This document shows positions 1 to 64,000 of a DNA stretch of 64,000 nucleotides, piece by piece. Positions within the stretch are counted from its first letter, which is position 1. Each line of letters opens with the position of its first letter. Below the pieces are notes generated by a model. That model did no database searches. It worked only from the letters and a program-made list of their open reading frames with translations, and had not been told where the DNA came from. A program made the position numbers and the translations under genes. Source of the stretch: Sphaerotilus natans (GTDB taxonomy: Bacteria > Pseudomonadota > Gammaproteobacteria > Burkholderiales > Burkholderiaceae_C); the NCBI RefSeq assembly GCF_900156335.1, contig NZ_FTMZ01000006.1:1-64000 (forward strand), in the 5' to 3' direction.

Positions 1-1
1 G

Positions 2-115
2 CCCTATGTCGCCCGCCGCGCCTGGGACTCGGCCGTCTGGCTCGCCGAGGGCGTGCTGCGCCGCTCCGTGCCCCTGCCCGGCACCATGCGGCTGCGCCCG
101 CGTGCGCAGGGATAA
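2..115 (+). CDS. C-terminal end of an unidentified protein (partial)
   Basis: Reading frame 2 is open from the window edge to a TAA at 113-115 and gives about 37 residues, rich in Arg, ending RPRAQG. The other forward frames were not excluded, but this one stops cleanly 45 nt before aroQ on the same strand, as expected for an upstream neighbour. The piece is too short to name the protein. Nothing in it suggests a membrane segment. Confidence 0.45.
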   Translation, partial: PYVARRAWDSAVWLAEGVLRRSVPLPGTMRLRPRAQG

Positions 116-160
116 TCCGCGCCGATCCGACGGTCCCCTCACCAAGAAAGTGTTTCCGCG

Positions 161-595
161 ATGAAGAAGATCCTCGTCCTGAACGGCCCGAACCTGAACC
201 TGCTGGGCACCCGCGAGCCGCAGATCTACGGCGCCGACACGCTGGCCGACGTCGAGCGCGGCCTGATCGAGCAAGGCGCACGCCAGGGCGCCGAGGTGAG
301 CTGCTTCCAGAGCAACCACGAAGGCGCGCTGATCGACCGCATCCACGCCGCGCGCCTGGACGGCACGCACTGGATCATCATCAATCCGGGTGGCCTGACC
401 CACACCAGCGTGGCGCTGCGCGACGCGCTGGCCGGCGTGGCCATTCCGGTGGTGGAGGTGCACATCAGCAACATCCACAAGCGCGAGGAGTTCCGCCACC
501 ACTCCTTCATCACCGCCATCGCCGAGGGCATGATCTGCGGCCTGGGCGTGAAGGGCTACAAGGCGGCGCTGAACTGGATTCTCGAGCGCGGCTGA
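161..595 (+). CDS. aroQ: 3-dehydroquinate dehydratase, type II
   Basis: Catalyses the third step of the shikimate pathway, 3-dehydroquinate to 3-dehydroshikimate, in the cytoplasm. The 144-residue length is normal for the small dodecameric type II enzyme. Visible family motifs are the N-terminal [14 protein letters not shown] with the active-site loop that follows (Arg and Tyr in REPQIYG), SNHEGALID, the [18 protein letters not shown] block and the substrate-binding [17 protein letters not shown] block with its conserved His. A purine-rich stretch precedes the ATG. The gene stands between an unidentified upstream gene and a hairpin that separates it from the convergent pmd operon. In many Burkholderiales aroQ is followed by accB/accC; here it is not. 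Confidence 0.96.
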
Positions 596-646
596 TCTGC
601 GGCGGCCTCCAGCCGCCGCACAGATCGACCTCGAACATCGACCTCG

Positions 647-686
647 AAAAAAGGCCGCCGGTCGCGAGACCGGCGGCCAATCCTTT
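647..686. terminator. Bidirectional intrinsic terminator between aroQ and the pmd operon
   Basis: A perfect 11-bp inverted repeat (653-663 and 668-678, arm GGCCGCCGGTC, loop GCGA). Read on the minus strand it is followed by six T (647-652), the classic layout for ending the pmdC transcript. On the plus strand a weaker TCCTTTTCC tract follows, so it may also serve aroQ. Confidence 0.85.
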
Positions 687-756
687 TCCAGGAAGCAACG
701 AAAAGGAATCCGGCCGAGGCCGGATCAGCAACTCAGACGTTCAGGAGTTCAGACGT

Positions 757-1713
757 TCAGGCATTCAGCTGCTGCTCGAGCTGGTGCAGCACCTGATAGC
801 AGGGCAGCACCTGGGCCAGGCTGCTGTTGGGCTGGCGGCCTTCCTTGATGGCGGCGAAGAACTCGCGGTCCTGCAGCTCGATGCCGTTCATCGACACATC
901 CACCTTCGACACGTCGATCTTCTCCTCCTTGCCGTTGACCAGGTCGTCATAGCGGGCAATAAAGGTGCCGGTGTCGCCGATGTAGCGGAAGAAGGTGCCC
1001 AGCGGGCCGTCGTTGTTGAACGAGAGCGACAGCGTGCAGATCGCGCCGTTGGCGGCCTTGAGCTGGATGCTCATGTCCATCGCGATGCCCAGGGTCGGGT
1101 GGATCGGGCCCTGGATAGCGTTGGCCTTGACGATCGGCGAGCCACATTGGTAGGCGAACAGATCGACCGTGTGCGCGGCGTGGTGCCACAGCAGGTGGTC
1201 GGTCCACGAGCGCGGCTGGCCCAGCGCGTTCATGTTGGTGCGGCGGAAGAAGTAGGTCTGCACATCCATCTGCTGGATGTTGAACTCGCCGGCCTCGATC
1301 TTCTTGTGCACGTACTGGTGGCTGGGGTTGAAGCGGCGGGTGTGGCCGCACATGGCGACCAGGCCGCTCTTCTCGGCCAGCGCCACGGCTTCCTCGCCGT
1401 CGGCCAGCACGTCGCACAGCGGGATCTCGACCTGCACATGCTTGCCGGCCTTCAGGCAGGCCAGCGTCTGGCTGGCGTGCATCTGCGTGGGCGTGCACAG
1501 GATGACCGCGTCGACTTCCGGCATCGCCAGGCTGTCGGCCAGATCGGTGGTGACGTGTTTGACGCCGTACTTGGCGGCGACCTCGCGGGTCTTCTCCAGA
1601 TCGCGGCTGATCAGCGAGACGACCTCGACGCCGTCGATGTTCTTGATGCCGTCCAGGTGCTTGATGCCGAAGGCACCGGCGCCGGCCAGCGCCACCTTGA
1701 TGGTCTTGCTCAT
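757..1713 (-). CDS. pmdC: 4-carboxy-2-hydroxymuconate-6-semialdehyde dehydrogenase (PmdC/LigC type)
   Basis: A 318-residue Gfo/Idh/MocA-family oxidoreductase. The N-terminal Rossmann fold shows ALAGAGAFGIKHLDGI (about residues 9-24). The dinucleotide-domain end carries CTPTQMHASQTLACLKAGKHV, then the C-terminal catalytic domain has CGHTRRFNPSHQ and a His-rich WHHAAHTVDLF. In the protocatechuate 4,5-cleavage pathway the enzyme oxidises the cyclic hemiacetal of 4-carboxy-2-hydroxymuconate semialdehyde to 2-pyrone-4,6-dicarboxylate with NAD(P). The specific function comes from its place right after pmdA-pmdB (40-nt gap) at the end of the operon, followed by the terminator. The family as a whole is broad, so context carries the call. 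Confidence 0.93.
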   Translation of the reverse strand: MSKTIKVALAGAGAFGIKHLDGIKNIDGVEVVSLISRDLEKTREVAAKYGVKHVTTDLADSLAMPEVDAVILCTPTQMHASQTLACLKAGKHVQVEIPLCDVLADGEEAVALAEKSGLVAMCGHTRRFNPSHQYVHKKIEAGEFNIQQMDVQTYFFRRTNMNALGQPRSWTDHLLWHHAAHTVDLFAYQCGSPIVKANAIQGPIHPTLGIAMDMSIQLKAANGAICTLSLSFNNDGPLGTFFRYIGDTGTFIARYDDLVNGKEEKIDVSKVDVSMNGIELQDREFFAAIKEGRQPNSSLAQVLPCYQVLHQLEQQLNA

Positions 1714-1753
1714 GGGGATAGTCCTGTCGTGTGGGGGGGCGAGCCGCGGGGGC

Positions 1754-3088
<1,335 letters not shown>

Positions 3089-4042
3089 TCAGGCTCCTTG
3101 CCCGTGGACTTGAGCTTCTTCGGGCCAGTACAGGCGCATCGGGTTGTCGACCAGCAGCTTCTTCTGCAGCTCGGGCGTCGGCGCGATGGCGGGGATGAAG
3201 TCCACCAGCAGGCCGTCGTCGGGCATGTGGTCCTTCAGGTTGGGATGCGGCCAGTCGGTACCCCAGAGCACGCGATCCGGGAATTCCTCGACCACGCGGC
3301 GCGCGAAGGGCACCACGTCGCGGTAGGCGGCCTGCTCGCCGTCCAGCGCCTTGGGGCCGGTGGCGGAGAGGCGCTCCGGGCAGCTCACCTTGCTCCAGAC
3401 GTTCGGATGCTCGCGCATGAACTTCAGGAACAGCGCGAACTCGGGGCCGTCGATGGGCTGGGTGACATCCGGGCGGCCCATGTGGTCGACGACCACGGTG
3501 GTCGGCAGCGCGGTGAAGAAGTCCCAGAGTTCCGGCAGGTCCACCGCCTCGAAATAGATGACGACATGCCAGCCGAGCTTGGCGATGCGCTCGGCGATCT
3601 CCAGCAGCTCGTCCTTGGGCGTGAAGTCCACCAGGCGCTTGACGAAGTTGAAGCGCACGCCGCGCACGCCGGCGGCGTGCATCGCCTGCAGCTCGTCATC
3701 GGTCACCGAGCGCCGCACGGTGGCCACGCCCCGCGCCTTGCCGCCGCTGGAGACGCAGGCGTCGATCATCGCGCGGTTGTCGGCGCCGTGGCAGGTAGCC
3801 TGCACGACGACGTTGCGCGCGAAGCCCAGGTGGTCGCGCAGCGCGTAGAGCTCGTGCTTGGACGCGTCGCAGGGCGTGTACTTGCGCTCGGGCGCATAGG
3901 GGAATTCGGCGCCGGGGCCGAAGACGTGGCAGTGCGCATCGACCGCACCGGCCGGCAGCTGGAACGTCGGCTTGGCAGGACCGGTGTACCAGTCCAGCCA
4001 GCCGGCGGTCTTCGTGAAGTCACCCGTGGTGGGCTTGCTCAT
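3089..4042 (-). CDS. pmdD: 2-pyrone-4,6-dicarboxylate hydrolase
   Basis: Amidohydrolase-superfamily enzyme of 317 residues that hydrolyses 2-pyrone-4,6-dicarboxylate to 4-oxalomesaconate. The metal/substrate motif DAHCHVFGP is near residue 35, ATCHGADNRAM and RGVRFNFVKRL lie in the barrel, VVDHMGRPD follows, and the C-terminal GTDWPHPN carries the catalytic Asp. These are the signatures of LigI, which unlike most superfamily members is active without a metal. It sits between the Bug protein gene and pmdA, in pathway order. Confidence 0.95.
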   Translation of the reverse strand: MSKPTTGDFTKTAGWLDWYTGPAKPTFQLPAGAVDAHCHVFGPGAEFPYAPERKYTPCDASKHELYALRDHLGFARNVVVQATCHGADNRAMIDACVSSGGKARGVATVRRSVTDDELQAMHAAGVRGVRFNFVKRLVDFTPKDELLEIAERIAKLGWHVVIYFEAVDLPELWDFFTALPTTVVVDHMGRPDVTQPIDGPEFALFLKFMREHPNVWSKVSCPERLSATGPKALDGEQAAYRDVVPFARRVVEEFPDRVLWGTDWPHPNLKDHMPDDGLLVDFIPAIAPTPELQKKLLVDNPMRLYWPEEAQVHGQGA

Positions 4043-4095
4043 GGGAATTCAGTCCTTGGGTTGAACCGGGAGGAAAATGCGCGAGGCTGCCGGCC

Positions 4096-5121
4096 TCAGT
4101 CCAGCGAAGCCTTGGCGCGCTGGATCACGCCAGCCCACTTGGTCGATTCCGACTGGATGAAGCTGCCGAACTGCTCGCGTGTCGTCGGAAAGAGGTCATA
4201 GCCGAAGGTGGCGTAGCGCTGGGCGATCTCCGGCTCGGCCAGGGCCTTCTCGAGGTCGCGCTGGATGCGATCGGCCACCGCCTTGGGCAGGCCCTTCGGC
4301 GTGGCGATGGTCGTCCAGCCCGAGACCTCGTAGCCGGCCGGTCCGCCCGACTCGGCCACCGTCGGCACGTCCGGGAAGGCCGGATGGCGCTTCAGGCCGG
4401 TGGTGCCGATGAACTTGATCTTGCCGGCGCGCTGCAGCGGCCCGGCGGTGGCCATCGTGCCCAGAGCGAAGTTCAGCTCGCCGTTGGCCACGCCGGTGTA
4501 GAGCTGCGAGGTCTCCTTGTAGACCACATGCTGCATCTCGGTGTTCGTCATCGCCTCCAGCAGCGCGGTGCCCAGATGCACCGGATTGCCGACCGACCAG
4601 GAGCCGTAGTTCAGCTTGCCGGGATTGGCGCGGGCCTCGGCCAGGATGTCGCCGACATTGCGGTACTTGCTGTTCGCCGCGGTGGTCAGGAAGAAGTTGG
4701 CGCGGAACAGCGGCAGCACCGGCTCGAAGTCCTTCGGGTCGTAGGGCAGCTTCTTGAACAGGTGCGGATAGGCGACCAGATGCACATTGTCCAGATGCAT
4801 CAGGTCATGGCCGTCCTTGGCGCCCTGGCGGAAGGCATCGATGGCGATGAAGCCGTTGGCACCGGGCCGGTTCTCGACGATGACCGGCTTGCCCCAGGTC
4901 TTCTGCAGCTTTTCAGCCAGCAGGCGCACCACGCCTTCCGGGCCGGAGCCGACCGGGAAAGGCGTGATGATGCGCACCGGCTTGGTCGGCCAGTCGGTGG
5001 CGGCGGCCGCCGAGGCCGCGGTCTGGGCCTGCGTCGGCAGCGCAAAGGCGGCGCTCACGCCAGCGACGGCGGCCAGCTTCAGGAAGGCCTTGCGGCTCGG
5101 GCGGGTGAATCGATCGGTCAT
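4096..5121 (-). CDS. Bug/TctC-family periplasmic solute-binding protein (1 of 5)
   Basis: A 341-residue extracytoplasmic receptor of the tripartite tricarboxylate transporter (Bug) family. The N terminus has a twin-arginine-like signal (PSRKAFLKLAAVAGVSAAFA) with a likely cut after TQAQT. The family signature follows: KPVRIITPFPVGSGPEGVVRLLAEKL and VIVENRPGANGFIAIDAF, and later YGSWSVGNPVHLGTALL and VVYKETSQLYTGVANGEL. No tctA or tctB membrane gene is in the window. Its position inside the pmd operon suggests binding of protocatechuate or a related carboxylate; this is inference from context, since Bug ligands cannot be read from sequence. Confidence 0.9.
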   Translation of the reverse strand: MTDRFTRPSRKAFLKLAAVAGVSAAFALPTQAQTAASAAAATDWPTKPVRIITPFPVGSGPEGVVRLLAEKLQKTWGKPVIVENRPGANGFIAIDAFRQGAKDGHDLMHLDNVHLVAYPHLFKKLPYDPKDFEPVLPLFRANFFLTTAANSKYRNVGDILAEARANPGKLNYGSWSVGNPVHLGTALLEAMTNTEMQHVVYKETSQLYTGVANGELNFALGTMATAGPLQRAGKIKFIGTTGLKRHPAFPDVPTVAESGGPAGYEVSGWTTIATPKGLPKAVADRIQRDLEKALAEPEIAQRYATFGYDLFPTTREQFGSFIQSESTKWAGVIQRAKASLD

Positions 5122-5210
5122 CGTTGTCTCCTGGAAGGGGGTGGATGGCGCGGCGGGCCGGATCTGGGTCCGTTTCGTGTCGTCGCGTCAGGGGGCGGAT
5201 GGCGCCCGGC

Positions 5211-5894
5211 TCAGTCGATGTAGCGCAGGCCGGCCTTGGCCAGCGGCTCGCGCATCTTGTACATGTCCAGGCCGAGCACGCCGCTGGCGAGCATGTCGCG
5301 CTTCTCGCCCTCGAAGCTCTCGCGCTTGGCGGCGGCAGCAGCCACCTCGACCACGCGGGCAGCCGGCACGCAGCACACGCCGTCGTCGTCGGCGACGATC
5401 GCGTCGCCCGGGTTGACCATCATGCCGGCGCACACCACCGGGATGTTCACCGAGCCCAGCGTGGCCTTGATCGTGCCCTTGGAACTGATGGCCTTGGACC
5501 AGACCGGGAAGCCCATCTCCTTGAGCGTCTTCACGTCGCGCACGCCGGCGTCGATGATCAGCGCGCGCGCGCCCCGGGCCATGAAGCTGGTAGCCAGCAG
5601 GTCGCCGAAGTAGCCGTCGGTGCACTCGGCGGTGACGGCCGCCACCACGATGTCGCCCGGCTGGATCTGCTCGGCCGCGACATGCATCATCCAGTTGTCG
5701 CCCGGGTGCAGCAGCACGGTGACCGCGGTGCCCGAGACCTGGGTGCCGACCTGGATCGGGCGCATGCAGGGCTTGAGCAGGCCGACGCGGCCCATCGCCT
5801 CGTGCACAGTGGCCGATCCCAGCGCGGCCAGACGGTCGGTGGCCTCGCGGTCGGCACGGGTGATGTTGCGGTAGACGACGCCGAGTTCGTACAT
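5211..5894 (-). CDS. pmdF: 4-carboxy-4-hydroxy-2-oxoadipate aldolase / oxaloacetate decarboxylase
   Basis: A 227-residue RraA/HMG-CHA-aldolase family protein. It splits 4-carboxy-4-hydroxy-2-oxoadipate into pyruvate and oxaloacetate with a divalent metal and can decarboxylate oxaloacetate. Seen motifs: TVHEAMGR near the start, [38 protein letters not shown] (the GxxxA...RG..G.I.D.G.RD core holding the substrate Arg and metal Asp) and [17 protein letters not shown]. It is first in the operon. An AGGAGC ribosome site precedes the ATG. The preceding step, 4-oxalomesaconate hydratase, has no gene in this window. Confidence 0.94.
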
Positions 5895-6229
5895 GACGGG
5901 AAAGCTCCTGAGGGCGGAATTCGTTCGGGACCAGACCGACAGGCCTGATGAGGCTGCGCCGGATTCTGGCGGCGCCCGGCCATGCCGTACAGGCAGAGAA
6001 TCGACTATCAGCTATCGCACAGCAGCATCACTCATGCGGGAATTTCCCGAGATCATGCGCACCGCACAGCCAGCGTCCTGACAGGAAGACATGCGACATT
6101 GCGCGCCACGGAGACACTTCCCGCACTGTGAGAGACAATTTCACCCGGGAAAGAAAGACCCCGACAGAACTGACCCGTGCAGAGCGCGGGTCGCGCTTCA
6201 TCCGAAGCCCCCACAACGGAGATAGTTGA
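5895..6229. promoter_or_regulatory. Divergent promoter region between the pmd operon and icd
   Basis: 335 bp without a supportable gene. It contains CGGGAA-T-TTCCCG (6037-6049), a perfect 13-bp inverted repeat with a central T, flanked by direct ATGCG repeats. The same half-sites recur as TTCCCG (6118-6123) and CGGGAA (6146-6151), 22 nt apart. Near icd a GACCCG/CGGGTC pair (6172-6177, 6187-6192) could fold in the leader, and GGAG at about 6218 is the icd ribosome site. Short open frames here have no recognisable features. Confidence 0.55.
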
Positions 6230-8467
<2,238 letters not shown>

Positions 8468-8485
8468 ATCCGGCCCTGAGCCGCT

Positions 8486-8548
8486 GAAGCCGGTGGTTCC
8501 GCCGGCTTCCTGACGGCCCCGCCTGGGTTTTCCCGGCCGGGGCTTTCT
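8486..8548 (+). terminator. Tandem hairpin terminator after icd
   Basis: First hairpin: 8-bp arms GAAGCCGG (8486-8493) and CCGGCTTC (8502-8509). Second: a strong bulged stem from 8516 to 8543 (outer arm GCCCCG/CGGGGC, inner GGG/CCC around a TTTT loop), followed directly by TTTCT. Together they should end icd transcription before the next gene. Confidence 0.8.
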
Positions 8549-8634
8549 GCCGTGGGGACAAGGATTCCTGACAGGGCTGTAAGTTGCCGTGGTTAGGCTC
8601 ATGACTGCACAAGTGCTGCCACGGAGAAGAGCCC

Positions 8635-9906
8635 ATGAAATACGTCCTGATCGGAGCCGGCCCGGCCGGCGTGCGCGCCGCCGAGACCCTGCGCAAGGAA
8701 GATCCCACCAGCGAGATCACGCTGGTCGGTGGCGAGCCGGGCGCGCCCTACGCGCGCATGGCCATTCCCTATGTGCTGAACAAGTCGATCACCGAGTCGG
8801 GGGCGCTGCAGCGCAAGGCCGACCTGCACTACGACATCCAGGGCATCCGCTACCTCAACCGCAAGGCGCTGAAGGTCCATGCACGCGCCGATGGCGGCAC
8901 GGTCGACCTCGACGACGGCAGCTCGCTCGACTACGACCGCCTGCTGGTGGCCACCGGCTCGTCGCCGTCGCTGCCGCCGATTCCCGGCACCGACCTGCCC
9001 GGCGTGGTCACCTGCTGGACGCTGGCGGACGCACGCGCCATCGCCGAGAAGCTCCAGCCCGGCAACCGCGTGGTGATGGTGGGCGCGGGCTTCGTCGCCG
9101 GCGTGTGCATGAAGTCGCTGGTGGGCACCGGCGTGAAGCTGTCGGTCATCGCCGGCCGCGCCGGCCAGATCCTGCGCACGATGATGGCGCCGACCGGCAG
9201 CAGCATGATGCAGCGCTGGCTGGAGGAACGCGGCGTCGACGTCATCACCACCGGCCGCACCGAGCGCATCGAAACCGGCCCGAGCGGCCCGCGCCTGGTG
9301 ATGGACACCCGGGTGATCGAGGCTGACCTGATCATCCTGGCCACCGGCGTGAAGCCGAACGTCTCCTTCCTGGAGGGCACCGGCGCGCAGATCGACCAGG
9401 GCGTCGTCGTCGACCACTTCATGCGCACCACCGTGCCGCATGTCTACGCCGCCGGCGACGTGGCGCAGGGCCGCGACTTCTCCACCGGCGAATGGGTGGT
9501 GCATGCGCTGCAGCCCACCGCCACCGAGCACGGCCGCATCGCCGCGCTGAACATGGCCGGCAAGACCCTGCCCTACCGCGGCAGCCTGAGCATGAACGTG
9601 CTCGACATCGGCGGCCTGATCTCGCACACCTTCGGCCAGTGGCAAGGCGTGGAAGGCGGCGAGATGGTCGAGGAGGTCGACGAGGAGAACTTCCTCTACA
9701 CCCGCCTGTGCTTCAAGGGCGAGCGCATGGTCGGCGCGATCACCATCGGCAACTGCAACCATGTCGGCGCGATCCGCGGCCTGATCCAGACCCGCCGCCC
9801 GCTTGGCGAGTGGAAGGACAAGCTGATGCACAACCCGCACAAGGTGATGGCCGCCTTCGTCGACCTGGGCCAGCACCGGGCGCTGCCCGCCACCGCGGCC
9901 GCCTGA
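8635..9906 (+). CDS. FAD-dependent NAD(P)H oxidoreductase (pyridine nucleotide-disulfide reductase family)
   Basis: A 423-residue flavoprotein of the rubredoxin-/ferredoxin-reductase type. An N-terminal FAD-binding Rossmann motif (LIGAGPAGVRAAETLR) is followed by LLVATGSSPSLPPIPG, a second nucleotide-binding loop MVGAGFVAGVCMKSL and the FAD-contact motif VYAAGDVAQG. No redox-active CxxxxC pair is seen, so it is not a classical disulfide reductase. The C-terminal part (from about residue 315) carries NVLDIGGLISHTFGQW, which I do not tie to a known partner. An ACGGAGAAG ribosome site precedes the start. The electron acceptor is unknown. Confidence 0.8.
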   Translation: MKYVLIGAGPAGVRAAETLRKEDPTSEITLVGGEPGAPYARMAIPYVLNKSITESGALQRKADLHYDIQGIRYLNRKALKVHARADGGTVDLDDGSSLDYDRLLVATGSSPSLPPIPGTDLPGVVTCWTLADARAIAEKLQPGNRVVMVGAGFVAGVCMKSLVGTGVKLSVIAGRAGQILRTMMAPTGSSMMQRWLEERGVDVITTGRTERIETGPSGPRLVMDTRVIEADLIILATGVKPNVSFLEGTGAQIDQGVVVDHFMRTTVPHVYAAGDVAQGRDFSTGEWVVHALQPTATEHGRIAALNMAGKTLPYRGSLSMNVLDIGGLISHTFGQWQGVEGGEMVEEVDEENFLYTRLCFKGERMVGAITIGNCNHVGAIRGLIQTRRPLGEWKDKLMHNPHKVMAAFVDLGQHRALPATAAA

Positions 9907-9921
9907 GACCGCTCTGCGGCC

Positions 9922-11223
9922 TCACCGGCCTGTCGACAGCGGCGCGGCCCCCGACAGACGGCGATCGATCTCGCGGCACAGCGCCACCGGGTCCGGTGCG
10001 GGCATCGACGCGAACCGGGCCGCGATCCCGGCGCAGCAGGCACGCACCGAGGCGGATCCGGTCAGCGCCTGCAGGCGGCCCGCCAGCGTGCGCGCGCTCA
10101 GGCGCCGCGCCGGCAGGCTCTGGCCGGCACCGAGCGCCACCACCCGGTCGGCGTTGTCGAACTGGTCCCAGGCAAAAGGCGTGACCAGCTGGGGCGTGCC
10201 GGCCCGCAGCGCCTCGGCGGTGGTCCCGATGCCGCCGTGGTGCACCACCGCGGCGACCCGCGGCAGCAGCGCCGCCAGCGGCACATAGGGCTGCCACAGC
10301 ACGGTCGGTGGCAGCTCGGACGGCAGCTGAGCGCGGTCAGACGTCAGCAGCACGGCGCGATGGCCAGTGCGCACCAGCGCCGCCAGCGCACTGGCAAAGA
10401 AGCCGCTCGCCTGCAGGTTGCCCGTGCCGGCGGTGAACACCAGCGGCGCCTTGCCGGCAGCGAGAAAGGCCGCCAGCTCGGGCGAGAAGGCTGCCGGCGT
10501 CGCGTCTGCGGCCTCAAAAAGCGGGAAGTCGCCCTCGATGAAGGGGCGTGGCCAGTCCGGTGGACTGGGCGCGAACCAGGACGGAAAGAGCGAGACCGTC
10601 AGGTCCGGCGCCTGGGCGATGTGCGGCAGAAAGGACGTGCCGATGCCGGGCAGCCCCTGCGCGCGGCGCACAGCGTCAAGCGGCGGACAGGCCACCGGAT
10701 CGATCCAGCGCCGGTCGACGAAGCGCCAGAGCGCCTGGCGCCAGCGCATCGGCACCCAGCGTGGCACCGCCAGATCGCCCATGCGCAGCGGGTCGTGGCA
10801 GGTGCGCAGGCTCGACGGCGCCAGATGGACCGCGACGAGGGCCTGCAGCGCGCCGGTCTCGCGCGCGATCGCTGCACCCGGCACCGTGAACGGGTGCGCG
10901 ATGGCGACGCGCGGCGCCGCCCCTCTCACCGTCCTCAGGGTCTGCAACGCCTGTTCCAGATCGCGCCGGTAGTCGGCCAGCAGCGCCGCGAAGCCTTTCT
11001 TCGGATCCCAGAGATCGGGATGGCGCAGCACCCGCAGATAGTCCTCGTCGGTGCCGATGCCGACCACGGGCAGCCCGGCACCCCGCACCCGGTCGCAGTG
11101 ATAGGCATGCGTGAGGACCGTCACCTCGTGCCCGAGCGTCTGCAGCGCCTGGCCCAGCCACAGGAAAGGGTGCAGGTCACCGGTGCTGCCGACGGTGAGA
11201 AGAAGGTAATGCGGGGTGGACAT
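9922..11223 (-). CDS. GT1-family glycosyltransferase (UGT/MGT-like)
   Basis: A 433-residue GT-B fold enzyme that would transfer a nucleotide-activated sugar to a small lipophilic acceptor. The N-terminal acceptor domain begins LLLTVGSTGDLHPFLWLGQALQTLGHEVTVLT, with the glycine loop and catalytic His region of this family. The C-terminal donor domain has FTAGTGNLQASGFFASAL and the signature VVHHGGIGTTAEALRAGTPQLVTPFAWDQFDNADRV. Relatives include sterol, rhamnosyl and macrolide glycosyltransferases. The acceptor cannot be told from sequence. It follows glpK on the same strand with a 44-nt gap but has no evident link to glycerol. Confidence 0.85.
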   Translation of the reverse strand: MSTPHYLLLTVGSTGDLHPFLWLGQALQTLGHEVTVLTHAYHCDRVRGAGLPVVGIGTDEDYLRVLRHPDLWDPKKGFAALLADYRRDLEQALQTLRTVRGAAPRVAIAHPFTVPGAAIARETGALQALVAVHLAPSSLRTCHDPLRMGDLAVPRWVPMRWRQALWRFVDRRWIDPVACPPLDAVRRAQGLPGIGTSFLPHIAQAPDLTVSLFPSWFAPSPPDWPRPFIEGDFPLFEAADATPAAFSPELAAFLAAGKAPLVFTAGTGNLQASGFFASALAALVRTGHRAVLLTSDRAQLPSELPPTVLWQPYVPLAALLPRVAAVVHHGGIGTTAEALRAGTPQLVTPFAWDQFDNADRVVALGAGQSLPARRLSARTLAGRLQALTGSASVRACCAGIAARFASMPAPDPVALCREIDRRLSGAAPLSTGR

Positions 11224-11267
11224 GCACGGTTTCTATCATTTTCAGCCGGTATCCCGCCTGACAACGC

Positions 11268-12767
<1,500 letters not shown>

Positions 12768-12823
12768 GGGAAGTCTCCTCGGAGGGTCGTTGTCGTCGGG
12801 TCGTCGGGGCGTCGCCGCGGCCT

Positions 12824-13588
12824 TCAGCGCGCGATGTCGAGCTGCACGCCGGCCTCGGCCAGCAGCGCCGCGTAGGGGGCGAGCGGCTCGGCGTCGGTGA
12901 ACAGGCGGTCGAGCTGCGGCATGCGCGCCATCTCGACCATCGCCGGCCGGTCGAACTTGGAATGGTCGGCGGCCAGCCAGACCTCGCGGCTCTGCCGGAT
13001 GATGGCCTGCGCGACCTTGACCTCGCGGTAGTCGTAGTCGCGCAGCGTGCCGTCGGGCTCGATGCCGGAGATGCCGATGATGCCGATGTCGACCCGGAAC
13101 TGATGGATGAAGTCGACCGCTGCCTCGCCGACGATGCCGCGGTCGCGGTGGCGCACCACGCCGCCTGCGACGATGACCTCGCAGTCGGGGTTGTCCGCCA
13201 GGATGGCCGCGACATTCAGGTTGTTGGTGATGACGCGCAGGCCGCGGTGGCGCAGCAGCTCGCGCGCCACCGCCTCGGTGGTCGTGCCCAGGTTGATCAG
13301 CAGCGAGCAGCCCTCGGGCACCGCCGCGGCCACCGCGCGCGCGATGCGCTGCTTGGCCTCGGCATGCAGGTCCTGGCGCTGGCGGTAGGCGATGTTCTCG
13401 GTGGTCGACATCGGCAGGCGCACGCCGCCGTGGAAACGCGCCAGCAGGCCGGCCTCGGCCAGCAGCTTCACGTCGCGGCGCACCGTCTGCAGCGTCACGC
13501 CGAAGCGCTCGGCCAGCGCCTCGACCGTCATCACGCCGCGGGCGCGGACCTCGTCGAGCAGTTCGGATTGGCGGGGGTTCGGAGTCAT
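12824..13588 (-). CDS. glpR: DeoR-family glycerol-3-phosphate regulon repressor
   Basis: A 254-residue DeoR/GlpR regulator. The N-terminal winged helix shows [51 protein letters not shown]. The C-terminal sugar-phosphate sensor domain has [19 protein letters not shown] and a [20 protein letters not shown] stretch. The start was set at 13588, because an upstream extension of the frame encodes an improbable hydrophobic leader over the promoter region. It represses until glycerol 3-phosphate binds. The neighbouring glpK and divergent glpD are the expected targets. Confidence 0.93.
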
Positions 13589-13639
13589 GCGCGGGATTGT
13601 GCATGGCCCCCAGACGAAAGGAAACCGTGCCACCACTTC

Positions 13640-13666
13640 TTGAAAACGAACAAAGAATAATATAAA
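13640..13666. promoter_or_regulatory. Probable GlpR operator and glpD promoter
   Basis: The 110-bp glpR-glpD gap turns abruptly A/T-rich. TTGAAA (13640-13645) overlaps AACGAACA (13645-13652), which matches a half-site of the E. coli GlpR operator, and TATAAA/TAAAAA at 13661-13668 is a plausible -10. A further ACAAAGGAACA lies at 13673-13683. Promoter and operator overlap as expected for repression of both divergent units. Confidence 0.5.
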
Positions 13667-13698
13667 AAGAAAACAAAGGAACATTCAAAGGAGCTTCT

Positions 13699-15249
13699 TT
13701 GTCCCCGAATCCCACGAGTCCCGCCCTCGACGTGCTGGTCGTCGGCGGCGGCATCAATGGCGCCGGCATCGCCCGCGATCTGGCCGGCCGGGGCTGGCGG
13801 GTGCTGCTGGCCGAGGCCGAGGACCTGGCCCAGCACACCTCGTCGTCGTCGACCAAGCTGATCCACGGCGGCCTGCGCTATCTCGAGCACCGGGAATTCA
13901 GTCTGGTGCGCAAGGCGCTGCAGGAGCGCGAGGTGCTGCTGCGCAGCGCGCCGCACATCATGTGGCCGCTGCGCTTCGTGATGCCGCACGACCCGTCGAT
14001 GCGCCCGGCCTGGATGATCCGCCTCGGCCTGTTCCTCTACGACCACCTGGCGCGGCGCGAGGTGCTGCCCGGCTCGAACGCGATCGACCTGCGCACGCAT
14101 GCGGCCGGCGCGCCGCTGAAGGCCGGCTGCACCCGCGGCTTCGTCTACTCCGACGGCTGGGTGGACGACGCGCGCCTGGTGCTGCTCAACGCGCTGGACG
14201 CCCGCGAGCGCGGCGCCGAGGTGCTGACGCGCACCCGGGTGGTGTCGGCCCAGCGCGGCGCGCAGGGCTGGCGCGCGGTGCTGCAGCCGGCCGACGGCGG
14301 CGCGGCACGCACGGTCGAGGCCCGCATGCTGGTCAATGCCGCCGGCCCCTGGGCGGAGCGCTTTCTTCGCGGCGTGGCCCGCCCGGCCGCCGGCGAGACG
14401 CTGGCGACCAGGAGCCTGCGCCTGGTCAAGGGCTCGCACATCGTCGTGCCGCGCTGCTTCGAGCACGACCACGCCTACATCTTCCAGAACCCCGACCGGC
14501 GCATCATCTTCGCGATTCCCTACGAGCGCGACTTCACGCTGATCGGCACCACCGACCAGGAGATCGAGGGCGACCCCGCGCAGGCGCGCATCAGCGAGGG
14601 CGAGATTGCCTACCTCTGCGAGCAGGCCAGCCGCTACTTCACCCGCGCGGTCACGCCGTCCGACGTGATCTGGCACTACGCCGGCGTGCGTCCGCTGCTC
14701 GACGATGCCTCAGGGGATGCGTCGGCCGTCACCCGCGACTACCTGCTGGAGAGCCACACCGACGGCGGCGCGCCGCTCCTGAGCGTCTGGGGCGGCAAGA
14801 TCACCACCTTCCGCAAGCTCGCCGAGGATGCCGCCGACGAGATCGGCCGGCTGCTCGGCCAGCGCCGCCCGGCCTGGACCGCCGCGGCGCATCTGCCCGG
14901 CGGCGACCTGAGCGCCTGGATCGGCCCGCCGCAGCGCCCCGACACCGACTTCGAGCGCTTCGTCGTGCAGCTGCGCGCGCGCCACGCCTGGCTGGAGGCG
15001 CCGCTGGCACGCCGGCTCGCGCGCGCCTACGGCAGCCGGGTCGAGGGCGTGCTGGGCACGGCCACCTCGATCGCCGGTCTGGGCGCGGAGATCGCGCCCG
15101 GCCTGCACGAGGCCGAGCTGGATTTCCTGGTCCGCCACGAGTGGGCCCGCAGCGCCGAGGACGTGCTGTGGCGGCGCAGCAAGCTCGGGCTGCACTTCAG
15201 TGCGGCCGAGCGCGAGGCGGTGGGGCGGTGGATGGCGGGGCGGACTTGA
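13699..15249 (+). CDS. glpD: Aerobic glycerol-3-phosphate dehydrogenase
   Basis: FAD enzyme on the inner face of the membrane that oxidises sn-glycerol 3-phosphate to dihydroxyacetone phosphate and passes electrons to quinone. The 516 residues fit the family. The FAD-binding loop [21 protein letters not shown] is near residue 11, followed by [44 protein letters not shown]-like residues and GVRPLLDD. The start is a TTG (13699-13701): AAAGGAG at 13687-13693 is correctly spaced, and the next in-frame Met would delete the FAD loop. The weak start may lower its yield. Confidence 0.95.
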
Positions 15250-15262
15250 AACGCCCGCGCCA

Positions 15263-15454
15263 TCAGCGCCCCAGATCCTTGGCAGTCTGACCGGCGATGC
15301 CCCAGTTCGTGCTGGGCACCTCCTGGATCCAGACGCGGATCGTCTCCTTGGGGGCGCCGACGGCCTCGTGCAGCGCCTGGGTGACCTTCTCGATCACCGC
15401 ACGCTTCTGCTCCTCGGTACGGCCCGCGATCATGTGGATCTGGGCAAAGGGCAT
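15263..15454 (-). CDS. dmpI: 4-oxalocrotonate tautomerase
   Basis: A 63-residue tautomerase that isomerises 2-hydroxymuconate to 2-oxo-3-hexenedioate in the oxalocrotonate branch of catechol meta-cleavage. The start at 15454 puts Pro directly after the initiator Met, giving the catalytic Pro1 after Met removal; AGGAGAAG precedes it. The frame is open further upstream but that would bury Pro1. After Pro1, Arg11 and Arg39 of the XylH/DmpI active site are in place; position 50, Phe in XylH, is Trp here. Last gene of the dmpE-led operon, 60 nt after the Bug gene and convergent with glpD. Confidence 0.93.
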   Translation of the reverse strand: MPFAQIHMIAGRTEEQKRAVIEKVTQALHEAVGAPKETIRVWIQEVPSTNWGIAGQTAKDLGR

Positions 15455-15514
15455 GGTGTTCTTCTCCTGGTGGGCGGCGCCCGATGCGGGGCACCGCAAG
15501 GTTCGGCCCGAGAT

Positions 15515-16516
15515 TCACTCGGGCTTGATGTTGGCGCGCTTGATCACGGCGGTCCAGCGCGCGGTCTCGTCGCGGATGGTGGTGGCGAACTGCTCGGGCG
15601 TGGTCGGGTGGGTCTCGCCGCCGATCTGAGCGAAGCGCTCCACCGCGTCGGGCGTCTTCAGGCCCTCGGTCACCACGCGGTTGAGCGCGGCGACGACATC
15701 CTTGGGTGTGCCGGACGGCGCGATCAGGCCGAACCAAGTAGGTACGTCAAAGCCCGGAAAGCCTTGCTCGGCCACGGTGGGCACGTTGGGCAGCAGCGTG
15801 GCGCGCGTTCCGGATGTGACCGCAATCGCCTTGAGCTTGCCCGACTGCACATGCTGCACTGCGCTGGTCAGCGAGCTCTCCACGCTGAGCATCACGTTGC
15901 CGGCCAGCAGGTCCTGCACGGCAGCCGAGGTGCCCTTGTAGGGCACGTGCTGCAGGTCGATGCCCGCCAGCGACTGCAGGTACTCGCCCGCCAGGTGGTT
16001 GGCCGTGCCGATGCCCGAGCTGGCATAGCTGAGCTTGCCGGGATTGGCCTTGGCATAGGCGATCAGGCCCTTGAGGTCGCTGAAAGGCGCACTCGGGTTG
16101 GCGAGGATGGCGCCCTTGGCAATGCCGATCATCGTGATGGGCACCAAGTCCTTGGCCACGTTGTAGGGCAGCTTCTCGTACAGTCCCGGAGCGATGGCCA
16201 GGCTGCTGATGGCGCCCACGCCCAGCGTGTAGCCGTCGGGCGCAGCCTTGGCAACCACGTCGGTGCCGAGGTTGCCGCCCGCGCCGGCGCGGTTCTCCAC
16301 CACCACGGTCTGCTTGAGCGCGTCGCCGATGATCCTGGCCACCTGGCGACCCATGATGTCGGTCGGCCCGCCGGGGGCGAAAGGCACGATGAGCTTGATG
16401 CTTCTGCTGGGGTAGGCGTCAGCGGCCAGAGCCGGGCCGGCACTCAGGGCGGCCAGACCCGTGGCCGCGATAGCGAGCAACGTGTGGCGCCGATCGGCGC
16501 GAGTCGGGTGGATCAT
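15515..16516 (-). CDS. Bug/TctC-family periplasmic solute-binding protein (2 of 5)
   Basis: A 333-residue Bug-family receptor inside the meta-cleavage operon. The chosen ATG (16516) starts MIHPTRADRRHTLLAIAATGLAALSAG, a Sec/Tat-like signal peptide ending near ALAAD. The mature part has SRSIKLIVPFAPGGPTDIMGRQVARII, VVVENRAGAGGNLGTDVVAKA and SYASSGIGTANHLAGEYLQ, all family signatures. It lies 79 nt after dmpG and 60 nt before dmpI. No membrane partner is present. Its ligand is unknown; context suggests an aromatic acid or pathway dicarboxylate. Confidence 0.9.
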   Translation of the reverse strand: MIHPTRADRRHTLLAIAATGLAALSAGPALAADAYPSRSIKLIVPFAPGGPTDIMGRQVARIIGDALKQTVVVENRAGAGGNLGTDVVAKAAPDGYTLGVGAISSLAIAPGLYEKLPYNVAKDLVPITMIGIAKGAILANPSAPFSDLKGLIAYAKANPGKLSYASSGIGTANHLAGEYLQSLAGIDLQHVPYKGTSAAVQDLLAGNVMLSVESSLTSAVQHVQSGKLKAIAVTSGTRATLLPNVPTVAEQGFPGFDVPTWFGLIAPSGTPKDVVAALNRVVTEGLKTPDAVERFAQIGGETHPTTPEQFATTIRDETARWTAVIKRANIKPE

Positions 16517-16595
16517 GGATGTCGCCTCATACTGTAGTCTTGTCGTGCAGCGGCCACGGCCCTTGGACACAAGGCGTGGCGAGGCCAGGCAGGCC

Positions 16596-17633
16596 TTACC
16601 CTGGCAGAGAGAGCCCGCGCTGCTTGGCCAGCGTCAGCGCGGTGTCCTCGATCATGTCCTCCTGGCCGCCGACCATCTTGCGCCGGCCCAGCTCGACGAG
16701 GAGGTCGCGCGCCGGGATGCCGTACTTGGCGCTGGCGCGCTTGGCGAACAGCAGGAAGCTGCCGTAGACGCCGGCGTAGCCCAGGGTGAGCGCGTCGCGG
16801 TCGATGCGGATGGGGAAGTCCATGATCGGAACGACGAGGTCCTCGGCCACGTCCTGGATCTTCCAGACGTCCACGCCGGTCTGCACGCCCATGCGGTCGA
16901 GCACGGCCACCAGCACTTCCAGCGGCGTGTTGCCTGCGCCCGCGCCCAGGCCTGCGGCGGCCGCGTCGATGCGGGTGGCGCCGGCCTCGATGGCCGCCAC
17001 CGAGTTGGCCACGCCCATGGCCAGGTTGTGGTGGCCGTGGAAGCCCAGCTCGGTCTCGGGCTTGAGCGCCTCGCGCACCGCCGAGAGCCGCGCCTTCACG
17101 CCCTCGGGCAGCAGGTGGCCGGCCGAGTCGGTGACGTAGACGCAGTGGGCGCCGTAGCCTTCCATCAGCTTGGCCTGCTCGACCAGCTTCTCCGGGCTGG
17201 CCATGTGGCTCATCATCAGGAAGCCCACGGTGTCCATGCCGAGCTGGCGCGCGGCCGTGATGTGCTGCTCCGACACGTCGGCCTCGGTGCAGTGCGTGGC
17301 CACGCGGATCGTGTGCACGCCCAGGCCGTGGGCCATCCTGAGGTGCTCGACGGTGCCGATGCCCGGCAGCAGCAGCGCCGAGACCTTGGCCTGCGTCATC
17401 AGCGGGATGACGGCGCCGAGGTATTCCTCGTCGGTGTGCGCCGGGAAGCCGTAGTTGACGCTCGATCCGCCCAGGCCGTCGCCGTGGGTGACCTCGATCA
17501 GCGGCACGCCGGCGGCGTCCAGCCCCTGCGCGATGGAGGTCATCTGATCCAGCGTCATCAGGTGGCGCTTGGGGTGCATGCCGTCACGCAGCGTCATGTC
17601 GTGCAGCGTGATCTTCTTGCCTTGCAGTGTCAT
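16596..17633 (-). CDS. dmpG: 4-hydroxy-2-oxovalerate aldolase
   Basis: Splits 4-hydroxy-2-oxopentanoate to pyruvate and acetaldehyde. The 345-residue protein shows the TIM-barrel active site TLRDGMH (Arg16, Asp17, His20) and the metal ligands His199 and His201 in FHGHHN. The C-terminal communication domain ([26 protein letters not shown]) contacts the acetaldehyde dehydrogenase; in the Pseudomonas DmpFG complex acetaldehyde is channelled directly between the two. It begins 13 nt after dmpF, in keeping with the complex. Confidence 0.97.
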
Positions 17634-17646
17634 GGTGCGGTCTTTC

Positions 17647-18600
17647 TCAAGCGATGGCGGCAGCGGCCGGGGCGACGGGCCTGAGCGTCAGCCGGCCGGC
17701 GAGCATCTCCTCGGCGAACATCTCTGCGGTGCGCGCGGCCGCGGCCGTCATGATGTCGAGGTTGCCGGCGTACCGGGGCAGGTAGTCGCCCAGGCCCTCG
17801 ACCTCCAGGAAGATCGAGACGCGCCGGCCGTCGAACACCGGCCCGTTGACCAGCCGGTAGCCCGGCACGTACTTCTGCACCTCGCGGATCATGGCCTGCA
17901 CGCTCTCGACGATGCCGGCCTCGTTGACCGGCCCGGCCGCCTCGTCGATCAGGCAGTGCACCGTGTCGCGCATCATCAGCGGCGGCTCGGCCGGGTTGAC
18001 GATGATGATCGCCTTGCCCTTCTTCGCGCCGCCCACGCGCTCGACCGCGCCGGCGGTGGTGCGGGTGAACTCGTCGATGTTCTTGCGCGTGCCCGGCCCC
18101 ACCGAGCGGCTGGCGACGGTGGCGACGATCTCGCCATACGCCACCGGCTGCACCCGGCTGACGGCCGCCACCATCGGGATGGTCGCCTGGCCGCCGCAGG
18201 TGACCATGTTGACGTTCATCTCGCCCTGGCCCACATGCGCCTTCAGGTTGACCGGCGGCACGCAGTAGGGGCCGATCGCCGCGGGCGTCAGGTCGATCAT
18301 CAGCGCGCCGAGTTCATTGACCTTGCGCGAGTTCTCGGCGTGCACATAGGCGCTGGTGGCGTCGAAGACGATCTGCACGCCGTCGGCCTGCAGGTGCGGG
18401 ATCAGGCCGTCCACGCCCTCGGCAGTGGTCTTCAGGCCCAGCTCGCGGGCGCGCTGCAAGCCGTCGGATTCCGGGTCGATCCCCACCATCCACACCGGCT
18501 CCAGCACGGGCGATCGCTGCAGCTTGGCCAGCAGATCGGTGCCGATGTTGCCCGGGCCGATCAGGGCACACTTGATTTTCTTGCTCATGGAACGGTTCAT
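17647..18600 (-). CDS. dmpF: Acetaldehyde dehydrogenase (acylating)
   Basis: Converts acetaldehyde, NAD and CoA to acetyl-CoA, the last step of the meta pathway. 317 residues. NAD-binding [16 protein letters not shown] is near residue 14, the catalytic Cys135 sits in [13 protein letters not shown], and [27 protein letters not shown] follows. The ATG at 18600 was chosen because GGAGGA lies just ahead of it; a second ATG four codons later is less well placed. It follows dmpH by 20 nt and precedes its partner dmpG by 13 nt. Confidence 0.97.
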
Positions 18601-18620
18601 CGCAGATCCTCCGACTCGGT

Positions 18621-19409
18621 TCAGACGAAGCGCATCGACACGCTGCCCAGATCCTGGAAACGGGCGCAGACATGGTCGCCCGCCTCGACCGCGATCGCCT
18701 CGGTGACGCCGCCGGTCATGATGAAGGTGCCGGCCGGGATCTCCTGGCCGCGGGCGCCGAGGTGATTGGCCAGCATCGCCACCGCCGCGGCGGGGTGACC
18801 CAGCACGGCGGCGCCGGCGGCCATCGCGACGATGCGGCCGTTCTTCTCCAGCACCACGCCGAGCGTGCGCAGGTCCAGCGCATCGACCGGGCGGGCCTGG
18901 CCGCCGACGACGAAGCGCGCCGCCGAGGTGTTGTCGGCGATGACGCTCTTGAGGTCGAACTTGAAGTCGCGGTAGCGGCTGTCGATCACCTCGACCGCCG
19001 GCAGCACGAAGTCGATCGCCGCCATCACCGCGCCGACATGGCAGCCGGGGCCGCGCAGCGGCGCCTTGGTGACGACGCAGATCTCCGCCTCCACCTTCGG
19101 ATGGATCAGGTCGGCGGTGGTGATCTCGCCGCCGTCAGGACGGGCCATGTCATCGGTGACGAAGCCGAAGACCGGCACGTCCACGCCCATCTGCTTCATC
19201 TTCGCGAAGGAGGTCAGGCCGGCCTTCAGGCCGGCGAGGCGCTGGCCACGCGCCAGCCGCAGGCGGCGGATGCCGTCCTGGATGGCATAGGCATCGTCCC
19301 AGTCCAGATCGGGATGCTCGTCGGTGATCTTGACGACATCGCGGGTCTGCTGCTCGGCGCGGTCCAGATGGGCGGCGAGCTGCTCGAGGGTGAAGGCATC
19401 GAGGGTCAT
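18621..19409 (-). CDS. dmpH: 4-oxalocrotonate decarboxylase
   Basis: A 262-residue member of the hydratase/decarboxylase family that decarboxylates 2-oxo-3-hexenedioate to 2-hydroxypenta-2,4-dienoate and works in a complex with the DmpE hydratase. The start [15 protein letters not shown] is at 19409; the longer frame runs back through dmpE. Distinguishing decarboxylase features are [27 protein letters not shown]. Metal-binding KVEAEICVV and [20 protein letters not shown] are shared with the hydratase. It is about 30% like its neighbour DmpE by eye, an old duplication in this pathway. Confidence 0.94.
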
Positions 19410-19447
19410 GGTGCGGAGAGGTTCTGTGCTTCGGGGGCGGGGCGGGC

Positions 19448-20230
19448 TCAGACGAAACGCACCGAGGTGCTGCCCAGGCCGCCGACGCTGCAATGCAGGC
19501 TGTCGCCGGGGCGCACCGGCACCAGCGGGCTCTGCGAGCCCGACAGGATCACGTCGCCAGCCTTCAGGCTGATGCCGCGCCGGCCCAGCGTGTTGGCCAG
19601 CCAGGCCACCGCGTTGACCGGCGAGCCCTGCACCGAGGCGCCGCAGGAGGTGCTGACGATCTCGCCGTTCTTCTCGAGCACCATGCCGGCCAGTGCCAGG
19701 TCGAGCTGGCGCGGGCTGCGGCGCACGCCGCCGAGCGTGAAGACGCCGCAGGAGGCGTTGTCGGCGACCGTGTCCTGGATGCGGATCTTCCAGTCGCGGA
19801 TGCGGCTGTCGACGATCTCGAAGCAGGGCATCACGCAGTCGGTGGCGCGCAGCACATCCGCTGCGGTCACGCCCGGGCCCGTCAGGTCCTTGGCGAGGAT
19901 GAAGGCCACTTCGGCCTCGGCCTTCGGGGCAATCAGCTTCGAGGTGTCGACCGCCTCGCCCTCGCTGAACACCATGCCCGAGAGCAGGTGGCCGAAGTCG
20001 GGCTGGTCGACGCCGAGCATGTCCATGACGACCTGGCTGGTCACGCCGATCTTCTTGCCGATGACCCGCTCGCCGGCGGCGCACCGGCGCTCGATCATGC
20101 GCAGCTGGATGAGGTAGGCGTCGTCGAGCGTGATGCCGGGGTGGCGCTGGGTGAGCGGCTCGACCGCTTCGCGGGCAAGCAGGGCCTGGTACAGCTCATC
20201 GCCGAGCTGCTGGATCTGGTGGGCGTCCAT
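19448..20230 (-). CDS. dmpE: 2-oxopent-4-enoate hydratase (2-hydroxypenta-2,4-dienoate hydratase)
   Basis: Adds water to 2-hydroxypenta-2,4-dienoate to give 4-hydroxy-2-oxovalerate. The 260 residues carry the hydratase signatures GKKIGVTSQVVMDMLGVDQPDFGHL, KAEAEVAFILAKDL (the metal-binding E-x-E) and DSRIRDWKIRIQDTVADNASCG. First gene of the minus-strand operon dmpE-dmpH-dmpF-dmpG-bug-dmpI. Its leader contains one of the two matched LysR-type promoters, whose predicted start lies about 50 nt upstream of the ATG. Confidence 0.95.
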   Translation of the reverse strand: MDAHQIQQLGDELYQALLAREAVEPLTQRHPGITLDDAYLIQLRMIERRCAAGERVIGKKIGVTSQVVMDMLGVDQPDFGHLLSGMVFSEGEAVDTSKLIAPKAEAEVAFILAKDLTGPGVTAADVLRATDCVMPCFEIVDSRIRDWKIRIQDTVADNASCGVFTLGGVRRSPRQLDLALAGMVLEKNGEIVSTSCGASVQGSPVNAVAWLANTLGRRGISLKAGDVILSGSQSPLVPVRPGDSLHCSVGGLGSTSVRFV

Positions 20231-20287
20231 GACGTTCCGATGTGTTGACCATCAGCGCGCCGGCCAACGGCGGCTGTCATGGAGCTC

Positions 20288-20352
20288 ACGATAGGTGCGT
20301 CACTCGATACTGTCCAATACCAGAAATTCTTGCATTGATACCTTTATAGTAT
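20288..20352 (-). promoter_or_regulatory. LysR-type activated promoter of the dmpE operon
   Basis: Read on the minus strand: ATAC-N7-GTAT (20352-20338; the T-N11-A box expected for a LysR protein), 17 nt, then the 14-mer GTATTGGACAGTAT (20320-20307). Within the 14-mer TGGACA can act as -35; 17 nt further is TATCGT (20293-20288) as -10. The same layout with the same spacings occurs ahead of dmpB. The ATG of dmpE is about 58 nt downstream of the -10. Confidence 0.75.
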
Positions 20353-20361
20353 TGATTCACC

Positions 20362-21270
20362 TCAACGGGGATTCACGGCCGCCTGCTCGCGCGAGAAGTC
20401 GCGCACCACCGCGAGAAAAGCCGCCAGGATCGGGGACGGATCGTCGCGCCGATAGAGACAGCTCAGCTCGATGTCGCGCAGCACGTCGCAGCGCAGCGGC
20501 CGGTAGCTCACGCCCGGCAGCCGCAGGCTGGCGGTCGAGGCGGTCGTCACGCACAGCCCGAAGCCCGAGGCCACCAGCGCCACGCTGGTCAGCACGTCCT
20601 CGACCTCCTGCTCGACCCGCAGCCGCGCCCCTTCGGCGCGGAAGGCGGCCTCGACCTCCTGCGCCAGCCCGCGCAGCGGCGCCTTCGGATAGAGAATCAG
20701 CGGCAGATCATCCATGTCGGCGATGCGCAGCTCGTCGCGCGCGCACAGCGGATGCGATTCGGGCAGGGCCACCACCAGACGCTCGCGCAGCACCGTCTCG
20801 ACCACCAGGTCGTCGGACGGCGCCACCAGCCGGTTGAAGCCAACGCTGATGCGCCGCTCGCGCAGCGCTTCCAGCTGCTGCGCCTTGCCCAGGTTCAGCA
20901 GCTCGATCTTCACCTCGGGCCGGTCGGCATGGAATCGCGCCAGCAGGCGCGGGATCACGTCGAGCACGCCCGAGCCGAAGATGCCCACCTCCAGCCGCCC
21001 GCTCAGGCCCTGCCCGGCCAGCCGGGTGCGATCGCGCGCACGCTGCGCCAGCCGCAGCAGGTTGGGCACCTCGTCGAGCAGCGTCTGGCCGGCCTCGGTC
21101 AGCTCCACCCCCTTGGGCGTGCGGATGAACAGCGGCGTGCCCAGCTCGTCTTCCAGCGCGCGGATCTGGCGCGTCAGCGGCGGCTGCGCCATGTGCAGCC
21201 GCTCGGCGGCACGGCCGAAATTGCGCTCCTCGGCCAGCGCCAGGAAGTAGCGCATCTGTCTCAGGTCCAT
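20362..21270 (-). CDS. LysR-family regulator of the catechol meta-cleavage genes
   Basis: A 302-residue LysR-type regulator. The N-terminal winged helix reads MDLRQMRYFLALAEERNFGRAAERLHMAQPPL, then LTRQIRALEDELGTPLF, a linker helix and the co-inducer domain (GRLEVGIFGSGVLDVIPRLLARFH, DDLPLILYPKAP). It resembles the CatR/BenM/ClcR group that senses muconate-like or aromatic ligands. It lies between the two halves of the regulon and is divergent from dmpB, with a shared operator 23 bp upstream of its own start, so autoregulation is likely. The phenol/toluene meta pathways known best use XylS- or DmpR-type regulators, so a LysR here is a variation. The inducer is unknown. Confidence 0.88.
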   Translation of the reverse strand: MDLRQMRYFLALAEERNFGRAAERLHMAQPPLTRQIRALEDELGTPLFIRTPKGVELTEAGQTLLDEVPNLLRLAQRARDRTRLAGQGLSGRLEVGIFGSGVLDVIPRLLARFHADRPEVKIELLNLGKAQQLEALRERRISVGFNRLVAPSDDLVVETVLRERLVVALPESHPLCARDELRIADMDDLPLILYPKAPLRGLAQEVEAAFRAEGARLRVEQEVEDVLTSVALVASGFGLCVTTASTASLRLPGVSYRPLRCDVLRDIELSCLYRRDDPSPILAAFLAVVRDFSREQAAVNPR

Positions 21271-21292
21271 GCGTGCAGCTCCAGCGATTCCG

Positions 21293-21357
21293 ATACCCGA
21301 ACAGTATTGTTCTTGGAATCTTCAGTATTGGACAGTATGGATTGCCCGCCGTATGGT
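21293..21357 (+). promoter_or_regulatory. LysR-type activated promoter of dmpB-dmpC
   Basis: ATAC-N7-GTAT (21293-21307), 17 nt, the 14-mer GTATTGGACAGTAT (21325-21338) holding a TGGACA -35 (21329-21334), 17 nt, then TATGGT (21352-21357) as -10. It is the mirror copy of the dmpE promoter with every spacing conserved. The upstream box also lies just ahead of the divergent lysR start, where binding could limit its own synthesis. Confidence 0.75.
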
Positions 21358-21407
21358 CCGGCCAACGAACAGATCGCGAATGGATCGCGGACAACAAGGA
21401 GACAGAC

Positions 21408-22334
21408 ATGGCAATGACCGGCGTGCTGCGCCCGGGCCACGCGGTGGTGCGGGTCCTCGACCTGGAGGAATCGGTGCGTTTCTACACCGAGGTGATGGGG
21501 CTCAAGGAAACCGGCCGCGATGCCTCGGGGCGGGTGTACTTCAAGACCCATGCCGAGCACGATCACAGCAGCTTCGTGATTCGCAAGGCCTCCACCGCCG
21601 GCATGGACTGCTTCGGCTTCAAGGTGCTGGATGCCGCGACGCTCGACCGGCTGGAGGGCCGGCTGCGCGAACATGGCGTGGCCACCGAGCGCCGGCCCGC
21701 CGGCGACATGCTCGACACCGGCGAACGGGTGCGCTTCCAGATCCCGACCGGCCACATCATCGAGCTCTATGCGGACAAGACCCGCATCGGCAACGGCCTG
21801 GGCTTCGTCAACCCGGAAGTCTGGTTCCCGGATTTCAAGGGCATCAACCCGGTCCGCATGGACCACAGCCTGCTCTACGGCACCGATCTGGACGGCAGCC
21901 GGCGCCTCTTCGAGGAGGTGTTCGGCTTCTCGCTGACCGAGCGGGCCTTGCTGGAAGACGGCCAGACCGACCTCGCGGTGTTCCTGACCTGCTCGACCAA
22001 GGCCCATGACATCGCCTTCGTGCGCCATGCCGAGCCCGACAAGCTGCATCACGTCAGCTTCCTGCTGCAGAGCTGGGAGCAGGTGCTGCGCGCGGCCGAC
22101 ATCCTGTCGATGAACCGCGTCTCGATCGACATCGGCCCGACCCGCCACGGCATCACGCACGGCGCGACGATCTATTTCTTCGACCCGTCCGGCAACCGGC
22201 TCGAGACCTTCGCCGGCGGCTACGACTACTACCCCGACATGCACCCGATCACCTGGACCTGGGACGAGGTCGGGGCCGCCATCTTCTATCACGACCGCAA
22301 GCTCAACGAGCGCTTCCTGACGGTCGTGACCTGA
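21408..22334 (+). CDS. dmpB: Catechol 2,3-dioxygenase
   Basis: Class I extradiol dioxygenase that opens catechol to 2-hydroxymuconic semialdehyde. The ATG at 21408 gives 308 residues (XylE/DmpB about 307); AAGGAG at 21396-21401 supports it, and the frame is open back through the promoter. Fe(II) ligands are His153 (RMDHSLLYG), His214 or 215 (KLHHVSFLL) and Glu266 (RLETFAGG); GHIIELYADK and ATIYFFDPSGNR are the vicinal-oxygen-chelate signatures. No XylT-like ferredoxin for reactivation is next to it. First gene of a two-gene plus-strand unit under the LysR-type promoter. Confidence 0.96.
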   Translation: MAMTGVLRPGHAVVRVLDLEESVRFYTEVMGLKETGRDASGRVYFKTHAEHDHSSFVIRKASTAGMDCFGFKVLDAATLDRLEGRLREHGVATERRPAGDMLDTGERVRFQIPTGHIIELYADKTRIGNGLGFVNPEVWFPDFKGINPVRMDHSLLYGTDLDGSRRLFEEVFGFSLTERALLEDGQTDLAVFLTCSTKAHDIAFVRHAEPDKLHHVSFLLQSWEQVLRAADILSMNRVSIDIGPTRHGITHGATIYFFDPSGNRLETFAGGYDYYPDMHPITWTWDEVGAAIFYHDRKLNERFLTVVT

Positions 22335-22385
22335 ACGGCCCAGGCGCCCTCCTCCCCGTCTTCGCCCCACTTCCCTGCTGCCCCC

Positions 22386-23840
22386 ATGAAACAGTTCCTC
22401 AACTTCATCAACGGCGAGTTCGTCGCCACTGGCCGAACCTTCGAGAAACGCGCACCGGCCAACAACCAGGTGATCGGCCAGGTCCATGAGGCCGGCCAGG
22501 CCGAGGTCGATGCGGCGGTGGCCGCCGGCCGCGCGGCGCTGAAGGGCGAATGGGGCCGGATGAGCGTGGTGCGCCGCGCCGAGCTGCTGCACGCGGTGGC
22601 CGACGAGATCAACCGCCGCTTCGACGAGTTTCTGGCCGCCGAGCTGGCCGACACCGGCAAGCCGCACAGCCTGGCCAGCCACATCGACATCCCGCGCGGC
22701 GCGGCCAACTTCAAGGTCTTCGCCGACATCGTCAAGAACGTGCCGACCGAGAGCTTCCAGATGACCACGCCGGACGGCGGCACGGCCATCAGCTACGCCG
22801 CGCGCTCGCCGCTGGGCGTGATCGGCGTGATCTGCCCGTGGAACCTGCCGCTGCTCCTGATGACCTGGAAGGTCGGCCCGGCGCTGGCCTGCGGCAACAC
22901 CGTGATCGTCAAGCCCTCGGAGGAGACGCCAGCCACCGCCACGCTGCTGGGCGAGGTGATGAACGCGGTGGGCATTCCCAAGGGCGTCTACCAGGTGCTG
23001 CACGGCTTCGGCCCCGGCTCGGCGGGCGAGTTCATCACCCGGCATCCCGGCATCAACGGCATCACCTTCACCGGCGAGACCCGCACCGGCGAGGCCATCA
23101 TGGCCGCCGCCGCCAAGGGCGTGCGCCCGGTGAGCTTCGAGCTGGGCGGCAAGAACGCCGGCATCGTGTTCGCGGATGCCGACTTCGACAAGGCGGTGGC
23201 CGGCATCACCCGCTCGGCCTTCGAGAACTGCGGCCAGGTCTGTCTCGGCACCGAGCGCGTCTACGTGCAGCGCCCGATCTTCGAGAAGTTCGTGCAGGCG
23301 CTCAAGGACAAGGCGGAAAGCCTGAAGATCGGCCCGAGCGAGCTGCCGGGCGTCGGCCTGGGCCCGCTGATCTCGGCCGAGCACAAGGCCAAGGTGCTGG
23401 GCTACTACGCCCAGGCCGTCGAGCAGGGGGCCACCGTGGTGACCGGCGGCGGCGTGCCCGACATGCCGGGCGAGTACGCGCAAGGCCATTTTGTCCAGCC
23501 GACGATCTGGACCGGTCTGCCCGAGACGGCCAGCGTGATCCGCGAGGAGATCTTCGGCCCGTGCTGCCACATCGCGCCGTTCGACACCGAGGAAGAGGCC
23601 ATCGCGCTGGCCAACGCCACCGACTACGGCCTGGCCACCACCGTCTGGACGCAGAACCTGGGCACCGCGCACCGGGTGGCCAACGCCATCGAGGTCGGGC
23701 TGTGCTGGGTCAACTCCTGGTTCCTGCGCGACCTGCGCACCGCCTTCGGCGGCGCCAAGGCCTCGGGCATCGGCCGCGAGGGCGGCGTGCACTCGCTGGA
23801 GTTCTACACCGAGACGAAGAACATCATGATCCGGCTGTGA
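22386..23840 (+). CDS. dmpC: 2-hydroxymuconic semialdehyde dehydrogenase
   Basis: NAD-dependent aldehyde dehydrogenase of 484 residues that turns 2-hydroxymuconic semialdehyde into 2-hydroxymuconate. Motifs in order: ICPWNLPLLLMTWKVGPALACGNTVIVKPSEETP (cofactor site), ITFTGETRTGEAIM, the general-base FELGGKNAGIVFADAD, and ENCGQVCLGTERVYVQ with the catalytic Cys. The MKQFLNFINGEFVATGRTFEKRAPA start is typical of DmpC/XylG. Paired with dmpB. As no hydrolase dmpD is nearby, this is the only visible exit from ring-opened catechol. Confidence 0.96.
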   Translation: MKQFLNFINGEFVATGRTFEKRAPANNQVIGQVHEAGQAEVDAAVAAGRAALKGEWGRMSVVRRAELLHAVADEINRRFDEFLAAELADTGKPHSLASHIDIPRGAANFKVFADIVKNVPTESFQMTTPDGGTAISYAARSPLGVIGVICPWNLPLLLMTWKVGPALACGNTVIVKPSEETPATATLLGEVMNAVGIPKGVYQVLHGFGPGSAGEFITRHPGINGITFTGETRTGEAIMAAAAKGVRPVSFELGGKNAGIVFADADFDKAVAGITRSAFENCGQVCLGTERVYVQRPIFEKFVQALKDKAESLKIGPSELPGVGLGPLISAEHKAKVLGYYAQAVEQGATVVTGGGVPDMPGEYAQGHFVQPTIWTGLPETASVIREEIFGPCCHIAPFDTEEEAIALANATDYGLATTVWTQNLGTAHRVANAIEVGLCWVNSWFLRDLRTAFGGAKASGIGREGGVHSLEFYTETKNIMIRL

Positions 23841-23860
23841 GTCGCGCGGTCCGGGGCCGA

Positions 23861-24373
23861 TCAGTCGGCATCGCCCTCGCTCTCGCCGGAGGGCGGGCGC
23901 CCGGCGGCCACGTCGGCATGGCGCGGTGACAGGTTGTCCAGGATCTGGTGCAGCGATTCGTTGAGCCGGCGGATCTGCGTCGGCGTCAGGCCCTCGAAGC
24001 TGCGCTGGAAGATGTGGCGGGTGGCGAGCTGGCCGCGCTCGATGGCCTGGCGGCCCTGCGCCGTCAGCGTCACCACCGTGACGCGCGCGTCCAGCTCGGA
24101 GGTCGCGGTGTCCACCAGGCCCTCGGCCTTCATGCGGTAGACCAGCTTGGTGACGGTGGAGAGCTTGGCGATGGCATGCAGCGAGATCTCCGACATGCTG
24201 CTGGTGCCGCGCTCAGCCAGGATCAGCAGCGCCCGCCAGCTCGGGATGTCCAGCCCGATGGGCTTGAGCGCCCGCTCCATCTCCATCGTGTAGACACCGT
24301 AGACCCGGGCCAGCCAGTAGAGCGGAAACTCCTCCTTGACGAAGTCGGGGCTGTCGGGACGGTGGCGGGGCAT
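23861..24373 (-). CDS. MarR-family regulator, candidate IacR
   Basis: A 170-residue MarR protein: a helical dimerisation arm (EEFPLYWLARVYGVYTMEMERALKPIGLD), a winged helix (SWRALLILAERGTSSMSEISLHAIAKLSTVTKLVYRMKAEGLV, wing ARVTVVTLTAQGRQAI) and a C-terminal dimer helix. The last 20 residues are acidic and probably disordered. In iac clusters of Pseudomonas and Paraburkholderia, and in the Variovorax auxin locus, a MarR-type repressor is released by indole-3-acetate. This gene lies convergent with dmpC and 9 kb from iacA, so the IacR role is inference from family and neighbourhood. Confidence 0.8.
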   Translation of the reverse strand: MPRHRPDSPDFVKEEFPLYWLARVYGVYTMEMERALKPIGLDIPSWRALLILAERGTSSMSEISLHAIAKLSTVTKLVYRMKAEGLVDTATSELDARVTVVTLTAQGRQAIERGQLATRHIFQRSFEGLTPTQIRRLNESLHQILDNLSPRHADVAAGRPPSGESEGDAD

Positions 24374-24451
24374 GGCGGGCGATCGGACGGGCAGGCGCGC
24401 TGCGGGGCACCGATGCTAGCGCACCCGCCCGCCCGCGCCTCACTCCGCGCC

Positions 24452-25480
24452 TCACTCCGCGGCGATGCCCGCGCGGTGCGCCAGCGCGCGGTAGCGCGCC
24501 GTCTCCTCCTCGATGCGCCGGCGGGTGCTGGCGGCATCGACGAACTGCGGCTCCATCGCCTGCACCTGGAGCTGCTCACGCAGCGCCGGCCGAGCCAGCG
24601 CCGCACGCAGCGCCTGCTCCAGCCGGGCCGGCGCCCCCTCGGGCAGCTTCGCCGGCACCGCCAGCGCATACCAGGCCTCGAAGGCCGCCTGCGGCAGCTT
24701 CAGCTCGGCCACGCTGGGCACGGCAGGCAGCGCCGTGGCGCGGTGTGCGCCCAGCACCGCCAGCGCCCGCAGCCGACCGGCCCGGATCAGCGGCGCGGCG
24801 GCCGCCACCGTGTCGATGCCCAGCTGCAGCTCGCCGCCCACCAGGCCGGACAGCGCCGGCGCGCTGCCCTTGTACGGGATGTCCTGCAGCTTCACGTCCG
24901 CCGCCAGCCCGAGCAGCGCGCCGGCCAGATGCGGCGCCGAGCCGCTGCCGAAGGTGGCGTAGTTGAGCTGGCCCGGGCGGCGACGCGCCTCAGCCAGCAG
25001 ATCGCCCAGCGTGCGCCACGGCGAGCTGGCCGCCACCAGCAGCACCAGCGGCGCGCTCGCCACCGTGGCCACCGGCAGCAGGTCCTGGCCGATGCGGTAG
25101 GGCAGCTGCGCGCGCAGCGCCGGGTTGACGGTGAAGGTGCTCGATCCCGACAGCAGCACGGTGTGGGCGTCGGTGGCACGCGCCACCGCCTGCGCGCCGA
25201 TCACGGTGGCGCCGCCGGGGCGATTCTCCACCACCACCGGCTGGCCGAGCTCGCGCGCCAGTTCCTGGCCCAGCGCCCGGGCGACGATGTCGGTGCCGCC
25301 GCCCGGCGCGAAGGGCACGACCAGCTTGAGGGTCTGCGTCGGCCAGGCGACGGTGGTGGCGGTGGCGGTCGGGGCGGCGACCGCGGCCACCGGCCCCAGC
25401 GTCGCCACGCAGGCCAGCCCCAGGCGCGACAGCAGCGCACGACGCGGCATCACGGAGACAGTGCGGTTCGGGTTCGACAT
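24452..25480 (-). CDS. Bug/TctC-family periplasmic solute-binding protein (3 of 5)
   Basis: A 342-residue Bug receptor. The start at 25480 (MSNPNRTVSVMPRRALLSRLGLACVATLG) is preceded by AAAGGA and gives a Tat-like signal with a twin arginine. The mature protein has TLKLVVPFAPGGGTDIVARALGQEL, VVVENRPGGATVIGAQAVA, NYATFGSGSAPHLAGALLG and DIPYKGSAPALSGLVGGEL. It begins 11 nt after the M20 peptidase stop, so the pair is co-transcribed. The ligand might be the peptidase substrate or product; that is a guess. Confidence 0.9.
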   Translation of the reverse strand: MSNPNRTVSVMPRRALLSRLGLACVATLGPVAAVAAPTATATTVAWPTQTLKLVVPFAPGGGTDIVARALGQELARELGQPVVVENRPGGATVIGAQAVARATDAHTVLLSGSSTFTVNPALRAQLPYRIGQDLLPVATVASAPLVLLVAASSPWRTLGDLLAEARRRPGQLNYATFGSGSAPHLAGALLGLAADVKLQDIPYKGSAPALSGLVGGELQLGIDTVAAAAPLIRAGRLRALAVLGAHRATALPAVPSVAELKLPQAAFEAWYALAVPAKLPEGAPARLEQALRAALARPALREQLQVQAMEPQFVDAASTRRRIEEETARYRALAHRAGIAAE

Positions 25481-25491
25481 GCTCGATCCTT

Positions 25492-26904
25492 TCATGACAG
25501 CGTCGATGCGGTCGGCCAGGGCGCCTGCCCCGGCTCGCCCAGGTCCCACAGCAGGCCGGCCATCAGGCGCAGGCCCTGGCGCATGGCGGGGGCGAGCAGA
25601 TGCTCGTCAGGCGCGTGCTGGTTGCACGAGGGATGCGAGTGCGGCACCCACAGCGTCGGCAGCCCCAGCAGGTCGGCGAAGACCTCGTTGGGCAGCGAGC
25701 CGGCCAGATTGGGCAGCACATGCGGCGCCTGGCCGGTGCTGCGCTGAATCGATCCGGCCGCCCAGCGCACCCAGGGCGCGTCGGGCGACATGCGCGTGGC
25801 CGCGCCCGACAGCGTGACCTCGACCTCGATGTCCGGCAAACCCTGCTCGGCCAGATGCTGGCGCACGATGGCGACCAGGTCCTGCCAGGGCGTGCCGGCG
25901 ATGAAGCGCAGCTGGCAGTGCGCCACCGCCTCGGGCGGGATGGCGTTGACCGGCCGCTGCGGCGAGCCCGCGCCCAGCGCCAGGACTTCGAGCGTGTTGG
26001 TCGCCATCAGCCGCTGCGCCGGGCTCAGCGCGGTCTCGCCCCAGCCGGGATCGATGACCGGATCGGCCGGGCCGCCGCCGATGGGCACCTCGGCCAGCGC
26101 GGCCAGCACCGCCGGCGGCACCTCGGGCGCCCGCAGCGCCGCCACCTTCAGCCGCCCCTGCCCGTCCACCATCGAGGCGATCGCCGCGGCCAGCACCGTG
26201 GCCGGATTGCGCAGCACCCCGCCCCAGTTGCCGGAATGGCAGCCGCGCTCGCGGCAGCGCAGCCGGAGCGTGAAGTTGACCGCGCCGCGCGAGCCCAGGA
26301 ACAGCGTCGGCCGCCCGGCCTGCACGCGCGGCCCGTCGCTCGACAGGAACAGATCGGCGCGCAGGCGTTCACGCTCGCGCTCGCAGAAGGCGCGCAGCCC
26401 CGGCGAGGCGGCCTCCTCGCCCATCTCGACCAGCCAGGTCAGGTTGAAGCCGAGCCGGCCCCCCCGCGCCTCGAGCACCGCCGCCAGCGCGCCCAGGTTG
26501 AGCGTGTGCTGGCCCTTGTTGTCCGCGGTGCCGCGGCCATACCAGTGGTCGCCGTCGATGGCGAGCCGCCACGGGTCGCGCCCGGCGCCCCAGCGCCCGG
26601 CCTGGCCCGAGACCACGTCGCCGTGGCCGTAGCTCAGCACCGTCGGCAGCGCGGCGGACTCGACCCGGCAGGCGCTGAGCAGCGGCGGCGCCCCGGCCAC
26701 CGGGTTGTCATGCAGCCGCACCTCGAAGCCCAGCGCCTCCAGCGAAGGCCGCATCTCGTCGCGCAGGTAGTCGCGCAGCAGCCCGTCAGGCGGCTGGCCG
26801 GCATCGCTCTCGGTGGCCAGCGCCACGCGCCGGGCCAGGTCCTGACGGCAGCGGCCGTCGTCCAGGTAACGCTCGGCCAGGGCGAGCGCGTCATCGCGGG
26901 TCAT
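25492..26904 (-). CDS. M20-family metallopeptidase / amidohydrolase
   Basis: A di-zinc hydrolase of 470 residues in the ArgE/DapE/CPG2 clan. The start at 26904 (MTRDDALALAERYLDD) follows AAGGAG; the frame extends a little further without a good start. Metal and catalytic residues are visible in SYGHGDVVSG (H-x-D), GRGTADNKGQHTLN (bridging Asp), VEMGEEAASPGL (base Glu and ligand Glu), SSDGPR and the C-terminal HPSCNQHAPDEHL His. Such enzymes cut dipeptides, N-acyl amino acids or carbamoyl compounds. The plant and bacterial hydrolases that release auxin from amino-acid conjugates are also M20 proteins, but of subgroup M20D, so that role is only a possibility here. Confidence 0.85.
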   Translation of the reverse strand: MTRDDALALAERYLDDGRCRQDLARRVALATESDAGQPPDGLLRDYLRDEMRPSLEALGFEVRLHDNPVAGAPPLLSACRVESAALPTVLSYGHGDVVSGQAGRWGAGRDPWRLAIDGDHWYGRGTADNKGQHTLNLGALAAVLEARGGRLGFNLTWLVEMGEEAASPGLRAFCERERERLRADLFLSSDGPRVQAGRPTLFLGSRGAVNFTLRLRCRERGCHSGNWGGVLRNPATVLAAAIASMVDGQGRLKVAALRAPEVPPAVLAALAEVPIGGGPADPVIDPGWGETALSPAQRLMATNTLEVLALGAGSPQRPVNAIPPEAVAHCQLRFIAGTPWQDLVAIVRQHLAEQGLPDIEVEVTLSGAATRMSPDAPWVRWAAGSIQRSTGQAPHVLPNLAGSLPNEVFADLLGLPTLWVPHSHPSCNQHAPDEHLLAPAMRQGLRLMAGLLWDLGEPGQAPWPTASTLS

Positions 26905-27043
26905 CCGACATTTCTCCTTGCGAAGCCAGGGAACACCGGGCCACTGTGCCGCGCGCCTGCAGTGCCGCAAAGCATGGATTTTCGAAGCCTGCATTGCCGT
27001 TCCAGCAAGGCATTGACGCCCCGGACGGCGCCGCCGCAGCGCG

Positions 27044-27961
27044 TCAGTCGGCCGCGCCCTCGGCCAGGCGCTGGCTCAGCTCGTCGAGGAAGCTGCGCGC
27101 GGCCGCCGGCAGCGTGCGCCCGGCCAGGGTCTGCAGCTCGATGTCGCGCAGGTCCAGGCCGCGGTCGCGCACGGGACGCACGACCAGACGGCCCTCGGCC
27201 AGCAGCGGGCGCACCGACTGCAGGCCCGCCAGCGTCGCGCCGCCGCCCGCACGCACGAAGGCCAGCAGCGCCGCCAGCGAGCCGCTCTCCAGCACCGGCT
27301 CGATCAGCAGCTGCTGGCGGCTGGCCGCCAGGTCGATCAGCTGGCGCAGCGTGGTGTCGGGCGGAGGCAGGGCCAGATCGTGGCCGGCCAGGCGCGCCAG
27401 CGTCAGCGTGCGCGCCGCCGCCAGCGGATGATCGGCCGGCAGCACCGCCACCACCGTCGAGGGCTGGCGGTGCACCACCACGATGTCGGGGGCCGGCGCG
27501 CGCGAGAAGGTCAGGCCCAGGTCGGCCGCGCCCTCGCGCAGCCGCTCGGTGACCTGGGCGGCGGCCATCACCTGCAGCTCGAAGCGGATCTGCGGATGTT
27601 CTCGGCGCCAGGCGGCGATCAGCGGCGGCAGGAAGGCAGCAGCCAGGCCCTCGGTGGCGGCGATGCGCACCCGGCCCCGGCGCAGGCCCTGCAGCGCCTG
27701 GATCTCCTCGACGGTGCGCTCGGCGTCCAGCCCGGTGCGCCGCGCGTGGGCGGCCAGCAGCTCGCCGGCGGCGGTCGGCACCATGCCGCGGGGCTGGCGC
27801 TCGAACAGCGGCACGCCCAGCGTCTCCTCCAGGCCCGCGATCTGCCGGCTCAGCGCCGACGAGGCCACATGCAGCCGCGCCGAGGCCTCGGCCAGCGAGC
27901 CGCAGCGCACCACCTCCAGGAAGTAGCGCAGCGCGGTGTCCTGCAATCGCCTCGCGTTCAT
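27044..27961 (-). CDS. LysR-family regulator
   Basis: A LysR-type regulator of 305 residues from the ATG at 27961, which has GAGGG upstream; an ATG seven codons earlier lacks a ribosome site. The helix-turn-helix is LRYFLEVVRCGSLAEASARLHVASSALSRQIAGLEETLGVPLF. The co-inducer domain begins GRVRIAATEGLAAAFLPPLIAAW. It lies 139 nt ahead of the M20 peptidase gene on the same strand. That gap contains two GCATTG repeats (about 26990-27015), possibly an operator. It may regulate the M20-Bug pair. Confidence 0.85.
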   Translation of the reverse strand: MNARRLQDTALRYFLEVVRCGSLAEASARLHVASSALSRQIAGLEETLGVPLFERQPRGMVPTAAGELLAAHARRTGLDAERTVEEIQALQGLRRGRVRIAATEGLAAAFLPPLIAAWRREHPQIRFELQVMAAAQVTERLREGAADLGLTFSRAPAPDIVVVHRQPSTVVAVLPADHPLAAARTLTLARLAGHDLALPPPDTTLRQLIDLAASRQQLLIEPVLESGSLAALLAFVRAGGGATLAGLQSVRPLLAEGRLVVRPVRDRGLDLRDIELQTLAGRTLPAAARSFLDELSQRLAEGAAD

Positions 27962-28012
27962 CGTCGTGGCCCTCGCCGTCATGGGGACGGCGATGATACG
28001 GGCGCGCCCGGC

Positions 28013-28792
28013 TCAGGCCGCCAGCCGATCCTGGTGGCTGCCGCCGTGGCCGAGGTAGGCGGCGACCACCTGCGGATGGCCCTCCAGCTCGGCCGCCGGC
28101 CCGGAGAGCACCACCTGGCCGAGCTCCAGCACATGCGCGTGGTCGGCCACCCGCAGGGCCGCGCGGGCGTTCTGCTCGACCAGCAGCACCGCCACGCCAC
28201 GCTCGCGCAAGCCGGCGATGATGCGAAACAGGTCGCGCACGATCAGCGGCGCCAGCCCCAGGCTGGGCTCGTCGAGCATCAGCAGGCGCGGGCGGCCCAT
28301 CAGCGCGCGGCCCACCGCCAGCATCTGGCGCTCGCCGCCCGACAGCGTGGCGGCGGCCTGGCCGGCGCGCTCGGCCAGGCGCGGGAACAGCGCCATCACC
28401 TCGTCGAGCGCACGGCGCTGCTCCGGCACGGGCTGTGCCCGAAAGCGATAGCCGCCCAGGCGCAGGTTGTCGAGCACCGACATCGACGCGAACAGCGCGC
28501 GCGTCTCGGGCACCAGCGCCAGGCCGCGCCCGACGCGGCGCTCCACCGCCAGCGTCTGCACCGCCTCGCCGGCCAGGCGGATGGTGCCGCCACGCGCCGG
28601 CAGGCTGCCCATCAGCGCGTTGAGCAGCGTGCTCTTGCCCGCGCCGTTGGGGCCGATGACGGTGACGATCTCGCCGGCGCGCACCGTCAGGCTCACGCCC
28701 GAGAGCGCCTCGACGCGGCCATGCGCCACCGACAGATCATCGACCTGCAGCAGCGGCTCGCCGGCGGGGTTCGGGGTCGAGGGGGTGTTCAC
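28013..28792 (-). CDS. livF: Branched-chain/aromatic solute ABC transporter ATPase (LivF type)
   Basis: A 259-residue ATPase. It starts at a GTG (28792) that overlaps the TGA of the preceding gene as GTGA. Walker A is [18 protein letters not shown], the signature is [19 protein letters not shown], Walker B is [16 protein letters not shown], and the H-loop region is [12 protein letters not shown], where the usual His is replaced as is common in LivF. It forms the second ATPase of the transporter with the fused LivM-LivG protein. Confidence 0.93.
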
Positions 28793-30657
28793 AGGTCGGC
28801 TCCCAGGTAGGCTTCGAGCACCTTCGGGTGCTGGCGGATCTCGTCGGGCAGGCCCTCGGCGGCCTTCTCGCCGAAGACGACGACGACGATGCGGTCGGAC
28901 AGGCTCATGACGAAGTCCATGTCGTGCTCGACCAAGAGCACCGCCAGGCCCTCCTCCCGCAACCGGCCCAGCAGCGCGGCCAGCGCCTGCTTCTCCTGCA
29001 GCCGCAGGCCGGCGGCAGGCTCGTCGAGCAGCAGCACCGCCGGATCGGCGCACAGCGCGCGGGCGATCTCCAGCAGGCGCTGCTGGCCCAGCGCCAGGCT
29101 GCCGGCAGGCCGGTCGGCCCAGGCGCCCAGGCCCACGCGATCGAGCTGGCGCCGCGCCTCGGCGCGCAGGCGGGCCTCTTCGGCGCGGTCCAGCCGCAGC
29201 GCGCTGCGCAGCAGCCCGGCCGAGCCGCGCAGGTGCGCGCCGATGGCCACGTTGTCGAGCACGCTCATCGTCGGCAGCAGCTTCACATGCTGGAAGGTGC
29301 GCGACAGGCCGCGCGCGGCGATCCGGGCCGGCGTCAGGCCGGTGCTCGGGCGGCCGAGGAAGCTCACCTCGCCCGAGGTCGGCCGGTCCACGCAGGACAG
29401 CAGGTTGAACAGCGTGCTCTTGCCCGCGCCGTTCGGGCCGATCACCGCCAGCACCTCGCCGGCCTTCAGGTCGAAGCTCAGGTCGCGGTTGGCCACCAGG
29501 CCGCCGAAGCGCCGGGTCAGGCCGCGCGCCGACAGCACCACCTCGCCGCGCGCCGGCAGCGTGCGCCGGGGCAGCGGCGTCGCACCCGCCTCGGCCGTGG
29601 CCGGACGGGCCGGCTTCGGCCAGCGGGCCGCCACGAAGCCCCACAGCCCTTGCGGCGCGCGGTGCATCAGCACGATCACCAGCAGGCCGAAGACGATGGC
29701 CTCGTAGTTGCCGCCCTGCCCCAGCAGCCCGGGCAGCCAGTCCTGCAGCAGATCGCGCACCAGCGTGACCACCGCCGCCCCGGCCAGCGCGCCCCACAGG
29801 TGGCCGACGCCGCCGATCAGCGCCATGAACATCACGTCGATGCCCGCACCGACGCCGAAGGGCGCCGGGCTGACGAAGCGCTGCTCGAAGGCATAGAGCC
29901 AGCCCGACAGACAGCCCAGCAGCGCCGACAGCGCAAACACCGCCATCTTCATGCGCAGCACCGGCACGCCCATCGACGCGGCCATGGCCTGGCCGCCGTC
30001 GAGCGCGCGCATCGCCCGGCCGCTGCGCGAGTCCAGCAGCTGGTGCGCCAGCACCATCGCCAGGCCCAGCACCGCCCAGATCAGCCGCGCCATGTCGGCC
30101 GGTGCCTCCAGCCGCCACGGCCCCAGCGTGAGCATCGGCAGACCGGTCAGGCCGGTGTGGCTGCCCAGCGCCTCGCTGTTGCCGAAGACGTAATAGAGCG
30201 CCAGGCCCCAGCAGATGGTGCCCAGCGGCAGATAGTGACCGGACAGGCGCAGCGTCAGTGCCCCCAGCACCAGCGCCACCGCCAGCGTGAGCGCCAGCGC
30301 CACCGGCAGGGCCAGCCAGGGCGATCCGGTCAGCCACGCCAGGCCTTCAGGCAAGGCCGGCCCGCCCAGCGTCAGCACCGCGGCGGTGTAGGCGCCCAGG
30401 CCCACGAAGGCCGCCTGGCCGAAGCTGGTCATCCCCCCGACGCCGGTCAGCAACACCAGCCCCAGCGCCGAGAGCGCCGATAGGCCGATGTGCGACAGCA
30501 GCGTCACCTGGAAGCTCGGCAACCATGGCAGCACCGCCAGCAGCACGAACCACAGCAGCAGCGGCATCAGCGGCCGCCAGACCGGCACAGCCACCAGGCC
30601 GGCGTTCGTGTCGAGCGTTCCGCCCAGGCCGCGCAATGCGGCAACGATCGTGTTCAT
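28789..30657 (-). CDS. Fused ABC transporter permease-ATPase (LivM-LivG)
   Basis: A single 622-residue frame from the ATG at 30657. Residues about 1-345 are a LivM permease with many hydrophobic helices ([50 protein letters not shown], the EAA-like [22 protein letters not shown] loop). After a Pro/Ala linker ([19 protein letters not shown]) comes a LivG ATPase: Walker [18 protein letters not shown], signature [15 protein letters not shown], Walker [13 protein letters not shown]-loop [11 protein letters not shown]. It overlaps livH by ATGA and livF by GTGA. Fusions of this pair occur in some Burkholderiales. Confidence 0.92.
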
Positions 30658-31703
30658 GCGTGTTCCTCCTCGCGATGACCGGCGGCGAGCGAGCGCCACA
30701 GCAGGATGGGCAGGATCAGCGTGAACACCACCACCTCCTTCCAGGCGCTGGCCCAGAAGGTGGAGAAGGCCTCGATCAGACCGACGCCCAGCGCGCCGGC
30801 CGCGCCCACCGGAAAGCTCGCCAGCCCGCCGACCACCGCCCCGACGAAGCCTTTCAGGCTGATCAGGAAGCCCGAGTCGTAATAGAGCGTGGTCACCGGC
30901 GCGATCAGCACGCCCGAGAGCGCCCCGATCAGCGCCGCCAGCGCGAAGCTGGTGCGCCCGGCCGCGGTCGGCGAAATGCCCATCAGCTGCGCGCCCAGCC
31001 GGCTGACCGCGGTGGCCTGCAGCGCCTTGCCCGCCAGCGTGCGCTCGAAGCCGACATACAGCGCGGCGATCAGGCCGGCCGTGACCGCCAGCACCCAGAG
31101 CGTCTGCGCCTGCAGCCGCACCGCGCCCAGCTCGAACACCGCCTCCGAGAACGGCCGGGTGCGCGCGCCCTCGGCGCCGAACATCATCAGCGCCAGGCCC
31201 ACCAGCACCACATGCAGCGCGATCGAGACGATCAGCAGCACCAGCCCGTGCGCCGAGGCGATCGGCCGGAAGCACAGGTCATAGAGCCACGGTCCCAGCG
31301 GCACCACCAGCAGCAGCACGATGACCACCTGCAGCAGCTGCGGCGCCTCGCGCAGATCGACCGCGTGCAGCAGCGCCGCCAGCGCCAGGGCGCCGGTCAG
31401 CTCCAGCCCGTCGCGCCAGGACAGCGGCGCGACCTCGGGCCGGCCGCGCCCGCGCAGCGCCTCCACCAAGCGCAGCAGCAGCCGCAGGCCCGCCAGCCCG
31501 AGCAGCAGCCACACCAGCCGCAGCGGCTGGCCAGCTTGCATCGCCGCCATGCTCATCGCGCCGAAGGTGACAAATTCCCCCTGGGGCACCAGCAGCACCC
31601 GGGTGACCGAGAAGACCAGGACGATGGACAGGGCCAGCAGCGCGTAGATCGCCCCGCTGGTCACCCCGTCCTGCCCCAGCAGCAGGGCGATCTGGGTGTT
31701 CAT
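30654..31703 (-). CDS. livH: ABC transporter inner-membrane permease (LivH type)
   Basis: A 349-residue permease, longer than typical LivH (about 300). It starts SGAIYALLALSIVLVFSVTRVLLVPQGEFVTFGAM, the conserved LivH entry. An extra stretch (about residues 65-125, including RGRGRPEVAPLSWRDGLELTGALALAALLHAVDLREAP) is inserted between the first helices. The EAA-type cytoplasmic loop is KALQATAVSRLGAQLMGIS. The stop overlaps the start of the LivM-LivG fusion as ATGA. Upstream is the binding-protein gene, 37 nt away. Confidence 0.92.
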   Translation of the reverse strand: MNTQIALLLGQDGVTSGAIYALLALSIVLVFSVTRVLLVPQGEFVTFGAMSMAAMQAGQPLRLVWLLLGLAGLRLLLRLVEALRGRGRPEVAPLSWRDGLELTGALALAALLHAVDLREAPQLLQVVIVLLLVVPLGPWLYDLCFRPIASAHGLVLLIVSIALHVVLVGLALMMFGAEGARTRPFSEAVFELGAVRLQAQTLWVLAVTAGLIAALYVGFERTLAGKALQATAVSRLGAQLMGISPTAAGRTSFALAALIGALSGVLIAPVTTLYYDSGFLISLKGFVGAVVGGLASFPVGAAGALGVGLIEAFSTFWASAWKEVVVFTLILPILLWRSLAAGHREEEHA

Positions 31704-31740
31704 GACATGCTCCGTCGTGTCCGCCGTGTCCGCCGCGCCA

Positions 31741-32904
31741 TCACTTCAGCAGCGTCCACTGGCCGTTCTTCACGGTGATCAGCTCGCGACCGCGCTCGTC
31801 GAAGCCGCTGTGGTCGGCCGGGCTCAGGTTGTAGACGCCCTGGGTGGCGGGCAGCTCGCGGATCTGCTCGACCGCGTCGCGCAGCGCGCTGCGGAAGGCC
31901 GGCGTGCCGGGCTTGCCCGACTTCAGCGCGGTGGGAATGGCCGCCTGCAGCATCAGACCGGCGTCATAGACGTTGGCACCGAAGGTGGCGGGCTTGCTGC
32001 CGTGCAGCTTCTCGTAGTCGGCCACGTACTTCGCGGCGATCTTCTTGGTCGGGTGGCTGTCGCTCACCTGGTCGAGCACCAGCATCGCGCTGGCGGCCAG
32101 CACCGTGCCCTCGACCTTGCGCCCGCCCAGCTTCAGGAAGTCGGGCAGCGCCGCGCCGTGGGTCTGGTAGACGCGGCCTTTGTAGCCCTGGTCGAACAGC
32201 GTGGTCTGCGGCAGCACTGCGGAGCTGCCCGGCGCGGCGATCAGCACCGCCTCGGGCGCGGCGGCCAGCACCTTGAGCCCCTGCGCGGTCAGCGAGGTGT
32301 CCTGGCGCTGGAAGCGCTCGGTGGCGACGATCTTCAGGCCCGACTTCTCCGCCAGCGCGCTCGCCACCTTGAGCCAGTTGTCGCCGTAGGGGTCGGCGGT
32401 GCCGATGAAGCCCAGGGTCTTCACCTTGGCCGCGACCATGTGCTGCACCAGCGCGCGGGCAATCAGGTCGTCGTTCTGCGTGGTCTTGAAGACCCACTTC
32501 TTCTTGTCGTCCATCGGCAGCACCACGGCGGCGGTGCCCACCGGGGCGAACATCGGCACGCCGGCCTCGGCGGCGAACTGGATCACGCCCATCGCGTTGG
32601 GCGAGCCGCTCGGGCCGATGATGGCATCCACCTTCTCCTCGTTGATCAGCTTGCGGAAGGCCGCCACCGAGGCGGTCGGATCGCTGGCGTCATCCAGCGC
32701 GATGTACTGCACCTTCTGTCCGGCCACTTCGGTGGGCAGCAGCGGCACGGTGTTCTTCTGCGGCTGCCCCACCAGCGCGATCGGGCCGGTCGAGGAGGTC
32801 ACCACCCCGACCTTGATCTGGGCCTGCGCCACGCCGGCGCTCAGGGTCAGCGCCGTGGTCGCGGCCACAGCAGAGACGACTCGGGAAAAGGTCGGGAACG
32901 TCAT
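31741..32904 (-). CDS. ABC transporter periplasmic binding protein (LivJ/LivK, type I fold)
   Basis: A 387-residue type I periplasmic receptor. From the ATG at 32904 a Sec signal (FSRVVSAVAATTALTLSAGVAQAQ) is followed by IKVGVVTSSTGPIALVGQPQKNTV. IIGPSGSPNAMGVIQFAAEAGVPMFAP and GFIGTADPYGDNWLKVAS are family motifs. An in-frame ATG eleven codons earlier has no better ribosome site. It leads the liv transporter and diverges from iacA across a 333-bp region, so uptake of an aromatic acid such as indole-3-acetate is a reasonable inference, though branched-chain amino acids cannot be excluded. Confidence 0.92.
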   Translation of the reverse strand: MTFPTFSRVVSAVAATTALTLSAGVAQAQIKVGVVTSSTGPIALVGQPQKNTVPLLPTEVAGQKVQYIALDDASDPTASVAAFRKLINEEKVDAIIGPSGSPNAMGVIQFAAEAGVPMFAPVGTAAVVLPMDDKKKWVFKTTQNDDLIARALVQHMVAAKVKTLGFIGTADPYGDNWLKVASALAEKSGLKIVATERFQRQDTSLTAQGLKVLAAAPEAVLIAAPGSSAVLPQTTLFDQGYKGRVYQTHGAALPDFLKLGGRKVEGTVLAASAMLVLDQVSDSHPTKKIAAKYVADYEKLHGSKPATFGANVYDAGLMLQAAIPTALKSGKPGTPAFRSALRDAVEQIRELPATQGVYNLSPADHSGFDERGRELITVKNGQWTLLK

Positions 32905-33237
32905 GGGCAAAGGGCTCCGTTGAAGGGCGTCGGTCAAGCGGATCCGGCGGACGGACCGCCGGTCGGAAAGCGTTGGCAGGGATACAGCAGATTGCGTGCC
33001 AATTCACATTTTTATCTGCTTGAAAATTCCAGCATATAGACGCGCACGAGGCCGATGTCCATGCCAATAAATGCGCATCAACCGTCCAAACAGGTGCACT
33101 TTGCGCCAGTATGCAGCGTTATCACAGCGGGTTTGCACCAACTTTGACCGACCGCAGATCAGCAAAAAATTAGTTGACGATTCACGTTTTATTTCGCTAT
33201 CGTCTGGCCCATCGCAAGCCCGAACGGAGCCCATTGC
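32905..33237. promoter_or_regulatory. Divergent control region between the liv transporter and the iac operon
   Basis: 333 bp, markedly more A/T-rich than the flanks, with no supportable gene. The iacA promoter is TTGACG (33174-33179), 18 nt, TATCGT (33198-33203), followed by a CGGAG ribosome site about 10 nt before the ATG. A 19-nt stretch within the promoter spacer (33180-33198, ATTCACG...) is imperfectly repeated (14 of 19) at 33002-33020 on the liv side. GGTGCA (33093-33098) and TGCACC (33134-33139) form a spaced inverted pair. Any of these could be a regulator site. Confidence 0.55.
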
Positions 33238-34422
33238 ATGAGCGTCCTGACCCCCATCGCCGCGCTGGCGACCGCCTCATCGGATCCCACGCCGCCGGCC
33301 CTGGCCCCCCTCTCGCCCGACCTGCTGCTGAGCGACATCCGCCGCCGCCGCGAGGAGTTCACCCGGCTGCAGCAGATCGCCCCGGACGTGATCGGGCAGT
33401 TCCGCCGCCTGGGCGTCTACCGCGCCCTCGTCCCGAAGGCCCTGGGCGGCGACGAGAAGGGGCCGCGCGAGTTCTGCGAGCTGGTCGAGACCATCGCGCA
33501 GGCCGACGGCTCGGCCGGCTGGGTCGCCAGCTTCGGCATGGGCGTGACCTACCTGGCCGCGCTGCCGCCGGCGACGCTGGCGGCGATCTACGCCGAAGGC
33601 CCTGACGTGGTCTTCGCCGGCGGCATCTTTCCGCCGCAGCGCGCGCCGAAGGTCGCCGGCGGCTTCGAGGTCAGCGGCCGCTGGGCCTGGTCCAGCGGCT
33701 GCACCGGCGCCGACGTGATCGGCGTCGGCATCGCGCCGGTCGAGGGCGACAAGACCGCGCTGCCGCGCATGGCGGTCATGCCGCGCGAGAAGGTTCAGAT
33801 CGAGCGCGCCTGGAACGTCACCGGTCTGGTCGGCACCGGCAGTCATGACGTGGTGGTGGACCGGGTGGTCGTGCCGGAGGACTGGACCTTCGTGCGTGGC
33901 AGCCGCTCGCAGCGCATGGAACCGATGTTCCGCTACCCCACGCTGGCCTTTGCGGCGCAGGTGCTCAGCGTGGTGTCGCTGGGCATCGCCCGCGGCGCGA
34001 TCGAGGAGCTGCGCCGGCTGGCGGTCGATCGCCCCTCGGTGACCGGCGCGCCGCGTCTGGCCGACCGGCCGCAGGTGCAGATCGAGCTGGCCCGCGCCGA
34101 GGCGCAGCTGCGCTCGGCCCGCGCCTTCTTCTTCGACGCGATCGACGAGGCCTGGGACAGCCTGCTCGCCGGCGACGAGGTGAGCCCGGAACAGACCCGG
34201 CTGCTGCGGCTGTCGGCCACCCACGCCGCGCGCACCGGCGCCGAGGTGGCGCGGGCCATCCAGATGCAGACCGGCATGACCGGCGTCTACCACGACAGCC
34301 CGATCTCCCAGCAGGTGCGCGATGCGCAGGTGCTGACCCAGCACGCCTTCATGGGCGACATCACCTACCAGAACGCCGGCGCGATGAGCTTCGGCCTGGC
34401 CCCGCTGCCGGGATTTCTCTGA
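33238..34422 (+). CDS. iacA: Indole-3-acetate monooxygenase component, acyl-CoA-dehydrogenase fold
   Basis: A 394-residue flavin-dependent monooxygenase of the acyl-CoA dehydrogenase fold (HpaH/DszC/HsaA group). N-terminal helical domain (RRREEFTRLQQIAPDVIGQFRRLGVYRALVPKALGG), central beta domain (GFEVSGRWAWSSGCTGADVIGVG, GLVGTGSHDVVVDRVVVPEDW) and C-terminal helical domain ending GVYHDSPISQQVRDAQVLTQHAFMGDI. It lacks the catalytic Glu context of true acyl-CoA dehydrogenases. In iac clusters IacA carries out the first oxygenation of indole-3-acetate using reduced flavin from IacG. It heads an operon with the whole iac gene set, which is the main basis for the name. Confidence 0.88.
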   Translation: MSVLTPIAALATASSDPTPPALAPLSPDLLLSDIRRRREEFTRLQQIAPDVIGQFRRLGVYRALVPKALGGDEKGPREFCELVETIAQADGSAGWVASFGMGVTYLAALPPATLAAIYAEGPDVVFAGGIFPPQRAPKVAGGFEVSGRWAWSSGCTGADVIGVGIAPVEGDKTALPRMAVMPREKVQIERAWNVTGLVGTGSHDVVVDRVVVPEDWTFVRGSRSQRMEPMFRYPTLAFAAQVLSVVSLGIARGAIEELRRLAVDRPSVTGAPRLADRPQVQIELARAEAQLRSARAFFFDAIDEAWDSLLAGDEVSPEQTRLLRLSATHAARTGAEVARAIQMQTGMTGVYHDSPISQQVRDAQVLTQHAFMGDITYQNAGAMSFGLAPLPGFL

Positions 34423-34460
34423 CCCCCCGCCGACCCGAACCCGACTCCAGGAGCCCCGAC

Positions 34461-34844
34461 ATGGCGATCCGCACCCTTTTCTGCATCGGCATCAACCAGA
34501 ACTTCTTCGACGCCACGCCCGAGGAGGCCAAAGACGTCTGGCTGGCCTTCGGCAGCATGATGAACGGCATCGCCGCGCTGCCCGGCGTGACCGTGCTAGG
34601 CAACATGGACGACGACCAGAGCATGGTCGGCCCCTCCACCCAGTGGCCCTGGACCTGCTACGTGCTGGCCGACGTGCCGGATCAGGCCACCGTCCACGCG
34701 GCCTGCAACCTGTTCCGCACGATCGTCGTCGGCCAGGGGCCGTACAAGCTGTGGAAGTACGCCAAGGTCGAGGCCCGCATGGGCCGCGAGCTGGTGGTGC
34801 CGCCGCACCTGCTGCCGCCGGCCGCCGCCCCCGCGCAGGCCTGA
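34461..34844 (+). CDS. iacB: IacB-like small protein of the auxin catabolic operon
   Basis: A 127-residue protein starting MAIRTLFCIGINQNFFDATPEEAKDVW, with GVTVLGNMDDDQSMVGPSTQWPWTCYVL and a second half LFRTIVVGQGPYKLWKYAKVEARMGREL. No catalytic motif is seen. The size, the alpha/beta pattern resembling a ferredoxin-like dimer and the position between iacA and iacI match IacB, whose biochemical role is unresolved. A CAGGAG site precedes the ATG. Confidence 0.75.
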   Translation: MAIRTLFCIGINQNFFDATPEEAKDVWLAFGSMMNGIAALPGVTVLGNMDDDQSMVGPSTQWPWTCYVLADVPDQATVHAACNLFRTIVVGQGPYKLWKYAKVEARMGRELVVPPHLLPPAAAPAQA

Positions 34845-34855
34845 GGCCCGCCGCC

Positions 34856-35431
34856 ATGAGCGATCTCGCCCCCCTGATGTCGCGCCTGGACGCGCTGCAG
34901 GCTCGCCTGCAGCGCTTCGAGGACGCCGAGGCGATCCGCGCCTGCGTGCTGCGCTACATGGCGCTGTGCGACCGGCTCGACGCCACGACGCCGATGGACG
35001 CACTCGGCGACTGCTTCACCGAAGATGCGGTCTGGGCCGGCAAAGGGGCGCGCTATGGCAGCGCCTTCGGCGGTCACCAGGGCCGCGCCGCCATCGTGGC
35101 GATGCTGGGCCGCTACCGCGGCTCGATGCCCGGTGACGGCGAGACGCCGGTGCGCGCGCCGCACTTCAGCTTCAACGCGCATTTCCTGTGCAACGAGCAG
35201 ATCCAGGCCACCGGCGCGGACACCGCCACGGCGGCGTGGCAGATGCTGCAGACCTCCAGTTTCTCGGCGGGTGGCTCGCACCTCAACGCCGCGCAGCTCC
35301 AGCTGCAGATGCGCCGAGACCACGACGGCGCCTGGCGCATCGCCCGCTTCGAGACCGAGAACCTGCTGAGCCGCCCGGTGACGGGCTGGCATGCCGAGGC
35401 CGCCCTGCCGGTGCCCGCGCGCCACGACTGA
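34856..35431 (+). CDS. iacI: SnoaL-like protein, IacI type
   Basis: A 191-residue NTF2/SnoaL-fold protein: a leading coiled helix (LMSRLDALQARLQRFEDAEAIRACVLRYMALCDRLD), then LGDCFTEDAVWAGKGARYGSAFGGHQGRAAIVAMLGRYRG and the curved sheet with HFLCNEQIQATG and RIARFETENLLSRP. The fold resembles small subunits of ring-hydroxylating dioxygenases as well as isomerase-like pocket proteins. The start is 11 nt after iacB. IacI is required or accessory in known iac pathways, but its reaction is not established. Confidence 0.75.
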   Translation: MSDLAPLMSRLDALQARLQRFEDAEAIRACVLRYMALCDRLDATTPMDALGDCFTEDAVWAGKGARYGSAFGGHQGRAAIVAMLGRYRGSMPGDGETPVRAPHFSFNAHFLCNEQIQATGADTATAAWQMLQTSSFSAGGSHLNAAQLQLQMRRDHDGAWRIARFETENLLSRPVTGWHAEAALPVPARHD

Positions 35432-35477
35432 TCGCGCGCCGCGCCCGCCCCACACCGAACGCCTTTCGAGAACCGAC

Positions 35478-36764
35478 ATGAACGCACCGATCTCCCCCAT
35501 CACCTTCCAGCGCCCGAGCCGCGACCACGGCGAGCTGGTGCGCACCGACCGCGTCCACACCAGCCTCTACACCGACCCGGCCATCTTCGACGCCGAGATG
35601 GACAAGATCTTCCGCAACTGCTGGGTCTGGGTCGCCCACGAGAGCGAGCTGCCCGAGCCCGGCAGCTTCAAGACGCACTGGGTGGGCATGGAGCCGGTGA
35701 TCGTCAGCCGCGACCGCAAGAACCAGATCCACGTGCTGCTCAACCGCTGCCGCCACCGCGCCGCCACCGTCTGCGAGCACAAGAAGGGCAAGACCGCCAG
35801 CTTCGTCTGCCCCTACCACGGCTGGGCCTACGCGCTGGACGGCCAGCTGCGCGGCGTGCCCTTCCCCGAGAGCTACGGCGACTGCCTGGACAAGGGCGAG
35901 TTCCCGCTGGTCAGCCTGCGCGTGGAGACCTACAACGGCATGGTCTTCGCCACCTTCCGCGAGGACATCGCGCCGCTGGTGGACTGGCTCGGCCCGGCGA
36001 AGAAGTGGATCGACCTGTTCATGAAGCAGGCCGGCGGCTATCCGGTGAAGGTGGCCGGCGAGCACCGCTTCCGCTTCCCCGGCAACTGGAAGATCCAGCT
36101 GGAGAACACCACCGACGCCTACCACTTCCCGCTGGTGCACAAGAGCTTCCTGAGCTCGATCGACGAGCAGACCAAGGAGGTCTTCGACTTCGTCAAGGGC
36201 CCCGGCTATGTGGAGGACCTGGGCAACGGCCACAGCGTGATGGTGATGATTCCGCAGCTGGTCGATCTGGAAGAGAACCTGGATGCGCCCATCCCCGAGC
36301 GCTTCGAGGCGCTGGCCGAGGCGCTGCGCCAGGAAGGCCATGACGAGCAGCAGGTGCGCCGCCTGGTGCGCGCCGTCGGCGGCACGGGCTTCAACCTGAA
36401 CCTCTTCCCCAACATCGCCTGCTCGATGGCCTTCTTCCGCGTGCTGCAGCCGGTGTCGGTGAACGAAACCGAGATCCACCACGCGGCCATCGTGATGGAC
36501 GGTGGCCCGGCCGCCGCCAACCAGGCCCGGCTGCGCCTGCACGAGCATTTCCAGGGCCCGATGGGCTTCGGCACGCCCGACGACAGCGAGGCCTGGGAGC
36601 GCGTGCAGCAAGGCGCCAAGGCCGGCCGCGACCTGTGGATCCTGGTCAACCGCGGCCTGCCGGGAGAGCGCCTGACCGAGGACGGCCTCGCCAGCGACGT
36701 CAGCGCCGAGACCGGCATGCGCGCCGCCTACCAGCAGTGGAAGAAGCTGATGACGGCCGAGTGA
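35478..36764 (+). CDS. iacC: Rieske aromatic dioxygenase alpha subunit (IacC)
   Basis: A 428-residue terminal-oxygenase large subunit. The Rieske [2Fe-2S] site is NRCRHRAATVCEHKKGKTASFVCPYHGW (positions about 80-107; C-x-H ... C-x2-H). The mononuclear iron site in NTTDAYHFPLVH supplies the bridging Asp and two His (D-x2-H-x4-H). The start at 35478 is MNAPISPITFQRP; the frame is open upstream. In iac pathways the IacC-IacD dioxygenase acts late, on the way from the dioxindole acetate intermediate to catechol. It is followed by its small subunit. Confidence 0.9.
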   Translation: MNAPISPITFQRPSRDHGELVRTDRVHTSLYTDPAIFDAEMDKIFRNCWVWVAHESELPEPGSFKTHWVGMEPVIVSRDRKNQIHVLLNRCRHRAATVCEHKKGKTASFVCPYHGWAYALDGQLRGVPFPESYGDCLDKGEFPLVSLRVETYNGMVFATFREDIAPLVDWLGPAKKWIDLFMKQAGGYPVKVAGEHRFRFPGNWKIQLENTTDAYHFPLVHKSFLSSIDEQTKEVFDFVKGPGYVEDLGNGHSVMVMIPQLVDLEENLDAPIPERFEALAEALRQEGHDEQQVRRLVRAVGGTGFNLNLFPNIACSMAFFRVLQPVSVNETEIHHAAIVMDGGPAAANQARLRLHEHFQGPMGFGTPDDSEAWERVQQGAKAGRDLWILVNRGLPGERLTEDGLASDVSAETGMRAAYQQWKKLMTAE

Positions 36765-36826
36765 GCGCCGCCGCGCCGCTTGCGTCTCATGCCCCTCCCC
36801 ACCGAACCGTTTTCCCCCCTGCTGCC

Positions 36827-37303
36827 ATGAACCTTCCTCTGCTGCAAAGCCTCACCGCCTTCGTCTGGGCCGAGGCCGACATGCTCGACCACCATGAATA
36901 CGGCGCCTGGCTCGACCTGTGGTCGCCCGCCGGCACCTACATCGTGCCGATCGACCCCGAGGCCACCGACTTCGACAACACGCTGAACTACGCGCACGAC
37001 AACACCGCGATGCGCAGCGCCCGCGTGGCGCGGCTGACCAGCGGCGAGTCGGTCTCGACCCAGCCGATGGCGCGCACCGTGCGCAACGTCTCGCGCCTGC
37101 GGGTGCTCTCCGACGACGGCCTCACCGTCGTGCTGCGCGGCGTGCAGGACCTGCACGAATTCCGCAAGACCCACCGCCACCAGTACACCGCCGACGTGAC
37201 CTGGACGATGGCGCGCAACGGCGAGGGCTGGCGCATCGAGCGCAAGGTGCTGCGCCTGATCAACTCGACCGACGCCCTGGCCGGCATCGGCTTCATCCTC
37301 TGA
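36827..37303 (+). CDS. iacD: Rieske aromatic dioxygenase beta subunit (IacD)
   Basis: A 158-residue small subunit with the NTF2-like fold: AFVWAEADMLDHHEYGAWLDLWSPAGTYIVP, then a RVARLTSGESVSTQPMARTVRNVSRLRV strand region typical of the beta subunits, and HQYTADVTWTMARNGEGWRIERKVLRLINS at the end. It has no metal site and stabilises the alpha3-beta3 hexamer. The ATG at 36827 is 62 nt after iacC; the frame is open upstream inside iacC but without family-like sequence. Confidence 0.88.
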   Translation: MNLPLLQSLTAFVWAEADMLDHHEYGAWLDLWSPAGTYIVPIDPEATDFDNTLNYAHDNTAMRSARVARLTSGESVSTQPMARTVRNVSRLRVLSDDGLTVVLRGVQDLHEFRKTHRHQYTADVTWTMARNGEGWRIERKVLRLINSTDALAGIGFIL

Positions 37304-37317
37304 GGCGGAGTGCAGCG

Positions 37318-38085
37318 ATGACGAGCCTCGGCACCCTTTCTTCCTCCCCGGTCGCGCTGGTCACTGGCGCCGGCACCGGCCTGGGCCTGGCCATCGCCAC
37401 CGAGCTGCACCGCGCCGGCCACCGCGTGCTGCTGACCGACCGCGACGGTGCGGCCGTGGCGGCCGCTGCGGCCACGCTGGACGCGGATGGCCAGACCGCA
37501 GCCGGCCTGGCGCTGGACGTGCTCGACAAGGGCGCCTTCGAGGCGGCGCTGGCCTGGCTGGCCGAGAGCGGCTGGGGCGTGCCGCGGGTGCTGGTCAACA
37601 ACGCCGCGCTGACGATGACCACGCCGGTCATGCAGATCAGCCCGGAGGAGTTCAGCCGCGTCACCGACGTGAACCTGCGCGGCTGCTTCCTGGGCTGCCA
37701 GGTCATCGGCCAGGCGATGGCGGACGCCGGCTTCGGGCGCATCGTCAACGTCGCTTCGCTGGCCGGGCAGAACGGCGGCACGGCCTCGGGCGCGCACTAC
37801 GCCGCCAGCAAGGCCGGGATCCTCACGCTGACCAAGATCTTCGCCCGCGCGCTGGCCGCCCAGGGCGTCACCGTCAACGCGGTGGCGCCGGGGCCTCTGG
37901 ACCTGCCCTCGGTGCACGCGATGGTGCCGGCCGACAAGCTCGCGCAGATCGTCCAGACCATTCCGGTGCAGCGCCTGGGTGACCCGCGCTTCATCGCCAA
38001 GGCCGTGGTCCTGCTCGCCGACGAGGGTGCGGCCAGCGTCACCGGCGCCGCCTGGGACCTCAACGGCGGCCTCTTCATGCGCTGA
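37318..38085 (+). CDS. iacE: Short-chain dehydrogenase/reductase (IacE)
   Basis: A 255-residue classical SDR. The cofactor loop is VTGAGTGLGLAIATEL (about residues 15-30), NNAA is at about 95-98, the catalytic Ser lies in IVNVASLAGQNGG, and YAASKAG holds the Tyr and Lys. The C terminus is GAAWDLNGGLFMR. In Caballeronia IacE converts 2-oxoindole-3-acetate to 3-hydroxy-2-oxindole-3-acetate. The start is 14 nt after iacD and the gene is 11 nt before iacF. Confidence 0.87.
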   Translation: MTSLGTLSSSPVALVTGAGTGLGLAIATELHRAGHRVLLTDRDGAAVAAAAATLDADGQTAAGLALDVLDKGAFEAALAWLAESGWGVPRVLVNNAALTMTTPVMQISPEEFSRVTDVNLRGCFLGCQVIGQAMADAGFGRIVNVASLAGQNGGTASGAHYAASKAGILTLTKIFARALAAQGVTVNAVAPGPLDLPSVHAMVPADKLAQIVQTIPVQRLGDPRFIAKAVVLLADEGAASVTGAAWDLNGGLFMR

Positions 38086-38096
38086 GAAGGAAGACC

Positions 38097-39080
38097 ATGA
38101 ACACCGAACTCCTCGACGTCATCGTGCGCGCGCCGGCGCTGCAGGGCCAGGGCGTGGCCGTCTTCGAGCTGGAAGATGCCGCCGGCCGCCCGCTGCCAGC
38201 CTTCACCGCCGGCGCCCATATCGATCTGCACCTGCCCGGCGGCCTGGTACGGCCCTATTCGCTGTGCGGCGACCCGGCCGACACCCGCCGCTACCGCCTG
38301 GGCGTGCTCAAGGACCCGGCCTCGCGCGGCGGCTCGCAGGCGGTGCACCAGCACCTGCTGACCGAGGGAACACGCCTGGCCATCGGAGCGCCGCGCAACC
38401 ATTTCCCGCTGGAAGAAGCTGCGCCGCACAGCGTGCTGATCGGCGGCGGCATCGGCATCACGCCGATGCTGGCGATGGCCTGGCGGCTGCACGCGCTGGG
38501 CGCCTCCTTCGAGCTGCACTACTGCGCCCGCAGCCGCACCCAGGCCGCCTTCCTGGGCGAGCTGGAGGCCGCGCCCTGGGCCGCGCGGGTGCAGCTGCAC
38601 TTCGACGACGAGGGGGCCGGTGATCCGGCCGCTGCGCTGAACCCGCAGGCCCGGCTGAAGGCCGCCCCGGCCGGCAGCCACGTCTACGTCTGCGGCCCCA
38701 GCGGCTTCATGGACTGGGTGCTGACCGAGGCCGAGGCCGCCGGCCTGCCCGCCGCGCAGCGCCACCGCGAGTACTTCAGCGCGCCGGTGGCGGCCGCGCC
38801 CGAAGGCGGCGAGCGCGCTTTCGAGGTCGAGCTGCGCCGAAGCCGCAAGACCGTGCAGGTCGGCGCCACCGAGTCGCTTCTGGCGGCGCTGCGCGGCGTC
38901 GGCGTGAAGGTGGCGGTCTCCTGCGAGGAGGGCGTCTGCGGCACCTGCGCCTGCACCGTGCTGGAAGGTGAGCCCGACCACCGCGACGCCTACCTCACCG
39001 ACGAGGAGAAGGCCGACAACGACCAGATCCTGGTGTGCTGCTCGCGCGCGCGCTCGGCCCGCCTGGTGCTGGATCTCTGA
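38097..39080 (+). CDS. iacF: Phthalate-dioxygenase-reductase-type electron transfer protein (IacF)
   Basis: A 327-residue FMN/[2Fe-2S] reductase of the VanB/PDR type. Flavin-binding RPYSLCG (about residues 58-64), NAD-binding VLIGGGIGITPMLAMAWRL and YVCGPSGFMDWV, and a C-terminal plant-type ferredoxin with CEEGVCGTCACTVLEG plus a distant Cys in ILVCCSRA. It passes electrons from NADH to the Rieske centre of IacC-IacD. An AAGGAAG site lies directly before the ATG. Confidence 0.93.
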   Translation: MNTELLDVIVRAPALQGQGVAVFELEDAAGRPLPAFTAGAHIDLHLPGGLVRPYSLCGDPADTRRYRLGVLKDPASRGGSQAVHQHLLTEGTRLAIGAPRNHFPLEEAAPHSVLIGGGIGITPMLAMAWRLHALGASFELHYCARSRTQAAFLGELEAAPWAARVQLHFDDEGAGDPAAALNPQARLKAAPAGSHVYVCGPSGFMDWVLTEAEAAGLPAAQRHREYFSAPVAAAPEGGERAFEVELRRSRKTVQVGATESLLAALRGVGVKVAVSCEEGVCGTCACTVLEGEPDHRDAYLTDEEKADNDQILVCCSRARSARLVLDL

Positions 39081-39097
39081 TCTCCACGGAGCCTGAC

Positions 39098-39619
39098 ATG
39101 AGCGATCTTCCTGCGCCCGTCTCCACCGAGGCCTTCCGCAGCGGCCTGTCACGCCTGGCTGGCGCGGTCACCGTCATCACCACGGCCGGCCCGGCCGGCG
39201 CGGCCGGCTTCACCGCCAGCGCGGTGTGCAGCGTGACCGACAGCCCGCCCACCGTGCTGGTCTGCATGAACCGCAGCAGCCACGCGCACCGATTCTTTGC
39301 TGCCAACGGCGTGCTGTGCGTCAACGTGCTGGCCGCCGCGCAGCAGGAGGTCTCGGCGCGCTTTGCCAGCCGCGACATCCCGATGGACGAGCGCTTCGCG
39401 CGCACGCCCTGGCAAGCCCGCGCCAGCGGCTCGCCCGGCCTGAATGGTGCGCTGGTGCAGCTCGACGGCCGCATCGTCGCCACCCACGAGGTCGGCACGC
39501 ACAGCGTCTTCATCGTCGAGCTGGTCGAGATCCGCCTGGATGCGAGCGACACGCCCGCGCCGGCTGGCCTGGCCTATTTCGACCGGCGCTATCACGCGCT
39601 GGGCGCCGCCGCGGCCTGA
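39098..39619 (+). CDS. iacG: Flavin reductase (IacG)
   Basis: A 173-residue flavin reductase-like FMN-binding protein: AFRSGLSRLAGAVTVITTAGPAGAAGFTASAVCSVTDSPPTVLVCMNRSSHAH, then NGVLCVNVLAAAQQEVSARFAS and HSVFIVELVEI. It supplies reduced FMN or FAD to the IacA monooxygenase, as HpaC does for HpaB. The ATG at 39098 lies 17 nt after iacF. It ends the run of genes that correspond one-to-one with known iac clusters. Confidence 0.9.
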   Translation: MSDLPAPVSTEAFRSGLSRLAGAVTVITTAGPAGAAGFTASAVCSVTDSPPTVLVCMNRSSHAHRFFAANGVLCVNVLAAAQQEVSARFASRDIPMDERFARTPWQARASGSPGLNGALVQLDGRIVATHEVGTHSVFIVELVEIRLDASDTPAPAGLAYFDRRYHALGAAAA

Positions 39620-39657
39620 GCCCGGCCCCCTCTCGCCACCCGCTGCAGGAGCCTTCG

Positions 39658-40659
39658 ATGGACGACATCCCTTCCCGTCTCTCCCGCCGCCACGCGCTGG
39701 GTGCGCTGGGCAGCGCCGCGCTGCTGGCGACCTGGCCGGCAAGCAGCCGCGCCCAATCGGCATCGACGGCCACCCGTCTGCTGGTGGGCTTTCCGCCCGG
39801 CGGCACCGCCGACGTGCTGGCGCGCGCGCTGCAGACCCGGCTGCCTCACGGCGACGCGCCGCTGATCGTCGAGAACCGCCCCGGTGCCGGTGGCCGGATC
39901 GCGGTGAGTGAACTGAAGAACGCCCCGGCCGACGGCCGCACGCTGATGGTCTCGGCCGATCCGATCCTGACCATCTACCCGCATGTCTTCCCTCGGCTGC
40001 CCTACAGCACGCTGACCGACGTGGTGCCGGTGGCGCCGATCGCCTCCGAGCCGGTGGGGCTGTGCGTCGGGCCGATGGTGCCCGCGGGCGTGCGCACGCT
40101 GGCGGACTTCCTCGCCTGGTGCCGCCAGCACCCCAAGGAGGCGGTCTACACCACCGCCGCGGCCGGCACGACGATGCACTTCGTCGGCAGCCAGCTCGGG
40201 CACGCCAGCCAGGTCGATCTGCTGCATGTGCCGCACCGCGGCGGCGCGGCGGCGGTGCAGGACGTGATGGGCGGCCAGATGGCCAGCACCGTCACCTCGA
40301 TGAGCCTGGCGATGCCGCACCTGGGCAGCGGCCGGCTGCGCGCGCTGGCGGTGGCCAGCCCGAAGCGCTGGAAGCGCCTGCCCGAGGTGCCGACCTTCAT
40401 CGAGTCCGGCTTTCCGGCGATCCGCGCCGAGGTCTATTACGGCACCTACCTGCGCGCGGGCACGCCCGCCGCGCAGATCGAGCAGTGGCACCAGGCGATC
40501 AGCACGGTCACCCGGTCCGCACCGCTGCTGGCCCAGCTCGAACAGCTTTCCCTGGATCCGATGACGCTGCCGCAGCGCGACTTCGCCGCACTGGTGCGCG
40601 CCGATCTGGAGCGCTGGGGGCCGGTAGTGCGCGCCAGCGGCTACAGCGCCGACGACTGA
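39658..40659 (+). CDS. Bug/TctC-family periplasmic solute-binding protein (4 of 5)
   Basis: A 333-residue Bug receptor. It has a Tat-like signal (SRLSRRHALGALGSAALLATWPASSRAQ), then TRLLVGFPPGGTADVLARALQTRL, LIVENRPGAGGRIAVSELKNA and VYTTAAAGTTMHFVGSQLG. GCAGGAG precedes the ATG. It sits 38 nt after iacG and 13 nt before the next gene, so it belongs to the iac transcript. A role in capturing indole-3-acetate or a similar acid is inference; again no TctA/TctB genes are present. Confidence 0.9.
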   Translation: MDDIPSRLSRRHALGALGSAALLATWPASSRAQSASTATRLLVGFPPGGTADVLARALQTRLPHGDAPLIVENRPGAGGRIAVSELKNAPADGRTLMVSADPILTIYPHVFPRLPYSTLTDVVPVAPIASEPVGLCVGPMVPAGVRTLADFLAWCRQHPKEAVYTTAAAGTTMHFVGSQLGHASQVDLLHVPHRGGAAAVQDVMGGQMASTVTSMSLAMPHLGSGRLRALAVASPKRWKRLPEVPTFIESGFPAIRAEVYYGTYLRAGTPAAQIEQWHQAISTVTRSAPLLAQLEQLSLDPMTLPQRDFAALVRADLERWGPVVRASGYSADD

Positions 40660-40672
40660 AACCTCACCCTGC

Positions 40673-41704
40673 ATGACGATGACGATGCTCTCTCCCTCCA
40701 CGCCGCAGCGCCTGCTGGTGGCCGGCGCCGGCGCGATCGGCTGCACGCTGGCGGCCCGGCTGGCCGCAGCCGGCCACACGGTCGAGCTGCTGGCGCGCGG
40801 CGCCACGCTGCAGGCGCTGCGCCAGCATGGCCTGCAGCTGGACGACCTCGACGGGCACTGGCGCACGCCGGTGAAGGCGCTGGCCGAGCCCGGTGCCATC
40901 GCCGACGTGATCTTCCTGTGCAGCAAGTCGCAGGACCTGCCGGCGCTGGCCGCGCAGGTGCAGCCGGCGATCGGCGCGCAGACGCTGATCGTGCCGCTGG
41001 TCAACGGCGTGCCCTTCTGGTTCTTCCACGGCGCGGGCGGACGCTTCGACGGCCGCACGGTGCACAGCGTCGACCCCGGCGAGCGCCTGGGCACGCTGCT
41101 GCCGCTGGCGCAGGTGCTCGGCGCGGTGGTGTTCGTCACCGCCGAGGCCGAGGCGCCGGGCCGGGTGCGCTCGCGCACGCCCCACCTGCTGATGCTGGGC
41201 GAGCCCGCCGGCGGCATCAGCCCGCGGCTGCAGGCGCTGTGCGCGCTCTTGGCCGACGCCGGCATCGAGGCCCGCCCGCTCGAGCGCATCCGCGACAAGC
41301 TCTGGACCAAGCTGATCGCCAACCTGACCTCCAACCCGCTGTCGGTGGTCACCCGCACGACGCTGGCGCAGATCTACAGCGACCCGGTGCTGCTCGACAC
41401 GGTGCGCGCGGTCATGCACGAGGCGATGCTGGCGGCCGCCGCCCACGGCGCGCGGCTGGAGATCGACCCGATCGAGTTCCTGCGCCTGGGCGCGGGCATG
41501 GGCGCGGTGCGCACCTCGATGCTGCAGGACTTCGAGCGCGGCCGCCCGCTGGAGCTGGCGGCCATCGGCGACGCCATCGTCGAGCTGGCCGAGCTGTACG
41601 CGCTGCCGATGCCCGCCACCCGCACGCTGCTGGCGCAGACCCGCTGGCATGCCGCCCGCCGCGCCGCCGACACCGCCCCGGCCTGCGCGCTGAAGGCCGC
41701 CTGA
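40673..41704 (+). CDS. Ketopantoate reductase (ApbA/PanE) family oxidoreductase
   Basis: A 343-residue NADPH-dependent reductase. The Rossmann loop LLVAGAGAIGCTLAARLAAAGH is at the N terminus, FLCSKSQDLPALAAQVQPAIG and LIVPLVNGVPFW follow, and the catalytic Lys lies in RDKLWTKLIANLTSNPLSVV. The C-terminal helical domain has DFERGRPLELAAIGDAIVELA. It is longer than housekeeping PanE (about 300) and lies in a catabolic operon, so the substrate is more likely a pathway 2-oxo acid than ketopantoate. It is not part of the known iac gene set. Confidence 0.78.
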   Translation: MTMTMLSPSTPQRLLVAGAGAIGCTLAARLAAAGHTVELLARGATLQALRQHGLQLDDLDGHWRTPVKALAEPGAIADVIFLCSKSQDLPALAAQVQPAIGAQTLIVPLVNGVPFWFFHGAGGRFDGRTVHSVDPGERLGTLLPLAQVLGAVVFVTAEAEAPGRVRSRTPHLLMLGEPAGGISPRLQALCALLADAGIEARPLERIRDKLWTKLIANLTSNPLSVVTRTTLAQIYSDPVLLDTVRAVMHEAMLAAAAHGARLEIDPIEFLRLGAGMGAVRTSMLQDFERGRPLELAAIGDAIVELAELYALPMPATRTLLAQTRWHAARRAADTAPACALKAA

Positions 41705-41768
41705 GCGCGGCCTCGCGGCAAGCCCCACCCCCACGACCGACCCACGACCCCGAACCGGACCCCACGCC

Positions 41769-42542
41769 ATGGACATGCACCCTGCCCCGACGGACCTGCT
41801 GCCCGCCCACCGGGACGCCACCGAATGGGCGCTGCGCCAGCAGCTCGCCGACTGCTACCACCTGGTCGATTTCTTCGGCTGGACCGAGACCATCTTCAAC
41901 CACATCTCGGCGCGCCTGCCCGGCACCGAGCACTACCTGGTCAACCCCTTCGGGCTGAACTACGACGAGGTCACGCCGGAGAACCTGATCAAGGTGGACG
42001 TGAACGGCCGCAAGGTCGAGGACTCACCCTTCGACGGCAATCCGGCGGGCTTCGCGCTGCACGGCGCCATCCACGCCGCGCGCGCCGACATCCACTGCGT
42101 CATCCACACCCACACCACCGCGGTGTCGGCCATCGCGCTCAAGCGCGCCGGCTTCGGCCATGACGACTTCTACGGCGCGCAGCTCACCGGACGCGTGGCC
42201 TACCACGACTTCGAGGGCATCACGCTGTTCGCCGACGAGAAGCCGCGCATGCTCGCCAGCCTCGGCGCCGACAAGCACATCCTGGTGCTGCGCAACCACG
42301 GTGTGGCGGTGGGCGAGATGGACATCCCGCGCACCTTCTTCCTGCTGTGGACGGTGCAGCGCGCCGCCGAGATCCAGGGGGCCGCCGGCAGCATTCCGGG
42401 CGACAACGTGGCGCTGCCGCGCACGATCAGCCAGCGCTGCGCGGACCTCACGCAGCAGCTCATCCACGGCAACGACTTCGCCGAGAAGTTCTTCGCCGCG
42501 ATGGTGCGCCAGATGCGTGCGCGCCAGCGCCGCCTGGGCTGA
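41769..42542 (+). CDS. Class II aldolase/adducin-family protein
   Basis: A 257-residue zinc-dependent protein: FFGWTETIFNHISARLPG, NPFGLNYDEVTPENLIKVDVNGRKVED, the metal-binding HCVIHTHTTAVSAIALKRA (paired His) and ILVLRNHGVAVGE (third His). This pattern is that of the subgroup annotated as class II aldolases of unknown specificity, which includes aldolases and decarboxylases of aromatic pathways. It is 11 nt from the amidase gene. It is not a member of the canonical iac set, and its substrate is unknown. Confidence 0.78.
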   Translation: MDMHPAPTDLLPAHRDATEWALRQQLADCYHLVDFFGWTETIFNHISARLPGTEHYLVNPFGLNYDEVTPENLIKVDVNGRKVEDSPFDGNPAGFALHGAIHAARADIHCVIHTHTTAVSAIALKRAGFGHDDFYGAQLTGRVAYHDFEGITLFADEKPRMLASLGADKHILVLRNHGVAVGEMDIPRTFFLLWTVQRAAEIQGAAGSIPGDNVALPRTISQRCADLTQQLIHGNDFAEKFFAAMVRQMRARQRRLG

Positions 42543-42553
42543 GGCGGCGTCCG

Positions 42554-43900
42554 ATGATGACCCGCCACGAGATGCCCGGCGCCCTGGCGCTGCGGGCGCA
42601 ACTGCGCGAGGGCCGCTGCAGCGCCCGCGACATCGTGCAGGACCATGTCGCGCGCATCGAGGCGCTCGATCCGGCGATCCACGCCTGGCAGGCCTTCGAC
42701 GCGCGGCTGCCGCTGGCGCGGGCGGACGCGCTCGACGCTGCGCCCGGCGGTGCAGCGGCGCAGGGACCGCTGGCCGGCCTGCCCGTCGGCCTGAAGGACC
42801 TGATCGACACCCGCGACTGGCCGACCGGCTTCGGCTCGGCCGTCTTCGCCGAGCGCCGCCCGGCCGAGGACGCACCGCTGGTGCGCCAGCTGCTCGCGCT
42901 GGGCGCGGTGCCGATGGGCAAGACGGTCACCACCGAGTTCGGCTATTTCCAGCCCGGCCCGACCGCCAACCCCTGGAACCCGGCGCACACGCCCGGCGGC
43001 TCGTCGAGCGGCTCGGCCGCGGCGGTGGCCGCCGGCATGGTGCCGCTGGCCTTCGGCACGCAGACCGCCGGCTCGCTGATCCGGCCGGCGTCCTACTGCG
43101 GCGTCTGGGCGCTGAAGGCCACGCACGGCCGGCACGGGCTCGTCGGCGTGCAGGGCCTGTCGGAATCGCTCGACACGCTGGGCTGGATGGCACGCAGCGC
43201 CGACGACCTAGAGCTGCTGCGCGCCGCGCTCGACGGCGAGCCCTGGCGGCCACTGCCCGAGACCGCGCCCCGCCTGGCCTGGAGCCGCACCCGCGAGTGG
43301 CCGCTGATGCAGCACGGCGGCGCCGCCGCCTTCGAGGCCGGCATCACGCGGCTGGCGCAGGCCGGCGTGCTAGCGCGCGAATGGTGGCCGCCGGACCCGC
43401 TGGGCGGCCTGTTCGAGGCCCAGAAGACGATCATGGCGCACGAGGCGGCGCAGCATCTGGCTGCGCTGCTCGCGCAGCACGGGCCGCACTTGAGCGCGCC
43501 GCTGCGCCAGCTGCTCGAGCACGGCACGGGCCTGGGTGCGGCCGAGGTCGCCGCCGCGCAGGCGCTGGCTCGCCAGGGCCGCGAGGTGCTGGACGCGCTG
43601 CTGGGCGAGGTGGACGCGCTGGTGGCACCGGCCGCGCCCGGCGAGGCACCGGCCGGGCTGCAGGCCACGGGCGACCCGGCCTTCAGCCGCGTCTGGAACC
43701 TGCTCGGGCACCCGTGCGTCAACGTGCCGGGCCTGCTCGGTCCGCAGGGCCTGCCGGTCGGGCTGCAGCTCGTGGGGCGGCGCGGGGCGGCGGGCGAACG
43801 CGCGCTGCTGGCCGCGGCAAGAACGGTGGGGGAGATCATTCATGGGATGATTTCCGGGCATGAGTGCCGCCCCCCGATCACCCGCCCCGCTGGCCCCTGA
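42554..43900 (+). CDS. iacH: Amidase-signature enzyme, IacH-like
   Basis: A 448-residue amidase with the Ser-cisSer-Lys triad: Lys81 in GLPVGLKDLIDT, the Gly/Ser loop TPGGSSSGSAAAVAAG (about 147-161) and the nucleophile Ser174 in TQTAGSLIRPAS. IacH of known auxin clusters is an amidase-signature protein and the lactam ring of oxindole intermediates is an amide, which makes it a fitting partner. It is separated from iacG by three other genes, so the symbol is given on context and is less sure than iacA-G. The last 41 nt overlap the helicase start. Confidence 0.65.
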   Translation: MMTRHEMPGALALRAQLREGRCSARDIVQDHVARIEALDPAIHAWQAFDARLPLARADALDAAPGGAAAQGPLAGLPVGLKDLIDTRDWPTGFGSAVFAERRPAEDAPLVRQLLALGAVPMGKTVTTEFGYFQPGPTANPWNPAHTPGGSSSGSAAAVAAGMVPLAFGTQTAGSLIRPASYCGVWALKATHGRHGLVGVQGLSESLDTLGWMARSADDLELLRAALDGEPWRPLPETAPRLAWSRTREWPLMQHGGAAAFEAGITRLAQAGVLAREWWPPDPLGGLFEAQKTIMAHEAAQHLAALLAQHGPHLSAPLRQLLEHGTGLGAAEVAAAQALARQGREVLDALLGEVDALVAPAAPGEAPAGLQATGDPAFSRVWNLLGHPCVNVPGLLGPQGLPVGLQLVGRRGAAGERALLAAARTVGEIIHGMISGHECRPPITRPAGP

Positions 43901-45914
43901 CGACGCCGAGGACGCCGCCGCCGCCCGCGACCGCATCGCCCAGGCCGAACAGGCGCTGCGTGCGCTGCTGGACCCGGGCGATGCCGTGCTGACGGCGGCG
44001 CTGCACGAGCCGGCCCACGCCCTGCTGCAGGCGCTGCAGCAGCTGCGCGATCAGGATCTTCTGCCGGGCTCGGCCACGCACCGGGCGCTGCAGCAGCGCC
44101 TGCTCGGCCCCCTGACGCCCGTGCAGCGCACGCTGGTGAGCGCACCGGACCACGGCCACCAGCTGGTGCTGGCCGGACCGGGCTCGGGCAAGACGCGGGT
44201 GATCGCGCACCGCATCGCCTGGCTGCTGCAGGCGCGGCAGGTGCCGGCGCGCCAGATCGTCGCGCTGGCCTTCAACCGGGGCGCCGCGGCCGAGCTGCGC
44301 CAGCGCCTGCACGCCCTGGCCGGCGAGCCCGCACGCGGCGTGACCGTGCTGACCCACCACGCGATGGCGCTGCGGCTGATCGGCCGCCCGCTGGCCGACA
44401 GCGAGCACGAGGGCGTGCCCATCGATTTCGCCCGCATGCTCGACGAAGCGGTGGCCTTGCTGCAGGCCGAGCCCGAGCGGCCGCGCCCGACCCATCTGTT
44501 CGTCGACGAATACCAGGACATGAGCCCGGCGCAGTACGCGCTGGTGGGCGCGCTGGCCGGACCACGCACCCAGCTGATGGCCGTCGGCGACGATGACCAG
44601 ACCATCTACGGCTTCGGCGGCGCCAGCATCGAGTTCATCCGGCGCTTTTGCGACGACTACGCGCCGGTCCGCACCACGCTGCTGCTGGAGAACTTCCGCT
44701 CGACCGCGCCGATCCTGGCGGTGGCCGAGCGGCTGATCGCGCCGGTGACCGAGCGCATGAAGGGCGCGGATGCCCCGGTGCGCCGCGCCGCATCGCGCCA
44801 GGACGAGCCGCCAGGCGCGCCGGTTCGGCTGATCGACGCGCCCGCCGACGCCGGCCTGCAGGCCGCGCGGGTGCTGGACGAGGTGCGCCGGCTGCTGGCC
44901 GAGGACGCCGCGCTGCGTCCGGGCGAGATCGCGGTGCTGGCGCGCACCCGGCGCAGCCTGGCCGCGGTGCAGGCGCTGTGCCTGCTCGAGGGCCTGCGCT
45001 GCGAGGTGGCGCCGCGCCCGCAGGCCACCCACCGGCTGACGGTGCTGCACACCCGCGAGGGCCGGCGGCTGCTCGATCTGCTGGAGCGGCCCGGCGTGGC
45101 GCATCGTCGCGCCGCCGCACCGATGCGCTGGGCCGGCCTGCAGGCGCGCCACCGCCCCAGCCACCCGATCTGGCAGGACCTGCTGCTGCTGGCCACCGAG
45201 CTGGCCCAGGTCGCGCCCGCACGCGCCCGCCCGGCCGAGCTGATCGAGCAGCTGCACACGCTGGCCCGCGAGCCGCGCCGCGCCGCCAGCCCGCAGGCGC
45301 TGCGCCTGATGACCGCCCACGCCGCCAAGGGGCTGGAGTTCCGCCATGTCATCGTCATGGATGGCGACGACTGGCTGGCCGGCGACGACGAGCGCCGCCT
45401 GCTCTATGTCGCCGCCACCCGCGCGGTCGAGACGCTGGTCCTGATGCGCGCACGCCCCTCGCGCCACGGCCTGATGGACGACATCGGGCTGGAGGCGCTG
45501 CAGGAGACGGGCGGACTGGCGCTTCTGGCCGAGCTGAGGCCGGCGACCCCGCCGGGCACGGCGTCAGCGCACCGGCGCATGCTGCCGGTCAGCCCGGCCG
45601 ACATCGACCTGGGGCACGCCGGGCGCATGCCGCCGGGTCATGTGCTGCACACGCGGCTGGCACGGCTGGAGGCCGGCGACCCGGTGCGGCTGATCGGCCG
45701 GCGCATCGAGAACGCCCGCGGCGAGTGGGTCGGCCAGCTCTCGCGCCGGGCCGGGGGGCTGGAGCAGCGGGCGCGGGCGCCCGGCCTGCCCGGCCGGGTC
45801 ACCGCGATCCTGGTGCGCCAGCGCGCGCAGGCCAGCGAGGCCTTCCGCGCCGACCTGCACTGCGAGCGCTGGGAGGTGCCGCTGATCGAGGTGGTGGTGG
45901 ACACGCCGGACTGA
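43860..45914 (+). CDS. UvrD/Rep-type superfamily 1 DNA helicase
   Basis: A 684-residue helicase. Walker A LAGPGSGKTRVIAHRIA is at about 105-120, Walker B VDEYQDMSPAQYALV, motif III GDDDQTIYGFGGASIEF, motif IV ENFRSTAPIL, motif V MTAHAAKGLEFRHVIV and motif VI DERRLLYVAATRA. The core is compact, and the N-terminal 85 residues and the last 130 are not standard UvrD. The start overlaps the amidase gene by 41 nt; a later start is possible, but the first recognisable helicase residues follow within 90 codons. Probably a DNA repair or recombination helicase, unrelated to the catabolic operon ahead of it. Confidence 0.87.
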   Translation: MSAAPRSPAPLAPDDAEDAAAARDRIAQAEQALRALLDPGDAVLTAALHEPAHALLQALQQLRDQDLLPGSATHRALQQRLLGPLTPVQRTLVSAPDHGHQLVLAGPGSGKTRVIAHRIAWLLQARQVPARQIVALAFNRGAAAELRQRLHALAGEPARGVTVLTHHAMALRLIGRPLADSEHEGVPIDFARMLDEAVALLQAEPERPRPTHLFVDEYQDMSPAQYALVGALAGPRTQLMAVGDDDQTIYGFGGASIEFIRRFCDDYAPVRTTLLLENFRSTAPILAVAERLIAPVTERMKGADAPVRRAASRQDEPPGAPVRLIDAPADAGLQAARVLDEVRRLLAEDAALRPGEIAVLARTRRSLAAVQALCLLEGLRCEVAPRPQATHRLTVLHTREGRRLLDLLERPGVAHRRAAAPMRWAGLQARHRPSHPIWQDLLLLATELAQVAPARARPAELIEQLHTLAREPRRAASPQALRLMTAHAAKGLEFRHVIVMDGDDWLAGDDERRLLYVAATRAVETLVLMRARPSRHGLMDDIGLEALQETGGLALLAELRPATPPGTASAHRRMLPVSPADIDLGHAGRMPPGHVLHTRLARLEAGDPVRLIGRRIENARGEWVGQLSRRAGGLEQRARAPGLPGRVTAILVRQRAQASEAFRADLHCERWEVPLIEVVVDTPD

Positions 45915-45948
45915 GCCGCGCGCCGGCGCCGACCGACCGCCCGGCTCT

Positions 45949-47373
45949 TCAGAGCTGGCGCACCTTCACCGAGCGGCCCTTGACCTTGCCCGCGCTCAGG
46001 CCGCGCAGCGCCTGCGGCGCGATCTCGCGCGCCACCGCCACATAGGTGCTGAACTCGTTGATGCTGATCTTGCCGATCTGCGCGCCGCTCAGGCCCAGGT
46101 CCTTGGTCAGGGCGCCGAGCACGTCGCCGGCGCGGATCTTCTCCTTGCGCCCGCCCAGGATCTGCAGCGTCACCATCGGCGGCAGCAGCGGCGGGGCGTC
46201 CTCGGCGGCCTGCAAGCTCGCCAGCGGCAGCCACTCGAAGGTGCGGCCCTGGGCATGCTCGATGCGGCCGACGCGGCCCATCTCGTCCAGGCTGGCCAGA
46301 CTGAGGGCCAGGCCGGTCTCGCCGGCGCGGCCGGTGCGCCCCACCCGGTGGGTGTGGACCTCCACCTCGGGGCTGATGTCCACATTGATCACCGCTTCGA
46401 GCTGGGCGATGTCCAGGCCGCGGGCGGCCACGTCGGTGGCCACCAGCACGCTGCAGCTGCGGTTGGCGAAGCGCACCAGCACCTGGTCGCGGTCGCGCTG
46501 GTCCAGGTCGCCATGCAGTTCGAGCGCCGAGATCCCCTGGGCCTGCAGCACCGCCACCAGATCGCGGCACTGCTGCTTGGTGTTGCAGAAGGCCAGCGTG
46601 CTCACCGGGCGGTGGTGCTTGAGCAGCAGGCTCGCCGCGTGCAGGCGCTGGGTCTCGGTGACCTCGATGAAGAGCTGGCGGATCTGATCGGGCGCGGGCG
46701 CCTCCTTCAGGGTCACGGTCTGCGGCTGGCGCATGAAGCGCGCGGCCAGGGCCTGCACGCCCTCGGGGTAGGTGGCCGAGAACATCAGCGTCTGGCGCTG
46801 CGCCGGGCAGTGCTTGAGCACCTGCTTGATCTCGTCGGCGAAGCCCATGTCGAGCATGCGATCGGCCTCGTCCAGCACCAGCGTGCCCAGCGCATCCAGC
46901 GCCAGGCTGCCCCGGTCCAGGTGGTCGAGCACCCGGCCGGGCGTGCCCACCACGATGTGCGCGCCATGCGAGAGGCTGACGAGCTGCGGCTGCACCGGCG
47001 AGCCGCCGCACAGCGTCAGCACCTTGATGTTGTCCTCGGCCCGGGCCAGGCGGCGCACCTCGCCGGCCACCTGGTCGGCCAGCTCGCGGGTGGGGCACAG
47101 CACCAGGGCCTGCACCGCGAAGCGGCGCGGGTTCAGGTTGGCCAGCAGCGGCAGCGTGAAGGCGGCCGTCTTGCCGCTGCCGGTCCTGGCCTGGGCGATC
47201 AGGTCACGGCCGGCCAGGCTCAGCGGCAGGCTGGCGGCCTGGATGGGCGTCATCCGCTCATAGCCGAGCGTCTGCAGATTGGCCAGCACGGCGGGCGACA
47301 GCGGCAGCTGGGCGAAGTCGCTGGCGGCCGGGGCGGCGGAGGGCGTGGGGAAGGCAGTGTTCGGTTCGGTCAT
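45949..47373 (-). CDS. dbpA: ATP-dependent RNA helicase DbpA
   Basis: DEAD-box helicase of 474 residues that remodels 23S rRNA during large-subunit assembly. Motifs: Q-motif region LQTLGYERMTPIQAASLP, Walker A ARTGSGKTAAFTLPLL, VLDEADRMLDMGF, SATYPEG, VATDVAARGLDI and HRVGRTGRAGE. The C-terminal domain MVTLQILGGRKEKIRAGDVLGALTKDLGL is the DbpA RNA-binding domain that recognises 23S rRNA hairpin 92. The start MTEPNTAFP at 47373 is preferred to the open frame running back through the peptidase gene. Convergent with the UvrD-type gene (34-nt gap). Confidence 0.95.
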   Translation of the reverse strand: MTEPNTAFPTPSAAPAASDFAQLPLSPAVLANLQTLGYERMTPIQAASLPLSLAGRDLIAQARTGSGKTAAFTLPLLANLNPRRFAVQALVLCPTRELADQVAGEVRRLARAEDNIKVLTLCGGSPVQPQLVSLSHGAHIVVGTPGRVLDHLDRGSLALDALGTLVLDEADRMLDMGFADEIKQVLKHCPAQRQTLMFSATYPEGVQALAARFMRQPQTVTLKEAPAPDQIRQLFIEVTETQRLHAASLLLKHHRPVSTLAFCNTKQQCRDLVAVLQAQGISALELHGDLDQRDRDQVLVRFANRSCSVLVATDVAARGLDIAQLEAVINVDISPEVEVHTHRVGRTGRAGETGLALSLASLDEMGRVGRIEHAQGRTFEWLPLASLQAAEDAPPLLPPMVTLQILGGRKEKIRAGDVLGALTKDLGLSGAQIGKISINEFSTYVAVAREIAPQALRGLSAGKVKGRSVKVRQL

Positions 47374-47399
47374 GCGCGATTGTCGGTGCAGATGCGGCT

Positions 47400-49418
47400 T
47401 CAGCTGCCCGGACCGAGATGTTCGGCCAGGAAAGCCTCCTGCACGGCCAGGAACTGGCGCATCGGCCGCCCCATCACCCACTGGTGACCGACGCCAGGCT
47501 GCTCGACATGCTGCACCCGGCCGCCGCTGGCGCGCAGCGCCTCGGCCATGTCGCGGCTCTGCGAGGCAGGCACGACCCGATCGTCGGCACCGTGCACCAA
47601 CAGCACCGGCACGCGGATGCGATCGGCCTGACGCAGCGGCGAGGCCTGGCGCAGCGCCTCGCGGTCGCCCCAGTAGCGGCCGATCATCCGCTCGGTGGCC
47701 GCCTCTCCGCCGATGAAGCGGCTGGCGTGAAGGATCAGGCCCGGCAGATCGGACACGCCGGCGAAGCTGATGGCGCAGCGGTAGCGCTGCGGCGCCTGGG
47801 CCGCGCCCATCAGCGCGGCATAGCCGCCATAGCTCGCGCCGGCGATGGCGATGCGATGCGGGTCGGCCAGCCCCTGGGCCACCGCCCAGTCGGCCGCGTC
47901 GCTCAGGTCGTCCTGCATCTCGCGGCCCCAGCGGCGCAGGCCCGCCAGCAGGAAGCTGCGACCGCGCCCGGTGGAACCGCGGAAGTTCACCTCCAGCACC
48001 GTGTGGCCGCGGCTGGCCAGGAACTCGCTCCACAGGTCGATCTCGTCGCCGCTCTCGGCCTGCGGGCCGCCATGGGGCATCAGCACCAGCGATCCCGGCA
48101 CGGTGCGGCCGGGCGGGCGCGTCAGCAGCGCCTCGATGCGCAGGCCGTCGCGGGCGACGAACTCGACCGGGCGCTTGCCCACCAGATGCGCGGTCAGCCG
48201 GTCCGGATACTGCTGCAGCAGCAGCGTCAGCGCGGGCGCGTCGCCGCGCTCGCCCAGGTAGTACTCGCCGGGCTGGGTGCCGCCGCTGCTGTGCACCAGG
48301 TAGCGCAGGCCATCGGCACTGAAGGCGGTCAACCGGTTGAACCGCTCCGGCAGGGCTGCGTCGATCTCGCGGGCCAGCGCCTGCAGCGGTGCGTCCCACA
48401 CACCGGCCGCTGCACCCAGCCGGCGGGCACGGCCGGACGACAGCACACCAGCCAGCGCGCTGCTGCCCGGGCGGTGCAGCGGCTCCCCCCCGAGGTCGAA
48501 GCCCGGCTGCGCCTGCAGCAGGCGCGGCTGCGGCGTCTCCTGATGCAGATCGACATCGAAGACCGCCATGTGATCCTGATGCTCGGCCAGCACCCTCAGC
48601 GTCCAGGGATCGTCGTCGAAGCCCAGCGGCTGCACCGCGTCGACTTCGGCACCCTCCAGCGCCCAGAGCGTGCGCCAACGCCCGCCGTCCGGATCGCAAC
48701 CAAGAATCTCCAGGCGCCCGTCGACCTGGCGCCAGCCGATGCGCACCCGGTGCTGCGCATCGGTCATCCAGCGCAGCACCTGGCGCTGGGCCGGATGAAC
48801 CTCGACGAAGCCGCCCTCGACCACATCCAGCCGCACCACCGCCGGCTCGGGCCGGTCCGGCACCGGCGGCCGCTCGACCAGCACATGGCGATCGTCTTCG
48901 GGCAGCAGGTCGACGATGCGGCCCTGGATCTGCGCATCGCTGCCCCCCTGGCTGGCCGGCGGGGTCAGCAGCTTCAGGCCGCTGCCGTCCGGGCGCACCG
49001 ACAGCAGGCGCCATTCCTCGCGGCTCACCCCCTGGCGACGCATCAGCACCCGGGTCTGCACCAGCAGGCGATCGGGGCCGGACCAGGCAATGTGCGCCAT
49101 CGCCACGCCGGGGAGCTGGCGCAGCACCAGCACCGGGCGGTCACCATCGACCGGGCGCGACACCAGCGCACTGACGCCATCCAGATGCACCAGTCCGGCG
49201 AGCTGGCGGCCATCGGGCGACAGCGCGAGCTGGCTCATGCGCGGCGGCTCGGCAAAGGCCGCCACAGGCAGCGGCTGCATGGCACCGGTCGCATCGGCAG
49301 CCCCCGCCCGGGTCGGCCACAGGCCGGGCGGCAGCATCGCGGCCACCCCCAGCGCGGTCATCCGGCCCAGACTGTCGCGTCGTGTCAGGCTCGGACCGCA
49401 GGAAAAGAAACGGCTCAT
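47400..49418 (-). CDS. S9-family prolyl oligopeptidase-like serine peptidase
   Basis: A 672-residue two-domain peptidase. The start MSRFFSCGPSLTRRDSLGRMTALGVAAMLPPG is a Tat-type signal, so it acts outside the cytoplasm. A beta-propeller-like middle (SQLALSPDGRQLAGLVHLDG, FSADGLRYLVHSSGG) precedes the alpha/beta hydrolase: oxyanion PHGGPQAESGD, nucleophile Ser in AIAGASYGGYAALMGA, Asp in VHGADDRVVPASQ and His in GVGHQWVMG. It belongs to the dipeptidyl- or acylaminoacyl-peptidase group. Its ATG overlaps the hmuV stop (TGATG), so it is read with the heme operon; a link to hemoprotein breakdown is speculative. Confidence 0.88.
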   Translation of the reverse strand: MSRFFSCGPSLTRRDSLGRMTALGVAAMLPPGLWPTRAGAADATGAMQPLPVAAFAEPPRMSQLALSPDGRQLAGLVHLDGVSALVSRPVDGDRPVLVLRQLPGVAMAHIAWSGPDRLLVQTRVLMRRQGVSREEWRLLSVRPDGSGLKLLTPPASQGGSDAQIQGRIVDLLPEDDRHVLVERPPVPDRPEPAVVRLDVVEGGFVEVHPAQRQVLRWMTDAQHRVRIGWRQVDGRLEILGCDPDGGRWRTLWALEGAEVDAVQPLGFDDDPWTLRVLAEHQDHMAVFDVDLHQETPQPRLLQAQPGFDLGGEPLHRPGSSALAGVLSSGRARRLGAAAGVWDAPLQALAREIDAALPERFNRLTAFSADGLRYLVHSSGGTQPGEYYLGERGDAPALTLLLQQYPDRLTAHLVGKRPVEFVARDGLRIEALLTRPPGRTVPGSLVLMPHGGPQAESGDEIDLWSEFLASRGHTVLEVNFRGSTGRGRSFLLAGLRRWGREMQDDLSDAADWAVAQGLADPHRIAIAGASYGGYAALMGAAQAPQRYRCAISFAGVSDLPGLILHASRFIGGEAATERMIGRYWGDREALRQASPLRQADRIRVPVLLVHGADDRVVPASQSRDMAEALRASGGRVQHVEQPGVGHQWVMGRPMRQFLAVQEAFLAEHLGPGS

Positions 49419-50242
49419 CAGACGCTCCGGCGGTGACGGGCCGGCACCAGCGCCGGGCCGTCGGGCGTGTCGACGCGGTGGAAATCGATGCGGTAGAGCG
49501 CCTGCAGCGCCTGGCGCACCCGCTCGTCGCCGGCATCGGCGGGCAGATCGCGGATGCCGCCCTCCGGCCCGAGCAGCCACAGCCGCCCGAAATGGCCGAG
49601 CGCCAGCTGCACGTCATGCAGCACCGCCAGCAGCGCATGGCCGCGCATTCGGGCAAAGCCGGTGATCGCCTCCATCAGCTCGAGCTGCAGGCCGGGGTCG
49701 AGCGCGGCCAGCGGCTCGTCGACCAGCAGCAGTCCGGCCTCCACGTCCCAGAGCTGGGCGAAGACGCGCGCGAGCTGCACCCGCGCCTGCTCGCCGCCCG
49801 ACAGGGTGTCGAAGCGCCGGCCCAGCAGGTGGCCGGCACAGGCCTGCGCCATCGCCTCGGCGACGATGTCTGCGCCCTGCGGGTCCGGGTCGAGCGCGGC
49901 GCGGCCGAGCGCGACCACCAGCTCCGCATTCAGCCCGAAGGCCACCGCGTGCGACTGCGGCAGCACCGCGCGCCGGCGCGCCAGCCCGGCCCCCGACCAG
50001 CCTGTCAGATCGCGACCCTCGAACCGGACCTGGCCCCCTTGCGGCGTCAGCTCGGCCGCGATCAGCCGCAGCAGCGTGGACTTGCCGACCCCGCTGGGGC
50101 CCAGCAGCGCGACACGCTCGCCGACCTCCAGCCGCAGATCAAGCGGCCCGAGGCGGCGCTCGGCCCCGATGCAGGCCTGCAGGCCGACGATTTCGAGAAG
50201 ACACGGCGTCATCATCATCCTTGACATCACGGCGCCGGACAT
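49418..50242 (-). CDS. hmuV: Heme ABC transporter ATPase
   Basis: A 274-residue ATPase of the heme/siderophore importer. Walker A ALLGPSGVGKSTLLRLIAAELTP, signature LSGGEQARVQLARVFAQL, Walker B LLLVDEPLAALDPGLQ and switch His in LLAVLHDVQLAL. The ATG at 50242 follows directly on the TGA of hmuU; several other Met codons lie in the first 11 residues, so the start could be slightly later. Last gene of the hmu set before the S9 peptidase. Confidence 0.92.
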   Translation of the reverse strand: MSGAVMSRMMMTPCLLEIVGLQACIGAERRLGPLDLRLEVGERVALLGPSGVGKSTLLRLIAAELTPQGGQVRFEGRDLTGWSGAGLARRRAVLPQSHAVAFGLNAELVVALGRAALDPDPQGADIVAEAMAQACAGHLLGRRFDTLSGGEQARVQLARVFAQLWDVEAGLLLVDEPLAALDPGLQLELMEAITGFARMRGHALLAVLHDVQLALGHFGRLWLLGPEGGIRDLPADAGDERVRQALQALYRIDFHRVDTPDGPALVPARHRRSV

Positions 50243-51325
50243 TCAGGCCACCCCGCCCTGGCGGCGCATCGCGCCGCGCAGCATCGCCACGAAGAAGGGC
50301 CCGCCCAGCAGCGCGGTGAAGATGCCCACCGGAATCTCGGCCGGCATCGCCAGCGTGCGCGCCAGGGTGTCGGCCAGCAGCAGCAGACCGGCGCCGATCA
50401 GCGGCGCCAGGACCAGCACCCGGCGCTGGTCGGAACCGGCCAGCGTGCGCGCCAGGTGCGGCGCGATCAGGCCGACGAAGCCGATCATGCCGCACCAGGC
50501 CACCGCCAGCGCGCACACCAGCGCCACCAGCACGATGACGCGTCCGCGCAGACGCTGCACCTCAATGCCGACATGCGCGGCCGCCACCTCGCCCAGGGCC
50601 AGCGCGTTGAGCGCCTGCGACAGCCGCAGCGCCTGCCAGAGCGCCGGCAGCATCACGGCGACGAACAGGCCTGCCAGCGCCCAGCTCGCGCCGGCCAGCG
50701 ATCCCAGGGTCCAGAACGACAGGCTGCGCAGCTGCTCGTCGGTGGCCAGATAGGTGGCCAGCCCGATCAGCGAGGCCGCCACCGCATTGATCGCCAACCC
50801 GCACAGCAGCAGGCCGGCCACCGAGCCGGGCGTGATCCGGCGGGCCAGCCGGTCCAGCGCGAACACCACCAGCAGCGCGCCACAGAAGGCCGCCACCGGC
50901 AGCACATAAGGCCGCCAGGCCGGCGGCAGCGGCAGCTCGATGCCGGCGAACAGCACGATCACCATCGCCGCCGCGCAGGCCGCGCCGCTGCTGACGCCCA
51001 GCAGGCCGGGATCGGCCAGCGGATTGCGGAACAGCGCCTGCGTCAGTGCCCCGCCCAGCCCCAGGCCGGCGCCGACCAGCAGCGCGAAGACGATGCGCGG
51101 CAGCCGCAGGTGCCACAGCACATGGGCGCCCGCGCCCGGCGTCTCGGCGCCCAGCGGGGCCAGCCAGTCATCCAGCCCGACCGGCACCGCCCCGAAGCGC
51201 GCCGCCAGCAGCACCACCAGCCCCAGCGCGGCCGCCACCGCCCAGGGCAGCACCCGGCCGCGCAGACGCCACAACCCGTCCGACCGCACCGGGGACGAAG
51301 ACGGGGGAGCCGGCAGCGCGCTCAT
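50243..51325 (-). CDS. hmuU: Heme ABC transporter permease (FecCD family)
   Basis: A 360-residue permease with about ten hydrophobic helices. Family motifs are LWHLRLPRIVFALLVGAGLGLGGALTQALFRNPLADPGLLGVSSGAA and AWCGMIGFVGLIAPHLARTLAGSDQR, with LADTLARTLAMPAEIPVGIFTALLGGPFFVAML at the end. The start at 51325 overlaps the hmuT stop as ATGA and the protein begins MSALPAPPSSSPVRS. It works with HmuT and HmuV to bring heme across the inner membrane. Confidence 0.94.
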   Translation of the reverse strand: MSALPAPPSSSPVRSDGLWRLRGRVLPWAVAAALGLVVLLAARFGAVPVGLDDWLAPLGAETPGAGAHVLWHLRLPRIVFALLVGAGLGLGGALTQALFRNPLADPGLLGVSSGAACAAAMVIVLFAGIELPLPPAWRPYVLPVAAFCGALLVVFALDRLARRITPGSVAGLLLCGLAINAVAASLIGLATYLATDEQLRSLSFWTLGSLAGASWALAGLFVAVMLPALWQALRLSQALNALALGEVAAAHVGIEVQRLRGRVIVLVALVCALAVAWCGMIGFVGLIAPHLARTLAGSDQRRVLVLAPLIGAGLLLLADTLARTLAMPAEIPVGIFTALLGGPFFVAMLRGAMRRQGGVA

Positions 51326-52191
51326 GCCAGCGCTCGTCGCAGCGAGACATCGAGCTGGCGCAGCGCCTCGGGCAGGCGCGGGCCGAAGCCCAGCAGCAGC
51401 ATCGTCTCCATCGCCACCACCCGGCCGGCACGAGCGGCCGGCGTCTCGGCCAGACCGGGCTGGCGCAGCAGCCCGGCCGCGCCACCGGCGGCCTTCAGGG
51501 CCGATTCGGTGGTCAGGATCAGGTCCGGCCGGGCCAGCAGCGCGCCCTCCGGGGTCAGCGGCTTGTAGCCGGAAAAGCCGGCGATGGCATTGTCGACGCC
51601 GGCATAGTCCAGCATCGCCTGCGCGGCGGTCTCGCGCCCGGCCACCATCATGCTGGCGTGCGACATCACGAACAGCACGCGCGGCGGCGGCGCCTTCGGC
51701 CGCGCGACGATGGCGCCGCGCACCTGGGTCCAGTCGCGCTGCAGCCGCTCGGCCAGCGCGGTGGCGCGGGCCGGCTGGCCCAGCAGCGCACCGACCTGGC
51801 GCACCCGCTCGACCACGCCCTCGAAGCGATGGCGCGAGGGCAGCATCTCCACCGCCACGCCGGCCGCCGCGATCTGGCGCAGCACCGCCGGCGGCCCGGC
51901 CTCGTCGGTGGCCAGCAGCCGGGTCGGCGCCAGCGACAGGATGCCCTCGGCCGACAGCGCGCGTGCATAGCCGATCGAAGGCAGCCGGCCCAGCGCGGCC
52001 GGAAAGGTCGAGGTGGTGTCGACGCCGACCAGCAGCGGCTGCAGCTCCAGCGCGCAGACCGTCTCGCTGAGCGCGCCGCCGGCACAGACCACCCGCTCGG
52101 CCGGACGCGCCGCACCCGCCCGCCCGGGCCACAGCGAGACTGCCGCCGCCGCCGCAGCCGTCAGCCCCAGCCACTGGCGACGCGCGTTCAT
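51322..52191 (-). CDS. hmuT: Heme-binding periplasmic protein
   Basis: A 289-residue type III binding protein. It has a signal sequence (RRQWLGLTAAAAAAVSLWPGRAGAA), then RVVCAGGALSETVCALELQPLLVGVDTTSTFPAAL and LPSIGYARALSAEGILSLAPTRLLA. The second lobe has YAGVDNAIAGFSGYKPLTPEGAL. A Tyr in the SIGYAR segment is the likely heme ligand, as in ShuT/PhuT. The start at 52191 overlaps hmuS as ATGA; the longer frame is not preferred because it has no signal peptide. Confidence 0.92.
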   Translation of the reverse strand: MNARRQWLGLTAAAAAAVSLWPGRAGAARPAERVVCAGGALSETVCALELQPLLVGVDTTSTFPAALGRLPSIGYARALSAEGILSLAPTRLLATDEAGPPAVLRQIAAAGVAVEMLPSRHRFEGVVERVRQVGALLGQPARATALAERLQRDWTQVRGAIVARPKAPPPRVLFVMSHASMMVAGRETAAQAMLDYAGVDNAIAGFSGYKPLTPEGALLARPDLILTTESALKAAGGAAGLLRQPGLAETPAARAGRVVAMETMLLLGFGPRLPEALRQLDVSLRRALA

Positions 52192-53297
52192 GCCAGCGCC
52201 TCGGCTGCGGCCAGCGGCGGCAGCGCCGCCACCAGCGCCTGCCAGTCGGCGCGCTCCGGGCGGCCCGGCTTGCGCTCGCCGAAGAACATCGCCACGGTCT
52301 CGCCCGCGGCATCGAAGAGCTCGAGCGAATGCACCGGCCCGTCCTCGGTCGGCTTGCTCACCCACCAGGCGCTGGCGATGTGGTCCTCGCGCAGATGCAG
52401 GTTGAAGCCGGCGTCCAGCACATTCAGCCACGGCCCCATCACCGCGACGCGGTGCACCGGGCCGGTGTGGATCTGGATCATGCCGGGATTGCCGACGAAG
52501 ACCATGATCGGCACGGCGGCGGCGGCGGCCTGCTCGAGCAGCTGGCGCGCCGCGCCCACCTCGACCGGCCGGGCAAACGCCGGCCCGGCCAGACGCAGCG
52601 CCTGGGTGCGCTGCAGCCCGAAGCGCCGCATCAGGCCGAAGAACTCGTGGGGGTCGCGCATGCCGGCCCAGGCCTGGCGCCAGGCGGCGACATCGACCTG
52701 TGCGTCCTCCCGCGCCGGCTCGGGCGCGGCGGGGGGCCGCGGCTGCAGCGCCGCCTCGGCCTGCGCGTCGGCATGACGCTCGACCAGCGCGGCGAAGGCC
52801 GCACGGTCGCTGTGCGGCTTCAGGAAGACCTTGTGGATCGCCACGCCCTGCGCGTCGAAGAACTGCAGGCTCTGCTGCAGCGTGCCGTCGGTCTGCGTCT
52901 CCTCGACCGCGAAGCCATGGGCCCAGCGGCCGTAGAACACCCGCAGGTCGATCTCGCCGCCCAGCACCAGCCCGACATGGCCCTGGCCCTGCACGCTGGC
53001 ATGGCGGTAGACGCCGAGCTTCTCGTGCACGCAGGACGCGTTGCGCGTCAGCGCCATCACCTCGCCCAGCGGCTCCAGCGCAGCCACCAGCGCGGGCCAG
53101 TCGGGCCGCAGCCGGCGCGCGCGCATCGGCGACTCGGCCGGATCGAAGGCCTCGGCATGCGCAGCCACCAGGCAGCCTTCGGGCAGGCCCAGACGCTCGG
53201 CGATGTCGCGGTGGCGCGCCGGCTGGGGCGCGCGCCGGGCCTCGGCGAAGGCCTGGCGGATGGACGGAAGATTGGTCGGATTCATGGTGAGCACCAT
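52188..53297 (-). CDS. hmuS: Heme-degrading / heme-trafficking factor
   Basis: A 369-residue HemS/HmuS-type protein built of two similar halves (PDWPALVAALEPLGEVMALTRNASCVHEKLGVYRH and the C-terminal IMVFVGNPGMIQIHTGPVHRVAVMGPWLNVLDAGFNLHLREDHIASAWWVSKP). The second half has the conserved heme-contact His. It accepts imported heme in the cytoplasm and frees iron or passes heme on. The start may be 53297 or the ATG four codons later (53285); neither has a strong ribosome site. It lies 9 nt after hmuR. Confidence 0.92.
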   Translation of the reverse strand: MVLTMNPTNLPSIRQAFAEARRAPQPARHRDIAERLGLPEGCLVAAHAEAFDPAESPMRARRLRPDWPALVAALEPLGEVMALTRNASCVHEKLGVYRHASVQGQGHVGLVLGGEIDLRVFYGRWAHGFAVEETQTDGTLQQSLQFFDAQGVAIHKVFLKPHSDRAAFAALVERHADAQAEAALQPRPPAAPEPAREDAQVDVAAWRQAWAGMRDPHEFFGLMRRFGLQRTQALRLAGPAFARPVEVGAARQLLEQAAAAAVPIMVFVGNPGMIQIHTGPVHRVAVMGPWLNVLDAGFNLHLREDHIASAWWVSKPTEDGPVHSLELFDAAGETVAMFFGERKPGRPERADWQALVAALPPLAAAEALA

Positions 53298-53306
53298 CAG
53301 GAAGGT

Positions 53307-55529
53307 TCAGAAGTCCGCCTGCAGCGCGAGCTGCGCGCTGCGGCCCGGCGCGGTGTAGCCGTCGATCACGCTGCTGCTGGCGGCCAGGCCGCGCACGTCG
53401 GACCAGCGCCAGTAGGTCCGGTCGGTCAGGTTCAGCACCGCGGCCTGCAGGCGCAGCGTCGGGCTGATCTGCCAGTGCCCGCGCAGGTCGAGCACCTCGG
53501 CGCGGCCGGGCGCGAACAGCGTCGCGCCATCGATGCGGCTGCGCGACTTGGCCGCCAGGTGCGTCCAGTGCAGGCCGGCGCTCCAGCGGCCGGCGTCATA
53601 TTCGGCCGAGGCCTTGAGCTGCCAAGGATCGACCGAGTTCAGCGCCGAGCTGCTGCCCGCGCGGGTCTTGCTGCCCCGGGCGCCGGCCGCGGCCGCCTGC
53701 AGCTTCCACGGCCCCGCCGGATCCCAGCTCGCGCGCGCCTCGACGCCGCGAATGCGCGCCCGGTCGAGGTTGATCGACTGAAACACCGTCGGATTGGCCA
53801 CCGTGCCGCTGCCGCTGACCGCGACCTGCTCGATGAAGTCGCGGTAGCGGTTGTCGAAGGCCGCCAGCTGCCAGCGCAGGGCCTGGGCCTGGCCACGCAG
53901 GCCCAGCTCGATGCCGCGCGAGCGCTCCGGCCGCAGCGCCGCATTGCCCACCGTGGTGTAGCCCGAAGCCGGGTTGCTGAAGCCGCTGTTGACCTGATCC
54001 GGCTCGGGCGAGCGGAAACCCGTGGCCCACTGCGCATAGGGCTGCAGCGCCGGGTCCAGGCGCCAGACCGCTCCCAGGCGCGGCGACCAGGCGCTGCCGC
54101 TCAGCGCCGTCACGCTGCCGCTGTAGCCCTCGGCCGACGGATCGAGCCGATAGCGGTCATGGCGCAGGCCCGGCATCCAGGTGATGTCGCCGGTCTCGAT
54201 CTCGCTCTGCACGAAGGCGCCCAGCAGGGTGTGATCGGTGTCGGGGAAGGGCCGCGCCGGGAAGGTCTCGCCGGCGGGCGGCACCATGCCGTCGCGCAGC
54301 GCGGTGATGCGGGTGCGGCTGAGATCGACGCCGAAGCTGATGCGCTGCGGCATCTCGCCCCCCGTCTGGATGCGGCCTTCGCTGCTCAGGCCCACGGCCC
54401 GCTCGCGATAGCGGTTGTCGCGGGTGCGATCGGCCAGCGTGGCGCGGTCCTCGGCGCTGTACTGGCGCGTCTCGGCCTGCTGCAGGTGCACGCGGGTGTC
54501 GAGCTCCGTCAGGCCGGTGGTCCCACCGGTGCGCAGCTGATGGCCCAGGCTCAGGCGGTCGCGGTCGGTGTGGTCGCGGGTGGTGGTCGACAGCGAGCTG
54601 CTGCTGACGGCGCTGAGCACCTGGGTGTCGACCTGGCGGCGGCGCGACTCCAGCGCCGCCTCCCAGCGCTGGCTGGCGACCAGCTCGCCGTCCATCTTCA
54701 GCAGCGCACTGGTGCTGCGCACGTCGGCCGGGTTCGGCGTGGTGCGGTTGACCGTGGCCGTGTCGTTGCGGCCCTGGTTGTCGAGCTCGTGGCCACGGCG
54801 ATGGGTCAGCGCCACCAGGCCGCGCAGCTGCGGCGTGCCGGCGGCCACCGCGGCGGTCAGCATGCCGGACGAATCGGCGCTGTCGGCGCCCAGACGCACG
54901 AAGCCGCCCAGTCCGCGCGCACCACGCTCGCCGCGCAGCAGATCCTGCGGCGCGAGGGTGCGCAGCACCAGCGCGCCGGCCAGGCCGTCGCTGCCCAGCT
55001 GCGCCGAGGTCGGCCCGCGCAGGATCTCGGCCGAGGCCAGCAGCTCCGGCTCGATGAAGTCGCCCCGGCCGGTCACGAAGGGCCCGAAGCTGAAGCTCTG
55101 CGGCAGCCGCACGCCGTCGAGCAGCATCAGCACCTGATTGCCCTCCAGACCGCGGATGTTGATGCCGGCATTGCCCGCGCGCCCGGTGCCCGAGCCCGCG
55201 GCGGTGAACCGCCCGGGCTGCTGCTGCACCGACACCCCGACCTCGTCGGCGACCAGCCCCTTGAGATCACGGGCCTGACGACGGGCGATCGCCTCGGCAT
55301 CCTGCACGGTAGCGGTGAAGGGCAGCTCGTCGGCCTCCAGATCGGTGCGGCTGCCGGTGATGGTGATCTTGGGCAGCGTCGCGGCAGCAGCGGCCTCGGC
55401 GCTCGCAGTGGCGCCAGCGGCGACGGACTGGGCCACGCCGGGCAGCGGCAGCGCCAAGGCCAGACTCAGCGCGAGCAGCCGGGGCTCGAAGGCGCCGGCA
55501 CGGTCAGTCGGGGTCTTGTCAGGAGACAT
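53307..55529 (-). CDS. hmuR: TonB-dependent heme/hemoglobin receptor
   Basis: A 740-residue outer-membrane receptor. Signal peptide RLLALSLALALPLPGVAQS, then a TonB-box-like LPKITITGSRTD, the plug domain (DLKGLVADEVGVSVQQQPGRFTAAG, NIRGLEGNQVLMLLDGVRLPQSFS, EILRGPTSAQLGSDGLAGALVLRT) and a 22-stranded barrel ending in the aromatic SAQLALQADF. The plug and barrel motifs match the hemoglobin/transferrin/lactoferrin receptor group; the adjoining hmuSTUV supports heme. First gene of the operon, 141 bp downstream of a Fur-box-like site. Confidence 0.93.
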   Translation of the reverse strand: MSPDKTPTDRAGAFEPRLLALSLALALPLPGVAQSVAAGATASAEAAAAATLPKITITGSRTDLEADELPFTATVQDAEAIARRQARDLKGLVADEVGVSVQQQPGRFTAAGSGTGRAGNAGINIRGLEGNQVLMLLDGVRLPQSFSFGPFVTGRGDFIEPELLASAEILRGPTSAQLGSDGLAGALVLRTLAPQDLLRGERGARGLGGFVRLGADSADSSGMLTAAVAAGTPQLRGLVALTHRRGHELDNQGRNDTATVNRTTPNPADVRSTSALLKMDGELVASQRWEAALESRRRQVDTQVLSAVSSSSLSTTTRDHTDRDRLSLGHQLRTGGTTGLTELDTRVHLQQAETRQYSAEDRATLADRTRDNRYRERAVGLSSEGRIQTGGEMPQRISFGVDLSRTRITALRDGMVPPAGETFPARPFPDTDHTLLGAFVQSEIETGDITWMPGLRHDRYRLDPSAEGYSGSVTALSGSAWSPRLGAVWRLDPALQPYAQWATGFRSPEPDQVNSGFSNPASGYTTVGNAALRPERSRGIELGLRGQAQALRWQLAAFDNRYRDFIEQVAVSGSGTVANPTVFQSINLDRARIRGVEARASWDPAGPWKLQAAAAGARGSKTRAGSSSALNSVDPWQLKASAEYDAGRWSAGLHWTHLAAKSRSRIDGATLFAPGRAEVLDLRGHWQISPTLRLQAAVLNLTDRTYWRWSDVRGLAASSSVIDGYTAPGRSAQLALQADF

Positions 55530-55860
55530 CGTTCGTCGGGCAGGATGAAGGTCGTCGGGACCGGCATCTGGCGGGCGAGCGGTGTCTGGCTGGCTCGATG
55601 CGAGGGCTGAGGAAAAGAAACGAAAGGGGCGCCGCAGCGGCGCGTGGATCGATCAGTGGATCGAAATGTAATGCGAATTGATCTCATTAGCAAGTAGATC
55701 AATGCATTTGATCAGCCGGGCAGATCCCGATGGTCATGCCACCGACACCGGCGCAGCATGACGACCGCCTGGAACGGCGCAGTCCGGCACGGCCCGCCAT
55801 TTGCTTGCCTGCGGATATCGCCCGCGCCCACGCGCCTTCTTCCTGCCCTGATGCACCGCC
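55530..55860. promoter_or_regulatory. hmuR-araC divergent region with a Fur-box-like palindrome
   Basis: 331 bp without a supportable gene. At 55670-55688 lies AATGCGAATTGATCTCATT, a 19-bp imperfect palindrome (12 of 19 positions symmetric) close to the Fur consensus. It sits in the only A/T-rich stretch of the gap, with TAGATCAATGCATTTGATC just beyond. Fur with Fe(II) would repress the heme operon here. No clear promoter for the AraC gene was found. Confidence 0.65.
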
Positions 55861-56865
55861 ATGGTGTCTTTTCTGCCCCTGCCGATGACCGGACCGACCA
55901 TCCGCCAGCACTGCAGCCATGACCTCGACGAGCATGTCGAGCACCTCGACGGCTGGCAGCTGCGCTATGAGCAGCTCGGCCGCGGCCGCTTCGAAGGTCG
56001 CTTCGCCGAGGTGCGGCTGGACGGGCTGCAGGTCTTTCGCGAGCACACCAGCCAGCCGGTGCGCCAGCGCGGCACGCTGATGCCCGCCACGCTCGGCTTC
56101 GCCTTCGTCGATGCCGAGGGCGAGATCGGCAACGGCGCCTACGACGGCCACCCGATCGGCCCGGAGGAGCTGCTGTGCAGCCATGACGGCGACATCGACC
56201 TGCGCACGCCGCCGGACTGCTGCCTCACCGGTCTGGTCGTCGACGCGGCGGTGCTGCGCATGCAGCTCGGTGAGAGCGCCGACGCGGATCTGGCCGCGCT
56301 GCCCCCCGGACGCATCGCGCCGCTGCTGCCGGCCGGCTCGGCCGGACTGCGGCTGCGCCGCGGCGTGCATCGGGTGCTGGCGGCGGCGCTCGACGCGCAC
56401 GACGGGGCGGCGCGCCTGCCCGACGCGGCTGACCGCCTCGAGCTGCTCGAGGCGCTGGCCGAGGTGATCCGCTGCGGCCAGGTCCCTGACGAGACGCTGC
56501 GCGGGCGCGCTCGCCTGGAGCTGGTCAACCGCACCTGCGCGCTGATGCTCGAGCAGCTGCACACGGTCGATCCGCAGGACACGCCGACGCTGGAGACGCT
56601 GGCCCGGCAGATTGGTACCAGCGCCCGCACGCTGGGCTATGCCTTCCAGTCGGTGCTGGGCCTGTCACCGATGCAGTACCTGCGCACGCTGCGCTTCAAC
56701 CTGGTGCGCGGCGAGCTGCGCCGCAGCCGCCAGCGCGAGAGCATCTACGACATCGCCACCCGGCATGGCTTCTGGCACTTCGGCCATTTCTCGGTCGACT
56801 ACCGGCGCCAGTTCGGCGAGCGGCCCTCGGACACGCTGGCACGGGTCAGGCCGATGGACAACTGA
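55861..56865 (+). CDS. AraC-family transcriptional regulator
   Basis: A 334-residue regulator. The N-terminal 230 residues form a sensor part (WQLRYEQLGRGRFEGRFAEVRLDGLQVFREHTSQPVRQRG, LGFAFVDAEGEIGNGAYDGHPIGPEELL) of the kind found in EutR-like proteins. The C-terminal double helix-turn-helix reads TPTLETLARQIGTSARTLGYAFQSVLGLSPMQYLRTLRFNLVRGEL and SIYDIATRHGFWHFGHFSVDYRRQFGERPSDTL. Divergent from hmuR and convergent with the fifth Bug gene. Its targets are unknown; heme uptake and the amine dehydrogenase genes are the nearest candidates. Confidence 0.85.
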   Translation: MVSFLPLPMTGPTIRQHCSHDLDEHVEHLDGWQLRYEQLGRGRFEGRFAEVRLDGLQVFREHTSQPVRQRGTLMPATLGFAFVDAEGEIGNGAYDGHPIGPEELLCSHDGDIDLRTPPDCCLTGLVVDAAVLRMQLGESADADLAALPPGRIAPLLPAGSAGLRLRRGVHRVLAAALDAHDGAARLPDAADRLELLEALAEVIRCGQVPDETLRGRARLELVNRTCALMLEQLHTVDPQDTPTLETLARQIGTSARTLGYAFQSVLGLSPMQYLRTLRFNLVRGELRRSRQRESIYDIATRHGFWHFGHFSVDYRRQFGERPSDTLARVRPMDN

Positions 56866-56895
56866 GCCGCGCCCGCCGGTGGGCGGGGCTCGGAC

Positions 56896-57867
56896 TCACT
56901 CCGGCTCGATCCTGGCGGCGCGTACCACCCGGCCCCAGTGCTGGATCTCGTCGGCCAGCAGCTTCGCCTGCTCGGCAGGCTGGCTGGCACGGGCCTTGAC
57001 ACCCAGCTCGCGCAGCCGCTCGACCACCGCCGGCTGCGCCAGCGCCTGGGTGGCAGCAGCACGGAGGCGCTCGATCGCGGCCGCGGGCGTGCCTGCCGGC
57101 GCGGCCAGCGCGTTCCAGCTGTCGACGCTGTAGTCGGCCACGCCCTGCTCGATGACGGTGGGCACCTCGGGCAGGCTGGCGAAGCGCTGCGTGCCGGTCA
57201 CCGCCAGCAGCCGGATCGTGCCGGCCTTGAGCTGCGGCAGCAGCGGGCTGAGGATCTCGAAGGCGACATCGATCTCGCCGGTGCGCAGCGCGTTGATCAC
57301 CGCCGGCGAGCCCTTGTAGGGAACCACCAGCGCGTCGATGCCGGTGCGGGCCTTGAACAGCTCGGCGCTCAGGTGCTGGGTGCTGCCCACCGCGATCGTG
57401 CCGATGGTCAGCCGGCCCGGCTGGCTGCGGGCGTGGGCGAGCAGCTCCTTCAGCGTGCCCTGGCGCGAGTTCGCCGGCACCGCCAGCCCCAGCTCGAAGA
57501 AACCCAGCGTGGTGATCGGCAGCAGCTGACGCTGCACGTCGAAGGGCAGCTTGCGCACCAGATGCACGCTCACCGCGGTGGCGTTGCTCATCAGGAGCAG
57601 CGTGTGGCCGTCGGGCGGCGCGCCCAGCACCGCCTGGGTGGCGACGATGCCGCCCGCGCCGGGGCGGTTGTCGATCACCACCGGCTGGCCCAGCAGCGGC
57701 GCCATCGCCTGGCCGACGGTGCGCGCGGTGACATCGGCCACGCCGCCTGGGGCGAAGGGCAGGATCAGCGTGACCGGGCGCGAGGGAAAGTCGCTGGCGC
57801 GGGCGGCGGGGAGCCACGGCGCGAGCGCGCCGGCGGCCAGGATCTGGCGGCGGGAAAGGCGGTTCAA
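56896..57867 (-). CDS. Bug/TctC-family periplasmic solute-binding protein (5 of 5)
   Basis: A 323-residue Bug receptor. The best start is TTG at 57867 (NRLSRRQILAAGALAPWLPAARAS), which has GGAG 7 nt upstream and yields a twin-arginine signal; no ATG is well placed, and a GTG further upstream is the alternative. Mature motifs: RPVTLILPFAPGGVADVTARTVGQAM, VVIDNRPGAGGIVATQAVLGA, TIGTIAVGSTQHLSAELFKA and VVPYKGSPAVINALRTGEI. It is divergent from the amine dehydrogenase operon. Its ligand is unknown. Confidence 0.88.
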   Translation of the reverse strand: MNRLSRRQILAAGALAPWLPAARASDFPSRPVTLILPFAPGGVADVTARTVGQAMAPLLGQPVVIDNRPGAGGIVATQAVLGAPPDGHTLLLMSNATAVSVHLVRKLPFDVQRQLLPITTLGFFELGLAVPANSRQGTLKELLAHARSQPGRLTIGTIAVGSTQHLSAELFKARTGIDALVVPYKGSPAVINALRTGEIDVAFEILSPLLPQLKAGTIRLLAVTGTQRFASLPEVPTVIEQGVADYSVDSWNALAAPAGTPAAAIERLRAAATQALAQPAVVERLRELGVKARASQPAEQAKLLADEIQHWGRVVRAARIEPE

Positions 57868-58011
57868 GGTCTGTCTCCGAAGAAGGAATGTTCTGTGCGG
57901 ATCGATTGTCACCAGCCGCAGCCGGGCAGGCCAGCCGCGCCGCGCACTGTCAGCTATCGCATTCCGGCATGACCGGGCCGATCGCTCTGCGGGATCTCCC
58001 CGGGGCCTGTC

Positions 58012-58031
58012 CATCGCGAATCCTCGCGATG
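58012..58031. promoter_or_regulatory. 20-bp palindromic operator upstream of aauB
   Basis: CATCGCGA-ATCC-TCGCGATG, perfect 8-bp arms with a 4-nt spacer, 109 bp before the aauB ATG. Fifteen bases of it (58017-58031) recur exactly upstream of the aldehyde dehydrogenase gene at 62821-62835, where the left arm is degenerate. The LuxR-type regulator encoded in between is the natural candidate to bind both. Confidence 0.65.
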
Positions 58032-58139
58032 TCGCAGGCCAGCACCCGCGCCGGCGCTTGCAAGAACGGGATAACGCGCCGGGCAGGCGCTCCCTAGCAT
58101 CGACCTCGTCGGGCTGCAAGCCTGCCCAGGAGATGATTC

Positions 58140-59321
58140 ATGACCCTCGTCAGACCCCTCGCAAGAAGTCCGGTCGCCGCGCGCGCCGGCCAGGTGGCAG
58201 CCGCCGCGCTGCTGGCCTGCACCGGCCTGGCCCAGGCCGAGCTGCCGGTCGAGCAGCTGCGCACCGAGCCGCTCGCGCCGGCCACGGCCGAGCGCATCTA
58301 CCTGACCGATCCGGTCATGCCGCACCTGGTCGACGGCCGGGTGCTGGTGATCGACGGCCAGAAGATGAAGAAGCTGGCGGTGATCGGCTCGGGCTTCTCG
58401 GGCCTGACCGCGCTCTCGCCCGACCGCCAGTGGCTGTATGTGGCCACGACCTACCACAGCCGGCTGCAGCGCGGCGAGCGCACCGACGTGGTCGAGGTCT
58501 ACCGCACCGATGACCTGAGCTTCTCGCACGAGATCGTCATCCCGCCGAAGCATGTGCAGGGCTTGATGATCAGGGCGCTGATGCAGCCCAGCGCCGACGG
58601 CCGCTTCCTGCTGATCCAGAACGCCACGCCCGCGACCTCGGTCACGGTGCTGGACACCCAGACGCGCCAGGTGACGGCGGAGATCGCCAATCCGGGCTGC
58701 TGGGGCGCCATTCCATGGCCGACGGCCAGCCTGCGCTTCTCCAGCATCTGCGGCGACGGCACGGTGCAGACCTTCGACCTGGACGCAGCCGGCGCCAGCG
58801 CGGGGTCGAGCCGCAGCGTGCGCTTCTTCGACCCGGACAAGGACCCGGTCTTCATGCACTACAGCCTGAGCGGCAGCACCATGACGATGCTGAGCTTCCA
58901 CGGCACGGTGCACCGCATCACGCTCGACGGAAACGCGCCCAGCTTCGCGCCGACCTGGAACTTCGTGTCCGACGCCGACCGCAAGCAGGGCTGGCGGCCG
59001 GGCGGCTTCCAGCTCTTCGAGGTGGTCGGCGAGCGGCTGGTCGTGGGCATGCACGCCAAGGGCTTCGAGGGCACGCACAAGAACCCGGCCGAGCAGCTCT
59101 GGACGGTCGATCTGGCCGCGAAGCAGCGCGTGGCGCGCACGCCGGGCTTCGGCACGCTGTCGATGACCCGCACCCGCGAGGCCGCGCCGAAGCTGGTGCT
59201 GCTCAGCGGCCTGGACAACACGCTGCGGGTGCTCGATCCGGCCCGTCCGGCCTCGATGCGCAAGCCGCTGAAGGCCTCCGAGCCGATGGGCGAGACGCCG
59301 GTCTACCTGGAGACGCACTGA
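58140..59321 (+). CDS. aauB: Aromatic amine (aralkylamine) dehydrogenase heavy chain
   Basis: A 393-residue beta-propeller subunit of the tryptophan tryptophylquinone enzyme that oxidatively deaminates amines such as tryptamine, tyramine and phenethylamine in the periplasm. A signal peptide (AARAGQVAAAALLACTGLAQA) is followed by propeller repeats such as VLVIDGQKMKKLAVIGSGFSGLTALSPDRQWLYVATTYHSR, SADGRFLLIQNATPATSVTVLD and PGGFQLFEVVGERLVVGMHAKGFEG. AGGAGA at 58128-58133 precedes the ATG. Gene order B-E-D-A matches the Alcaligenes faecalis aau cluster. Aromatic rather than methylamine specificity is judged from the light-chain numbering and the context. Confidence 0.9.
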   Translation: MTLVRPLARSPVAARAGQVAAAALLACTGLAQAELPVEQLRTEPLAPATAERIYLTDPVMPHLVDGRVLVIDGQKMKKLAVIGSGFSGLTALSPDRQWLYVATTYHSRLQRGERTDVVEVYRTDDLSFSHEIVIPPKHVQGLMIRALMQPSADGRFLLIQNATPATSVTVLDTQTRQVTAEIANPGCWGAIPWPTASLRFSSICGDGTVQTFDLDAAGASAGSSRSVRFFDPDKDPVFMHYSLSGSTMTMLSFHGTVHRITLDGNAPSFAPTWNFVSDADRKQGWRPGGFQLFEVVGERLVVGMHAKGFEGTHKNPAEQLWTVDLAAKQRVARTPGFGTLSMTRTREAAPKLVLLSGLDNTLRVLDPARPASMRKPLKASEPMGETPVYLETH

Positions 59322-59322
59322 G

Positions 59323-59880
59323 ATGGGCGCAGACCTTCTTCCTGCGCTCGACCCGGTGATCGGCCACACCGCGGCGGCCAGCGTCGGCGCGCTGCTGCTG
59401 ACCGGCGCGCTGGCCAAGCTGCGTGACGTGGCGCTGTTTCGCGCCACGCTCGACAACTACCGGCTGCTGCCCGATGCGGCGCTGGGCGCCGCCACCATCG
59501 CGCTGCCGCTGGCCGAGCTGGCCGCCGGCGCGCTGATCCTGCCCGCCGCCAGCCGCGCGGCCGGCGCGCTGCTGGCCCTGGCGCTGCTCGCGCTGGTGAC
59601 CGGCGCGGTGGCCTGGCGGCTGACGCGCGGCGGCGGCCCGATCGACTGCGGCTGCGGCGGCAGCACCGAGGTGCCGCTCTCCGGCGGCCTGATCGCCCGC
59701 AACGCGGTGCTGATGCTGCTGACGCTGCTGGCCGCGCTGCCGGCGATGGATCGCCCCACCGTCTGGCTCGATGCGCTGGCCACCGTGCTGGCGACGCTGT
59801 TCTTCCTGGGCCTGTACCAGACCGCCAACCTCTGGCTGGCCCACCACCCCAAGCTGCTCGAACTGAGGAACGCCCCATGA
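59323..59880 (+). CDS. mauE: MauE-type integral membrane protein for amine dehydrogenase maturation
   Basis: A 185-residue membrane protein with four or five hydrophobic helices (TAAASVGALLLTGALAKL, AATIALPLAELAAGALILPA, LLALALLALVTGAVAWRL, LATLFFLGLYQTANLWLA). A DCGCGG motif between helices has two cysteines, as expected for a DsbB/VKOR-like partner in light-chain disulfide formation. It starts 1 nt after aauB and overlaps mauD as ATGA. Known mau and aau systems need it for a stable light chain. Confidence 0.9.
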   Translation: MGADLLPALDPVIGHTAAASVGALLLTGALAKLRDVALFRATLDNYRLLPDAALGAATIALPLAELAAGALILPAASRAAGALLALALLALVTGAVAWRLTRGGGPIDCGCGGSTEVPLSGGLIARNAVLMLLTLLAALPAMDRPTVWLDALATVLATLFFLGLYQTANLWLAHHPKLLELRNAP

Positions 59881-60482
59881 CCGACGCCCTCGTCATTTCC
59901 AACATCGTCCTGTGGGTAGCCGTGCTGGCCCTGCTGGTGGCGGTGATCGCCCTGTCGCGCCAGATCGGCATCCTGTACGAGCGCATCGCGCCGATGGGCG
60001 CGCTGATGATGGACACCGGCCCGAAGGTCGGCGAGGCCGCGCCGGTCTTCGACCTGCCCAGCCTGGGCGGCGGCCACGTCGCGGTCGGCGCGCCGGCCGC
60101 GCGGGCCACGCTGCTGTTCTTCCTGTCGCCGACCTGCCCGGTGTGCAAGAAGCTGCTGCCGGTGCTGCAGTCCATCCACGCCGCCGAGTCGCGCACGCTG
60201 GATCTCGTCTTCGCCTCCGACGGCGAGATGCCCGAGCATGCCGAGTTCCGCCAGCGCGCCGGCCTGGGCGCCTTCCCCTATGTGCTCTCGGCCGAGCTGG
60301 GCATGAGCTGGCGCATCAGCAAGCTGCCCTACGCGGTGCTGATCGACGAGCGCGGCATCGTGCGCGGCAAGGGCCTGGTCAATTCCCGCGAACAGATCGA
60401 GAGCCTGCTGACCGCCCGTGACCTGGGCCTGGTCTCGGTGCAGGACTACATGGACCGCAAGATCGCCAAGGAGATCGCATGA
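59877..60482 (+). CDS. mauD: MauD-type thioredoxin-fold protein for amine dehydrogenase maturation
   Basis: A 201-residue membrane-anchored thioredoxin-like protein. One N-terminal helix (ISNIVLWVAVLALLVAVIALSRQIGILYERIAPMG) is followed by the AhpC/TSA-like domain with LFFLSPTCPVCKKLLPVLQ holding the CPVC redox pair, and KLPYAVLIDERGIVRGKGL. It is thought to shuffle the many disulfides of the light chain. ATGA overlaps bind it to mauE and aauA, so dosage of the four proteins is coupled. Confidence 0.92.
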   Translation: MTDALVISNIVLWVAVLALLVAVIALSRQIGILYERIAPMGALMMDTGPKVGEAAPVFDLPSLGGGHVAVGAPAARATLLFFLSPTCPVCKKLLPVLQSIHAAESRTLDLVFASDGEMPEHAEFRQRAGLGAFPYVLSAELGMSWRISKLPYAVLIDERGIVRGKGLVNSREQIESLLTARDLGLVSVQDYMDRKIAKEIA

Positions 60483-61024
60483 CATCGCTCTGGAACTGGC
60501 TGGACCGCGCCGCCGAGCGCCGCGCCCGCCGCCTCGCTCAGACCACCTCGCGCCGCAGCGTGCTCGTCGGCGTCGGCCGGGCGCTGGTCGCCTCGGCCTT
60601 CACGCTGCCGGTGCTGCCCTTCGATCGCACCGGCCAGGCGCTGGCCGCCGGCGCCCACGGCGCTGGCGCCAAGAAGAAGGGCCCGCCCACCGACACCGAC
60701 TGCGACTACTGGCGCTACTGCTCGGTCGACGGCTTCCTGTGCTCGTGCTGCGGCGGCTCGGCCACCAGCTGCCCGCCCGGCAGCACCGCCTCCAAGGTGG
60801 CCTGGGTCGGCACCTGCCTGAACCCGGCCGACGGCAAGAACTACCTCGTCAGCTACACCGACTGCTGCGGCCGCACGCCCTGCGGCTCGTGCTTCTGCAA
60901 CACCAACCACGGCGACCGCCCCGGCTACCGCCTGGGCGTGCACAACGACGTGAACTGGTGCATGGCCAACGACAGCTCGGTCTATCACTGCACCGTCTCC
61001 GTCATCGTCGGGGTGGCGGACTGA
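60479..61024 (+). CDS. aauA: Aromatic amine dehydrogenase light chain (TTQ subunit)
   Basis: A 181-residue precursor of the catalytic subunit. It has a long Tat leader (about 1-60) with TTSRRSVLVGVGRAL. The cofactor tryptophylquinone is made from two Trp: Trp109 (SKVAWVGTC) and Trp160 (HNDVNWCMAN) fall exactly at the numbers reported for the Alcaligenes faecalis aromatic enzyme, as do catalytic Asp128 (SYTDCC) and Thr172. The mature part has 14 Cys, most presumably in disulfides. It overlaps mauD and the next gene by 4 and 1 nt. No mauG-like di-heme gene, used to finish TTQ in methylamine dehydrogenase, is present. Confidence 0.95.
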   Translation: MTSLWNWLDRAAERRARRLAQTTSRRSVLVGVGRALVASAFTLPVLPFDRTGQALAAGAHGAGAKKKGPPTDTDCDYWRYCSVDGFLCSCCGGSATSCPPGSTASKVAWVGTCLNPADGKNYLVSYTDCCGRTPCGSCFCNTNHGDRPGYRLGVHNDVNWCMANDSSVYHCTVSVIVGVAD

Positions 61025-61512
61025 TGCGGGCGCGCGCTTTCCCTTGCGGATCCGGGCGCGCGCTGGCGGGCGCCGTGCTGGCCGCCGTGCTGGCCGGGCC
61101 CGTCGCGGCACAGACCGCCACGCCGGCCGCACGCGGCGCCGAGATCTTCGCCAGCGTCTGCTTCGCCTGCCACGGCGCGCAGGGCCAGGGCACCGCCGGC
61201 ATCGCGCCGGCGCTGGCCGGGCCGCTCTCGCCGGCGCTGGCGCGCCCCGAAGGGCGTGGCTACGTGCTGCGGGTGCTGCTGCACGGCCTGAGCGGGCGCA
61301 TCGTCTCGCAGGGCCAGACCTTCGTCGGTGCGATGCCCTCGCAGGCGGCGCTCTCCGATGCCGATCTGGTCGCCCTCGGCACCCATCTGACCGCGCTCAA
61401 CGGCCAGACGGGCGCGCCCTTCGATGCCGCCGAGGTCGCCACGGCCCGGGCCGAATCGCCCGCCCCCTCGCACAAGGCGCTGCGCGAGCTGCGCGCCCGG
61501 GTGATGCCATGA
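61024..61512 (+). CDS. Monoheme cytochrome c of the aau operon (first)
   Basis: A 162-residue secreted c-type cytochrome with signal ALAGAVLAAVLAGPVAAQT and one heme motif CFACH near residue 47, followed by GAQGQGTAGIAPALAGPLSPAL. A Met in VGAMPSQAALSDADLVALGTHL is the probable sixth ligand. It may take electrons from the dehydrogenase (directly or after a blue copper protein) or form a two-subunit cytochrome with its neighbour. Its start overlaps the aauA stop (TGATG). Confidence 0.88.
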   Translation: MRARAFPCGSGRALAGAVLAAVLAGPVAAQTATPAARGAEIFASVCFACHGAQGQGTAGIAPALAGPLSPALARPEGRGYVLRVLLHGLSGRIVSQGQTFVGAMPSQAALSDADLVALGTHLTALNGQTGAPFDAAEVATARAESPAPSHKALRELRARVMP

Positions 61513-61940
61513 AGCGGATGCTGCTGTGCTGCATGGCGCTGGTGCTGGCGGCCTCGGCCCGCGCCGGCTCGCCCGAGGCGCAGACGCGCCTGCAGTACCT
61601 GCAGCACTGCATGGGCTGCCATCTGGAGGATGGCAGCGGCGCGCCCGAGCGCGGCGTACCCTCGATGCGCGGCCAGCTCGGGCGCTTCCTGTCGGTGCCC
61701 GGCGGGCGCGAGTTCATCGTCCAGGTGCCGGGCGTGATGAACTCCGGCCTGTCGGACGCCGACATCGCCCGGCTGATGAACTGGCTGCTGCCGCGCCTCT
61801 CGGCCGAGACGCTGCCCGCCGGCACCGCGCCCTACACCGAGGCGGAGATCGCCCGGCTGCGCACCACCCGGCCGCTGGACGTGCCGGCGGCGCGCCAGGC
61901 GCTGGTCGATCTGCTGCAAACCCGGGCTGCGGCGCGCTGA
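61509..61940 (+). CDS. Monoheme cytochrome c of the aau operon (second)
   Basis: A 143-residue secreted cytochrome c. The signal MKRMLLCCMALVLAASARAG is followed by TRLQYLQHCMGCHLEDGSGAPERGVPSM with heme motif CMGCH. A Met in VPGVMNSGLSDADIARLMNWLL is a plausible axial ligand. Its ATG overlaps the previous stop as ATGA. Small cytochromes in this position were reported in the Alcaligenes aau cluster; their place in electron transfer is not settled. Confidence 0.87.
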   Translation: MKRMLLCCMALVLAASARAGSPEAQTRLQYLQHCMGCHLEDGSGAPERGVPSMRGQLGRFLSVPGGREFIVQVPGVMNSGLSDADIARLMNWLLPRLSAETLPAGTAPYTEAEIARLRTTRPLDVPAARQALVDLLQTRAAAR

Positions 61941-61962
61941 CACCCGCCCCTACACTGCGGGC

Positions 61963-62820
61963 ATGATGTGCGCCGCCCCTGCCCCCGACGCTGCCGCCGA
62001 CCTCGGAGCGGAGCTGCTGCGCCTGCAGCGGCTCTGGCGCGAGCGGCTGCTGGGCGGGGCGGGCGCGACCCGCTGGCGGCCCGGCCGCGAGATCGCCGCC
62101 GAGCTGCTGCTGCACCTCGACGACGAAGCCGCCTGCTGGCATCTGGCCGCCGACTGGCTGCGCGATCTGCTCGATGCCGACCGGGTCGATGCCGGTCCGG
62201 GCGGCTTCATCGATGCCGCGGGCAGCGCGCGCGGCTATCTGCCCCAGGCCGAGGTCCAGCGTGAGCCAGGACTGCTGCCGACGGTGATGGGGCTGCGCTT
62301 CGATGCCGCCGATCCCGGCCTGCAGGCGGTCTGGCGCTGCCCGGGCAGCCTGCCCATGCGCGAAGTCGCCCAGGAACGCACGATGAGCGCAGCGCTGCGC
62401 GAGCGCATGCTGGCGCAGGGCACACGCGCCAAGCTCGCGCTGCCGCTGCGCGCGGGCACGCAGGCGATAGGCCTGCTGTGCGCCGACTGGCGCCAGCCCG
62501 ATCCGCGCTGGAGCGACAGCACCTGCCAGCAGCTCGGCGACTGGGCCGCGCAGGCGCTGGGCCCGCTGCTGGCCGAGGCGCGGCGCCTGGCCCGCCATCC
62601 CGTCGATGCGGAGCATCCGGCGCTGCCGGTGCTGACGCCCGCCGAGCTGCGGGTGGCGCGGCTGGTCGCACGCGGGCTGAGCTACAAGGAAATCGCCCGC
62701 CAGCTTGACCGCTCGGTGGCGACGATCGACCACCAGACCCGCCGGCTGCGCGAGAAGTTCGGCGTGCATTCCAACGCGCGGCTGATGCCGCTGCTGGATC
62801 GGGCCGGGTTTTCCCGCTGA
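61963..62820 (+). CDS. LuxR-family regulator, likely of the amine dehydrogenase and aldehyde dehydrogenase genes
   Basis: A 285-residue regulator. The N-terminal part is a GAF-like sensor (AACWHLAADWLRDLLDADRVDAGPGGFIDAAG, RAKLALPLRAGTQAIGLLCADWRQPD). The C-terminal helix-turn-helix is LTPAELRVARLVARGLSYKEIARQLDRSVATIDHQTRRLREKFGVHS. A second ATG follows at 61966. It lies 22 nt after the cytochrome genes on the same strand. A palindrome-derived site begins at its stop codon and is shared with the aauB promoter, so it probably regulates both. The signal is unknown; an amine or its aldehyde would make sense. Confidence 0.85.
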   Translation: MMCAAPAPDAAADLGAELLRLQRLWRERLLGGAGATRWRPGREIAAELLLHLDDEAACWHLAADWLRDLLDADRVDAGPGGFIDAAGSARGYLPQAEVQREPGLLPTVMGLRFDAADPGLQAVWRCPGSLPMREVAQERTMSAALRERMLAQGTRAKLALPLRAGTQAIGLLCADWRQPDPRWSDSTCQQLGDWAAQALGPLLAEARRLARHPVDAEHPALPVLTPAELRVARLVARGLSYKEIARQLDRSVATIDHQTRRLREKFGVHSNARLMPLLDRAGFSR

Positions 62821-62835
62821 CGAATCCTCGCGATG
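62816..62835. promoter_or_regulatory. Second copy of the aauB operator half, upstream of the aldehyde dehydrogenase gene
   Basis: CGAATCCTCGCGATG at 62821-62835 is identical to 58017-58031. The right arm TCGCGATG and the ATCC spacer are intact; the left arm (62816-62823) keeps only 4 of 8 bases. It begins at the luxR stop codon and lies 67 bp before the aldehyde dehydrogenase ATG. Confidence 0.6.
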
Positions 62836-62901
62836 GTCGCGCGGGGTGTGCGCTCCGACACTGCCGGCGATCCCGAACGACATCGCCGCAGGAGACTCCC
62901 G

Positions 62902-64000
62902 ATGAGCACGCCCCCCCTGACCCGCCCGCCCCGCCAGATCGCCCCGACCCTGGCCAACCTCGTCGCCGGCCAGCCGGTCCACAGCCCCGAGACCTTCGCC
63001 TCCATCTCGCCCTCGACCGGGGAGGTGCTGGCGCAGGTGCCCGTTAGCACGCCCGAGCAGATCGATGCGGCGGTGGCGGCAGCCCGCGCGGCGCAGCCGG
63101 CCTGGGCGGCGCTGCCGGACGCCGAGCGGGCCGCGGTGCTGAACCGCGTCGCCGACCTGCTGAAGGAACATGCGGCGCTGCTGGCCGACTGGATCGCCCG
63201 CGAGCAGGGCAAGCCGCTGGGCGGCGTCGGCCCCGACCAGGTGCCGGGCGCGCGCTTCGAGGTCTGGGCCTGCGAGGGCTGGACCCGCGCCACCGCCGCG
63301 CTCTCGCTCGGCACCGAGGTGGTGTTCGAGGACGAGACGCGCCGCGACGAGCTGCAGCGCCTGCCCCACGGCGTCATCGCCGCGATCGCGCCGTGGAACT
63401 GGCCGCTGATGATCGCCATCTGGCAGATCGTGCCGGCGCTGCGCACCGGCAACACCGTCGTCATCAAGCCCTCGGAATACACGCCGGCGGGCACGCTGGA
63501 GATGGTGCGGCTGATCTCGGCGGCGCTGCCGCCGGGCGTGCTCAACACCGTCAGCGGCGCCGGCCCCGTCGGCGCGCGCCTGGCCGCGCATCCGCAGGTC
63601 GACAAGGTGCTGTTCACCGGCTCGGGCCCGACCGGCGAGCGCATCGCCGCCCAGGCCGCCACGCGGCTGATGCCCGTCACGCTGGAGCTGGGCGGCAACG
63701 ACGCCGCCATCGTGCTGCCCGACGCCGACCCGGACACGATCGCGCCCGGCCTGTTCTGGGGCGCCTTCCTGAACATGGGCCAGACCTGCGCCTGCATCAA
63801 GCGGCTCTACGTGCCCGATTCCCTGCATGACGCGCTCGTCGAGCGGCTGCGCGCGCTGGCCGAGGCGCTGCCGATGGGCGACCCGCTGGCCGAGGGCACC
63901 GCGATGGGCCCGGTGCAGAACCGCATGCAGCTCGACAAGATCGGCCGGCTGCTGCGGCTGGCGCGCGAGGCCGGCGCCACGGTGGTCTGCGGCGGCGAGC
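62902..64000 (+). CDS. NAD(P)-dependent aldehyde dehydrogenase (C-terminus beyond window)
   Basis: Open from the ATG at 62902 (GGAG upstream) to the window edge, 366 codons, so the C-terminal fifth is missing. Motifs: cofactor-binding IAPWNWPLMIAIWQIVPALRTGNTVVIKPSEYTP, VLFTGSGPTGERIAAQ, general base VTLELGGNDAAIVLPDAD and catalytic Cys in NMGQTCACIKRLYVP. It belongs to the broad class that oxidises aliphatic and arylacetaldehydes. Behind the amine dehydrogenase genes, and sharing an operator with them, it would be the enzyme that oxidises the aldehyde products, for example indole-3-acetaldehyde to indole-3-acetate; that substrate is inferred. Confidence 0.9.
   Translation, partial: MSTPPLTRPPRQIAPTLANLVAGQPVHSPETFASISPSTGEVLAQVPVSTPEQIDAAVAAARAAQPAWAALPDAERAAVLNRVADLLKEHAALLADWIAREQGKPLGGVGPDQVPGARFEVWACEGWTRATAALSLGTEVVFEDETRRDELQRLPHGVIAAIAPWNWPLMIAIWQIVPALRTGNTVVIKPSEYTPAGTLEMVRLISAALPPGVLNTVSGAGPVGARLAAHPQVDKVLFTGSGPTGERIAAQAATRLMPVTLELGGNDAAIVLPDADPDTIAPGLFWGAFLNMGQTCACIKRLYVPDSLHDALVERLRALAEALPMGDPLAEGTAMGPVQNRMQLDKIGRLLRLAREAGATVVCGGE

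Follow-up and report, generated by a model that had tools for sequence, protein, structure and literature searches.

A candidate LuxR operator shared by an aldehyde dehydrogenase gene and an aromatic amine dehydrogenase operon in Sphaerotilus natans

Introduction

In a 64,000-nucleotide stretch of Sphaerotilus natans DNA (the window), a palindrome before an amine dehydrogenase operon is partly repeated before an aldehyde dehydrogenase (ALDH) gene, with a luxR gene between them. This raises the question of whether the two copies (sites 1 and 2; Table 1) are one operator, which protein reads it, and which gene is its principal target.

Results

Genes of the locus

Both dehydrogenase subunits match aromatic amine dehydrogenase more closely than methylamine dehydrogenase, and fall below the methylamine dehydrogenase cut-offs. 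For AauB, the best PDB chain is 2h3x_A (E 1.9e-71; best methylamine dehydrogenase chain, 1.5e-28), while the gap is smaller for AauA (6.7e-53 vs. 6.8e-47). The cytochrome-like protein has no Pfam match and recurs in three relatives (L067, L072, L078). The LuxR protein has a C-terminal GerE helix-turn-helix (PF00196, E 7.5e-09) and a partial N-terminal match to PF01590 (GAF), with no receiver-domain match in the Pfam search; its structure model (mean pLDDT 91.4) returned GAF hits in a structure search, and its DNA-recognition stretch has many residues that are invariant across 19 proteins. The putative luxR -10 is also present in Leptothrix sp. C29.

Table 1. Coordinates of genes and putative regulatory features, numbered from the first base of the window
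Feature	Coordinates	Strand	Description
AraC-family regulator	55861..56865	+	
TctC-type (Bug) solute-binding protein	56896..57870	-	divergent from aauB; start codon inferred
Similar box facing the divergent TctC gene	57955..57969	-	TGCCGGAATGCGATA
Site 1, proposed LuxR operator	58012..58031	none	CATCGCGA-ATCC-TCGCGATG
AraC/XylS-type box of aauB promoter	58059..58073	+	TGCAAGAACGGGATA (TGCA-N6-GGATA)
Putative -10 of aauB	58095..58100	+	TAGCAT; 21 bp past box
aauB, aromatic amine dehydrogenase large subunit	58140..59321	+	PDB chain matches
MauE-type maturation protein	59323..59880	+	
MauD-type maturation protein	59877..60482	+	exceeds curated cut-off
aauA, aromatic amine dehydrogenase small (quinone) subunit	60479..61024	+	
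Cytochrome c	61024..61512	+	
Second, cytochrome-like protein	61511..61942	+	CxxCH-type motif by eye
Putative -10 directly before luxR	61951..61956	+	TACACT; by sequence
luxR, GAF-fold sensor and GerE (LuxR-type) DNA-binding domain	61963..62820	+	285 aa
GGGTTTTCCC element	62806..62815	+	codes part of luxR C-terminus (GFSR*)
Site 2, proposed LuxR operator of ALDH	62821..62836	+	CGAATCCTCGCGATGG
Putative -10 of ALDH gene	62857..62862	+	GACACT
ALDH	62902..64000	+	491 aa; runs on past window, seen in L039

The two sites and their chance expectation

As an earlier note on this DNA had described, site 1 is a perfect 8+4+8 palindrome, and the 15-mer CGAATCCTCGCGATG within it (58017-58031) recurs at 62821-62835, 67 positions before the ALDH ATG at 62902. 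The luxR stop codon (TGA) occupies 62818-62820, so the second copy starts immediately after it. In Sphaerotilus and Leptothrix, the left half of the ALDH site is damaged by a one-base insertion, the A of this stop codon, and may therefore have lower affinity there. The genome (4,630,083 bases) has two exact copies of the 15-mer, both at this locus, none with one mismatch and 10 further places with two, which rules out a dispersed repeat. With the pattern GCGAATSYTCGCGATGG, in which one base was relaxed so that both sites are admitted, sites 1 and 2 are the sole places in the genome with one mismatch.

The note's view that such a repeat is unlikely by chance was overstated: on the plus strand of the window, 63 15-mers recur within 5 kb when overlapping ones are counted apart (27 separate repeats), where 20 simulated sequences average 6.6, and there are three perfect 8+4+8 palindromes (simulated mean, 5.5). 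A generic palindrome, ATCGCGA-N4-TCGCGAT, is present in 13 of 399 genomes in an order-wide search for a marker of aau genomes. The significance of the sites rests on their place and conservation, not on the repeat itself.

Conservation of the operator with luxR

A scoring matrix was built from 10 sites of other genera, none from the genus of the window. Sites 1 and 2 score 19.6 and 19.1, the top two in the 19 kb locus; simulated sequence (10 Mb, both strands) gave eight matches scoring at least 19. A GCGAA-NN-TTCGC-type site (score of at least 15) occurs in 23 of the 26 GAF-LuxR loci, including the 10 that trained the matrix and three near-duplicates of those, and most often precedes the ALDH gene; matrix scoring assigned no site at L105, L114, and L116. 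Sites accompany the ALDH gene in 16/16 luxR-bearing loci, a count that takes in near-duplicates and Acidovorax through its operon, vs. 0/5 aau loci without luxR, where the best score is 13.7 (L075) and the other four are below 2.5. A 17-mer matrix, applied to 28 of the GCGAATSYTCGCGATGG places listed, ranks one place inside an open reading frame (C22:539, 20.6) above sites 1 and 2 (20.2 and 19.7). The strict motif of the relatives is missing from the genome to which the window belongs; it occurs in 12 of 14 genomes with luxR (only six of the 12 have it adjoining luxR or its ALDH) vs. four of 66 without. Site 1 is kept with one change in Leptothrix sp. C29, and in S. sulfidivorans its arms are kept, with the spacer altered and the operon decayed. 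These comparisons support the proposal of a shared operator with LuxR as its regulator: sites 1 and 2 appear to belong to a single operator type, and LuxR, encoded between them, is the likeliest binder because the site travels with luxR.

The aldehyde dehydrogenase promoter

The centre of site 2 lies 31 bp from the putative ALDH -10, i.e., at about -43. In 19 of 21 sites, the first base of a -10-like hexamer is 30-31 bp away from the dyad centre (shuffles reach 5/21), which would place the dyad near -43, the position of a class II activator. The rule emerged from 12 sites; of nine sites added afterwards, seven fit (L139+ and L143 fail). The count takes L139, where the site precedes an unassigned gene, in both directions; it excludes the near-duplicates L101, L107, and L111, the same-record repeats L138 and L144, and both Sphaerotilus/Leptothrix aauB sites, which lack the spacing. 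Thus, site 2 and 18 others fit an operator centre near -42 to -43 relative to a predicted -10, and site 1 does not. Because it is conserved in relatives at this fixed distance, the ALDH site is, as judged from sequence, the canonical target of LuxR.

At the ALDH sites of relatives, GGGTTTTCCC or a variant of it precedes CGA by 14-15 bp. It was considered as part of the LuxR site; it is missing at five sites (L142, L139, L102, L117, and the aauB site of L115) and is therefore probably a separate element.

The aauB promoter

Site 1 is centred 73 bp upstream of the putative aauB -10, at about -85, which is 42 bp (four turns) farther upstream than the ALDH-type spacing, and no -10 is found at 30-31 bp. 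Nearer the gene is an AraC/XylS-type box, for which the AraC-family regulator encoded upstream is a likely binder. A search for TGC[CA]-N6-GG[AC]TA (one mismatch allowed; no shuffle control) located this box upstream of aauB in 26 of 32 clusters, window included, and all 26 have a -10 at 21-22 bp after it. The box TGCCGGAATGCGATA on the TctC side has, by eye, no clear -10 at 21-22 bp; the stretch around it is largely kept in two relatives. In L070 and L071 there is no AraC-type box and the stretch upstream of aauB looks coding, so the aauB start may be misplaced.

In the search of relatives for a site upstream of aauB, Leptothrix and Ramlibacter have one, as does the window, and the other aau clusters scored do not (3/20 in all). 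With so few clusters having it, the aauB site was probably acquired later. The earlier expectation of strong control at aauB and weaker control at ALDH is not supported: the conserved site, at a fixed -10 distance, is that of ALDH, and the aauB site is absent from 6/9 luxR-bearing clusters scored and stands behind an AraC/XylS-type core promoter. In Ramlibacter monticola, the LuxR site faces aauB with TAGACT at 30 bp and replaces the AraC box, and in Sphaerotilus/Leptothrix the site is added behind the box. The ALDH regulator was likely recruited to aauB in two lineages, once by each layout, an instance of rewiring.

Discussion

We consider it probable that both sites are GAF-LuxR operators, with ALDH activation ancestral and the upstream input at aauB gained later. 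A LuxR dimer centred near -43 would touch RNA polymerase, and so most likely activates ALDH. Across genera, ALDH is the apparent ancestral target; we infer the activation and the order of events. The aauB core promoter is probably served by the neighboring AraC protein through its box, and LuxR near -85 most likely contributes an additional input from upstream, to which the divergent TctC gene may also respond. Across genera, most of the putative targets produce or consume aldehydes (amine dehydrogenase, GMC oxidoreductase, ALDH). The probable ligand of the GAF domain is therefore an aromatic aldehyde or the corresponding acid, and the first-step product would then induce its own removal.

It is unlikely, although conceivable, that site 1 mainly serves the TctC gene, or both directions, with aauB run by AraC alone. 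Site 1 is indeed flanked by two outward-facing AraC-type boxes, its aauB side has no -10 at the usual distance, and most aauB promoters have the AraC-type box and most lack a LuxR site; however, the TctC side, read from sequence, likewise has no -10 at 30-31 bp, and the Ramlibacter site faces aauB. Repression by LuxR is less likely again: a dyad near -43 could equally block polymerase, but a fixed distance (here 30-31 bp) between the operator and a poor -10, with no obvious -35, is typical of activator-dependent promoters.

More speculative than repression is the idea that the operator of the next gene has repeatedly been built into the coding end of luxR, where transcription and translation of luxR could clear it. 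GGGTTTTCCCGC followed by TGA codes GFSR* in the window and in Leptothrix luxR, and in an alphaproteobacterial MAG (L117) and a same-family genome (L142) the palindrome itself codes HRESSR* and the stop codon; in this comparison of luxR ends, the stop position of L106 lies past an earlier stop. If true, this built-in negative feedback would couple regulator synthesis to target activation.

Binding by another protein (AraC or an unlinked regulator) in place of LuxR is improbable. Beside the ALDH sites, GGGTTTNCCC is a commoner element (23 genome-wide vs. three for the reversed control), so a further factor may be at work at these promoters; however, the dyad occurs in luxR loci whose fetched stretch has no araC match (e.g., L115, L108, L112), and is missing before ALDH in the five aau loci that lack luxR (three of them with araC). 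A functionless chance repeat is scarcely credible: this GC-rich window abounds in repeated 15-mers and palindromes, and its data cannot by themselves reject chance, but the conservation and spacing across genera do.

In the non-subscription literature covered, "aromatic amine dehydrogenase" was not found together with "LuxR" or "Sphaerotilus". The dyad sequences have no literature match among the matches listed (10 of 18), where GGGTTTTCCCG alone matched, and the operator does not appear in the titles or abstract openings of the matches listed. A term search of a Sphaerotilus paper (PMC13300288) gave none of methylamine, mau, amine, or LuxR. The uncharacterised GAF-LuxR family gains a concrete candidate operator and targets, and its ligand class becomes testable (aromatic aldehydes).

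In LuxR-type class II activators, the lux box lies near -42.5. The system proposed here resembles them in its ∼20 bp dyad centred near -43, its GerE domain, and its GAF-like ligand-sensing fold (the structure search lists TraR, RhlR, and SdiA), and would differ in its operator, GCGAA-NN-TTCGC, which departs in sequence from the lux box, and in its catabolic putative targets. As in other aau operons, the subunit genes accompany MauE/MauD-type maturation genes, whereas the putative LuxR operator before aauB is unusual (three of the 20 clusters scored). The XylS consensus, TGCAN6GGNTA, is given in PMC4225500. Like XylS/Pm as described there, the aauB promoter has a TGCA-N6-GGNTA box in the -35 region or immediately upstream of it; unlike Pm, which has two direct repeats, it has by eye one clear copy and no clear second.

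Operator Pattern and Genomic Background

The perfect 8+4+8 palindrome upstream of aauB (site 1) and the 15-base copy of part of it ahead of the aldehyde dehydrogenase (ALDH) gene (site 2) lie where the earlier note had placed them, and the genome-wide count named there as a check returned exactly two copies of the 15-mer. The further claim that this arrangement is unlikely by chance cannot be drawn from the window, where 63 15-mers on one strand recur within 5 kb, compared with a simulated mean of 6.6 (they make up 27 separate repeats), and three such palindromes occur (simulated mean 5.5). Because 15-mer repeats are common in the window and simulated sequence contains such palindromes at least as often, the probability argument alone fails.

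Features of the aau-luxR-ALDH locus in the window
Feature	Position	Remark
Second AraC-type box	57955-57969	minus strand
Palindrome (site 1)	58012-58031	upstream of aauB
AraC/XylS-type box	58059-58073	aauB promoter
Putative -10 TAGCAT	58095	aauB
Aromatic amine dehydrogenase operon	58140-61942	
luxR	61963-62820	downstream of the operon
GGGTTTNCCC	62806-62815	
15-base second copy (site 2)	62821-62835	
Putative -10 GACACT	62857	ALDH
ALDH	from 62902	after luxR

A shared operator type was recognized in 12 sites, 11 upstream of ALDH and one upstream of a GMC oxidoreductase-ALDH operon in Acidovorax. These follow the pattern GGGTTTnCCC (or a variant), four to five bases, then CGAATsTTCGCgATGG (or a near match), with the dyad GCGAA-NN-TTCGC. 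In all 12, the distance from the dyad centre to the start of a -10-like hexamer is 30 or 31 bp, as it is in seven of nine additional sites (19/21 in total, vs. at most 5/21 for the best 2-bp offset window in 5,000 shuffles). A matrix trained on ten sites, all from outside the window's genus, gave the two sites of the window its top two scores across 19 kb. Sites scoring at least 15 occur close to luxR or upstream of a neighbouring gene in 23 of 26 luxR loci, a count that includes the ten training loci, three near-duplicates, L139 (with no named gene behind the site) and L113 (Sphaerotilus sulfidivorans D-501, where the operon behind it has decayed). No site at this threshold was assigned in L105, L114 or L116, a single match of 16.8 in L114 being left out of the count; simulated sequence gives 70 such matches per 10 Mb, both strands included.

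Association With luxR

Alignment of luxR yielded 20 loci with record titles, including Leptothrix sp. C29, S. sulfidivorans D-501, Curvibacter, Acidovorax soli, Variovorax boronicumulans, Ralstonia soli, and Ramlibacter monticola, and the gene is present in 14/399 genomes of the family (E 1e-25 or better). The aauA query matched 26/399 genomes of the order (four weakly, E 3.7e-10 or worse) and 28/399 of the family. A strict motif occurs in 12/14 luxR genomes vs. 4/66 without luxR (Fisher p 2e-9); only 6 of the 12 have matches at luxR or its ALDH, and counted there alone the figures are 6/14 vs. 0/66 (p 1e-5). The strict motif has no match in the window's own genome. The site precedes ALDH in 16/16 luxR-bearing loci, near-duplicates included and with Acidovorax entered through its operon, and in 0/5 aau loci lacking luxR (best score 13.7, in L075; below 2.5 in L076, L077, L079, and L097).

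The Aldehyde Dehydrogenase Promoter

Site 2 lies 31 bp from its putative -10, keeping the ALDH spacing of relatives, and also retains the GGGTTTTCCC element. Its left half is interrupted by one extra A, contributed by the TGA stop codon of luxR, and GGGTTTTCCCGC encodes the final LuxR residues, GFSR. In L117 (an alphaproteobacterial MAG) and L142, the palindrome itself encodes HRESSR plus the stop, and luxR and ALDH are divergent, with the site in between, in six relatives (L100, L104, L106, L108, L109, and L141; not counting near-duplicates).

GGGTTTNCCC occurs 23 times genome-wide, vs. three for a reversed control, and in relatives that lack luxR similar stretches were seen by eye upstream of some aauB promoters of the AraC type; it is perhaps a separate, widespread regulatory element. 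Just beyond the window, downstream of ALDH (L039:10365-18256), are genes for an IclR regulator, a metallo-beta-lactamase-fold protein, an aromatic-ring hydroxylase, a TctC protein, a glyoxalase/dioxygenase-type protein, a fumarylacetoacetase-type hydrolase, and a LysR regulator; together they probably form a cluster for the breakdown of aromatic acids.

The aauB Promoter

The usual aauB promoter of aau clusters has an AraC/XylS-type box (26/32 upstream regions), with a -10-like hexamer 21-22 bp away in all 26 (raw count). In the window, site 1 lies upstream of this box, its centre 73 bp from the -10 (74 bp in Leptothrix, 73 bp in S. sulfidivorans), which exceeds the ALDH spacing by 42 bp, or four turns. 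A LuxR site precedes aauB in three of nine luxR-bearing clusters scored (window, Leptothrix, and Ramlibacter), is missing from the other six, and occurs in 0/11 scored clusters without luxR in the locus (best 8.0). Within the fetched Ramlibacter stretch neither an AraC-type box nor an araC match was found, and the LuxR dyad lies 30 bp from TAGACT at aauB. Conservation does not support the proposal of strong control at aauB and weak control at the dehydrogenase, though the damaged half-site of site 2 may lower affinity there.

In S. sulfidivorans the site 1 arms are retained, with a changed spacer, although internal deletions break the operon and luxR. These deletions (L078/L113) also break the AraC gene and leave the promoter region and the TctC gene (a Bug-type solute-binding protein) nearly intact. 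The second AraC-type box is oriented toward the divergent TctC gene and is largely conserved in two relatives; no clear -10 was seen at the usual distance from it.

Proposed Regulation

The analysis shows a common operator type, its spacing from a predicted -10, its association with luxR, and an AraC-type promoter at aauB. We infer that LuxR binds the predicted operators and would activate the genes behind them, with an AraC partner likely acting at the aauB promoter. The signal may be an aldehyde, since the putative target genes in the various genera encode amine dehydrogenase, GMC oxidoreductase, and ALDH; an acyl-CoA dehydrogenase (Variovorax) and a LysR gene (L117) do not clearly fit this. 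A luxR also adjoins a gene for a PaaZ-like fusion protein in Ralstonia and Ramlibacter. In L112 (5839-7923) and L116 (5771-7867), the gene directly preceding luxR encodes a PaaZ-like aldehyde dehydrogenase fused to MaoC, which suggests a link to phenylacetate metabolism. Upstream of a permease-luxR unit in L110 and L118 (an amino acid permease gene, as identified in L118), inspection by eye showed a GGATA box and a LuxR-like dyad that is imperfect and has a 3-base spacer.

The LuxR protein combines a GAF-fold sensor with a GerE domain (predicted model pLDDT 91.4), and its DNA-recognition stretch has many invariant residues across 19 homologues. In structure searches, the model matches phytochrome GAF domains and also the quorum receptors TraR, RhlR, and SdiA.
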